A stretch of 33,027 nucleotides of DNA from a virus: the IMG/VR virus record IMGVR_UViG_3300025141_000419, positions 1-33,027 of that record; one strand, 5' to 3'. Below, one piece after another: positions 1-33,027 of this stretch. The translations under genes and the position numbers were made by a program. Every line of letters begins with the position of its first letter. Position 1 is the stretch's first letter. Below the pieces are notes generated by a model. It ran no database searches, was not told where the DNA came from, and saw nothing but the letters and a program-made list of their open reading frames with translations.

Positions 1-21
1 TACTACCCAAATGTTCATCAT
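1..21 (-). CDS. 5' end of a truncated gene, possible paralogue of its neighbour
   Basis: Only seven codons are in the window; the gene continues past position 1. The ATG at 21-19 overlaps the TGA of the preceding gene as ATGA, and GGAG lies about nine bases upstream. The visible residues MMNIWVV resemble the MKVWVM start of the preceding gene, which suggests a tandem duplicate. A second ATG at 18 could also be the start. The function cannot be judged. Confidence 0.5.
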
Positions 22-356
22 GCTTGAATCTCCACGGGATTTGCGTCAAGGTTATAGCTACGGTCTGCCATTCGATCCCAACTGATTTCGGACCACTCAT
101 TAAAAATCTTCCAAAGCTGCTCGCTCGTCATATCTTTCAGCTTCTCTTGGTCCCACTCAATCGCTTCGGTCTGATCGCCATCGGTTTCTGCATACGGGTT
201 ACAATCGTTCATAACTGACAAAGCGGTTTCGTCATCGTCAACACCCAAAAACTCTGTTATATCCGAAATGCACGCCAGCGCACAACCTTTCTGCGTCAAG
301 TGTACACTACTAAACAACTCGCCTTCGTAGCTTCCTTGCATGACCCAAACTTTCAT
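18..356 (-). CDS. small acidic phage protein of unknown function
   Basis: I do not recognise a functional family. The 112-residue product starts MKVWVMQGSYEGELFSS and is rich in Asp, Glu and Trp. It has no signal peptide or membrane segment. The N-terminal part has alternating hydrophobic residues, and the C-terminal half looks helical and acidic. Its ATG forms an ATGA overlap with the stop of the preceding 49-codon gene, so the two are probably translationally coupled and driven by the promoter at 525-553. The following gene, cut by the window edge, begins with similar residues. Confidence 0.75.
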   Translation of the reverse strand: MKVWVMQGSYEGELFSSVHLTQKGCALACISDITEFLGVDDDETALSVMNDCNPYAETDGDQTEAIEWDQEKLKDMTSEQLWKIFNEWSEISWDRMADRSYNLDANPVEIQA

Positions 357-502
357 CCTATCACCTCAAACGATGCCTTGTTTGCCCACATCTTATGGTT
401 TGTTTTTTGGCTGACCACCAGCACAGTATCAGCAATCTCAGCCAGAGCAAGCCATGTGCTATGGTTTCCCCACATTCTAAGTAACGATCCAACTTCGATC
501 AT
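353..502 (-). CDS. 49-residue unknown phage protein
   Basis: This is a short open frame with strong context. The ATG at 502 is preceded by AAAGGAGAG, the promoter at 525-553 lies just upstream, and the TGA overlaps the next start codon as ATGA. The product begins MIEVGSLLRMWGN and ends KASFEVIG. It is a mixed hydrophobic and charged small protein with two Trp residues in its first half and a third near the C-terminus, and no recognisable motif. The promoter, ribosome site and coupled stop together support a real gene, the first of its operon. Confidence 0.65.
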   Translation of the reverse strand: MIEVGSLLRMWGNHSTWLALAEIADTVLVVSQKTNHKMWANKASFEVIG

Positions 503-524
503 TTTCTCTCCTTTCTATACTATA

Positions 525-553
525 AATATAGCACCGAAAGTGTCGCTGGTCAA
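525..553 (-). promoter_or_regulatory. sigma-70-type promoter
   Basis: The minus strand carries TTGACC (553-548), a 17-base spacer, and TATATT (530-525). The sequence around the -10 (GGTGC then TATATTTATAG) is shared with two other promoters in this window. The predicted start lies just before the AAAGGAG ribosome site of the 49-codon gene. The -35 follows immediately downstream of the stop of the preceding gene (557). Confidence 0.85.
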
Positions 554-556
554 GGC

Positions 557-784
557 TTATGTTGTCAACGAGTTGTCAAAGAGTTCAAGATAGCTTATCC
601 ATTCTTCTGAGATTTGGCCATCGTGCCAGCGTATTTCAAACCTGCGTGTGGTCGTACCCTTGGCATCCACCTCGCGCAAGATAATACCTGGCAAAGATTT
701 AAATGCATCCGTGTATCTCTCCCACTTGAACGTGGCAGAAGGACTTGGAATGTACTGTACCAGATCGCCAACCCTCATACTCAT
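557..784 (-). CDS. tiny GD-V/W-type protein, probable small beta-barrel
   Basis: The 75-residue product begins MSMRVGDLVQYIPSP and ends EEWISYLELFDNSLTT. Its pattern is GDLV near the N-terminus, then GIIL, then RFEIRWHDG, then a terminal W-x-x-x-L-E-L. This matches an SH3/KOW-like small barrel as seen in many tiny phage proteins; that is my inference from the pattern. The ATG overlaps the preceding TGA as ATGA, and AAGG precedes it. An ATG two codons later is an alternative start. The function is unknown. Confidence 0.75.
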   Translation of the reverse strand: MSMRVGDLVQYIPSPSATFKWERYTDAFKSLPGIILREVDAKGTTTRRFEIRWHDGQISEEWISYLELFDNSLTT

Positions 785-936
785 GGAGCCTTGTCAAGAA
801 CCTCAAGGTGGAACGAACTACTGTGATTTAGATCCCCGCCTCTCCAACGCACCCACACAGCAATACCGTCGATAAGCTGAACAACGCCGACGCCCTTTTC
901 TTCGTGTTTTACAATATCACCAATCTTGAAATCCAT
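781..936 (-). CDS. 51-residue GD-V/W-type protein
   Basis: A short gene with a very good ribosome site (CCAAGGAGG before ATG at 936) and its own promoter at 960-988. The product starts MDFKIGDIVKHEEKGVG, continues with V-W-V-R-W-R-G-G, and ends HLEVLDKAP. This is a compact version of the same GD-V ... V-x-W-x-x-G ... LE pattern as the next gene, so the two are probably diverged paralogues. Its TGA overlaps the next start as ATGA. Family members elsewhere in phages are generally of unknown function. Confidence 0.72.
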   Translation of the reverse strand: MDFKIGDIVKHEEKGVGVVQLIDGIAVWVRWRGGDLNHSSSFHLEVLDKAP

Positions 937-959
937 TTTTGCCTCCTTGGATTAACTAT

Positions 960-988
960 AATATAGCCTATATAGTGATTCTAGTCAA
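960..988 (-). promoter_or_regulatory. sigma-70-type promoter
   Basis: The minus strand reads TTGACT (988-983), 17 bases, then TATATT (965-960) inside the longer string GGCTATATTATAG. It lies just downstream of the stop codon of the 65-residue gene and directly before the small-gene pair at 936-557. Confidence 0.88.
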
Positions 989-994
989 GCCCTC

Positions 995-1192
995 TTACGT
1001 TTTCTTGACATCTTCTTCATCTAAAGCGTTTTGGATCATGGCCTTCAAATCGGCGGCGCTCAATACTGAGGCATCCCCAATGTTAGCCAGTATACCCTCA
1101 ATACGCTTTAGTTTTCTCTCAATCCTGATCAGAGGGTTGACTACTGCAATGCCGGTTTTGGCATAATCAGGCGGGTTTCCGTGGTATGACAT
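995..1192 (-). CDS. 65-residue unknown protein following the tRNA genes
   Basis: The frame is open further upstream, but that extension would run into tRNA-Ile. The ATG at 1192, which has a modest AGAG before it, is therefore the better start. The product begins MSYHGNPPDYAKTG and is mostly helical, with RIERKLKRIEGILANI followed by an acidic C-terminus ending EEDVKKT. It looks like a small coiled-coil or helical-hairpin protein. It sits 30 bases after tRNA-Ile and is probably co-transcribed with the tRNAs from 1386-1414. Confidence 0.7.
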   Translation of the reverse strand: MSYHGNPPDYAKTGIAVVNPLIRIERKLKRIEGILANIGDASVLSAADLKAMIQNALDEEDVKKT

Positions 1193-1221
1193 TATATCTC
1201 TTTTTTTGGGTGATTGCGGGG

Positions 1222-1297
1222 TGGTACGGACGGCAGGATTTGAACCTGCGACAAATCGCATATAAGACGACTACTCTGACCCCTGAGTTACGCCCGT
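1222..1297 (-). tRNA. tRNA-Ile (anticodon UAU)
   Basis: A complete 76-base cloverleaf can be drawn on the minus strand. It has acceptor ACGGGCG paired with CGTCCGT, D-stem ACTC/GAGT, anticodon loop CTTATAT, T-arm GCAGG-TTCAAAT-CCTGC, and an encoded CCA. The anticodon stem contains two wobble pairs. The UAU anticodon reads AUA, a codon that is rare in many bacteria. It lies three bases after tRNA-Arg in the same transcript. Confidence 0.93.
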
Positions 1298-1300
1298 GTG

Positions 1301-1377
1301 TGGCACTTCGAATAGGACTCGAACCTATGACCCTCGGCTTAGAAGGCCGATGCTCTATCCAACTGAGCTATCGAAGC
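1301..1377 (-). tRNA. tRNA-Arg (anticodon UCU)
   Basis: A complete 77-base cloverleaf on the minus strand. It has acceptor GCTTCGA paired with TCGAAGT (first pair G-U), D-stem GCTC/GAGC, anticodon stem TCGGC/GCCGA with loop CTTCTAA, T-arm ATAGG-TTCGAGT-CCTAT, and an encoded CCA. It reads AGA. The promoter -10 at 1386-1391 ends eight bases before the mature 5' end, so the primary transcript has almost no leader. Confidence 0.95.
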
Positions 1378-1385
1378 GTGTAAAT

Positions 1386-1414
1386 AGTTTAACCTGATGC
1401 GCGGGGTTTGTCAA
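1386..1414 (-). promoter_or_regulatory. sigma-70-type promoter of tRNA-Arg/tRNA-Ile
   Basis: TTGACA (1414-1409), 17 bases, TAAACT (1391-1386) on the minus strand. It overlaps the 3' end of the 63-residue gene. The spacing from the -10 box to the mature tRNA is eight bases, the same as for tRNA-Leu. Confidence 0.85.
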
Positions 1415-1580
1415 ATGTTCTAACACTTGCTTGGCCGTCGATTAGCAAAACCAAGCAAGCATTTTGATTTTCGCGCTTATCGTGAATATCATGCCACGCA
1501 TCGTCCCGATCATGTGATGAAACATGAGTTTCAAAAGTATAATCTCCGCGAACGTCTTGAAAAACTGCTGTGTATATCAT
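1389..1580 (-). CDS. 63-residue unknown protein between tRNA genes
   Basis: The product begins MIYTAVFQDVRGDYTFETHV and contains a His/Asp-rich middle (SSHDRDDAWHDIHDK) followed by a hydrophobic strand, CLVLLIDG. It is probably a small alpha/beta protein; no family is recognised. The ATG at 1580 has AGAGAGGATAAG before it. The gene starts 17 bases after the 3' end of tRNA-Leu, so it is likely on the same transcript. Its last codons contain the promoter for tRNA-Arg. Confidence 0.72.
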   Translation of the reverse strand: MIYTAVFQDVRGDYTFETHVSSHDRDDAWHDIHDKRENQNACLVLLIDGQASVRTFDKPRASG

Positions 1581-1596
1581 CTTATCCTCTCTATAA

Positions 1597-1683
1597 TGGT
1601 AGCTGATGCGGGATTCGAACCCGCAAACCCATGCGGGTGCGAGATTTTAAGTCTCGTGTGTATACCGGTTCCACCAATCAGCC
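1597..1683 (-). tRNA. tRNA-Leu (anticodon UAA)
   Basis: An 87-base type II tRNA on the minus strand. It has acceptor GGCTGAT paired with ATCAGCT, anticodon stem CGAGA/TCTCG with loop CTTAAAA, a long variable arm with an ACCC/GGGT stem, T-arm GCGGG-TTCGAAT-CCCGC, and an encoded CCA. It reads UUA. It is transcribed from the consensus promoter at 1692-1720, whose -10 ends eight bases before the tRNA. Confidence 0.95.
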
Positions 1684-1691
1684 ATATGCTT

Positions 1692-1720
1692 ATTATAACT
1701 CACAAATGCCTCGTTGTCAA
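1692..1720 (-). promoter_or_regulatory. perfect consensus sigma-70 promoter of tRNA-Leu
   Basis: TTGACA (1720-1715), 17 bases, TATAAT (1697-1692) on the minus strand: both hexamers match the consensus exactly. The -35 overlaps the stop codon of the 81-residue gene. Confidence 0.95.
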
Positions 1721-1962
1721 CGGTATGCTGCAAGTTTTATTTCGGATTCCAGAAAGTATCTCGTTTCTCCATCCAAACACAAAACGGTATAAAGATATTC
1801 TCCCACAATACTTTGTAACTCGGTGTCGCGGCGGACTACAATGCCATAATGACGACAATCGCTCTCTTCAATATCATCATAAATGTAGGCAAAAAAATCC
1901 AAGAAGTCGTAGAGACACACAACGAACTCACCAATATCATAACGGGGGGCTACTGTATTCAC
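1717..1962 (-). CDS. 81-residue acidic unknown protein, GTG start without a clear ribosome site
   Basis: The product begins MNTVAPRYDIGEFVVCLYDF and has many aromatic and acidic residues. After IGEFVV come YGIVVRR, then VLCLDGETRYFLESEI, which loosely follows the GD-V ... GIV ... V-x-x-x-D-G ... LE pattern of the small barrel-like proteins nearby. The only in-frame start is GTG at 1962, and no Shine-Dalgarno sequence precedes it. Instead there is CTATTTATTTAT directly upstream, a feature shared with several other genes here. The function is unknown. Confidence 0.65.
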   Translation of the reverse strand: MNTVAPRYDIGEFVVCLYDFLDFFAYIYDDIEESDCRHYGIVVRRDTELQSIVGEYLYTVLCLDGETRYFLESEIKLAAYR

Positions 1963-1986
1963 ATAAATAAATAGCCCGGACCATTT

Positions 1987-2622
1987 TTAACGAGAAATCT
2001 TGATGAAACGCTCCTCCACAATAACAGGCATAGTGGCACCCACAGGCAAAATCTTATATCTTTTTGCGCCCTTAGCACATGAACGAATGTCTGCCAACAC
2101 GCTCAAAATGAATCCGCCGCGCTTCAGGAAGTTTTTAGTAACGCTATTCTGCGTTGGCCATGCAATCTGGGTGGGCTGTTCGACATGTCGATAGGGATCG
2201 AAGCTGGACCTTGGGCGCACATAGTCTCCAGCCTTATATTTGGGAGTTGCTGCATGTTGCAACAAAACCTTTTTGGAATACTTGTTTTCATACATTCTCA
2301 AAAACTTGCCACGCTCTGGCACCTTGTTGGCAAGAATATCAGCAGCCATTGGCTTATAGTATGGCTGATGGGTGTGATAGGCGGCGAGAACGAGGGCGCT
2401 CTGTTTGTACTCTGTTTCATAAACTGATGACCAGTTATCGTGAAGAGTCTGGGCCGCTTTGTCATTCCGGGCAAGGACTTTTCCCAACGTCTGTTTTTGC
2501 TTGACCGTGAGAGTTTTTCCCTTTGCAATCTGTTCCAACACAGATTCCAGAAATCCCCTATCCCAGCCCCCGCATACAGAGCGCGAAAGGGCAGCTTCGA
2601 TGTGTCTTTGGAGTTCAGTCAT
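1987..2622 (-). CDS. 211-residue unknown phage protein, basic
   Basis: I chose ATG at 2622 (MTELQRHIEAALSR), which has GGGAAAG upstream and lies 24 bases from the promoter -10. The longer frame would run through the promoter. The first 50 residues include GGWDRGFLESVLEQIAKGK and VKQKQTLGKVL, a helical segment typical of phage-encoded unknown proteins. The middle is Tyr/Lys-rich, and the C-terminal third carries YKAGDYVRPRSSFD and GGFILSVLADIR, again the GD-V barrel pattern. It may bind nucleic acid, but that is a guess. Confidence 0.75.
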   Translation of the reverse strand: MTELQRHIEAALSRSVCGGWDRGFLESVLEQIAKGKTLTVKQKQTLGKVLARNDKAAQTLHDNWSSVYETEYKQSALVLAAYHTHQPYYKPMAADILANKVPERGKFLRMYENKYSKKVLLQHAATPKYKAGDYVRPRSSFDPYRHVEQPTQIAWPTQNSVTKNFLKRGGFILSVLADIRSCAKGAKRYKILPVGATMPVIVEERFIKISR

Positions 2623-2645
2623 GTTCTTTCCCTTGCTTCCTCTAT

Positions 2646-2674
2646 AATATAGCACCAGCGATAGAAAAAGTCAA
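2646..2674 (-). promoter_or_regulatory. sigma-70-type promoter
   Basis: TTGACT (2674-2669), 17 bases, TATATT (2651-2646) on the minus strand, embedded in GGTGCTATATTATAG, the same string as at 525-553 and 960-988. It drives the 211-residue gene. Confidence 0.88.
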
Positions 2675-2696
2675 CTAAAAAGTCGCAAGGATAATG

Positions 2697-2999
2697 TCAG
2701 TAGTCGTCTGCATCTTGTCGGTTGGTGATTGCGTCAATGTAGCCCGGCGGCACTTTACATACCACCACACGCCAGCCCATCCACTTTGGCCATACATCAA
2801 AAAAAGGAAACTCTGGCGCCTGCTCATCGAGAAACTTGGATACGTCTGGTACCTCAACCTGGACCTCCAGCAGCGTGCCGCCGTCGTCGGTCGCCGCAAT
2901 CACCTCATATCGGCCACCATAATAGTTGGAGATCATCACGGTCAATTCGTTGATCGCCGTTTGTTTCGGGGCTTTTTCTCCCAGTGCAAACCTACCCAT
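2697..2999 (-). CDS. 100-residue unknown protein
   Basis: The product begins MGRFALGEKAPKQTAINELT and has alternating strands (RYEVIAATDDGG, TLLEVQVEVPDVSKFL) then WPKWMGWRVVVCKV. The compact alpha/beta look is clear but I recognise no family. The frame could begin at a GTG at 3011; I prefer ATG at 2999, where the start region overlaps the upstream stop by eight bases and GAGTGG lies about 13 bases upstream. Confidence 0.65.
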   Translation of the reverse strand: MGRFALGEKAPKQTAINELTVMISNYYGGRYEVIAATDDGGTLLEVQVEVPDVSKFLDEQAPEFPFFDVWPKWMGWRVVVCKVPPGYIDAITNRQDADDY

Positions 3000-3240
3000 C
3001 GGAAGAACCACTCAAAACTTCAAAATCATCGTGAATCATGTTGAGTATCATCCAACTCCCCTCCCTTTTTCTTTTGCAATCATAGCAATAGACCATCACC
3101 GCGTTGGCATCTTTAGAAGATACCTCCATGATGATTCCGTGTCTATAATTAGGGCTTATACCACGTAAAACGTCGCCCGAAGCCTCATATACTTCGTGAT
3201 CTATCACCCACCGCACCAAATCTCCGCGTTTAAGTTGCAC
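2992..3240 (-). CDS. GD-V/W-type small protein, GTG start without a clear ribosome site
   Basis: The 82-residue product begins MQLKRGDLVRWVIDHEVYE, continues YRHGIIMEV and AVMVYCYDCKRKREGSW, and ends DDFEVLSGSSDG. This is the GDLV ... GII ... V-x-V ... EVL pattern of a small SH3-like barrel. It contains a single C-x-x-C pair. The start appears to be GTG at 3240, preceded by CATATTTACTAT rather than a Shine-Dalgarno. A six-base inverted repeat (GTTGCA/TGCAAC) brackets the start region and could hide it. The function is unknown. Confidence 0.62.
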   Translation of the reverse strand: MQLKRGDLVRWVIDHEVYEASGDVLRGISPNYRHGIIMEVSSKDANAVMVYCYDCKRKREGSWMILNMIHDDFEVLSGSSDG

Positions 3241-3294
3241 ATAGTAAATATGTTTGTGTTTATTGCAACGCCTGCACGGGCCTCAGTGAATTGT

Positions 3295-3555
3295 TCAGGT
3301 GGGCGCGGTGGATTCTTTTTCGAGCATATACTTTAACTCATCATAGCCCCCCACCAATTCTTCTTCGATATTTGGCCGAATACGAACCACGATGGGAAAC
3401 GTACTCCAATTGAATTCTTCTTTGATGGCAGTTCGATAAGTTTTAGAAAAATCCGCCTCAATAAATATATACTCTTTGTCTCTTTCCATCAAGGCGGCAC
3501 ATGCCCGCAAACATGCAGGACAATCAGTTATACCATAAACCATATATATTTCCAT
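3295..3555 (-). CDS. glutaredoxin
   Basis: A small thiol-disulfide oxidoreductase of 86 residues, close to the normal glutaredoxin length. It opens with the first strand YMVYGITDC and the CPAC active site (residues 13-16), has the cis-proline strand STFPIVV, and ends with the GGYDELKYML segment that is typical of the glutathione-binding side. Phage glutaredoxins usually supply electrons to ribonucleotide reductase; no reductase gene is in this window, so the partner is unknown. GGGAGTGAT precedes the ATG. It is in a run of tiny unknown genes. Confidence 0.9.
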   Translation of the reverse strand: MEIYMVYGITDCPACLRACAALMERDKEYIFIEADFSKTYRTAIKEEFNWSTFPIVVRIRPNIEEELVGGYDELKYMLEKESTAPT

Positions 3556-3556
3556 A

Positions 3557-3820
3557 TCACTCCCGTAGTTTAGTTTTTAAAATGGTAGCCATGGATTTAT
3601 TGGAGTGATATGTAACTTTAATGTCCATCGCTCCCTTAAAAATATTTCGAAGCAACGTGACATCAGGCTCAACAGAGCGGCCTTGATGTTTTATATAAAC
3701 CGGTGTGTGTCCAGTGTTGCATAATTTGAGGGCATCTCGATGGGCCGCTTTGCTGGATGAGTACACGCCATATAGCGCCTCGTCTTTTTCAAATACGCAA
3801 TAAATGTAGATGTTGGTCAC
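3557..3820 (-). CDS. 87-residue unknown protein
   Basis: The product begins MTNIYIYCVFEKDEALYGVY and has the layout strand, SSSKAAHRDALKL helix, strand, with a basic C-terminus. It resembles the many small phage proteins whose strand-helix core (Y-x-V-F ... SSxxAA) may be an adaptor fold. The start is GTG at 3820, overlapping the previous TGA as GTGA, with GAGGAAATAG upstream. No function is assigned. Confidence 0.72.
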   Translation of the reverse strand: MTNIYIYCVFEKDEALYGVYSSSKAAHRDALKLCNTGHTPVYIKHQGRSVEPDVTLLRNIFKGAMDIKVTYHSNKSMATILKTKLRE

Positions 3821-4086
3821 TGTTCTATTTCCTCACCGAAGGAAAGGCTGGTGATGGCCAGATCCAACAGGCTGTTTTGATAGTCTGTTTCTCTCTGGAT
3901 GCTGTCAATGTAAGTTTGATCGGCACTTTCCTCTATGGCTTTCTGGAGACGCTCTTCGTTTGCTCTTTGTGATTCCACTGATTGAGATAGCAGCATGGCA
4001 CAATACAAGCCTCGGGATAAAGAATCCGCACCAAAAGACGCAGAGACAAAAGGCCCGCAGGTAAAAATGGTTGAATTATTTTTCAT
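3817..4086 (-). CDS. 89-residue unknown protein with helical C-terminal half
   Basis: The product begins MKNNSTIFTCGPFVSASFGA. The N-terminal 35 residues are small and uncharged, while residues 36-75 are strongly helical and Glu/Gln-rich (SVESQRANEERLQKAIEES), probably a coiled coil. AAGGAG precedes the ATG. It overlaps the end of the preceding 58-residue gene by 11 bases and the next gene as GTGA. No family is recognised. Confidence 0.7.
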   Translation of the reverse strand: MKNNSTIFTCGPFVSASFGADSLSRGLYCAMLLSQSVESQRANEERLQKAIEESADQTYIDSIQRETDYQNSLLDLAITSLSFGEEIEQ

Positions 4087-4252
4087 TTGAAATAGACTCC
4101 TTGGGGTTAGTTAAGTCATGAATAATGGTAACTAAAAATTCATTTTGCAGCTTGCACTCTAGGATTTCTTTGCGTAGGCTTTCTTCTCTTTCTTTGAGGA
4201 TTTGTAACTGTATTGTACAGAAATTCAGCATTTTTTTATCTAAGTCTTTCAT
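4076..4252 (-). CDS. 58-residue coiled-coil protein
   Basis: An additional short gene. The product begins MKDLDKKMLNFCTIQLQILK, is almost entirely predicted helix with heptad-like Leu/Ile spacing through KEREESLRKEILECKL, and ends ISNEK. The ATG at 4252 overlaps the stop of the preceding gene as ATGA, which is the usual arrangement here. It probably forms a small coiled coil, perhaps with the helical product of the next gene; that pairing is only a guess from adjacency. Confidence 0.6.
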   Translation of the reverse strand: MKDLDKKMLNFCTIQLQILKEREESLRKEILECKLQNEFLVTIIHDLTNPKESISNEK

Positions 4253-4494
4253 TGTATTTTCTTTTTACACTTCTGGCAACCAGCCTGGTAAAACTTTTTA
4301 CGCTCTGTTGTTTTCATGTGTATTTTCTTAAAGTTGGAGAGCTTATCTTCTAAATATTTTCCATCCATTAAGGCGCGTATGCACCCATTCTTAGCATTAT
4401 AAGAACCCACCAGCACTATTCTCTGGGTTGGCTCATAAAAAACATATTCCCCCGGATAAACAATCTTATCTGTGGTTATCTCTGAAAGTTCCAT
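4249..4494 (-). CDS. 81-residue basic protein with C-terminal CxxC
   Basis: The product begins MELSEITTDKIVYPGEYVFY, then RIVLVGSYNAKNGCIRALMDG, and ends with a very basic tail containing CQKCKKKIQ. The N-terminal part again has the G-E-Y-V ... V-L-V-G strand pattern of a tiny barrel, and the tail could bind nucleic acid. GGAGAAGAAA precedes the ATG at 4494. It overlaps the nucleotidyltransferase gene by 29 bases. The function is unknown. Confidence 0.7.
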   Translation of the reverse strand: MELSEITTDKIVYPGEYVFYEPTQRIVLVGSYNAKNGCIRALMDGKYLEDKLSNFKKIHMKTTERKKFYQAGCQKCKKKIQ

Positions 4495-5425
4495 TTTCTT
4501 CTCCGTTCATATTCATCAGCTGATCATAGGCTTGGGTTTTTAAATCTGACAGTACATCTAGCATGCCGTTTCTACGCAGTATTTTAAAGGCAATGTTTTC
4601 TACCGAAAACTCCTGCTTTTTGCTTTCCAAGCCTGCCCGACGTATATTTCTAATCTTCGTTTTGAGTCGTTCAATATTGCGGAGGGCTGCCTTATACTTT
4701 TTGGCTGTTACAAGGTTGGAAACAATGTTTATTTGAAACTCTAAATCGTCAGCCTTTCGACGGGCGGCACTAAAATTGATTTCGCTTTGATACGGTTTTG
4801 GTTTTTTAATCCATTCGCCATTTAAAATAGAATAAACCCCAGAAGATTTGTGAGTCTCCCGTGAATCTTCCACATAAATTTCTACGTCGTAACCTTTAAC
4901 TCTAATGTTGTGCTGATCATTCCATCGCATGCGGGCATTATCAAAAAAAGATTTTACCAACGCTCTATTTTCATCCACACTCAAGAAGTCTACGATAATA
5001 TGAAGATCCACATCTGAATAATTCGACCAGTTATAGTTGGCCAGAGACCCAGTTAAAGTTACGTCCTCTACGTTTATTTCCACTGGCAGCCCGTCAATAA
5101 AATCTTGAGCAATCTTCAGCAGCTTTTGTCGCACAATGGGTGTCAACTCATCATTTCTCCAGAGGCGAGGTTCTAATGATACATGTGTGTCAAAAGATTC
5201 GGGCTCCACTTCCTCTTCTAAGCCGCCGGGGGCGCCGGGGGGAGCCGAGACATCGTTAAACTTTTTGCCCTTGAAATTCGCTCTTTTATTTTTGTAGCCA
5301 CCTTTCTTTTGAGGGCCTGTGTCTAAATAATCTGCTATATCGCTGTCCAAACTCTTGATCCGATTGCGATAAGTTCCCACTTCTCTAATCGAATCTATAA
5401 AATCTCGCCAATTGGTTCCGTTCAT
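4466..5425 (-). CDS. nucleotidyltransferase-fold protein with capsid-targeting-like N-terminus
   Basis: The 319-residue product carries a clear polymerase-beta-type nucleotidyltransferase core: TGSLANYNWSNYSDVDLH with G126-S127 and the D138-x-D140 metal pair, and a third acidic position in GYDVEIYVED (about residues 179-187). A helical C-terminal domain (about 220-319) is Lys/Arg-rich. Similar genes occur in large T4-like phages, where the substrate is unknown; tRNA, protein or antibiotic-like targets are all possible. The first residues, MNGTNWRDFIDSIREVG, resemble the T4 capsid-targeting peptide, so the protein may be packaged. The start lacks a well-placed ribosome site and is preceded by CTATTTAATAGT. 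Confidence 0.82.
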   Translation of the reverse strand: MNGTNWRDFIDSIREVGTYRNRIKSLDSDIADYLDTGPQKKGGYKNKRANFKGKKFNDVSAPPGAPGGLEEEVEPESFDTHVSLEPRLWRNDELTPIVRQKLLKIAQDFIDGLPVEINVEDVTLTGSLANYNWSNYSDVDLHIIVDFLSVDENRALVKSFFDNARMRWNDQHNIRVKGYDVEIYVEDSRETHKSSGVYSILNGEWIKKPKPYQSEINFSAARRKADDLEFQINIVSNLVTAKKYKAALRNIERLKTKIRNIRRAGLESKKQEFSVENIAFKILRRNGMLDVLSDLKTQAYDQLMNMNGEENGTFRDNHR

Positions 5426-5451
5426 ACTATTAAATAGTCCTTTATCTTCTA

Positions 5452-6630
5452 TTACACCGGTAGCAAAACATCGACCGTTATCCCCTCGACCTTACGGTCG
5501 CCTGACTTGTTAATTCCTTCTGCAACCTTGGTCCACGATAGTCCGTTGTCCGTACTCTTGCAGATATCGCCACCGTCGGCACCAGATGAGCCGCCGTCGC
5601 TACCTGCCCACCAGTTCCCGTCGCCGTCTGCACAAATGCAATTTAGGTTACCTTCGTCGGGGAGTGTTTGGCGCGTGCCTTGGATTGTTATTGTTTTTCC
5701 ACTCACATCAGCAGCAAGCGTACGCGCAGTATCACGCACGACAACCCGACCATCGCCGGCCGCCATTCGTTTTGCGTTGTTGCCGGATAAGCCGTCACCA
5801 TTTGAATCTTGAAGCTGGGTTTTACTACTAAAATCAGTGGTGTCGCTGGAGGCAGCTGCGCGTAGGTGCGGATTGCCGCCGTGCTTAACTAGAGCCACAA
5901 GTGTGTCGTTGGTGTATGCGAGATCCTGTATTATCTCACTGCTAAACGTCGCGTGTAACGCAAACGATTGAGCATTGTCGCTCGAATAATATAATTTACC
6001 GCCGATGCCGAACCACCACTTGCCTTCTCCGTCACTGGTCAATGCATAGATTCCATTTGTGTAAACTGTGCCTATGTCGGTCAATCCACTAATATCTACC
6101 GCCGACCAGCTTGTGCCGTTCGTTGAACGATAAATATACTTGTTCGATGAAGTTAAAAGCCCAGCGGTCACCCAGACATCGTTTCCCCATAGAACAGTTT
6201 TTTGCTTTAGATTTCCCGTAGGTTGGTTTGAACCGCCAAGATTAATCTCACCCCAACGCACTCCGTCTGTTATATCACCATCGTCGTCGTAGATAATCTC
6301 CGGATTATTCTTAGCAGCAACTGCGACGTAGAAAGGGTCGCCACTACCATCATGTCCGTAAGCGATATCAACGATATCCCAGTTATCGTTATTAGCCCCG
6401 GCCTTATACATGTTGTTTTCCCATTCTGCGGGATCACCATCATCAGCAAGTTCAACCCACGAGACATAGGCGTCGTCGAAAGCTGCAACAACTCGGGATG
6501 CACTAACCGCTTCACCACCACCACCTGCCGCTGCGGTCTGACCTGCGATCTTTGAGATCTGAGCCACTGTTTTGCCGCTTACTTTCGCTATGCTTGAATA
6601 GGAAATTCCATTAATTTTGTTGACACCCAT
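5452..6630 (-). CDS. BNR-repeat beta-propeller protein, probable tail fibre or virion appendage
   Basis: The 392-residue product opens with the segment VNKINGISYSSIAKVSGKTV (around residues 3-22), seen at the start of phage structural appendages. A Gly/Asp/Ser-rich domain follows with repeated blades of the type YRSTNGTSWSAV, YYSSDNAQSF and CKSTDNGLSWTKV, each an S-x-D/N-x-G-x-x-W Asp-box. Asp-box propellers bind or cleave glycans; no catalytic residues could be assigned. The gene starts directly after the stop of the preceding fibre-like gene, with GGAG upstream, so the two products are probably assembled together on the virion surface. Confidence 0.8.
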   Translation of the reverse strand: MGVNKINGISYSSIAKVSGKTVAQISKIAGQTAAAGGGGEAVSASRVVAAFDDAYVSWVELADDGDPAEWENNMYKAGANNDNWDIVDIAYGHDGSGDPFYVAVAAKNNPEIIYDDDGDITDGVRWGEINLGGSNQPTGNLKQKTVLWGNDVWVTAGLLTSSNKYIYRSTNGTSWSAVDISGLTDIGTVYTNGIYALTSDGEGKWWFGIGGKLYYSSDNAQSFALHATFSSEIIQDLAYTNDTLVALVKHGGNPHLRAAASSDTTDFSSKTQLQDSNGDGLSGNNAKRMAAGDGRVVVRDTARTLAADVSGKTITIQGTRQTLPDEGNLNCICADGDGNWWAGSDGGSSGADGGDICKSTDNGLSWTKVAEGINKSGDRKVEGITVDVLLPV

Positions 6631-7557
6631 CTAGCTTAACTCCAGATGACTTGACTCCGGATTAAAATATATAACATTGGCTGTGTTCGTGCAATAACCA
6701 ATGCACCTCACGATGTCGCCCGTGCCGGATGGCAATGTCGTGTCCATTGATGCAGCCGTCGTTGAAAGATATACCGGTAAGCCCGATATAAAGTTAGACA
6801 GGTAGGTGGTTGCGTCGAAAAATCCGCGCAACAAAACTCCATCAGACGAAGAAGAACCAAGCGCAATACCCAACAAGCCATCACTCGTAGCAATTGCATC
6901 TGCGTCAGTCTCTGTCCATGCGCCACTGCTGTTAAGGTAATAGATTTTACCGGCGGTCAGGTTCCCGGTTCCGAATGTCACCACTTCGCCGCCGCCTGTG
7001 TTGTCCGCGAGAGACGTGGGATCGTGGTGAACGTCGAGGGCGGTCTTTGGAGAGTCGGTGGCTATCCCTACTTTATCCTCAGAACCATCCACAAATACCA
7101 TGTGAGTTTGATTGTCCGATTCAACTCGGAAATCTATCAGAGAGCTATCACCACCGATACCGTGCTGCTCATTGATTACTACCTCTGGAACGGCGCCATC
7201 TAATCGCAAACCTTCCCTAACTACTCCCTGATCATTAACCTTAAATACAATGTGTTTGTTCATTGTCTTGTTTTCAATCACGATGTTGTTGGATGAGTTA
7301 ACGCCAATCGTCGCCATATCGGTGCCAGCTTCTTGAAAGAGAATACTAGGCTCCGTGGCATTTAGCGTTAAGATTTCTGTGGGGCTGGTTGTGCCGATGC
7401 CTACCCTGCTAGCCTCTGCATGCAAGATCTGCGATCCGCTGGGTCGGAGTGTTATGGTGTCTTGGCCAAAATCAATGTATGTTTTATCGCCGGTTACATC
7501 TTGTTCGTAATATATGTCGCCGCGCTTAACGGAGCCTGTGGTAAATTTATACGACAT
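6631..7557 (-). CDS. tail-fibre-like structural protein with VGIGTTSP motifs
   Basis: The 308-residue product contains ASRVGIGTTSPTEILTLN near residue 52 and the variant EDKVGIATDSPKTALDV further on. These belong to a beta-rich repeat common in phage tail fibres and decoration proteins from environmental phages. The C-terminal 120 residues are Ser/Thr/Gly-rich and may form a receptor-binding head domain. The ATG has GGAGGGTGAGAC upstream. It pairs with the downstream Asp-box propeller protein. I see no chaperone or endosialidase-type cleavage domain at its end. Confidence 0.8.
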   Translation of the reverse strand: MSYKFTTGSVKRGDIYYEQDVTGDKTYIDFGQDTITLRPSGSQILHAEASRVGIGTTSPTEILTLNATEPSILFQEAGTDMATIGVNSSNNIVIENKTMNKHIVFKVNDQGVVREGLRLDGAVPEVVINEQHGIGGDSSLIDFRVESDNQTHMVFVDGSEDKVGIATDSPKTALDVHHDPTSLADNTGGGEVVTFGTGNLTAGKIYYLNSSGAWTETDADAIATSDGLLGIALGSSSSDGVLLRGFFDATTYLSNFISGLPVYLSTTAASMDTTLPSGTGDIVRCIGYCTNTANVIYFNPESSHLELS

Positions 7558-7560
7558 GTC

Positions 7561-7899
7561 TCACCCTCCGTCATATGTAGTTTGCTCACCATCTTCAAAG
7601 GTGATAATTGTTTTATTAGATGGGTGAGGCTTAACGTGCACTTTCAAAAAATCATCCAAAGAATCAAAAATTGCAATACCGCCGCGTGGTGGGGGGAATA
7701 ACCAATGAATGATGCAGTGGCCCGAAGCTAGCGAAACTCCTTCAATTACAACTCCCTCGCCGCTCACTCCGGTTTCATCGCTCTGGCGACATACGGTAAA
7801 AGTTCTAATGCCCCGTGGGGCTAGGCGAGGGGGAGGTTTCGGTTTTAAATCTTCGGCGTCCTCCGTGTTGGCCATTTCTATAATATTGTCATCAGTCAT
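7561..7899 (-). CDS. 113-residue unknown protein upstream of the fibre genes
   Basis: I use ATG at 7899 (MTDDNIIEMANTEDAEDLKP), which has GGAGATTACAC upstream, rather than the longer open frame. An acidic N-terminus and a Pro-rich linker (PKPPPRLAPRG) are followed by FTVCRQSDETGVSGEGVVIEG, then CIIHWLFPPPRG and HPSNKTIITFEDGE. The pattern resembles small proteins found in many phages whose role is unknown. It overlaps the upstream coiled-coil gene by eight bases. Confidence 0.7.
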   Translation of the reverse strand: MTDDNIIEMANTEDAEDLKPKPPPRLAPRGIRTFTVCRQSDETGVSGEGVVIEGVSLASGHCIIHWLFPPPRGGIAIFDSLDDFLKVHVKPHPSNKTIITFEDGEQTTYDGG

Positions 7900-8083
7900 G
7901 TGTAATCTCCGACGTGGCAGGGGGTTTATCTTCATCCATAACTCCTTCTGTGAAAACGTGTTCTTCCATATTATGACACATTTTTCTTAGAGTGTTAACT
8001 TTGGCTTTCAGTTCTCCGATGGTTTTATTAAGCTGTTCAATTGTGTCTAACAATGAGGCGCAGGATGCTCGTTCGTTCTTCAT
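7892..8083 (-). CDS. 63-residue coiled-coil protein
   Basis: The product begins MKNERASCASLLDTIEQLNK and residues 10-40 form a strong heptad pattern (L-x-x-x-I-x-x-L ... L-x-x-K-V-x-x-L). It could be a small oligomeric protein. AGGAG precedes the ATG. No signal peptide or lipobox is evident, although the short cysteine-containing N-terminus could be mistaken for one. It lies between the secreted protease and the fibre-associated gene. Confidence 0.68.
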   Translation of the reverse strand: MKNERASCASLLDTIEQLNKTIGELKAKVNTLRKMCHNMEEHVFTEGVMDEDKPPATSEITHD

Positions 8084-8091
8084 GTTTTCTC

Positions 8092-8880
8092 CTAATTAGG
8101 TTCAGTTATTACCCGGCTCCAATCGATTTTGTGTGCCGGTGCGACAAGGACGACATTTTGTAACACTTGGGGGCCAAATTCAGTTGCACCCACGTCAATA
8201 GCCACTACATATCCTATATAGCGACCCTTCGCATCAAAAACGCCAGACCCAGATGAGCCGCTCCATGCATACGAATTCATATATAAGTATTGGGTGCCCC
8301 CAAACCCTGCGATAGTGCCCTCAATGGTCAGCAGGCCGATCGTGTTCGGGTACCCGCTGTAAACTACTTTATTTAACACGGAGTAGGCGTACCGCCATTG
8401 CGTCTTTCGTGGGAGGTCGCGAGGAATCGAAATTGGCTCGCGGCCCGCAATTTGTTCGGTCTGTATGATGGCATAATCTAAATCAGGATCAATGGTAATA
8501 TATTTCAGACAAGGGTATACTTCCTCATTATGAACCAGCGTGGTGAAAGCACACGGGCCCTGAAGGCCATGCATAACAGTGACAACAAAATATTTGTCAT
8601 ACGCCTTAAAGTATGTGCCTGTTGCACTAGAAAAATATCCCGGCTCAGGGCCGAGCGAGACCACCTTTACGGCACTTTCTCGGGATTTTTTAATGGCCCT
8701 CTGGTAGGAAACAGGGTATATTTTAGAATAGTTTTTAGATTCCATCTCGCTAAACTCCGGCTCTGTTCCGGATAAAGTGGCACTATATACAGCGAACAAG
8801 GGCAAAAATACGATAATGGTGGCGGCCGCAAATAATTTAAGAAATCTAGCAATATAATATTTAAACTTTATCATTGTCAC
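8092..8880 (-). CDS. trypsin-like serine protease with N-terminal membrane anchor or signal
   Basis: The 262-residue product begins with a basic segment and a hydrophobic stretch (about residues 14-34, FLKLFAAATIIVFLPLF), then a linker and a chymotrypsin-fold domain. The likely triad is His104 (VVTVMHGL), Asp135 (DPDLDYAII) and Ser210 in WSGSSGSGV. C110 and C124 could form a disulfide. No PDZ domain is present, unlike DegP. It is probably exported or held in the host envelope; it may process virion or host proteins. The start is GTG at 8880 (GTGA overlap) or the ATG two codons later. Confidence 0.85.
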   Translation of the reverse strand: MTMIKFKYYIARFLKLFAAATIIVFLPLFAVYSATLSGTEPEFSEMESKNYSKIYPVSYQRAIKKSRESAVKVVSLGPEPGYFSSATGTYFKAYDKYFVVTVMHGLQGPCAFTTLVHNEEVYPCLKYITIDPDLDYAIIQTEQIAGREPISIPRDLPRKTQWRYAYSVLNKVVYSGYPNTIGLLTIEGTIAGFGGTQYLYMNSYAWSGSSGSGVFDAKGRYIGYVVAIDVGATEFGPQVLQNVVLVAPAHKIDWSRVITEPN

Positions 8881-11800
8881 ACCTGCCTCTGGTAACTAAA
8901 GAAGACAGGAAGCTCCTGCAGGCCCGCTTTTTTAGCAAACCATATCAAGTCTTCGTTTCCTGTGATCTTTACGCGTCGGTTTTGTCCCACGGCAACGTAC
9001 ACAGGCGCTTGGGCACCGTTCTTAATAAAGTTGCGATACATCCCATCAAATGCATCCATCGGGGCACGAAATTCTCGGCTGATGTATTCAAGCAACTCTT
9101 CCACCGGAACCATAACATGGTATGCCATGTTGGTCGTGTCCATGGGCACATCGTATATACGCACCGATCCGTCGGCCCAGTCTTCCACCACTTGATCGAT
9201 TGTTTGTCGGGGGGTCACCATTGGTCGCGATGGTTCGCGGATTGAGGCCGCGTTGCCGGCCATTCCTCCAAACCCTCCGAGGGTTCCACCTACATACTCT
9301 TTCAGGATCTTGGATTCTCGGACGGTTCGAATGGTACCCCGCGTATTAGTCCTGTGAATTGGGCTGATGCGCAGCACCCGAAGCCCCCTCACTTTAAGAA
9401 GTCCGGGAATCAAAATCCTGTCCCGATATTTTACGCGGCTGATAGAACCTAACAACTCAAATTTGACCTCGTACGTTCCCAACAGTGCTTGTGGGGTGTT
9501 TTGTGTATCTCCCACTGTGCGAACAGTGGTCACACCTTCGATTCCACGGATTTCAGTTTGTGTTTCCTGAACTTCTCCTCCGACATCCTTCTGGATAGAT
9601 ACATCTATTCTAATGCTATACAACCTCAAGTCATAATTTGGATCCTTCTCTTGTAAAAGCCTCTCAACCCTCTCAATCTGCTGTTCTACGCTCTCTCCCA
9701 CAGGCTGCGGCTCTCCAAGCGTACCCGCGAGTGGCTCTCCACGTTGAACGCCGCTATAATCGCGCACAGTGCCACCAAACGCCCCCAGCTTGTTGAGTTG
9801 GTCCTTGACATACTTCTCCCAAGTCGATGGCTTGCCAAGATTGTTGGTGTCATCCATCTCAATATTGGGAATGTCGCGGGCAAAATTGAGGCGCCTCGTT
9901 GCTAGCGGCAGGACATACTTATAGTAACCAACCCATTTCTCAACCTCACCCATGTTGCCCCAGTTATCTCTAATCCATTTTGCTGTCGCTACCGCCCTTT
10001 CTGCCCACACGTCCGAGCCAGAAGCGACCTGTGCTGCATACATACTGTCGATGCGCTGGATTGAAACCTCAAGACGCTTGCCCGAAAGAACCTCGTCTTT
10101 GTTTGCGTCTGCGAGTGCTTTGATGGTGGCAAATCTCGTGCCGATAACGTCTTTGGCTGCGTCTTCTATCATGTCAGGGTTGTCGTTAAAGTATTTAACC
10201 ATAGCCTTAACTGCTTCGATAGTCTCTTCTCCAGACCGAGCATCCACAAAAATCTCAAACTTCCAGTTAACTAGTTGAGTTCGATATCCACTACCTTTGA
10301 GGCTTGATTCGGCGTGGATAATAAAGCGAGAGTTTCCCTTCAGCACAGACAACCACGGAGGTCCTCGTCTCTGTTGTTTGTATTTGTCTCCCAGCGCAAG
10401 CTGCTGTTGTGCGCGGTCGGGCCCATCGTGAAACTCTGAGTAACGCTGCTTTAAAGCATATGCCATTTCCTGATTGAGTGTCGGGTTCTCGATGCGAGGT
10501 CTGTCGGCGGCGGCGCCTCCAATCGAAGGAGAGCCAAACATCTTGCTGTATAGCCCGTCGATCATCCCTTCTTGACCTTCATCGAACGCCCACATCTTAT
10601 ACTCATTTGGAATTGAGCCAAGTTCGCCGCCTAGGTTGTTGATGGCGCTGTGGTGGTTTTCGGAGAGCCTGAACCAAAACTCGACGGCGCTGCTGTTATC
10701 ATCATCGTATACATGCCAGTGTCGAAGATCGGTCTCTGTCAATTCGGTGCGCGTGCGATCATAGGCTGTCTTGGCTATGAACTCACCTTTCACCAGATTC
10801 CTGCGTACATTCTCTACGATCTCCGGGTAGTTATCTGCAAAGTTTTCTTTGACTTGCTCGGCAAACTGCTCAAACTCCCACTTGGCTTCGTCGGGATCGC
10901 TAGCTGCCTCTTGGTGAGTCATGCGAATCTCTATCTCAAGGTGTGCGGTTTTTGCTGGCTCGGGATCACCCAATTCCCAATTGGGATCGGCTCCCGTTAG
11001 CATTGTAACCTGCCACTCAGTCTCACCTTCGCCGGGCAGATCCCATTCGATGTTATCGATCTCAATCTCAGATGAGAAGTCTCGGGCTTCGCGACCCCAA
11101 GTGTTGCCGGGGATCGGATGGAAATTGTCGTCATAGTCGCCGGAGCCTGCTTCTACCGCAGGGTAAGAGTCGCCACCATCGCGCACTACAATGTCTGGCC
11201 ATCCCAAGTCAATCTGAAGATTGCAGTAGGCGTTCATATAGATATAGTGTCCTTCGCCGCCGTGTTCATCTGGACCCATCACTTGTGCATCAATGCTGGA
11301 GTTGTCGTCTTCATATTCGCTCGCCACTTCGTCCAATGCTTCTTGGATTGCTTGTTCGTCGACAACGCCCGTGAACGCAACGCTGGGGTTCTGGCGCTGG
11401 AGCCACTCAAGCATCTCTGCGAATTCTTCCGGGTTGCGTGAATGTTCGCCGTCTTCTTGGACATTCGTAACGCCCATATTGCTGATGAACCAACTGATAT
11501 GATCCCAGACTTCATCGGGAGGTGCTTCGTTGGAGCGCCCCTTGATTTGGTATAGGTTGTTGCCTCCGTATCCTTCGGCTTCCCAAGTCATCGTGACATA
11601 GGACGAGGATGCTTTGCGTTTGCCTTGGCGCTTGCGGAGCGACACCAGCACACCGCGAGAGTCTGACCCGCAGTGTCCCATTCGCTCGCCTTCGACATCA
11701 CAGTTAGACACGTTTAAGTTATACCAGTACGAGCCGTCATCGAATTCGTGGATAACATAGTCTGGGTCCTCGCGGTTCTCTAAATCTTGTTTGGCTGTGT

Positions 11801-12449
11801 TGTATGCTGAGTTGATATCGTCTTCGTTCTTAATCAATTCATAATTGGTGGGCTCGTCATTAAGCCAAGCAAACAACTCATTATACTGCGAGTACCACGA
11901 ACGAAACTCTTGCATCATATAGGTTTGCAACCACTCTTTTACTTTCTCAACCTTCTCCGATTCCACGCCGGCTTTGCTTAGGGCTTTCACAGCTTTCATA
12001 AATGACTTACGCCAGGTGCCGGCGGGCTTACCCCACGCTGCGTTTACATTCTGGACAACGAAGGCGATCTTCTTGTTCCGTTCGATCATTTCATCGTCGT
12101 ACGACTTGCGCTGCTGTGGTCCAACGTCGCGGTCAACGCGGTAGGGGGTGATTGTTCGGGCATCAACCTTAGTTGTTCCGTCGCTGTTGGTAGCTACTTG
12201 GATCTCGTCTTCAAAGTTTTCCTCCATGAAGCTGAACCACCGCTTTTTTAGGACATCGTGGGTGTATGCAGAGGGAAGTGTGTGGTCCTTCCACTGGTTG
12301 CCCGCGTACATCTTTGCCTTCTCGGGCGCGTTTGCCATCGCATTCTCAATAAAGTCGACAATCTTTTCGGGGAGACCTATATCTCTCAACCCTTCCGTTA
12401 AAACTTCTTCTCGAAGATACTCGAACCAATTTCCTGTAGAAATATCCAT
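8877..12449 (-). CDS. 1190-residue composite protein, PcfJ-like and ParB-like regions
   Basis: The largest gene here. It starts MDISTGNWFEYLREEVLTEG, similar to T4 capsid-targeting peptides. Residues about 230-325 include SNCDVEGERMGHCG, LVSLRKR, YVTMTWEAEG and LYQIKGRSNEAPP, the arrangement of PcfJ-like domains (EG-x-x-M-x-HC, SLR, QIKG-x-x-N). The last 70 residues (PVYVAVGQNRRVKITGNED, then ELPVFFSYQRQV) look like a ParB/sulfiredoxin-type fold. The middle is long, acidic and unrecognised. GGAG precedes the ATG. It may be packaged in the capsid and injected, but this rests only on the N-terminus. The function is unknown. Confidence 0.8.
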   Translation of the reverse strand: MDISTGNWFEYLREEVLTEGLRDIGLPEKIVDFIENAMANAPEKAKMYAGNQWKDHTLPSAYTHDVLKKRWFSFMEENFEDEIQVATNSDGTTKVDARTITPYRVDRDVGPQQRKSYDDEMIERNKKIAFVVQNVNAAWGKPAGTWRKSFMKAVKALSKAGVESEKVEKVKEWLQTYMMQEFRSWYSQYNELFAWLNDEPTNYELIKNEDDINSAYNTAKQDLENREDPDYVIHEFDDGSYWYNLNVSNCDVEGERMGHCGSDSRGVLVSLRKRQGKRKASSSYVTMTWEAEGYGGNNLYQIKGRSNEAPPDEVWDHISWFISNMGVTNVQEDGEHSRNPEEFAEMLEWLQRQNPSVAFTGVVDEQAIQEALDEVASEYEDDNSSIDAQVMGPDEHGGEGHYIYMNAYCNLQIDLGWPDIVVRDGGDSYPAVEAGSGDYDDNFHPIPGNTWGREARDFSSEIEIDNIEWDLPGEGETEWQVTMLTGADPNWELGDPEPAKTAHLEIEIRMTHQEAASDPDEAKWEFEQFAEQVKENFADNYPEIVENVRRNLVKGEFIAKTAYDRTRTELTETDLRHWHVYDDDNSSAVEFWFRLSENHHSAINNLGGELGSIPNEYKMWAFDEGQEGMIDGLYSKMFGSPSIGGAAADRPRIENPTLNQEMAYALKQRYSEFHDGPDRAQQQLALGDKYKQQRRGPPWLSVLKGNSRFIIHAESSLKGSGYRTQLVNWKFEIFVDARSGEETIEAVKAMVKYFNDNPDMIEDAAKDVIGTRFATIKALADANKDEVLSGKRLEVSIQRIDSMYAAQVASGSDVWAERAVATAKWIRDNWGNMGEVEKWVGYYKYVLPLATRRLNFARDIPNIEMDDTNNLGKPSTWEKYVKDQLNKLGAFGGTVRDYSGVQRGEPLAGTLGEPQPVGESVEQQIERVERLLQEKDPNYDLRLYSIRIDVSIQKDVGGEVQETQTEIRGIEGVTTVRTVGDTQNTPQALLGTYEVKFELLGSISRVKYRDRILIPGLLKVRGLRVLRISPIHRTNTRGTIRTVRESKILKEYVGGTLGGFGGMAGNAASIREPSRPMVTPRQTIDQVVEDWADGSVRIYDVPMDTTNMAYHVMVPVEELLEYISREFRAPMDAFDGMYRNFIKNGAQAPVYVAVGQNRRVKITGNEDLIWFAKKAGLQELPVFFSYQRQV

Positions 12450-12491
12450 TAATTAAACTCCATCATTATAATTAGTTGTTTTTATCAGTAT

Positions 12492-13250
12492 CTACGCAAA
12501 AGGCTCCGTCTTTAATAGTTCGGCGGTGTCCTGCCAGTTCTCAACTTCGTGTGTGGTGCCATTGGGGTGGGCGCTCAGCACTTGAGCTATAGTGTGGTCA
12601 TTTCCAGGAAACGGAATCCGGTCTCCCACAAAATGAATCTCATTGTCCTGCAGGGCCTCTCTAAAATACCTATCAATAATCTGTGATTTATCGTTCCCTC
12701 GATTAAATATATCAATGCTCACTGCGCCCCCTATTACAAACTCTAGCTCTGTATATTTTTGCGCAAGCGCTTTAACTATGCGCTTGCGCTCGTTGTGTTC
12801 TGCGTCGTAGCCCGCATAATTGGCGCGCTGGGCGGCAGAAGCGTTTCGGCCTACGATCGAAAAGTTTAACATGCCCGCGCGCTCTTCGAGATGGCGGCCT
12901 GTCTTGGTGTGATAGTTTGATTTTGCCACATATGCATTAAGAGAGCGCACTAAATTCCGGGGAGATATAAACTCGTTTTCATATAAAAGATCCCACTCGT
13001 TCATTCCAGAATAATTTACTTGATCGCGGCGCTGATAGAATGTATTGGCCATGCACGCGAACACCCCGTGGACTTCGTTCATAATGGGTATCCCCAATTG
13101 CTCTATTATTCTCACAAAAGAACCCCCCGACACGATATACACCTCTCTTGTCTTCATCCATTTTAAAAATGCCGTTGCAAAGGTCGGATCTATTTTAGCT
13201 TTGGGGGGAGTTAGTGTCCCATCCACATCAAACAAATAAACAGAAGACAT
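12492..13250 (-). CDS. phosphomannomutase-like HAD-family enzyme
   Basis: The 252-residue product has the length and motif order of eukaryote-type phosphomannomutase (HAD subfamily IIB): FDVDGTLTPPKAKID (nucleophile Asp8, Asp10), IVSGGSFVRI, EERAGMLNFSIVGRNAS (sugar-phosphate binding cap), VIGGAVSIDIFNRGNDKSQI, and HFVGDRIPFPGNDHTIAQ (metal-binding Asp). This enzyme normally interconverts mannose-6-phosphate and mannose-1-phosphate, the route to GDP-mannose. It may instead be a phosphatase. GGAGATAAAAA precedes the ATG. A possible use is in making or altering surface glycans. Confidence 0.85.
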   Translation of the reverse strand: MSSVYLFDVDGTLTPPKAKIDPTFATAFLKWMKTREVYIVSGGSFVRIIEQLGIPIMNEVHGVFACMANTFYQRRDQVNYSGMNEWDLLYENEFISPRNLVRSLNAYVAKSNYHTKTGRHLEERAGMLNFSIVGRNASAAQRANYAGYDAEHNERKRIVKALAQKYTELEFVIGGAVSIDIFNRGNDKSQIIDRYFREALQDNEIHFVGDRIPFPGNDHTIAQVLSAHPNGTTHEVENWQDTAELLKTEPFA

Positions 13251-13253
13251 TTT

Positions 13254-13601
13254 TTATCTCCAAAATAATTGAACCCCAATCATTACGAAAGAGAGAATTA
13301 CACAAATCATAGTCTTGGTCGTGAACATGCTTTCATTTAAAAAGTACCATGTCAAAAGCGGAAACGTCAAATACGACATGGAGAAAATTAAAAACCGAGG
13401 GCCCCAAACTTCTCCCCACTCTTCGTAGCACAGCTTGATGCCGTACCAAAAGCATATCCCTGTGGGGATGGAGTATGCTGCAGCCGCTAAAATGGGCTTG
13501 TCTTTCCACCAATCCCACACGAATTGTGAGTTAAGTTGAAACCACCCGAGCGTTTGCCCTATTGCAAAAAGAGTGCATGCCAAAAAAAGTTTATACGTCA
13601 T
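13254..13601 (-). CDS. small four-helix membrane protein, EamA/SMR-like
   Basis: The 115-residue product has four hydrophobic segments: about residues 3-20 (YKLFLACTLFAIGQTLGWF), 37-55, 68-87 and 95-113. It also has conserved-looking polar and aromatic loops (WDWWKDKP, YEEWGEVWGPR). Length and topology resemble half of a drug/metabolite transporter or an SMR protein, but no substrate signature is visible. It sits between the phosphomannomutase-like gene and a methylase-like gene with 3-8 base spacing. A nucleotide-sugar or lipid-carrier role would fit the neighbour but is speculative. Confidence 0.75.
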   Translation of the reverse strand: MTYKLFLACTLFAIGQTLGWFQLNSQFVWDWWKDKPILAAAAYSIPTGICFWYGIKLCYEEWGEVWGPRFLIFSMSYLTFPLLTWYFLNESMFTTKTMICVILSFVMIGVQLFWR

Positions 13602-13609
13602 GCTTCATC

Positions 13610-14377
13610 CTAAAAGTTATTAATAATTATTTCTTCTGCGTGGCGATGGTTGTTGATTTGGTTTCCGTGCTGATTGACATATGTAAAATTATACCCCTGG
13701 TATAGTTGCTTTAAGTGTGAATGGGTCTTGTAACACAGAATAAATTTATTGCCACTTTCTTCTAACCTTTCTTTGAGGACCTCGTGGCGTATCACATACT
13801 GATCGCGGCCTTCGCTAAGGCCGGCTAGCAGCATGCGGGGCACATATTTTCCTGCCGAAAAGAGCAGGATTTCGCTCGAGTCAGCATATTTAATTCCCGA
13901 CTCTACATACAATTCGGGATAATAGCGCACCGTTAAAGAGTCTTGGGCGTTATATAACTTCTTTAATGTTTCAGCCGAAAAAGCATTAAAATTGTCAATA
14001 TCAAAATCTCCTTGACAGACATATCCCGTGTAAGAGTATCGATTAAGTAGATAAAAGATGGCGGCGCGCATATAGGGCTCTCGGTAAGTCGTCCAATCTT
14101 GCTGGTAGGCTTCTACCACCTCGCGTCTATAGGTGTGCTCATGCATAGCGAGTGCGTGGTGGGCAACCGTAGCCGGGCGATCAAGGGCATGTTTCCAAAA
14201 ATCGAAAATGGCTGCCTTATTAGTTAAGGCCGTCACCTTAAATCCGGCGCGCAGTAGGCGAAACTCAAGCTGGCCCGAAAAGAGCATATAACTCTTAATA
14301 GAAGCGCCGGCGGGCACCATTGCGGCAACTATCCGATCGCTCTTAAAGTTATGTGGGTCTCTGAGGGGGCTCTTCAT
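13610..14377 (-). CDS. D12-class DNA adenine methylase homologue lacking the catalytic motif
   Basis: The 255-residue product follows the D12 (Dam-type) layout. It has a motif-I-like LFSGQLEFRLLRAGF (32-46, where F-x-G-x-G is degraded), RAAIFYLLNRYSYTGYVCQG (104-123), GDFDIDNFNAFSAETLKKL, and a C-terminal region KFILCYKTHSHLKQLYQGY ending HAEEIIINNF. The expected DPPY tetrapeptide is absent; the corresponding place, around residues 165-178, reads SSEILLFSAGKY. I infer a catalytically dead DNA-binding paralogue or a recruited regulator. It overlaps the upstream gene by 29 bases and has no strong ribosome site. Confidence 0.68.
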   Translation of the reverse strand: MKSPLRDPHNFKSDRIVAAMVPAGASIKSYMLFSGQLEFRLLRAGFKVTALTNKAAIFDFWKHALDRPATVAHHALAMHEHTYRREVVEAYQQDWTTYREPYMRAAIFYLLNRYSYTGYVCQGDFDIDNFNAFSAETLKKLYNAQDSLTVRYYPELYVESGIKYADSSEILLFSAGKYVPRMLLAGLSEGRDQYVIRHEVLKERLEESGNKFILCYKTHSHLKQLYQGYNFTYVNQHGNQINNHRHAEEIIINNF

Positions 14378-14738
14378 GCGATATACTTTGCTCTAATTGT
14401 TGAGACAGTGCCGCCAAATCAGACTTTAGGGCACTTCCAAGATCATCCAGAGTGGGCGCCTCCTGCGGAGCGTCTGTATCGCTGTGAGGTGCCAATTTGT
14501 ATTCAACATAAGATCCCACGATAGACTGAACATCTGATAGTGATGCATCGATCTTAGACAAGTTTAATCGTATCTCATGAATATGATCAACGGTGGCTGA
14601 CGAAAGAATACCTGCTTCGGAATACTCGATCAGTCTCGTATTGTTAAGAATCGTACTGGCTTTCTTGTAGAGCCGGCGGACCTCTGGTGCTAAATCTTCT
14701 ACATCAATGGTATATTGGATGTTTACTCGTTGTGTCAT
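14349..14738 (-). CDS. 129-residue helical unknown protein
   Basis: The product begins MTQRVNIQYTIDVEDLAPEV. A short N-terminal strand is followed by helices (RRLYKKASTILNN, HEIRLNLSKIDASLSDV) and an acidic, Pro-rich tail. Small proteins of this general type are common in T4-like environmental phages, with no known role. AGAGGATAAA precedes the ATG, which lies one base after the previous stop. It overlaps the D12-like gene by 29 bases, suggesting co-translation. Confidence 0.72.
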   Translation of the reverse strand: MTQRVNIQYTIDVEDLAPEVRRLYKKASTILNNTRLIEYSEAGILSSATVDHIHEIRLNLSKIDASLSDVQSIVGSYVEYKLAPHSDTDAPQEAPTLDDLGSALKSDLAALSQQLEQSISHEEPPQRPT

Positions 14739-14739
14739 T

Positions 14740-15033
14740 TTATCCTCTTAAAAGTTGTTTCTGTTGGTTTAGTGTTGTCTCTATTAAATCGGGACCGCCG
14801 ACAACAACAATTTCTGTTCCGGTGTGGCCTCGGTTTATGGTGAGTTTTGTAAAGCGGTGTGCTGGGTCAAGCTCTGAGGGCAAGTGGCCCTGCTCATGGA
14901 GTTGTCTCATTCTTGCCTCTTCTCTGATCATGACTACGTGTTCGGGATTAACAAAAACCTCACGTAAAGTGTAGTCTTGCGATGTCGTTAGCGTATTATT
15001 GTGGCAAACTTCGGTTAGTTTAACTAAGGGCAT
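14740..15033 (-). CDS. 97-residue unknown protein downstream of groEL
   Basis: I use ATG at 15033 (MPLVKLTEVCHNNTLTTSQD) because GGAGGCCAC precedes it; the longer frame starts inside the previous gene. The fold pattern is strand-rich (VFVNPEHVVMIREEA, HRFTKLTINRGHTGTEIVVVGGP), reminiscent of the small FlbD-like family found in phages. Although it is 97 residues and close to groEL, it shows no GroES mobile loop or beta-barrel signature, so I do not call it a co-chaperonin. It overlaps the previous gene by 14 bases. Confidence 0.72.
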   Translation of the reverse strand: MPLVKLTEVCHNNTLTTSQDYTLREVFVNPEHVVMIREEARMRQLHEQGHLPSELDPAHRFTKLTINRGHTGTEIVVVGGPDLIETTLNQQKQLLRG

Positions 15034-15229
15034 TGTGGCCTCCAATGGGATATACGTCTTTTCTTTTAACTCTCCAGTCACCATCAGCATAGACATGATA
15101 AATACGATGCTCAGCGCCCAAGACGACGCCAGTGATAGGCTTTCGTGTTATTTGCATTTTCATTCCTTTTCCTGTTTCGTGCCACATTTCAACACCCTGC
15201 GGAATATGTACCAAGTCTCCTTGTTGCAT
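15020..15229 (-). CDS. GD-V-type small protein directly after groEL
   Basis: The 69-residue product begins MQQGDLVHIPQGVEMWHETG, contains PITGVVLGAEHRIYHVY, and ends DGDWRVKRKDVYPIGGHNALS. This is the GDLV ... GVV ... DWRV ... VYP pattern shared by several tiny barrel-like proteins here. The ATG overlaps the groEL stop by one base (TGATG) with AGGAG upstream, so it is translated with groEL. The frame is open upstream, but that region lies in groEL. A role as a GroEL partner is conceivable but unsupported. Confidence 0.72.
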   Translation of the reverse strand: MQQGDLVHIPQGVEMWHETGKGMKMQITRKPITGVVLGAEHRIYHVYADGDWRVKRKDVYPIGGHNALS

Positions 15230-16812
15230 CACTTCTCTCCTGTTTGTATGATTCCAAAATTGGTCGTGATCAGGGTGCCGGCACAACTAGTGGCATTTTG
15301 AAGGGCCGTTTTGGTAACCTTAACTGGATCTATAATTCCCTTTTCGATCATGTTACATAGAACATTGTTGCGAAAATCCCAACCCTCGGAGTTATCAGCA
15401 TCTAGCACCTTGTCGATCACAATGTCAGGTGAGATTCCCGCATTGAGTGCCATCTGTCGAATGGGAGCTTCACATGCGGCCCTAATGATGACGGCGCCCT
15501 GAAACTGATCTTCTGAGCCCTCTTCAGTAACCATCACAAGAGACTGAGTGGCGCGCAAGAGTGCGGTACCCCCGCCGGGCACAACTCCGTCTTCTTGTGC
15601 GGATCTCACCGCTTCTAAGGCGTCCTCTATCCTGTGCTTTCGTTCGGTCATTTCTACTTCCGTGGTGCCGCCCACGCGGATGACGGCAACCCCTGAAACC
15701 AATTTGGTAATGCGAGACTGGTGGGCCTCAGCTTCGTCTAGGTTGTCCGTATTTTGAATGTCAATCTTAAGAGCCTCGATGCGACGGTCGACCTCTGCAT
15801 GGTCGGCCGAGCCGCCTACTACCGTAGTTCCGTAACGAGTGCTTTCGATAAACTTGGCAGTGCCCAAATCTTTGAGCTGAGCGTCATTAAGTTTAAGTCC
15901 GGATGAGCGCGAGATAAAGGTCGCACCCACAGAGAGTGCCAGATCATCTAAAATGTTTCTACGCTGTTCGCCATAGTGAGGCGCTTTTATTGCTGCTACT
16001 TTTAAAGTGCCTCGCATAGCATTCATAATCAATGCTGCCAGTGCTTGGCCTTCAATATCTTCTGCCACAACGATAAGCGGTCGTGATTCGCGGGCAACCA
16101 TTTCCAAAGTGGGAAGAATGCTCTCGACTGAATCAATTTTGTGATCTGTTACCAGAATCAACGGGTCTTCATAATACATCAACGAGCGTCTCTCATCCGT
16201 TATAAACGCGCCGGCGCAATACCCTGCATCAATTTTAAACCCCTCTTCTACGTCAACTGATGTTTCGGTCGAACGAGCCTCTTCAATTGTGATGGAACCA
16301 TCTTGACCAACACGGTCGATGGCCATGGCTATTAAAGAGCCGATGGTTGGATCGTTATTAGCCGAAATGGTCGCAATGTGTTTTATATCATCGATGCTTG
16401 TGACAGGTTGTGACATGTTTTCAAGATTGCTAATCACTTCCTTACACGCCACAGAGAGGCCCCGCTGAAGCTCTATGGGGGAGAGGCCCGAGGCCACATA
16501 GCGCTGGGCTTCTTGTAGGATGGCCCGAGCAAGCACTGTTGCGGTGGTGGTTCCATCGCCAGCAGATGCATTGGTTTCGACTGCAGCCTGTTTGATGATT
16601 TGAGCAGAAGCGTCTTCGAAAGGATCTTCCAAGGCCACAAAGTGGGCCACTGTGACTCCGTCCTTCGTGATGAAGGGTGTCTTTCCCTTCTCTTGCAGAA
16701 GGACGTTCCGGCCGCGTGGCCCAAGGGTTGATGCCACATTATCAGCCAGCGTATTAGCGCCTTTCATTATCTTCTGTTGTAGTGTTTGGTTGTCGTCATA
16801 TGCGCGACTCAT
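15229..16812 (-). CDS. groEL: GroEL chaperonin (phage-encoded)
   Basis: The 527-residue protein aligns by eye over the whole chaperonin. It has the ATP-site segments TLGPRGRNVLLQ, KDGVTV (Asp51) and AGDGTTTATVLA (Asp86), the catalytic Asp397 in HRIEDALEAV, and VPGGGTAL (411-418). The apical substrate-binding region is also intact (LPTLEMVARESRPLIVVAED and APHYGEQRR). The flexible Gly-Gly-Met tail of bacterial GroEL is missing; the protein ends FGIIQTGEK. It should form an ATP-driven folding chamber for phage proteins. No groES-like gene lies next to it, so it may use host GroES. It is the first gene behind a near-perfect promoter. Confidence 0.96.
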   Translation of the reverse strand: MSRAYDDNQTLQQKIMKGANTLADNVASTLGPRGRNVLLQEKGKTPFITKDGVTVAHFVALEDPFEDASAQIIKQAAVETNASAGDGTTTATVLARAILQEAQRYVASGLSPIELQRGLSVACKEVISNLENMSQPVTSIDDIKHIATISANNDPTIGSLIAMAIDRVGQDGSITIEEARSTETSVDVEEGFKIDAGYCAGAFITDERRSLMYYEDPLILVTDHKIDSVESILPTLEMVARESRPLIVVAEDIEGQALAALIMNAMRGTLKVAAIKAPHYGEQRRNILDDLALSVGATFISRSSGLKLNDAQLKDLGTAKFIESTRYGTTVVGGSADHAEVDRRIEALKIDIQNTDNLDEAEAHQSRITKLVSGVAVIRVGGTTEVEMTERKHRIEDALEAVRSAQEDGVVPGGGTALLRATQSLVMVTEEGSEDQFQGAVIIRAACEAPIRQMALNAGISPDIVIDKVLDADNSEGWDFRNNVLCNMIEKGIIDPVKVTKTALQNATSCAGTLITTNFGIIQTGEK

Positions 16813-16835
16813 TAATACCTCACGGTTATATATAT

Positions 16836-16864
16836 ATTATAATCACTTATGGTGAAAATGTCAA
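16836..16864 (-). promoter_or_regulatory. perfect consensus sigma-70 promoter of groEL
   Basis: TTGACA (16864-16859), 17 bases, TATAAT (16841-16836) on the minus strand, both hexamers exact. About 24 bases separate the -10 from the groEL ATG, which has GTGAGG upstream. Confidence 0.95.
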
Positions 16865-16867
16865 ATG

Positions 16868-18355
16868 TTATTTGTCTTCTTGTTGAATTTGGCTTGCGAT
16901 CTTCTCGTTAACCACCCTTTGAATGAGGTTTGCTTCCTGAACTGCCTCTACTCCGCTTTGTGTGCGAGTTTTCTCATCTTCAGGAGTGCACTTTTTAGCT
17001 TCGCCTGCAGGATCTCCACAGTCGATAAGGAAAAAGCGCCCCACATCATCTACTAAATCAGTCATAGCATTAAACAGATCGGTTAAATCAGTGCCGATCG
17101 CCTGAGAGCCGCTGGCAAACGCCTTGTCGAGAGCTTCTTTGCTGATATCAAGCGTTCCTAAATGGTCAACGAGTTCGCTGCCTTCAAGAACATTCCACGC
17201 AATCTCAAATTGTTGAGCGCCATGAAACCCCTTGGCGCCTTCGGGTGCCCATGGGGTCAGTTCCGGACGTTGCCCCATCACCGCACTCCAAAACTCAGTT
17301 GGCGCAATTCCGCCTTGTTGCATCTGTTGATACAGCCCATACCACTGGGAATACTCTTCTTCTGGGCCCCATAGGTGTTTGGCGTTACTACTCAGCTTTC
17401 TTCCTACGCCGGCGCGAGGCGCAACTTGTATTGGCTGTAGAATGTGGGCCTCGTACTCTGTCTCAGCTTCCAGCCGGCCGCGGAGCGGCTCGGCGTTGCC
17501 GGGAGTCGTAACTTTCTCTACCTGCCAACCTCTTCCTAGGTTTTGTTTAACGAACTTTTTGGCTGCGCCGGCTGACATGGGTTCTGGTAGGGCAAACGTT
17601 TGTGGTTCAGCCGGCTCTAAAGTCGTTTGCAGCTTGGGGTGTCCGATGAAATCAAAGAATGTCGCTTGCGAAACAGGAAATTCAAAAAACTTCATTTTAG
17701 TATCTCCCTCTAACTTTTTAATGACGACATAGACCATTGGCTGATCGGGATTGGCGGCAAAATGCCTAACAAGATCCACAAAGCTTCCGCCGACTGCCCC
17801 TTTCTCGCGGAGAATTTTAAGACTGACGCGTTCAAGGCCCGCGCCGCGGCTAATTTGCAGTTTAACGTCTGCAATATCATGTTCGGATGTGGGAACCTGC
17901 ACAGACTGAGCGCCAAAAAGAGCCGCCAAAAAAGGCTCCCATAGGAATCCTGCTACGGATGCATTAAATTCTTGAAGCATGAATGCAAATGTATTCAAAA
18001 ACATCAAATAGGATAGTGTATCGGCAACCGGCAACTCTGGTGGATTGTCAATGTAGCTCTCGATGGATTTAATCTTGGCCGCTAAATCTCCTTCAGGCAC
18101 AATTCTGTTCATCCAAGTTTCAAACACTTGTCGATCCGGATCTCCGGGAGTTTGCCCAACACTAATTTCAGTTGGGAACTGAACGGGTAGCCGTAGCAGT
18201 CGGCTGCGGCGCTGTGAGGCCGGACTATTCTCTTCGGTCACCACGGGCAATTTAACGCTCATGATTTCTTGAATCATTTCCATAAGCGCCGTCGGAGTGA
18301 CTGTGCGTGGGCGCTTGGCATATTCTTCTTCTAGTATATTTCTTAAGTCAGACAT
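16868..18355 (-). CDS. 495-residue phage protein, possible PD-(D/E)XK-type nuclease fold
   Basis: The product begins MSDLRNILEEEYAKRPRTVT. Residues about 136-205 read GFLWEPFLAALFGAQSVQVP, HDIADVKLQISRG and LERVSLKILREKGAVGGSF. That order (helix with Glu, Asp strand, S-L-K strand, then a G-S segment) matches the core of PD-(D/E)XK nucleases; this is an inference from pattern. A Trp/Gln-rich region in the second half (WGPEEEYSQWYGLYQQMQQG) and an acidic C-terminus are unrecognised. TGAGG precedes the ATG. It lies ten bases after the ClpP-like gene and is probably in the same operon, reading from 19469-19497. Confidence 0.72.
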   Translation of the reverse strand: MSDLRNILEEEYAKRPRTVTPTALMEMIQEIMSVKLPVVTEENSPASQRRSRLLRLPVQFPTEISVGQTPGDPDRQVFETWMNRIVPEGDLAAKIKSIESYIDNPPELPVADTLSYLMFLNTFAFMLQEFNASVAGFLWEPFLAALFGAQSVQVPTSEHDIADVKLQISRGAGLERVSLKILREKGAVGGSFVDLVRHFAANPDQPMVYVVIKKLEGDTKMKFFEFPVSQATFFDFIGHPKLQTTLEPAEPQTFALPEPMSAGAAKKFVKQNLGRGWQVEKVTTPGNAEPLRGRLEAETEYEAHILQPIQVAPRAGVGRKLSSNAKHLWGPEEEYSQWYGLYQQMQQGGIAPTEFWSAVMGQRPELTPWAPEGAKGFHGAQQFEIAWNVLEGSELVDHLGTLDISKEALDKAFASGSQAIGTDLTDLFNAMTDLVDDVGRFFLIDCGDPAGEAKKCTPEDEKTRTQSGVEAVQEANLIQRVVNEKIASQIQQEDK

Positions 18356-18364
18356 TCAAAAACC

Positions 18365-19021
18365 TCATACAATTATATCGGCAATACCTAATTCTACCGC
18401 TTCTTCTGCAGATAAATAGACATTAACTTTGCGTTCAAGCATGTTTTTAATGTCTTCTTTCGTCATTTGAGTCTCGTCTACTAATGCATTGATGTAGTCT
18501 TCCTGAATCTGGTGGAATGCCTCCATCTCATTCACTAAATTTGGTAAACTTCCGTGGCTGCCGGCTATTACAGAGTGAATCATTACTCGACAGTACTTTC
18601 CTATTTTGCGCTTACCCTTGGTACCCGCAGCCAGCAATAGGACTCCGGCCGACATTACTTTGCCCACTCCGATGGTATGTATCTCGGTTTCTTGTTGGAC
18701 TTGCCGCATTATGTCGTACATACCAAACATATCATCGGCGCAGCCTCCTAGCGTGGATATATAGAAATCAATAGGCCTCTTCTTTTCCTCGTCGGCTTGC
18801 ATTTTGTTTAATTCATTCATATAGAGGAGCGCGTGAATTAACTCAGCATTTTTTTCCTCGGATACTTCAGTAAAGAGTCCAAGAATTCGCATATCGGGCT
18901 CTGGGGGAGGTGCGCCGAGTGCGGCGGCAGCTTCGGCCGGATCCAACAAAACAATATTGTTTAGATCCACCTTATCCGACGGCGCAAGGCCGTCCAACAA
19001 ATCTTTAAGTTTTTTAATCAT
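18365..19021 (-). CDS. ClpP-like serine protease, first paralogue
   Basis: The 218-residue protein has the ClpP/crotonase fold signatures: IDFYISTLGGCADDMFGMYD, nucleophile Ser124 in GVGKVMSAGVLLLAAGTKGKR, and His149 in CRVMIHSVIAGSHGS. The C-terminal NVYLSAEEAVELGIADIIV is typical of ClpP. The third catalytic residue is unclear: the position of the E. coli Asp171 reads Met194 or Glu196. A 45-residue N-terminal extension replaces the usual propeptide. It might act with host ClpX/ClpA or as a prohead-type protease. The start is ATG at 19021, with an ATGA overlap; an upstream TTG is less likely. Confidence 0.85.
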   Translation of the reverse strand: MIKKLKDLLDGLAPSDKVDLNNIVLLDPAEAAAALGAPPPEPDMRILGLFTEVSEEKNAELIHALLYMNELNKMQADEEKKRPIDFYISTLGGCADDMFGMYDIMRQVQQETEIHTIGVGKVMSAGVLLLAAGTKGKRKIGKYCRVMIHSVIAGSHGSLPNLVNEMEAFHQIQEDYINALVDETQMTKEDIKNMLERKVNVYLSAEEAVELGIADIIV

Positions 19022-19416
19022 CGTTCGTTCCAAAATTGTAAAGCAGATTTTTTATAAGTCATCAAGTAGTCCATTGAAGACTCCCAATCATCAAACTCTA
19101 TGAAGGGTTTAAAAAAATCTGGGTGTTGGTGTTTCAGGGTTTCTATAGAATGCTCTTTAATGTGTCGGACGTCCGTATCAAATTGCATTTCAAAAATACT
19201 AATAGCTGCCGACGTTTCACCACTTTTCGCCAGCGATTCTAGGGTTAATTCGCGTGAATATGACAAGTTCTCTAGCGCTTTGATAATTACCGACAAATAT
19301 ATTAAATGGCTCGCGCGGACAGCACGAAGACTTAAACGCGTACTTTTCATAAAGTAAAGCGCTTTACACGTTAAGTATCCTGCTATAAACACCAGACCAT
19401 ACATCAACCACTGCAT
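19018..19416 (-). CDS. membrane-anchored unknown protein, 132 residues
   Basis: The N-terminus MQWLMYGLVFIAGYLTCKAL is a single hydrophobic anchor, followed by a cytoplasmic helical domain with HLIYLSVIIKALENLSYSRE and an acidic C-terminal part (HQHPDFFKPFIEFDDWESSM). Anchored helical proteins of this kind are common in T4-like phages without assigned roles. AGAGG precedes the ATG. It is the first gene after the consensus promoter at 19469-19497, followed with an ATGA overlap by a ClpP-like protease, so it might tether that protease to the membrane; this is an inference from position only. Confidence 0.75.
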   Translation of the reverse strand: MQWLMYGLVFIAGYLTCKALYFMKSTRLSLRAVRASHLIYLSVIIKALENLSYSRELTLESLAKSGETSAAISIFEMQFDTDVRHIKEHSIETLKHQHPDFFKPFIEFDDWESSMDYLMTYKKSALQFWNER

Positions 19417-19431
19417 TCTGCACCTCTAAAA

Positions 19432-19470
19432 GTAAATAGCCACTCCGGGATAAAACTCCCTCGTGGCTAT
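19432..19470 (-). terminator. hairpin overlapping a promoter, possible read-through terminator
   Basis: The minus strand has ATAGCCAC (19470-19463) and GTGGCTAT (19443-19436), a perfect eight-pair stem. A GGGA/TCCC inner stem lies inside it, and TTACTTTT follows. The outer 5' arm lies between the -10 box and the expected start site, so only RNA coming from upstream contains both arms. The U-run is imperfect, so termination strength is uncertain. Confidence 0.55.
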
Positions 19471-19497
19471 TATAACATCTGATTCGATGTTTGTCAA
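19469..19497 (-). promoter_or_regulatory. perfect consensus sigma-70 promoter
   Basis: TTGACA (19497-19492), 17 bases, TATAAT (19474-19469) on the minus strand. It heads the operon of the anchored protein, ClpP-like protein and the 495-residue protein. It lies immediately after the stop of the acidic protein gene. Confidence 0.95.
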
Positions 19498-19498
19498 T

Positions 19499-20203
19499 TT
19501 ACTTTGCCGTAATTCGGTTAAAAATCCGCTCGGCTAGTTGATCAGCGAGGCTTTCCTTTTTCTTCGTAGCAGAAAGGCGAACCGCCACCCTGCGTGCAAC
19601 CTCGGCTACGATGGCGTCTTCGTTGACATATGCCTCATCGCCGGGCTTGGAGCCGCGCTTACCGCTACCGCGCTTAAGCTTGTCTCCCTTTGATGCACCA
19701 GTATCTTCGGCGCCAGTCTCTTCTAACGGCACCTCTTCCTCTTCTTCCGCACCCAATTCAAGCTCTTCACCGCCTTCGGGGCCGAGTTCTACATCTACGT
19801 CTGCTTCAACTTCCTCTTCTCCTGCGTCCATGTCCACCGTGGTGGGCTCGCCCAAGACATCTTCGAGAGCAGTTTCAAGCGCAGACATAAAATCATCAAC
19901 AGATACAGTTTCGCCGCCGCCCTCTGGCGCGCCCAGATCACCCTCGAGATCGTCTAGCTCTGCTCCCTCATCATCAGCCAAGGAGTCTTCGGCTCCAAGT
20001 TCATCTTCGGTTGCACCGAGTTCGGCTTCAAGCTCATCCTCCTCATCGCGGGCGCCTAGTGCGCCTTGGACTAAGGAGCCTACGCCCTCTTTTTGTGTAT
20101 TATAGCCCATTTCTGCCAGGCGCTGATCGCCCACGTGAGATAGGTTAGCTAGCTTTAAAAACTGGCGTACTTGAGTTTCGGTTAAAAGGGTTTTACGGGA
20201 CAT
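19499..20203 (-). CDS. extremely acidic protein, probable virion core or DNA-mimic-like
   Basis: The 234-residue product begins MSRKTLLTETQVRQFLKLAN, then consists for about 120 residues of Glu, Asp, Gly, Ala and Leu (for example DELEAELGATEDELGAEDSL), and ends with a basic helical region (KLKRGSGKRGSKPGDE, then a Lys/Arg-rich tail). Similar acidic proteins with this N-terminus occur in large T4-like phages. An internal head or scaffold protein and a DNA-mimic are both possible. AAGGAGAGAG precedes the ATG, and a CTATTTA box lies about 35 bases upstream. Confidence 0.75.
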   Translation of the reverse strand: MSRKTLLTETQVRQFLKLANLSHVGDQRLAEMGYNTQKEGVGSLVQGALGARDEEDELEAELGATEDELGAEDSLADDEGAELDDLEGDLGAPEGGGETVSVDDFMSALETALEDVLGEPTTVDMDAGEEEVEADVDVELGPEGGEELELGAEEEEEVPLEETGAEDTGASKGDKLKRGSGKRGSKPGDEAYVNEDAIVAEVARRVAVRLSATKKKESLADQLAERIFNRITAK

Positions 20204-20278
20204 GGTTTTTTCTCTCTCCTTAGAAAATTAGAATCGCATCAATAAATAGTAGTTAATTTTACAATATCCTCAATTTGA

Positions 20279-20527
20279 TTAAGAAAATAAAGAGTTATCT
20301 TTCATTTTAGCAAGCGCGACCGTTTCAATCTGCTTCACTCGCGCAAACGAGATGCCTAATCTTTCCCCAATCTCGCGCAATGTCATGTTACCATTTTCAT
20401 ATATAGATATAAGACAACAATTATATTCGTCTGTATAGTCAATAAACATTCGACATTCCTTTTGGGTACACTGCTTCTTGTCTGTCATGCACTTTCTACT
20501 ACAACTTCTCAGGCCATCATATTTCAT
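20279..20527 (-). CDS. Cys-rich sigma-region-4-like DNA-binding protein
   Basis: The 82-residue product has a Cys cluster at residues 9, 13, 20, 25, 37 and 38 (C-x3-C-x6-C-x4-C-x11-CC), likely to bind zinc. A helix-turn-helix of sigma factor region 4 type follows: MTLREIGERLGISFARVKQI and then ETVALAKMK (about residues 48-76). Region 4 normally contacts the -35 box and the RNA polymerase flap. Regions 1-3 are absent, so it may be a transcription co-factor that redirects host polymerase, comparable in logic to T4 late factors. The ATG overlaps the previous stop as ATGA. Confidence 0.85.
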   Translation of the reverse strand: MKYDGLRSCSRKCMTDKKQCTQKECRMFIDYTDEYNCCLISIYENGNMTLREIGERLGISFARVKQIETVALAKMKDNSLFS

Positions 20528-20841
20528 AGATCGGGATGCTCCTCTTCGATCAGGTCGAATATGTTTTCAACCTCGCCCTCTCCCAATCCTAATTCTCCAT
20601 AAAGAGTGGCGCCCTTGCTTCGAAGAGATTTAGATTTTTGTTTGCGTTTCTTGGAAAAAGGGCCCGACTCATCCACATAAGCTTGGACACGCTCATCGCC
20701 CTCAATATATCCAGTTATGATGGACCGAAAAAAAGTAGCCTGTGTGAGGCCATCGTGTTTTAAACGTACAAGAAGCTGCGCATGTCGATGGTCAGTGTCG
20801 GTAAACACAATCCTCTTGGTGTTGTGTCCGTAATTTTTCAC
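20524..20841 (-). CDS. small basic protein, possible ribbon-helix-helix DNA-binding protein
   Basis: About 105 residues from GTG at 20841, which has AGGAGGAG upstream and overlaps the previous TGA as GTGA; a TTG one codon earlier is less likely. The first 50 residues (KRIVFTDTDHRHAQLLVRLK, then HDGLTQATFFRSIITGYI) have a strand then two helices, like CopG/MetJ-type repressors. A basic stretch (SKKRKQKSKSLRSK) and an acidic tail follow. It is encoded with the sigma-like protein, so both may be regulators. The assignment rests on pattern only. Confidence 0.72.
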   Translation of the reverse strand: MKNYGHNTKRIVFTDTDHRHAQLLVRLKHDGLTQATFFRSIITGYIEGDERVQAYVDESGPFSKKRKQKSKSLRSKGATLYGELGLGEGEVENIFDLIEEEHPDL

Positions 20842-21860
20842 CAACTCCTCCTCAAAATGTGGGGTGCGCTTTCATGCTGGGCCGCGGCGCTCTGCTCTAC
20901 AAACTCTGCTATAGCTTGGAATTCTGCAATGGTTCGGGCGCCCGAATACGAAAGTCCGGACCTAATGCCGCGTTCCAGATCGGCAAGAATGGGAGAAATT
21001 GGGCCGCGGTAAGGTACACGGGTAGCCACGCCTTCAAAAGAGGCATACTTACCTCTCCACTCCATTTGCGCCTCTTTGCTCGCCATGCCTCTGTAGATTT
21101 TCCACTTGTGCCCTTCTCGATCTTCTATGACACTACCGGGCGACTCTTCTGTGCCAGCAAAAAGTGAGCCACACATCACTGCATCCGCGCCGGCGGCTAT
21201 CGCCTTTACGATATCTCCTGAGTTGCGAATGCCGCCATCCGCAATAATTTTGACATCGCGATCAGTTTGTGCGCAATCAAGGAGGGTTTGCAAGCCCGGA
21301 AGGCCATGGCCCGTCTGCACCCTAGTGGAGCAAATAGAGCCTCCGCCAATGTTGCATCTAACCGAATCGGCTCCCCAGTCGGACAGGGCGTTGATGCCTT
21401 CGAGAGTGGCTACATTGCCGGCCATGATATGCATATCTCCGACCATTTCACGAAGTGCTCTCAGTGCTTCCTTCATATTAATATGGTGTCCATGGGCCAC
21501 ATCCACACATATAAAATCTACCCCAACTGCGCGCAATACCGAAGCGCGCTGCAAGTAGTCGCCGCTGATGCCCACTGCGGCGCCCACAACGGCTTTGCCA
21601 TTTTCTTCTTTTACAGCAGCCACTGTGGTGGCCTGCTCTTCTACTGTATTATAGCGATGGACGACTGCCGCGGCGCCGGCATTGGCCATGGCTAAGGTCA
21701 TTTCTTTTTCGGAAATAGTATCCATGGGAGATGCGAGAAGCGGGAGCGACAAGCGAAGGCCGCGGCCTAGTTGGGTGCCAATGTCCACTTCTGCCCGGGA
21801 GCGGATGTCTGAATAGTGTGGCACAAGCAACACATCATCATAAGAAAGAGTCTTTCTCAC
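20838..21860 (-). CDS. IMP dehydrogenase / GMP reductase family enzyme without CBS domains
   Basis: The 340-residue TIM-barrel protein has LSYDDVLLVPHYSDI, the catalytic loop GGGSICSTR (Cys177), IIADGGIRNSGDIVKAIAAGADAVM (about 205-229) and YRGMASKEAQ. The pair of CBS domains found in most IMP dehydrogenases is absent and no Arg-Tyr flap is seen. The ASFEGVATRVPYRG segment is closer to GMP reductase, so GMP to IMP conversion (using NADPH) is my preferred reading; IMP oxidation is the alternative. It would shift purine pools during infection. The start is GTG at 21860, overlapping the thioredoxin stop, with GGGAGG upstream. Confidence 0.88.
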   Translation of the reverse strand: MRKTLSYDDVLLVPHYSDIRSRAEVDIGTQLGRGLRLSLPLLASPMDTISEKEMTLAMANAGAAAVVHRYNTVEEQATTVAAVKEENGKAVVGAAVGISGDYLQRASVLRAVGVDFICVDVAHGHHINMKEALRALREMVGDMHIMAGNVATLEGINALSDWGADSVRCNIGGGSICSTRVQTGHGLPGLQTLLDCAQTDRDVKIIADGGIRNSGDIVKAIAAGADAVMCGSLFAGTEESPGSVIEDREGHKWKIYRGMASKEAQMEWRGKYASFEGVATRVPYRGPISPILADLERGIRSGLSYSGARTIAEFQAIAEFVEQSAAAQHESAPHILRRSW

Positions 21861-22231
21861 AAGGCCTCCCGCTTAATAAAATTCTTGATGTCGCGCACTC
21901 GATACCATGTCTTCTCATTTGGCTCTTGCGGATCTTCAAGCAATCGAAAGGTCGGCTTGCGATTGCCAGTATTGGTGTGAATTATAAAGATGGTGGGTAC
22001 CCCATTAAATTTAAGATCTTTTTCTGCTTGAGGATAGTCATCTATATTAAAAGCCAGAAAGTGAATATTCTCATACTGAGGATCTTTGGCAATTTCCTCA
22101 TAATAAGGGCTCAATGCGTGGCACATATGACACCCATTGGAGTAAAACTTGACAACACATGTCTCATTCTCTTTTACCTTTCCGCTAATCAGGGTCTTGT
22201 ATGCTTGGATTGAGAGTCTCTGTACGCTCAT
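21857..22231 (-). CDS. thioredoxin-like protein (CHMC active site)
   Basis: The 124-residue product has the thioredoxin core: strand CVVKFYSNGCHMCHALSPYYEEIAKD with the C-H-M-C active site (about residues 34-37), the strand IHFLAFNIDDYPQ, and the cis-Pro region FNGVPTIFII. It is longer than the glutaredoxin at 3295 and has a different active-site pair. It is likely to be a disulfide reductant. AGGAGATAATAA precedes the ATG, and its frame overlaps the zinc-ribbon gene upstream by 47 bases. It is translated directly before the purine enzyme. Confidence 0.9.
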   Translation of the reverse strand: MSVQRLSIQAYKTLISGKVKENETCVVKFYSNGCHMCHALSPYYEEIAKDPQYENIHFLAFNIDDYPQAEKDLKFNGVPTIFIIHTNTGNRKPTFRLLEDPQEPNEKTWYRVRDIKNFIKREAL

Positions 22232-22463
22232 TTATTATCTCCTGTGTTTTTTGTATGCAGTCGGGGCAGAAGAGTCGTACCACTTCTTGACGAACCACCA
22301 CCCGCCATGAGTTTATCATGTCTTTGTTTTGTTTGTCAAATGCGTTTGTGCATGCACAGCACTGTTGTGGTAGGTTTCCAAATATGGAAATTTTTTCGGA
22401 AAGATTTTTAACGTCGCTCTTATTTGCGTGCCTTTCCAACTCACGGCGCTGTTTACGATTCAT
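22185..22463 (-). CDS. zinc-ribbon-like small protein
   Basis: The 92-residue product begins MNRKQRRELERHANKSDVKN (very basic) and has a four-cysteine zinc-ribbon pattern: CCAC around residues 35-38 and CPDC around 66-69. Similar MNRKQRR-starting small proteins are widespread in tailed phages and probably bind nucleic acid or polymerase. The gene overlaps the thioredoxin gene by 47 bases, unusually long for this genome, and its ATG overlaps the previous TGA as ATGA. The ribosome site is AGAGGACGA. Confidence 0.78.
   Translation of the reverse strand: MNRKQRRELERHANKSDVKNLSEKISIFGNLPQQCCACTNAFDKQNKDMINSWRVVVRQEVVRLFCPDCIQKTQEIINERTETLNPSIQDPD
22310..22339 (-). promoter_or_regulatory. candidate internal promoter
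   Basis: TTGACA (22339-22334) then 18 bases and TAAACT (22315-22310) on the minus strand, inside the zinc-ribbon gene. It would feed the thioredoxin and purine-enzyme genes. Because it is within coding sequence and has an 18-base spacer rather than 17, it may be chance. Confidence 0.35.
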
Positions 22464-22816
22464 TCGTCCTCTTGCGGCTGGTGAAATTTTCTACTTTTAT
22501 TAAATTTCTTAACAAGCTCATCCGCTTCGTCGCTGCTAAATTCCGTCTTCGCTGCGGGTTCTTCAGCGTCTTCTTCTACTTCTACAATAGTTGGTGTGTC
22601 TTCTTCTGGTGGTGTGGTTATCAGATCTTTACGGTTTCTTTCAAGAACCGCCATGGCCATCTCTAGCTGTGCAAGTTCGACCGCCTTGGTGGCCAAAGTC
22701 TGAGCATCTCCGGGTTCCACTGTTGTCTGCAGGGTTGACTCTATGGTGGCATAGGTTTCTAAGAGTGCCGATCTTAGGCGTAATATCGCTGCGTTGAGTA
22801 ATGTTTCTTTAACCAT
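22460..22816 (-). CDS. 118-residue helical acidic protein
   Basis: The product begins MVKETLLNAAILRLRSALLE and is helical through about residue 65 (LATKAVELAQLEMAMAVLERNRKDL). An acidic Pro/Glu linker and a C-terminal helix (DEADELVKKFNKSRKF) follow. Small helical proteins of this type accompany the MNRKQRR protein in other phages as far as I recall; the role is unknown. AGGAGATCATAG precedes the ATG and ATGA joins it to the next gene. Confidence 0.72.
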   Translation of the reverse strand: MVKETLLNAAILRLRSALLETYATIESTLQTTVEPGDAQTLATKAVELAQLEMAMAVLERNRKDLITTPPEEDTPTIVEVEEDAEEPAAKTEFSSDEADELVKKFNKSRKFHQPQEDE

Positions 22817-22828
22817 TTCTATGATCTC

Positions 22829-23302
22829 CTATCTGTTCATGGCGCCAAATATTTGTCGCTGATTGCCTCCATCGAAGACAATTACCGCCGACGGAAAGGG
22901 TGCGCTATTTTGAGAATCACCAAACTTTAGGCGACCTTTCACAAAATAAATTTCATCAGCCTTCATTACATAGTTGTGCCAATACTTTGTGTCAGTACGC
23001 GCAGGAATTAACATTACTACTTTGGTATTTTCATTGCGAGACTCTTCAAATCCCTTTTTGATCCACTTGTCGATGCCGCGGCCATAGGGCGGGTTAATAA
23101 AGCTACTAAACCCTTCCCAACTTTTAGACAGGCCGTCTTCCGCTTCCGTGAAAAAGTTGGCACATTTGGTGTTCACTGGGTCTGCGCATGCATCTAAATT
23201 AAAAGGGCCGAAGCGCCAGTTAAGTTTATCAAAAAATTCTTGCGGGGTGGACCACTCGCCCGTCTTAGATGAGAACATTACTACTTGCGTCCCTTTATCC
23301 AT
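22829..23302 (-). CDS. phage-type DNA N6-adenine methyltransferase (Dam family)
   Basis: I use ATG at 23302 (MDKGTQVVMFSSKTGEWSTP), with AGGAGAAAC upstream; the longer frame begins inside the previous gene. The 157-residue product has the order typical of the phage Dam family: EWSTPQEFFDKL, NLDACADP, then the catalytic FINPPYGRG (N70-P-P-Y-G74), and KVVMLIPARTDTKYWH. It should methylate adenine in phage DNA, probably to resist host restriction. Unlike the D12-like homologue at 13610, it keeps its catalytic motif. Confidence 0.92.
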   Translation of the reverse strand: MDKGTQVVMFSSKTGEWSTPQEFFDKLNWRFGPFNLDACADPVNTKCANFFTEAEDGLSKSWEGFSSFINPPYGRGIDKWIKKGFEESRNENTKVVMLIPARTDTKYWHNYVMKADEIYFVKGRLKFGDSQNSAPFPSAVIVFDGGNQRQIFGAMNR

Positions 23303-23549
23303 TTTGTGTTTCTCCTGCAATAATTTCAAAGTTTTCTATCACCTCGTCAATGTTGACTTTGTGCTTGAACAGTCGGTACGCCTTTACTGCAGCACGGATT
23401 TCATCGGTGTTTAGCCACCCGTTAGTTCGGAATTCAGAACGCAGTTCGCGCTTCTGTTCTTGATACGGCTCAATGCAGTCTTCGATTGCTTTGAGGGAGC
23501 GAATATACTCCTTGACATATTGTTTCTTTTGTTCGTGGGCGGTTGCCAT
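23295..23549 (-). CDS. 84-residue helical protein, GapR-like pattern
   Basis: The product begins MATAHEQKKQYVKEYIRSLK, with further helices AIEDCIEPYQEQKRELRSEF and NGWLNTDEIRAAVKAYRLFK. The order (helix with IE-x-x-I-x-P, then K/R-x-E-L-R, then NG-W/F, then I-x-x-A-V-K) resembles the GapR/DUF2312 DNA-binding family, and is typical of small phage proteins; the resemblance is a visual judgement. GGAGGCTAC precedes the ATG. It is the first gene after the promoter at 23587-23615 and overlaps the Dam gene by eight bases. Confidence 0.72.
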   Translation of the reverse strand: MATAHEQKKQYVKEYIRSLKAIEDCIEPYQEQKRELRSEFRTNGWLNTDEIRAAVKAYRLFKHKVNIDEVIENFEIIAGETQNG

Positions 23550-23586
23550 GTAGCCTCCTATGGTTATGGCTGTGATTTACTCTATT

Positions 23587-23615
23587 AGTATAACAAGATA
23601 TTGTTCGACTGTCAA
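23587..23615 (-). promoter_or_regulatory. sigma-70-type promoter
   Basis: TTGACA (23615-23610), 17 bases, TATACT (23592-23587) on the minus strand, one mismatch from consensus. The -35 lies across the stop codon of the J-domain gene. It heads the run Dam methylase, small proteins, thioredoxin and purine enzyme. Confidence 0.92.
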
Positions 23616-24328
23616 CCAACATTGTGCAATATTTGTGAGCCAAACATCTGCTTGAGAAAATGCTTCATTAGTCTATCTCTTTGTTCGTCCGTCTCGCACT
23701 CTGCAAATAGATAGTTATAAGAAAGCTGCTGCGTTTGGATGTTCTTCTGGGACTGTTTGATTTTATGTTTGAACCATCGATTTTGAATATCATACTTGCG
23801 CGGAAGTGAAATATTATAACGCTCCGCCACTTCAATTAAAATATAATATTTTTTTTCTTCAAGCGCTTTGGAAGCTCGATTAAAGTCTGCCACCATTTGG
23901 TGCTTGCCGGAGTTATCCGCAAAGAAGTTTTCTACCTTGTCCGGATGCAAGCGTAAGGCTATTTTCTTAAATACTTTTTTAAATAGTGCATGCAACTCGC
24001 CAGCGTCCTCAAACTGCTCTTCGTCAGGGGCATCTTCTTCTTTGGTTTCGATCGTGTTGTATAGTTGCATGGCTGTTGTTTCACACACGCTCCCGCTGAA
24101 AGGGAGTTCGTCTGGTTCTGGATCTGACTGCTCCTTGGTGTGGCGCGCCTTTAGCTCTTCTCGCATTGCTGCGGCGTCAATTTTATATTTAGCACAAAAT
24201 ACAGCGTAATATTCTTCAAACTGGGGCGCAGTCTCTTTGCAAACATTGTCCGTGAACGCCTCCTCTTCCTTCAGGAACCGTAGCTCATTAAAAAGTCGTT
24301 TCCATTTAAGTTTAGAAGAAATAGGCAT
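23612..24328 (-). CDS. J-domain (DnaJ-like) protein
   Basis: The 238-residue product has a J-domain in its middle: ALFKKVFKKIALRLHPDKVE with the diagnostic H128-P-D130 motif, followed by ADFNRASKALEEKKYYILIE. This would stimulate DnaK-type ATPase. The N-terminal 110 residues (acidic, with a Cys pair) and the C-terminal region with RWFKHKIKQSQKNIQTQQLS are unrecognised. J-domain proteins of this type occur in large marine T4-like phages. The start codon has no good ribosome site and is preceded by the CTATTTAATGT box at 24333-24339. Confidence 0.87.
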   Translation of the reverse strand: MPISSKLKWKRLFNELRFLKEEEAFTDNVCKETAPQFEEYYAVFCAKYKIDAAAMREELKARHTKEQSDPEPDELPFSGSVCETTAMQLYNTIETKEEDAPDEEQFEDAGELHALFKKVFKKIALRLHPDKVENFFADNSGKHQMVADFNRASKALEEKKYYILIEVAERYNISLPRKYDIQNRWFKHKIKQSQKNIQTQQLSYNYLFAECETDEQRDRLMKHFLKQMFGSQILHNVG

Positions 24329-24341
24329 ACATTAAATAGTG

Positions 24342-24947
24342 TCACCCAAAATCGAAACTAACCTCTGTTCGTATTTTAAGCTCTGGTATTTGTGAATGGT
24401 TTGCCAAGTTGTGTTTTGACGCCTCTTTAAACTCCAAGAACCAATCGGCGTGACCCCTTTCGTGGATCAAATCAAGAAAATAATTTGGGCGGTGGCCACA
24501 ATTTTTAGCCATCATTTGGTAAACTTTTTTATTTAAGCGCTGTGTTTCTTCTGCGGATGCTTTTACTTCTTCTACTTTTCCCCAATTCATAGAGCTTACA
24601 TCGTGAATCATCAAAGTGGCATCCATATCCATATAGCGATATCCGGATGCGCCAAAACTAAAGAGGATGGCACCACAGGACATAGCCTTTCCTTGCACAA
24701 TGGTGGCTACCGGTATTTTAGAATGCTTGATGTCAGATATCATTGACATTAAACTATAAACTTGGCCACCGTAGCTGTCGATAATCACCGGCACAACGGG
24801 CTGGCCCGTGTTTTGGGCGCGCATCATCAAAGTAGCAAATTCTTTTGCCGCCACCTCATCAAATTTCCTTACCCTGATCACAATTGGCAAATCATCAATA
24901 AGCTTTGGCTCTTTTAGGAGGGGGCTAAATTCTTTAATTATGTTCAT
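24342..24947 (-). CDS. ClpP-like serine protease, second paralogue
   Basis: The 201-residue product has VIIDSYGGQVYSLMSMISDI, nucleophile Ser90 in VQGKAMSCGAILFSFGASGY, and His115 in DATLMIHDVSS, the ClpP order. The C-terminal DLIHERGHADWFLEFKEASK includes Asp168, but the normal third residue is not obvious; Glu163 is another candidate. It is clearly diverged from the paralogue at 18365. It could form a mixed or separate protease chamber with host unfoldases or process the capsid. The ATG has a GGAG site and overlaps the upstream stop as ATGA. Confidence 0.85.
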   Translation of the reverse strand: MNIIKEFSPLLKEPKLIDDLPIVIRVRKFDEVAAKEFATLMMRAQNTGQPVVPVIIDSYGGQVYSLMSMISDIKHSKIPVATIVQGKAMSCGAILFSFGASGYRYMDMDATLMIHDVSSMNWGKVEEVKASAEETQRLNKKVYQMMAKNCGHRPNYFLDLIHERGHADWFLEFKEASKHNLANHSQIPELKIRTEVSFDFG

Positions 24948-26185
24948 GTTTTATCTCCTTTTAATCTCTTCATAAGTTGTTGCTTTTGTTCTGTTGGTAT
25001 TTTGTTCAATTTGTCCTTTACCACTGCGCGCAACGCATCCTCTCTCTTGGAAGGAGAAAGGGCGTTTAATTTTGTCCCCTTTATTTCAACGAGAATTACA
25101 TTATGTTGGTGACATTGAAATCTTTTGAAGTGATCTCGCCGGCGTTGCTTGATTAAGCCCACTTGGCCCCCGAATTGCTCAGGTGGTCTCTGGTAGTGCA
25201 GCCATCCCTGATACTCGAAGGCTAATTGCAATTTGTCATTGTAGCAATCTAATTCCAATCTGTGGTTGGTGTTGGGGTTTACCAGCCATTTTGGTCTAAC
25301 ATTTGGAAACTTGAAGTTTCCATGTTTAGAAAAGATTTCTTCTAAAATCTTTCGTAAAAGTTCTTCCGATTTGCTTATGCGTGGTGAGCACCTGGGACAG
25401 CCGCTCCCCCACAGATGATTATCCGCTATTTGTTCAAATTCGCCATGTTTTTTGCAGACAATCTTTACCTTGCTTTTCCCGAGGGTATATTCTACTTTTG
25501 AATAATCATATAAGTTCCCGTGAGTCTCTATGGCTCCTTCAATAAACTCATTGGTTGTCTTTCTCCGCCGGTGTCCATTGTCTTCCCACGCACAAAAGCG
25601 ACAGCCGCTAGCTCGCTTGGACAAATGGTTGGTGGGCAGCTGTTCAAATTCTCCATGCTCTGGGCATATTATGGTAAGGTTCTTTAAAGATCCTTTATAT
25701 TCAGCCTTTGAGTAGTCGTATCTATCTCCGTGGATCTCTCTCGCTCTTGTGATGAAGCCCTCTAAGGTTTCTCTTTTTCTTTCAAAATGACACTCTCGGC
25801 AGCCGGCCCTTTGTCGGGTGTGGGTGTCGGGTGCTTGGGTAAATTCGCCGTGGACGGGACAACCAATTATAACCTTGGTATAGGAATTAACATAATTTAC
25901 CTTTGAATAATCGTATTTATTTTCATGAATCTTTTGAGATCTCAAAATAAACTGTTCTTCTGTCTGCCTATTGACCCCCCACGAACATTTTAAGCAGCCG
26001 GCACCCTTTGAGGAACCCCCGCTAAGATGGTTATTAGGAGTTTGCTCAAAGTCTCCGTGAACTGGGCAAACTATAATAACTTTTTTATGTCCAGAAATAT
26101 ATTTTACTTTGGAATAATCATAGGTGTCGCCATGGCGAGCGCGGGCTTGAGCAACAAATTCTTCAATAGTTTTTCGACGACTCAA
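24944..26185 (-). CDS. zinc-ribbon-repeat endonuclease, probable homing endonuclease
   Basis: The 413-residue product has four tandem repeats of about 65 residues (roughly 5-70, 73-136, 139-204, 209-268). Each reads F-I-x-x-A ... H-G-x-x-Y-D-Y-S-K-V-x-Y, I-I-x-C-P-x-H-G-E-F-x-Q, H, G-C-x-x-C. A nuclease-like domain follows, with HRLELDCYNDKLQLAFEYQG (about 308-327), WLHYQ and VILVEIKGTKL, a PD-(D/E)XK/Vsr-like arrangement. The repeats are suited to sequence-specific DNA recognition. The start is TTG at 26185, with GGGAGAG upstream. It sits tandem with an HNH gene between clpP-like and polymerase genes, the usual position of an invader. Confidence 0.85.
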   Translation of the reverse strand: MSRRKTIEEFVAQARARHGDTYDYSKVKYISGHKKVIIVCPVHGDFEQTPNNHLSGGSSKGAGCLKCSWGVNRQTEEQFILRSQKIHENKYDYSKVNYVNSYTKVIIGCPVHGEFTQAPDTHTRQRAGCRECHFERKRETLEGFITRAREIHGDRYDYSKAEYKGSLKNLTIICPEHGEFEQLPTNHLSKRASGCRFCAWEDNGHRRRKTTNEFIEGAIETHGNLYDYSKVEYTLGKSKVKIVCKKHGEFEQIADNHLWGSGCPRCSPRISKSEELLRKILEEIFSKHGNFKFPNVRPKWLVNPNTNHRLELDCYNDKLQLAFEYQGWLHYQRPPEQFGGQVGLIKQRRRDHFKRFQCHQHNVILVEIKGTKLNALSPSKREDALRAVVKDKLNKIPTEQKQQLMKRLKGDKT

Positions 26186-26704
26186 TTACTCTCCCGGGGG
26201 AGCCGTGGGGGCGAATTCCCTAAAAAGCTCCTCTTCTTTCTTTTTTCTAACTTCGTGGGCCTCTTCTGCTGTTTTGTAGTGGCCCAGAGAATAGACTTCA
26301 TAGTCCTTCTGTATTTTGGTGCTGTACGGGTTTCGCTTGCTGTCGCCGGTTTTATAAACCCCTTTATATCCGGTTGAATTCTGTCGGGTTTTTACGCGAT
26401 TCATCATGTTTTGGGATCGCGTCACGATTCGAAGATTGTCTCTTCTGTTGTCTAAGCCGTTGCGGTTGTGGTGGTCGACCACATACCCTTGAGGTAGGGG
26501 CCCCATGAGTTCGTTGTGCATTAGCACGGGACTTGGGCGTCTTGCGCCCTTAATCCGAGGCAGGTTTCGCTTGACATAAGCCGTGTTCGAGCGCATATCA
26601 ATATACCAATTATATGGCTCAATCTTTTCCACATCGGCATCATCATATAACACGACATGCCTTCCGTATTTTGGACTTTCGATGATCAGTTCTTTTGTTG
26701 CCAT
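26186..26704 (-). CDS. HNH homing endonuclease with AP2-like C-terminus
   Basis: The 172-residue product has an N-terminal strand-rich part (IIESPKYGRHVVLYDDADVE), an HNH core (residues 62-98: VLMHNELMGPL, GYVVDHHNRNGLDNRRDNL, RIVTRSQN) and a C-terminal AP2-like DNA-binding segment (STGYKGVYKTGDSKRNPYST, then SLGHYKTAEEAHEVR). This is the classic free-standing phage HNH plus AP2 layout. No intron is visible in the flanking genes. It lies between the polymerase gene (stop at 26708) and the repeat-type endonuclease, with a Pro-rich C-terminal tail. Confidence 0.92.
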   Translation of the reverse strand: MATKELIIESPKYGRHVVLYDDADVEKIEPYNWYIDMRSNTAYVKRNLPRIKGARRPSPVLMHNELMGPLPQGYVVDHHNRNGLDNRRDNLRIVTRSQNMMNRVKTRQNSTGYKGVYKTGDSKRNPYSTKIQKDYEVYSLGHYKTAEEAHEVRKKKEEELFREFAPTAPPGE

Positions 26705-26707
26705 TTG

Positions 26708-29700
26708 TTATCCTAGCTGCCTAAATGTTTTTCCAATTGCATAGGTGCTGAAGCCCCAGTTAGGATCGTACTTAAGATTAGCCATGTATGGGCGATTTAG
26801 ATGAATGCGATCCTTTTCTGGCTTGACTCCCCAACATCTAATCTTGGTGAGTTCGTTGTTTGAATCGATAACCTCGACGATCCAATAGAGTTTTCCGTTC
26901 TTTGTCTTCTTCGGTACAATCTTGCGTGGAATAAACCAACACAACTGCAACTCTGGATCAAATTCTGAAATCGGAGGCACAAATTTTTGTTGGAGTTTTT
27001 CAATAGTCTCGGGACTGATAACCAGATTCATCGGGAACACTCCTGTTAGGTCGCTTTTGAATTGGATAATCTCTTCCTCCGTGAAATCTCCTTCCGGTCG
27101 ATATAGCTCCAAATTTTCAGCAAACTTCTTAAGATTCTTTGGGCGCTCAACGATACATGTGGACCAAAAATGTTTTCTTCCGGTAAAGCGATCGTCTACG
27201 ATGTTATCAAGCGCTCCGCCCCTGCAAAGGGCGTCTAGGGCCTTCTTGTTGAGTTTGCTATAGGATACCCCTTCTCGGAATAAAAGGTCCTCAGCGTTCA
27301 TAAATGGGCGATTATCCAACACTTGCTCGATGGCAGCCATCCCCAAGCCCTTAATCGAGGTAAGAGGTTGAATCAGAGTTTTGCCGTCATCGCTAATCTC
27401 CCACACTGTGCCCGACTTGTTGACATCTAAGGGCGCGATGTTGAAGCCATATTGCTTGGCAATGTTGATTGCTTTTTCCTTTCGGCTTTCAGGTTCTTTG
27501 TCTAAAAATGCTGCCATCCACTCCGCTGGGTAATAGTTCCACAACCACGCACATTGAAAGGAGATAATACTATAAGATACTGCATGAGACTTATTAAATC
27601 CATAGCCTGAGAAGTATTCAAATTTGTCCCAAAGTGCTTGGGCGGCATCTTGCGTAATACTATTTTCTGCACACCCAGAAATAAACTTGTTATGCAGTCG
27701 TGCCTTTACTGAGCCTTTGCCAGTTCCCTTCTTTGTCAGCACCTTGCGAAGCATGTTGCCCTCGTCCAAGGTCAGCCCTCCGAGTTTATGTGCCAGCAGT
27801 GCGATCTGTTCCTGAAAGATCAGAAATCCGAATGTCTCCTGCGTAATGTCGTGCGCGTCGTCATTGAGATACTTAATGTAGTGAGGGCTTTCTTTGGCCT
27901 CTACGTACTCATCGTGCACATTTGCGGCTAATGGCCCGGGCCGGTAGATGGACGTAATGGCGGACACATCAATGATGTTGCGAGGCTTTGCACGAACACA
28001 GAACTTCTGCGCTCCCTGTTCTGTAAATTGGAAGACTCCCGCCCACTTACCGGTATGGAAAATGTTTTCGTATACTTCTTGGTTATTTAAATCAAGGACG
28101 TCAGGGTGAAGTGTTGACTCATAATAGTCTCGGACTTGGGCGAAAGTTGGCTCTTCAACGTTGTGATGGCGCTTGAGGATATGGTAGATGGCGCCCTCCA
28201 TCATCTTAAGTGTGGATAGCCCCAATAGATCGAACTTGATGAAGCCCATGGGCTCAAGGTGGCGAACATTCTGTCCTTCTGCCCATGGCGCTTGGCGTAC
28301 ACCGCCTGAGTTAATGAGAGGCATATTCTGGTCTAGATTTTCTGCAATAACAACTCCTCCAGCATGCCGCGAACACGAGCGAACCTGGCCCACCAATCCC
28401 TCAACGTGAGTCTTTACCGCTGGATGCTTATTGAGGTATGCCTGCAGGGTGGGGGAAAATTCCATCACCTCTTCCCAAGTGGGTGCATATACACCCGCCT
28501 TGATACCGTGCTTGCGCTTGGCCTCTGGGGTCGCTTCGCGAATCATAATGGATGTAACAGTGTTGACTTCGGTAAATTCTATATTATACAGTTTTGAAAT
28601 ATCTTTAATAAGAGACTTCAGTTGTAATGTGTTCCAGTTAGATATCGGAGCAACACAATCTTCTCCCCACATCTCAACCAGCTTCTCCTTGAGTGCCATG
28701 CTGTCGGATACATCGTAATCAATATCAGGGTAGTCCGCAGCATCTGAGCGAAGAAAGCGTGAGAACAACAAGCCATGCTTGATAGGATCTACTTGTGTAA
28801 TGTTTAACGCATATGCCACTAACGATCCAGCGGCAGAGCCGCGGCCCGGGCCGGGGAGCATCATGTCTGTCGCGACGTCGACTATTGACTTCATGGTAAG
28901 AAAATACTTAGAGAAGCCACGATCATCAATAACGTTTAACTCTTGCTTGAGGCGCTCTGTGTAGGCCTCGTTCTTGTGAAACCCCTTATCCTTGAGCCCC
29001 TCCAGTGCAAAGTTTACCAATGCTTGCGTGGCCGTAAAGCCGGCTGGGACAACAAATTCGGGGAGGCGGACTGTATTGTCGGGCAGGAAGGACTCAATGC
29101 GATCGAAAGCGATCCGGTGAGACTCCTCAATACTTTTCAAGACTACGTTATCATCATACTCAAACCCCGTGGATTGCGAGTACTCCTTGTAGCTTTTCCA
29201 GATCTGGTCACCATTTTTAGGATACAACTCATATCCAATTTCCTCAACACCTTCCGGCAGCTGAGACTCCTCCTCGGCCCAAGAGGGTCTACCCTTACCC
29301 AGCCAACCAAGCCGCTTGTAAAGCTCTCTGTCCTTCCAAGCGTCAGGGTTGGGGTAATGGCTGTCGGCTGTGGTGACCAGTCCAACGCCAAATTCTTCAG
29401 CAACTTGAATTACATACTTGTTAAGCTCATGTTGCTCTTTAATGTTGTTCCACTGTATCTCAGCATACCAGCGATCGCCGAAAATGTCGACCATACGTCG
29501 TGTGGACTCACGCATAGCCTCCAACACGGCTTCAGCGCCTTCTTCTCGGTTCTCCCAGTAGTTACCAGCGTATACACCACCAAGACAAGCAGAAGAGGCA
29601 ATGATGCCTTCGTTGTACTTCTTGAGGAGGGCATAGTCAATACGCGGATAGCGATAGAAATTCTCTGGCTGGTAGGACTCAGATACCAACTTAAATAGAT

Positions 29701-30139
29701 TGTTTAGGCCCGTCTGATTCTGAGCTAACAGCACAAGATGTCTCCGGCGTTTCAGAATACCTTGAATCTTCTTACTATCGCCTTCATCTTCAACTGTAGC
29801 TCCGGACTGGGCATCCTTCTTGATGGCGCGGGACTTCTTCTTGTCGGCCATGGCCTGATCATATGCTTCGTGCCATTCGGCAATAGACGGCGTAAAGTAT
29901 GCTTCGCAGCCAAAGATTGGCTTAAACTCTTTACCTGCTTCTTGCATCTTTTTAGCGTGGAGCACTTGATATGCCAGACCATTCATGTTGCCGTGATCTG
30001 TAAGTGCCAAGGCCTCGCAGCCATTTTCATATGCAAAATCCATATGTGCCTGCGGATATCCAATGGCATCAAATATAGAACCTGCAACAGAGTGTGCGTG
30101 TAGCCCGACGAACTTAATTTGAGGCTCTACTCTTTTCAT
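26708..30139 (-). CDS. dnaE: DNA polymerase III alpha subunit (C-family replicative polymerase)
   Basis: The 1143-residue enzyme is near full length. Its N-terminal PHP domain keeps all nine expected metal ligands: H14, H16, D24, H49, E79, H134, C185, D259 and H261. E. coli DnaE has lost several, so a built-in 3'-5' exonuclease is plausible. The palm has GPGRGSAAGS (430-439), catalytic D472 and D474 in PDIDYD, and D637 in FIKFDLLGLSTL. Later segments include SIYRPGPLA, HAVSYSIISFQCAWLWNYYP, a helix-hairpin-helix (IKGLGMAAIEQVL) and an OB-like C-terminus. A charged insertion lies at about 98-126. GGAGAAATAA precedes the ATG. Confidence 0.96.
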   Translation of the reverse strand: MKRVEPQIKFVGLHAHSVAGSIFDAIGYPQAHMDFAYENGCEALALTDHGNMNGLAYQVLHAKKMQEAGKEFKPIFGCEAYFTPSIAEWHEAYDQAMADKKKSRAIKKDAQSGATVEDEGDSKKIQGILKRRRHLVLLAQNQTGLNNLFKLVSESYQPENFYRYPRIDYALLKKYNEGIIASSACLGGVYAGNYWENREEGAEAVLEAMRESTRRMVDIFGDRWYAEIQWNNIKEQHELNKYVIQVAEEFGVGLVTTADSHYPNPDAWKDRELYKRLGWLGKGRPSWAEEESQLPEGVEEIGYELYPKNGDQIWKSYKEYSQSTGFEYDDNVVLKSIEESHRIAFDRIESFLPDNTVRLPEFVVPAGFTATQALVNFALEGLKDKGFHKNEAYTERLKQELNVIDDRGFSKYFLTMKSIVDVATDMMLPGPGRGSAAGSLVAYALNITQVDPIKHGLLFSRFLRSDAADYPDIDYDVSDSMALKEKLVEMWGEDCVAPISNWNTLQLKSLIKDISKLYNIEFTEVNTVTSIMIREATPEAKRKHGIKAGVYAPTWEEVMEFSPTLQAYLNKHPAVKTHVEGLVGQVRSCSRHAGGVVIAENLDQNMPLINSGGVRQAPWAEGQNVRHLEPMGFIKFDLLGLSTLKMMEGAIYHILKRHHNVEEPTFAQVRDYYESTLHPDVLDLNNQEVYENIFHTGKWAGVFQFTEQGAQKFCVRAKPRNIIDVSAITSIYRPGPLAANVHDEYVEAKESPHYIKYLNDDAHDITQETFGFLIFQEQIALLAHKLGGLTLDEGNMLRKVLTKKGTGKGSVKARLHNKFISGCAENSITQDAAQALWDKFEYFSGYGFNKSHAVSYSIISFQCAWLWNYYPAEWMAAFLDKEPESRKEKAINIAKQYGFNIAPLDVNKSGTVWEISDDGKTLIQPLTSIKGLGMAAIEQVLDNRPFMNAEDLLFREGVSYSKLNKKALDALCRGGALDNIVDDRFTGRKHFWSTCIVERPKNLKKFAENLELYRPEGDFTEEEIIQFKSDLTGVFPMNLVISPETIEKLQQKFVPPISEFDPELQLCWFIPRKIVPKKTKNGKLYWIVEVIDSNNELTKIRCWGVKPEKDRIHLNRPYMANLKYDPNWGFSTYAIGKTFRQLG

Positions 30140-31027
30140 TTATTTCTCCGATTCATATAACATTTTAACGTGTTTGTGAGCCGTTGTCAAGTGTTTAGGG
30201 GGCGTTTCTAAAGAAAAATCAGATGCAAGAAATTCCCTATATCCGCGCCAACTAGAAAGGTCGTAATACCAGTTAAGATCGCAGTGAGTCGCATCTATCG
30301 CGGCTGTTTTCTCGAATACTGTCTGCAGGCTGAACTGGCGCGCGCTCCACCTCTCTGCTATGGGGAGCTTCTCGGAGGGGTACCGGGAGCCGGGTGAAGG
30401 GGGTAAATATTCCCTTGTGGTTAGGTGGTTTATGTGGCGTCTGCATTGTTTAAAGTCTTCTCCTGTAAATGTAAATGCTATGGGTTTGTTATTTTTGACG
30501 GTTTCTCCGTCGTGTCTTAGAAAAAAATTCGTCCCTTGCTGTTTGATTTCTTTGCGGTATGCACGAATGCTCTCGACATCATAAGCCGACATTGGAAACG
30601 AAACATAATATTTATTGGGAGTTATCCATTTTGACAACTGGCTGGCAGTTTTCCACGCTGAATATGCTCCGTATAATACTGACCACCCATAGGAATCTCG
30701 ACGATCGCGATCTTTGGGGTGGATGGGGACATAGTAAATAGGCGTCTCTCGTCTTTGTTCCGAATTAAAACGACCGCCGGTCTTATAATAAACAGGATCG
30801 TATATCCATTCTCCCACAATAGACCGAATAACAGGAGCCAAATCGTCATTAGCGACAATCCATATGGTATTACATCCCGCTAGAGCGCACTCGTATACAG
30901 ACTTTTGAATGGCAGTATAACCCACATTAAGCGGTAGCAAAACTTCTGGTGTTTTCAAATCAAAATCCGAAGTGACCCCAGCAACCGGAACTATGCCGGC
31001 AAGGTGTGTTTTCTGGGGATTATTCAT
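30140..31027 (-). CDS. nucleotidyltransferase-fold-like protein with degenerate signature
   Basis: The 295-residue product begins with MNNPQKTHLAGIVPVAGVTS, then TPEVLLPLNVGYTAIQKSVY, ECALAGCNTIWIVANDDLAP. This mirrors the start of sugar-phosphate nucleotidyltransferases (AAG-x-G-T-R ... P-K-x-L-L-P-x ... AG), but the G-x-G-T-R nucleotide loop is replaced by AGVTSDFD. It may be inactive or use another substrate. The rest contains YYVSFPMSAYDVESIRAYRK and many aromatic residues. Its TAA is directly followed by the polymerase ATG. The 1-base TAATG overlap with the upstream gene suggests a functional pair. Confidence 0.7.
   Translation of the reverse strand: MNNPQKTHLAGIVPVAGVTSDFDLKTPEVLLPLNVGYTAIQKSVYECALAGCNTIWIVANDDLAPVIRSIVGEWIYDPVYYKTGGRFNSEQRRETPIYYVPIHPKDRDRRDSYGWSVLYGAYSAWKTASQLSKWITPNKYYVSFPMSAYDVESIRAYRKEIKQQGTNFFLRHDGETVKNNKPIAFTFTGEDFKQCRRHINHLTTREYLPPSPGSRYPSEKLPIAERWSARQFSLQTVFEKTAAIDATHCDLNWYYDLSSWRGYREFLASDFSLETPPKHLTTAHKHVKMLYESEK
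30162..30190 (-). promoter_or_regulatory. sigma-70-type promoter of the DNA polymerase gene
   Basis: TTGACA (30190-30185), 17 bases, TAAAAT (30167-30162) on the minus strand. It lies in the last codons of the upstream gene and about 22 bases before the polymerase ATG. Confidence 0.85.
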
Positions 31028-31902
31028 TATCTCAAAAATCTATTGTAGGCCACGCAAGACTGCGAGAGAGCCCCAAGGAGATCTTCTTCACAAACTTGCG
31101 GAATCTTAACTGTCGGTGTGTGGGATTCATATTCATATTCTGGCTGATCTGTTTGGCGATAAATGCTAGTTGTTCTAAATTTGTAATGCTTTGGGTTTCC
31201 TGCTGATGTGTATGCACCTGCAAATGCTCCTTTCATTCCTCTTTTTTCCATTTCGTGAATCGTCTTAAAGCGCGCCATTGTTTCGGAAAAATTAAAATCT
31301 TTAATTTGTTGAGTTGTTAATGTTGATATCGCACAAGCATCTCTAACAGGAGTATTTCCATCAATACGGTCGGAAGGATAAAACCATATCTCCCCAACAA
31401 AATCATCTCCCGTGTGTATGTGATCAACTTCATGCTTCCCACCCTTATTAAAGGCAATATAATCATAACACACATATCTCTTTTCGTCAAGCGCTTTTTC
31501 TTGAGCGAAGCCGGTGCTCTGTCGATCCCCAAAATAAAAACATTCCGAAAATTTGAACTCAAGGATCCTGGAGTATTCATTAGCGCATGCCACCCTATCG
31601 CCGTCGAAGCGTAAAGTGTGACACAAGTTGGAAAGAGGCAACTTGCCATCGAGGCCTAGTAAAAAAAGCATCCTTTCCCACACGTCCTCTTTGGTCACCC
31701 CTATCTTTTTTTCTTCTCCAAACGTCGTTAAACTTTTTCCATAGTCTGGAATTTGAAGGCACGATAAATCTCTATTTGGGCCCAGATAGTCAAACCTAAA
31801 TGGGCGGCGACATTCCGCAAAAAAAAGAGGGAAATTATTATTAAATGCATACAAAACAGCCTTAAAAGAGCTGCCAACAACTATGCTTTCATATTCAATC
31901 AC
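31027..31902 (-). CDS. 291-residue unknown protein with Rossmann-like N-terminus
   Basis: The product begins MIEYESIVVGSSFKAVLYAF, resembling the dinucleotide-binding strand-loop of flavin or nucleotide-sugar enzymes, although the usual G-x-G-x-x-G is not complete. Later it has FRFDYLGPNRDLSCLQIPDY, VDHIHTGDDFVGEIWFYPSD and RIDGNTPVRDACAIS. A flavin-dependent sugar mutase-like enzyme is one possibility, not established. Proteins like it occur in large marine T4-like phages as unknowns. It shares eight bases with the upstream metalloprotease gene and TAATG with the downstream nucleotidyltransferase-like gene. Confidence 0.65.
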   Translation of the reverse strand: MIEYESIVVGSSFKAVLYAFNNNFPLFFAECRRPFRFDYLGPNRDLSCLQIPDYGKSLTTFGEEKKIGVTKEDVWERMLFLLGLDGKLPLSNLCHTLRFDGDRVACANEYSRILEFKFSECFYFGDRQSTGFAQEKALDEKRYVCYDYIAFNKGGKHEVDHIHTGDDFVGEIWFYPSDRIDGNTPVRDACAISTLTTQQIKDFNFSETMARFKTIHEMEKRGMKGAFAGAYTSAGNPKHYKFRTTSIYRQTDQPEYEYESHTPTVKIPQVCEEDLLGALSQSCVAYNRFLR

Positions 31903-32410
31903 GCTGCTTCCTTATACCGGAGCGGTCATATCCCCCCATATACCATGTGGGGTGCATGATGTGATATCTCTGAGGGTAGTGTAGCCACCCCAGAGCATGC
32001 CCTATCTCGTGCTCAATGACACGCTCTTTGCGCGCATTCTTGGGTAAAATTTGAATCTTAGCTCTCACTATGTCACCCGTCGTTGTGTTTGTGTATACGC
32101 GCGTTGACGCCATGTGGTGATTGGCAAAGCCTGCTTCGGGGATGGTCACTATTATTTCGCCATGGGCCGGAGTCATACAAGCCTGAAAGGGATCTTTCCT
32201 TATGCTCTCAAAGGTATATCCGGCGCGCTCCCAGTATCTTGCTGCTTGGCTTATGCGCGAATAAGAAATACCTGTACTTCCGCACACTCTAATTTTAGGA
32301 TGAATTACCCAACGAGCTTGCTGTTGGGGTTTTCCTACCGCAAAAACTTGGACTGGTTGGGGACTGGCTGTAGGCCCCACCAAGCATAAAAGCCATAGAA
32401 CAAATCTCAT
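31895..32410 (-). CDS. secreted zinc metalloprotease (metzincin-like HExxHxxGxxH)
   Basis: The 171-residue product begins with a signal-like MRFVLWLLCLVGPTASPQPV and has the catalytic EHEIGHALGWLHYPQ (H134, E135, H138, H144) with a Met-turn at M152 (YHIMHP). This is the full metzincin zinc motif HExxHxxGxxH. The N-terminal half (VIHPKIRVCGSTGISYSRIS, then YWERAGYTF) is typical of minimal metzincins. It is probably exported to the host envelope or the virion. It lies directly after the endolysin gene. The ATG has no strong ribosome site but has CTAATTAAAAT just upstream. Confidence 0.87.
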   Translation of the reverse strand: MRFVLWLLCLVGPTASPQPVQVFAVGKPQQQARWVIHPKIRVCGSTGISYSRISQAARYWERAGYTFESIRKDPFQACMTPAHGEIIVTIPEAGFANHHMASTRVYTNTTTGDIVRAKIQILPKNARKERVIEHEIGHALGWLHYPQRYHIMHPTWYMGGYDRSGIRKQRD

Positions 32411-32434
32411 ATTTTAATTAGAGTCTGTTCAAAA

Positions 32435-33027
32435 TTAGTCGTTTTTTATCTTCTCCAAGATATCGATATTGTATTTCGTCTCATCGAGCAGCGTCCGGAG
32501 ATCTAAACCGGCACAATCAATTTTAGACTTACTAACATGGTAATGGCTCACAAACCCTGAGAAACTTCCATAGGCTACATCTTGCACATATTTTGTCTCG
32601 GTGTTGCCATTTTGCTTAAGGGGAGCCTCATAAGGAATGTCGGTGGCGCCATGGATTGCTTTCCATAGGGCTTTTAACGCCTCAATCTGCTCGGGGTAAA
32701 AACCCAAAAACGGATCTAATTTGCTGTTATGAACCCATGCACCCTCAACCATTGGGCGCTCACCAAAGCCATTTTTAACATACCACTCTTGATATTTGGG
32801 ATAGTAAGCATTGCTGATTTCGACCCCTATCGAGGGTCGGTTGGTGCGCGAAGAGCCTGCATGCCAAGCTGCATGCTGCATGTCTAGCGTCTGGTAAATG
32901 GTGCCGTCGTTATCAATCAAAAAGTGAACTGATATGCCGCGCTTATCAAGCACATTCTGGCAAGATTTAGAGGAAAGGCATACATCCCAATGGTTGACAA
33001 AGTAGCGAAGCTTCCGTTTTGGGCGCC
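32435..33027 (-). CDS. N-acetylmuramoyl-L-alanine amidase endolysin (5' end outside the window)
   Basis: This gene is cut at the window edge; the frame is open through 33027, so no start is called. Visible sequence begins ...RKLRYFVNHWDVCLSSKSCQ, where NHWD supplies the first zinc His, and continues GISVHFLIDNDGTIYQTLDM, QHAAWHAGSSRTNRPSIGVEI and SHYHVSKSKIDCAGLDL near the C-terminus, with the second zinc His. This is the amidase_2 family, which cleaves the bond between muramic acid and the stem peptide. The C-terminal 30 residues are charged and helical. It is followed by the metalloprotease. It fits the role of host cell-wall lysis. Confidence 0.93.
   Translation of the reverse strand, partial: RPKRKLRYFVNHWDVCLSSKSCQNVLDKRGISVHFLIDNDGTIYQTLDMQHAAWHAGSSRTNRPSIGVEISNAYYPKYQEWYVKNGFGERPMVEGAWVHNSKLDPFLGFYPEQIEALKALWKAIHGATDIPYEAPLKQNGNTETKYVQDVAYGSFSGFVSHYHVSKSKIDCAGLDLRTLLDETKYNIDILEKIKND

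What the first reader, a model, noticed from the sequence alone, without database searches (positions are those of the whole stretch)
8877..12449. 1190-residue composite protein: PcfJ-like centre, ParB-like end, capsid-targeting-like start
It combines a MGHCG ... SLR ... QIKG-x-x-N region at about 230-325 (as in PcfJ-like domains, otherwise known from conjugation elements), a ParB/sulfiredoxin-like C-terminal 70 residues, and over 700 unassigned residues. It is the largest gene in the window and has no assigned role. A packaged effector acting on host DNA or translation would fit.
Basis: inference. Interest (0 to 1): 0.72.

Follow-up and report, generated by a model that had tools for sequence, protein, structure and literature searches.

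The report
Phage head-cargo protein, PcfJ- and ParB-like
This is a large protein of uncultured T4-like phages that carries the signals of a protein packed inside the virus head, trimmed there by the head protease and probably injected into the host, and its main part is a swappable, enzyme-like domain related to PcfJ of conjugative plasmids.

Summary
The gene (minus strand, 1190 aa) has a capsid-targeting-like leader, a PcfJ-like domain and a ParB/sulfiredoxin-fold C-terminus. I also found a ferredoxin-like domain before that C-terminus.

Over 50 distinct relatives occur in uncultured contigs of up to 203 kb. The contigs carry T4-type capsid protein and S77 prohead protease. All 53 complete leaders end in [LI]xE|G/A, the T4-type cleavage motif. 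61 of 62 upstream regions carry ACTATTTA, a motif that also precedes tail-sheath, tail-tube, baseplate and head-core genes. The disordered linkers around the ferredoxin-like domain also keep [LI]xE sites.

At the same syntenic locus the body is present, replaced by an unrelated domain, or absent; leader, ferredoxin-like and ParB-like parts remain. The PcfJ-like domain recurs in larger phage contigs (to 500 kb), usually behind a short [LI]xE leader.

Best reading: a late, head-packaged internal protein, cleaved by the prohead protease and ejected, in the manner of T4 Alt and internal proteins. Enzyme activity and target are unknown. The ParB pocket has no GxHR/GERR-type arginine, so a ParB-type nuclease is unlikely. 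No virion proteomics exists, so packaging is inferred. New variant of a known kind.

The parts
8877..12449 (-). whole gene, 1190 aa
   Evidence: full-length orthologues in IMG/VR
12469..12476 (-). late-promoter-like motif ACTAATTA, one mismatch from the ACTATTTA found at -25 to -38 in 61 of 62 distinct upstream regions
12393..12449 (-). residues 1-19: capsid-targeting-type leader, STGNWFEYLREEVLTE, with predicted prohead-protease cut after E19
   Evidence: 53 of 53 N-complete members end in [LI]xE followed by G or A
11850..12368 (-). residues 28-200: conserved helical region (GTWRKxFMKAVKALSKAG)
11445..11771 (-). residues 227-335: PcfJ-like domain, most conserved part of the body
9762..11393 (-). 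residues 353-896: body domains of unassigned fold, variable
9630..9761 (-). residues 897-940: disordered linker with [LI]xE site (LQE934)
   Evidence: 47 of 50 members keep [LI]xE here, shuffled mean 25.6, max 34
9348..9629 (-). residues 941-1034: ferredoxin-like domain (TEIRGIEGVTTV)
   Evidence: AF2 beta-alpha-beta-beta-alpha-beta; Foldseek to SSo6206, S6, PII
9201..9344 (-). residues 1036-1083: disordered Gly-rich linker with [LI]xE site (LKE1051)
   Evidence: 41 of 50 members keep [LI]xE, shuffled mean 8.8, max 17
8880..9200 (-). residues 1084-1190: ParB/sulfiredoxin-fold domain without the GxHR/GERR arginine (TGNED instead)
8092..8880 (-). conserved downstream neighbour, trypsin-like peptidase with hydrophobic N-terminus
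   Evidence: Pfam Trypsin_2 E 1e-7; same neighbour in all three architectures

Best explanation
The gene encodes a late, head-packaged internal protein of a T4-like phage lineage. Its N-terminal leader (targeting box STxxWFxxL, then [LI]xE) takes it into the prohead core. The phage's gp21/S77-type protease then cuts the leader off after E19, and probably also cuts in the disordered linkers near E934 and E1051. That would leave a large body with a PcfJ-like enzyme-type domain, plus ferredoxin-like and ParB-fold pieces, inside the head. On infection they are ejected with the DNA, as T4 Alt and the internal proteins are, and the body acts on the new host. The body is exchangeable cargo; leader, ferredoxin-like and ParB-fold parts are the conserved chassis. 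Shown by sequence: architecture, leader and motif conservation, protease and capsid genes in the same contigs, shared promoter motif, body swapping at one locus, PcfJ homology. Inferred: packaging, cleavage, ejection, catalysis. Not known: substrate.
For: Leader: 53 of 53 N-complete members end in [LI]xE|G/A although leader length and sequence vary. The type II and III variants also carry [LI]xE leaders. 38 distinct PcfJ-like proteins outside the full-length architecture have [LI]xE within residues 6-28 in 33 cases, against 76 of 245 background genes (p 6e-11; not corrected for relatedness; one of the 38, L253, is an N-terminal fragment of the main family, leaving 32 of 37). Phage type: Gp23 capsid protein in 17 of 20 contigs and S77 protease in 14 of 20; S77 above cut-off in 13 of 19 further contigs, most carrying the PcfJ-like domain. 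Other leader-bearing genes: 8 against 0.4 expected in one genome, 7 against 0.84 in another. Promoter: 61 of 62 distinct upstream regions against 0 of 127 control segments; the same motif precedes genes identified by sequence as tail sheath, tail tube, baseplate wedge and head core. Linker sites. Body swapped or lost at one syntenic locus. PcfJ homology. T4 precedent: CTS residues 8 and 10 govern processing and Alt is processed at both ends (PMC9026906); gp21 trims IPI-III and Alt (PMC9958956).
Against: No virion proteomics exists for any member and the phages are uncultured. A leader motif alone does not prove packaging. The statistics are not corrected for relatedness. Nine of 50 fd-C linkers lack a strict [LI]xE, and conserved folded segments elsewhere can also carry it (window 330-374: 43 of 50). 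The gene lies some 50 kb from the head genes in the two large contigs read.
Confidence: 0.7

Rival explanations
1. It is an internal head protein with an architectural job (core, DNA packing, or a conduit for ejection) rather than an effector acting on the host.
For: Same leader, promoter and head context would be expected; stand-alone leader + ferredoxin-like + ParB-fold proteins persist without any body.
Against: Invariant polar residues of the PcfJ-like domain look catalytic; the body is swapped for unrelated domains or absent, unlike a structural part; PcfJ relatives sit on conjugative plasmids.
Confidence: 0.2
2. It is a late cytoplasmic protein that is not packaged; the [LI]xE leader is coincidental or serves another interaction.
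For: Packaging is not directly shown; other proteins in the same genomes have [LI]xE near the start by chance (31% of background genes).
Against: 53 of 53 conservation of the motif with variable surroundings and the same pattern in stand-alone variants.
Confidence: 0.07
3. It is a ParB-type DNA-binding nuclease or partition protein; the other domains are accessory.
For: ParB/Srx fold predicted.
Against: No GxHR/GERR arginine at the pocket; T, G, E and D of TGNED conserved in 48-50 of 50 members; no ParA or partition context was seen in the neighbourhoods read.
Confidence: 0.03

Closest known systems
T4 internal head proteins and Alt (CTS-bearing, gp21-processed, ejected)
   Same: Short N-terminal leader with aromatic/hydrophobic targeting box and [LI]xE cut site, S77 protease and Gp23 capsid in the same contigs, cargo variable behind a conserved leader; Alt is also processed at its C-terminus (PMC9026906, PMC9958956)
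   Different: Much larger, several predicted cut sites, no sequence relation to Alt or the IPs found, PcfJ-like body instead of ADP-ribosyltransferase, conserved ferredoxin-like + ParB-fold module
PcfJ family (Pfam PF14284; pCF10 and many Gram-positive phages)
   Same: HC, R, T and Q..G..N motifs align in order; profile match P about 1e-8
   Different: Below the Pfam curated cut-off; the PcfJ N-terminal region was not found; embedded in a head-targeted protein; PcfJ function itself unknown
Polyvalent proteins of phages and conjugative elements (Iyer et al. 2017, PMC5512222)
   Same: Large multidomain proteins predicted to enter the cell with the DNA, include ParB-fold domains, domains shared between phages and conjugative elements
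   Different: No zincin-like metallopeptidase identified; maturation would be by the phage prohead protease; ParB-fold domain lacks the conserved arginine of the DdrB-like type
Salicola phage SCTP-2 gp31 (735 aa, hypothetical)
   Same: PcfJ-like domain, E 4e-5; leader-like start with LFE; S77 protease in the genome
   Different: No ferredoxin-like + ParB-fold module by sequence

Membership tests
T4-type CTS-bearing internal head protein | N-terminal leader ending in a gp21-type [LI]xE site | tested here: met
   53 of 53 N-complete members
T4-type CTS-bearing internal head protein | encoded with a gp21/S77-type prohead protease and Gp23-type capsid | tested here: met
   relatives' contigs: 14 of 20 and 17 of 20; the 33-kb window itself holds neither, being a fragment
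T4-type CTS-bearing internal head protein | late expression with virion genes | tested here: inconclusive
   shared ACTATTTA motif with virion genes; that it is a late promoter is inferred, no expression data
T4-type CTS-bearing internal head protein | found in virions, cleaved, and ejected | not testable with these tools
   no isolate, no proteomics
PcfJ (PF14284) | core motifs HC...R...T...Q..G..N in order with profile-level similarity | tested here: met
   the E of PcfJ's T.E is mostly not E in the phage family
PcfJ (PF14284) | score above Pfam curated cut-off | tested here: not met
   best 15.7 bits against 25, so filed as PcfJ-like, not as PcfJ
ParB/sulfiredoxin superfamily, DdrB-like or ParB nuclease | fold | tested here: met
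   (Foldseek probability about 1, E 0.1-0.35)
ParB/sulfiredoxin superfamily, DdrB-like or ParB nuclease | conserved active-site arginine (GxHR/GERR) | tested here: not met
   TGNED in its place; read from the sequence, not from a structural superposition
Polyvalent protein | several disparate domains in one polypeptide, domain exchange between relatives | tested here: met
Polyvalent protein | zincin-like metallopeptidase for self-processing | tested here: not met
   no such Pfam hit in the members scanned; a common but not obligatory feature

The most novel reading that the evidence does not exclude
The protein is a head polyprotein: the phage prohead protease cuts it at three places (E19, near E934, near E1051), delivering an exchangeable enzyme body, a ferredoxin-like protein and a ParB-fold protein into the virion. 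The PcfJ-like body is an injected host-modifying enzyme of a new class whose plasmid counterpart, PcfJ, acts in the same way at cell entry.
Probability: 0.3. Interest if true: 0.8.

Novelty: new variant of a known kind. Interest (0 to 1): 0.62.

Why it matters
It suggests a way to find phage-injected effectors by sequence alone (targeting box + [LI]xE leader + late-type promoter motif) in a lineage with no cultured member. It offers a testable role for the PcfJ family, known so far as an uncharacterised domain of conjugative plasmids and phages. It also shows one genomic locus where a conserved chassis carries different cargo domains, which points to diversifying host-takeover or counter-defence functions.

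Tried and rejected
Pfam, PHROGs, PDB-sequence and PADLOC searches of the whole protein gave nothing significant. NCBIfam was not completed because the alignment exceeded the size limit.

tblastn of the full protein in cultured phages found nothing; only the SCTP-2 gp31 domain hit stood up. The canonical T4 late promoter TATAAATA is not enriched upstream (0 exact matches in 65, fewer than shuffles); the conserved motif is ACTATTTA instead.

A relation between the type II replacement domain (SRHPxDVLRMSD...SCHS) and the PcfJ-like domain was tested and not found (hhalign probability 0.5). Foldseek of the PcfJ-like domain model gave mostly HAT1 and MYST acetyltransferases, but at E 0.03 or worse, TM at most 0.46, and with no bacterial GNAT among the top 50; I treat it as a lead only.

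Search for a second fd+C protein in the same genomes: single copy in the contigs searched, apart from one weak hit (E 1e-5) in G020. One scan of bacterial genomes found a single relative, in Aureimonas, so the domain is essentially phage-borne at the sensitivity of that scan.

A virion-proteomics paper on SCTP-2 was sought; the titles returned by the search showed none.

Full report
WHAT IS THERE. The finding is one gene on the minus strand, 8877-12449, ATG at 12449, 1190 aa. The window is a 33,027-bp IMG/VR fragment of a phage genome. Its neighbours include GroEL, a PMM/HAD-type phosphatase and a trypsin-like peptidase and, by eye, PolIII alpha, IMPDH and two ClpP-like proteins. The whole protein has no significant hit in Pfam, PHROGs, PDB or PADLOC and none in cultured phages.

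RELATIVES. IMG/VR holds six full-length relatives found by direct search (41-86% identity). A profile of the PcfJ-like domain found 80 loci, and a 55-sequence alignment could be built. Contigs reach 203 kb. Nearest cultured capsid relatives are the Flavobacterium phage immuto group, Microcystis phage Mel-JY01 and Rhodothermus phage RM378, at 43-52% identity over about 55% of the query, so this is a deep T4-like lineage without isolates.

ANATOMY. AlphaFold2 on the alignment gives mean pLDDT 77, with disordered linkers near 899-939 and 1037-1080. Residues 941-1028 form a beta-alpha-beta-beta-alpha-beta domain matched by ferredoxin-like structures (SSo6206, S6, PII). Residues 1112-1187 form a ParB/sulfiredoxin fold matched by PadC, sulfiredoxin and Noc. 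Foldseek probabilities are about 1 for the better matches but E-values are only 0.015-0.35, so these are fold assignments, not homology claims. The PcfJ-like region is the most conserved of the body, with E253, H259, C260, S270, R272, T286, Q301, K303 and N307 invariant in 55 of 55.

PcfJ RELATION. hhalign against the C-terminal domain of pCF10 PcfJ and 11 relatives gives P 8e-7 with the family alone and P 1e-8 with a broader set. The best column-shuffled controls score 17.3 and 19.1 against 45 and 56.6, and other regions of the protein do not match. Pfam's PcfJ model hits the same ORF in 5 of 21 contigs but below its cut-off. I therefore call it PcfJ-like.

LEADER AND PROTEASE. All 53 N-complete members end the leader with [LI]xE followed by G or A, with leaders of different length and sequence. 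In T4 the capsid targeting sequence works the same way: residues 4 and 7 target, residues 8 and 10 direct processing, and gp21 trims the internal proteins and Alt (PMC9026906; PMC9958956). That gp21 prefers L or I at the third position before the cut is established knowledge of T4 that I did not re-derive. The contigs carry Gp23-type capsid protein (17 of 20) and S77 prohead protease (14 of 20). The capsid proteins of two contigs have several [LI]xE sites in their N-terminal regions. Other genes in the same genomes have a comparable leader, 8 against 0.4 expected and 7 against 0.84.

PROMOTER. ACTATTTA lies 25-38 bases upstream of the start in 61 of 62 distinct upstream regions, and in 0 of 127 control segments. 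In two genomes the motif sits near gene starts far more than expected (10 of 15, 17 of 29), including genes I identify from sequence as tail sheath, tail tube, baseplate wedge and the head-core gene next to the capsid gene. The window's own copy has one mismatch. That this is a late promoter is inferred.

MODULAR LOCUS. The same genomic slot, next to the trypsin-like peptidase gene and, in most loci, a small membrane-protein gene, holds three forms. Type I has the PcfJ-like body. Type II keeps the middle, ferredoxin-like and ParB-fold parts but has an unrelated N-terminal domain (SRHPxDVLRMSD...SCHS). Type III is leader + ferredoxin-like + ParB-fold only, 259-262 aa. One member carries two PcfJ-like domains in tandem (L239). 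All forms keep an [LI]xE leader. The linker between the ferredoxin-like and ParB-fold domains is poorly conserved, yet 41 of 50 members keep [LI]xE (shuffles 8.8, max 17) and 10 of 10 type II and III proteins do; the linker before it keeps it in 47 of 50 (shuffles 25.6, max 34). This suggests additional protease sites, but it is indirect, and one folded control window (330-374) scores as high.

WIDER SPREAD. The PcfJ-like domain occurs in many larger phage contigs, up to 500 kb, mostly in 250-1200 aa proteins without the C-terminal module. 33 of 38 distinct ones have [LI]xE in residues 6-28, against 31% of background genes; one of these, L253, is an N-terminal fragment of the main family, so the strict figure is 32 of 37. 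13 of 19 further contigs tested, most carrying this domain, have the S77 protease above cut-off. These proteins are related, so the p-value overstates independence.

MECHANISM AND LIMITS. The evidence fits a late head-packaged protein that is cut by the prohead protease and ejected. Packaging, cleavage, ejection and catalysis are inferred. The ParB-fold domain has no GxHR/GERR-type arginine, so a ParB-type nuclease is unlikely; that the ferredoxin-like + ParB-fold module persists alone with a leader suggests it has a head function of its own. The acetyltransferase-like Foldseek hits for the PcfJ-like model are too weak to use.

Noticed in passing
window 4466-5425, and homologues in G002 186404-187333 and G006 46986-47906: Conserved neighbour with weak nucleotidyltransferase similarity (Pfam E 0.006), its own WRDF...IRE/IHE/IDE leader and, in the window copy, an ACTATTTA motif: a second candidate head cargo protein.
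   Followed up: partly
contig G002 14503-19481 (L148): Cluster of four genes starting MKLLFENWRKF[IL]xE or close variants, two of which look by eye like a J-domain protein and a HAD-like protein: more candidate head cargo.
   Followed up: no
L196, whole locus: An ORF of at least 2723 aa with two PcfJ-like domains and, near its start, a ParB-like stretch that keeps a canonical GNHRY motif.
   Followed up: no
L269, L270, L272, L273, L275, L287: Type II proteins share an undescribed domain SRHPxDVLRMSD...SCHxE...CAxxESxGxGxxAYxV with invariant Cys/His; no Pfam, PHROGs or cultured-phage match in the members tested.
   Followed up: partly
window 12492-13250: The PMM/HAD-type phosphatase gene sits directly upstream in type I loci but gave no match in the type II and III loci compared.
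   Followed up: no
window 24944-26704: A protein with repeated HGxxYDYSKVxYxxxxxKVxIxCPxHGxFxQ units beside an HNH/AP2-like protein, by eye; possibly a mobile endonuclease element.
   Followed up: no
BFVD entries A0A516MAR6, A0A516LC34, A0A516LC28: Unnamed viral proteins whose predicted structures resemble this model (E 6e-10 to 6e-5) without detectable sequence match in the phage collection.
   Followed up: no
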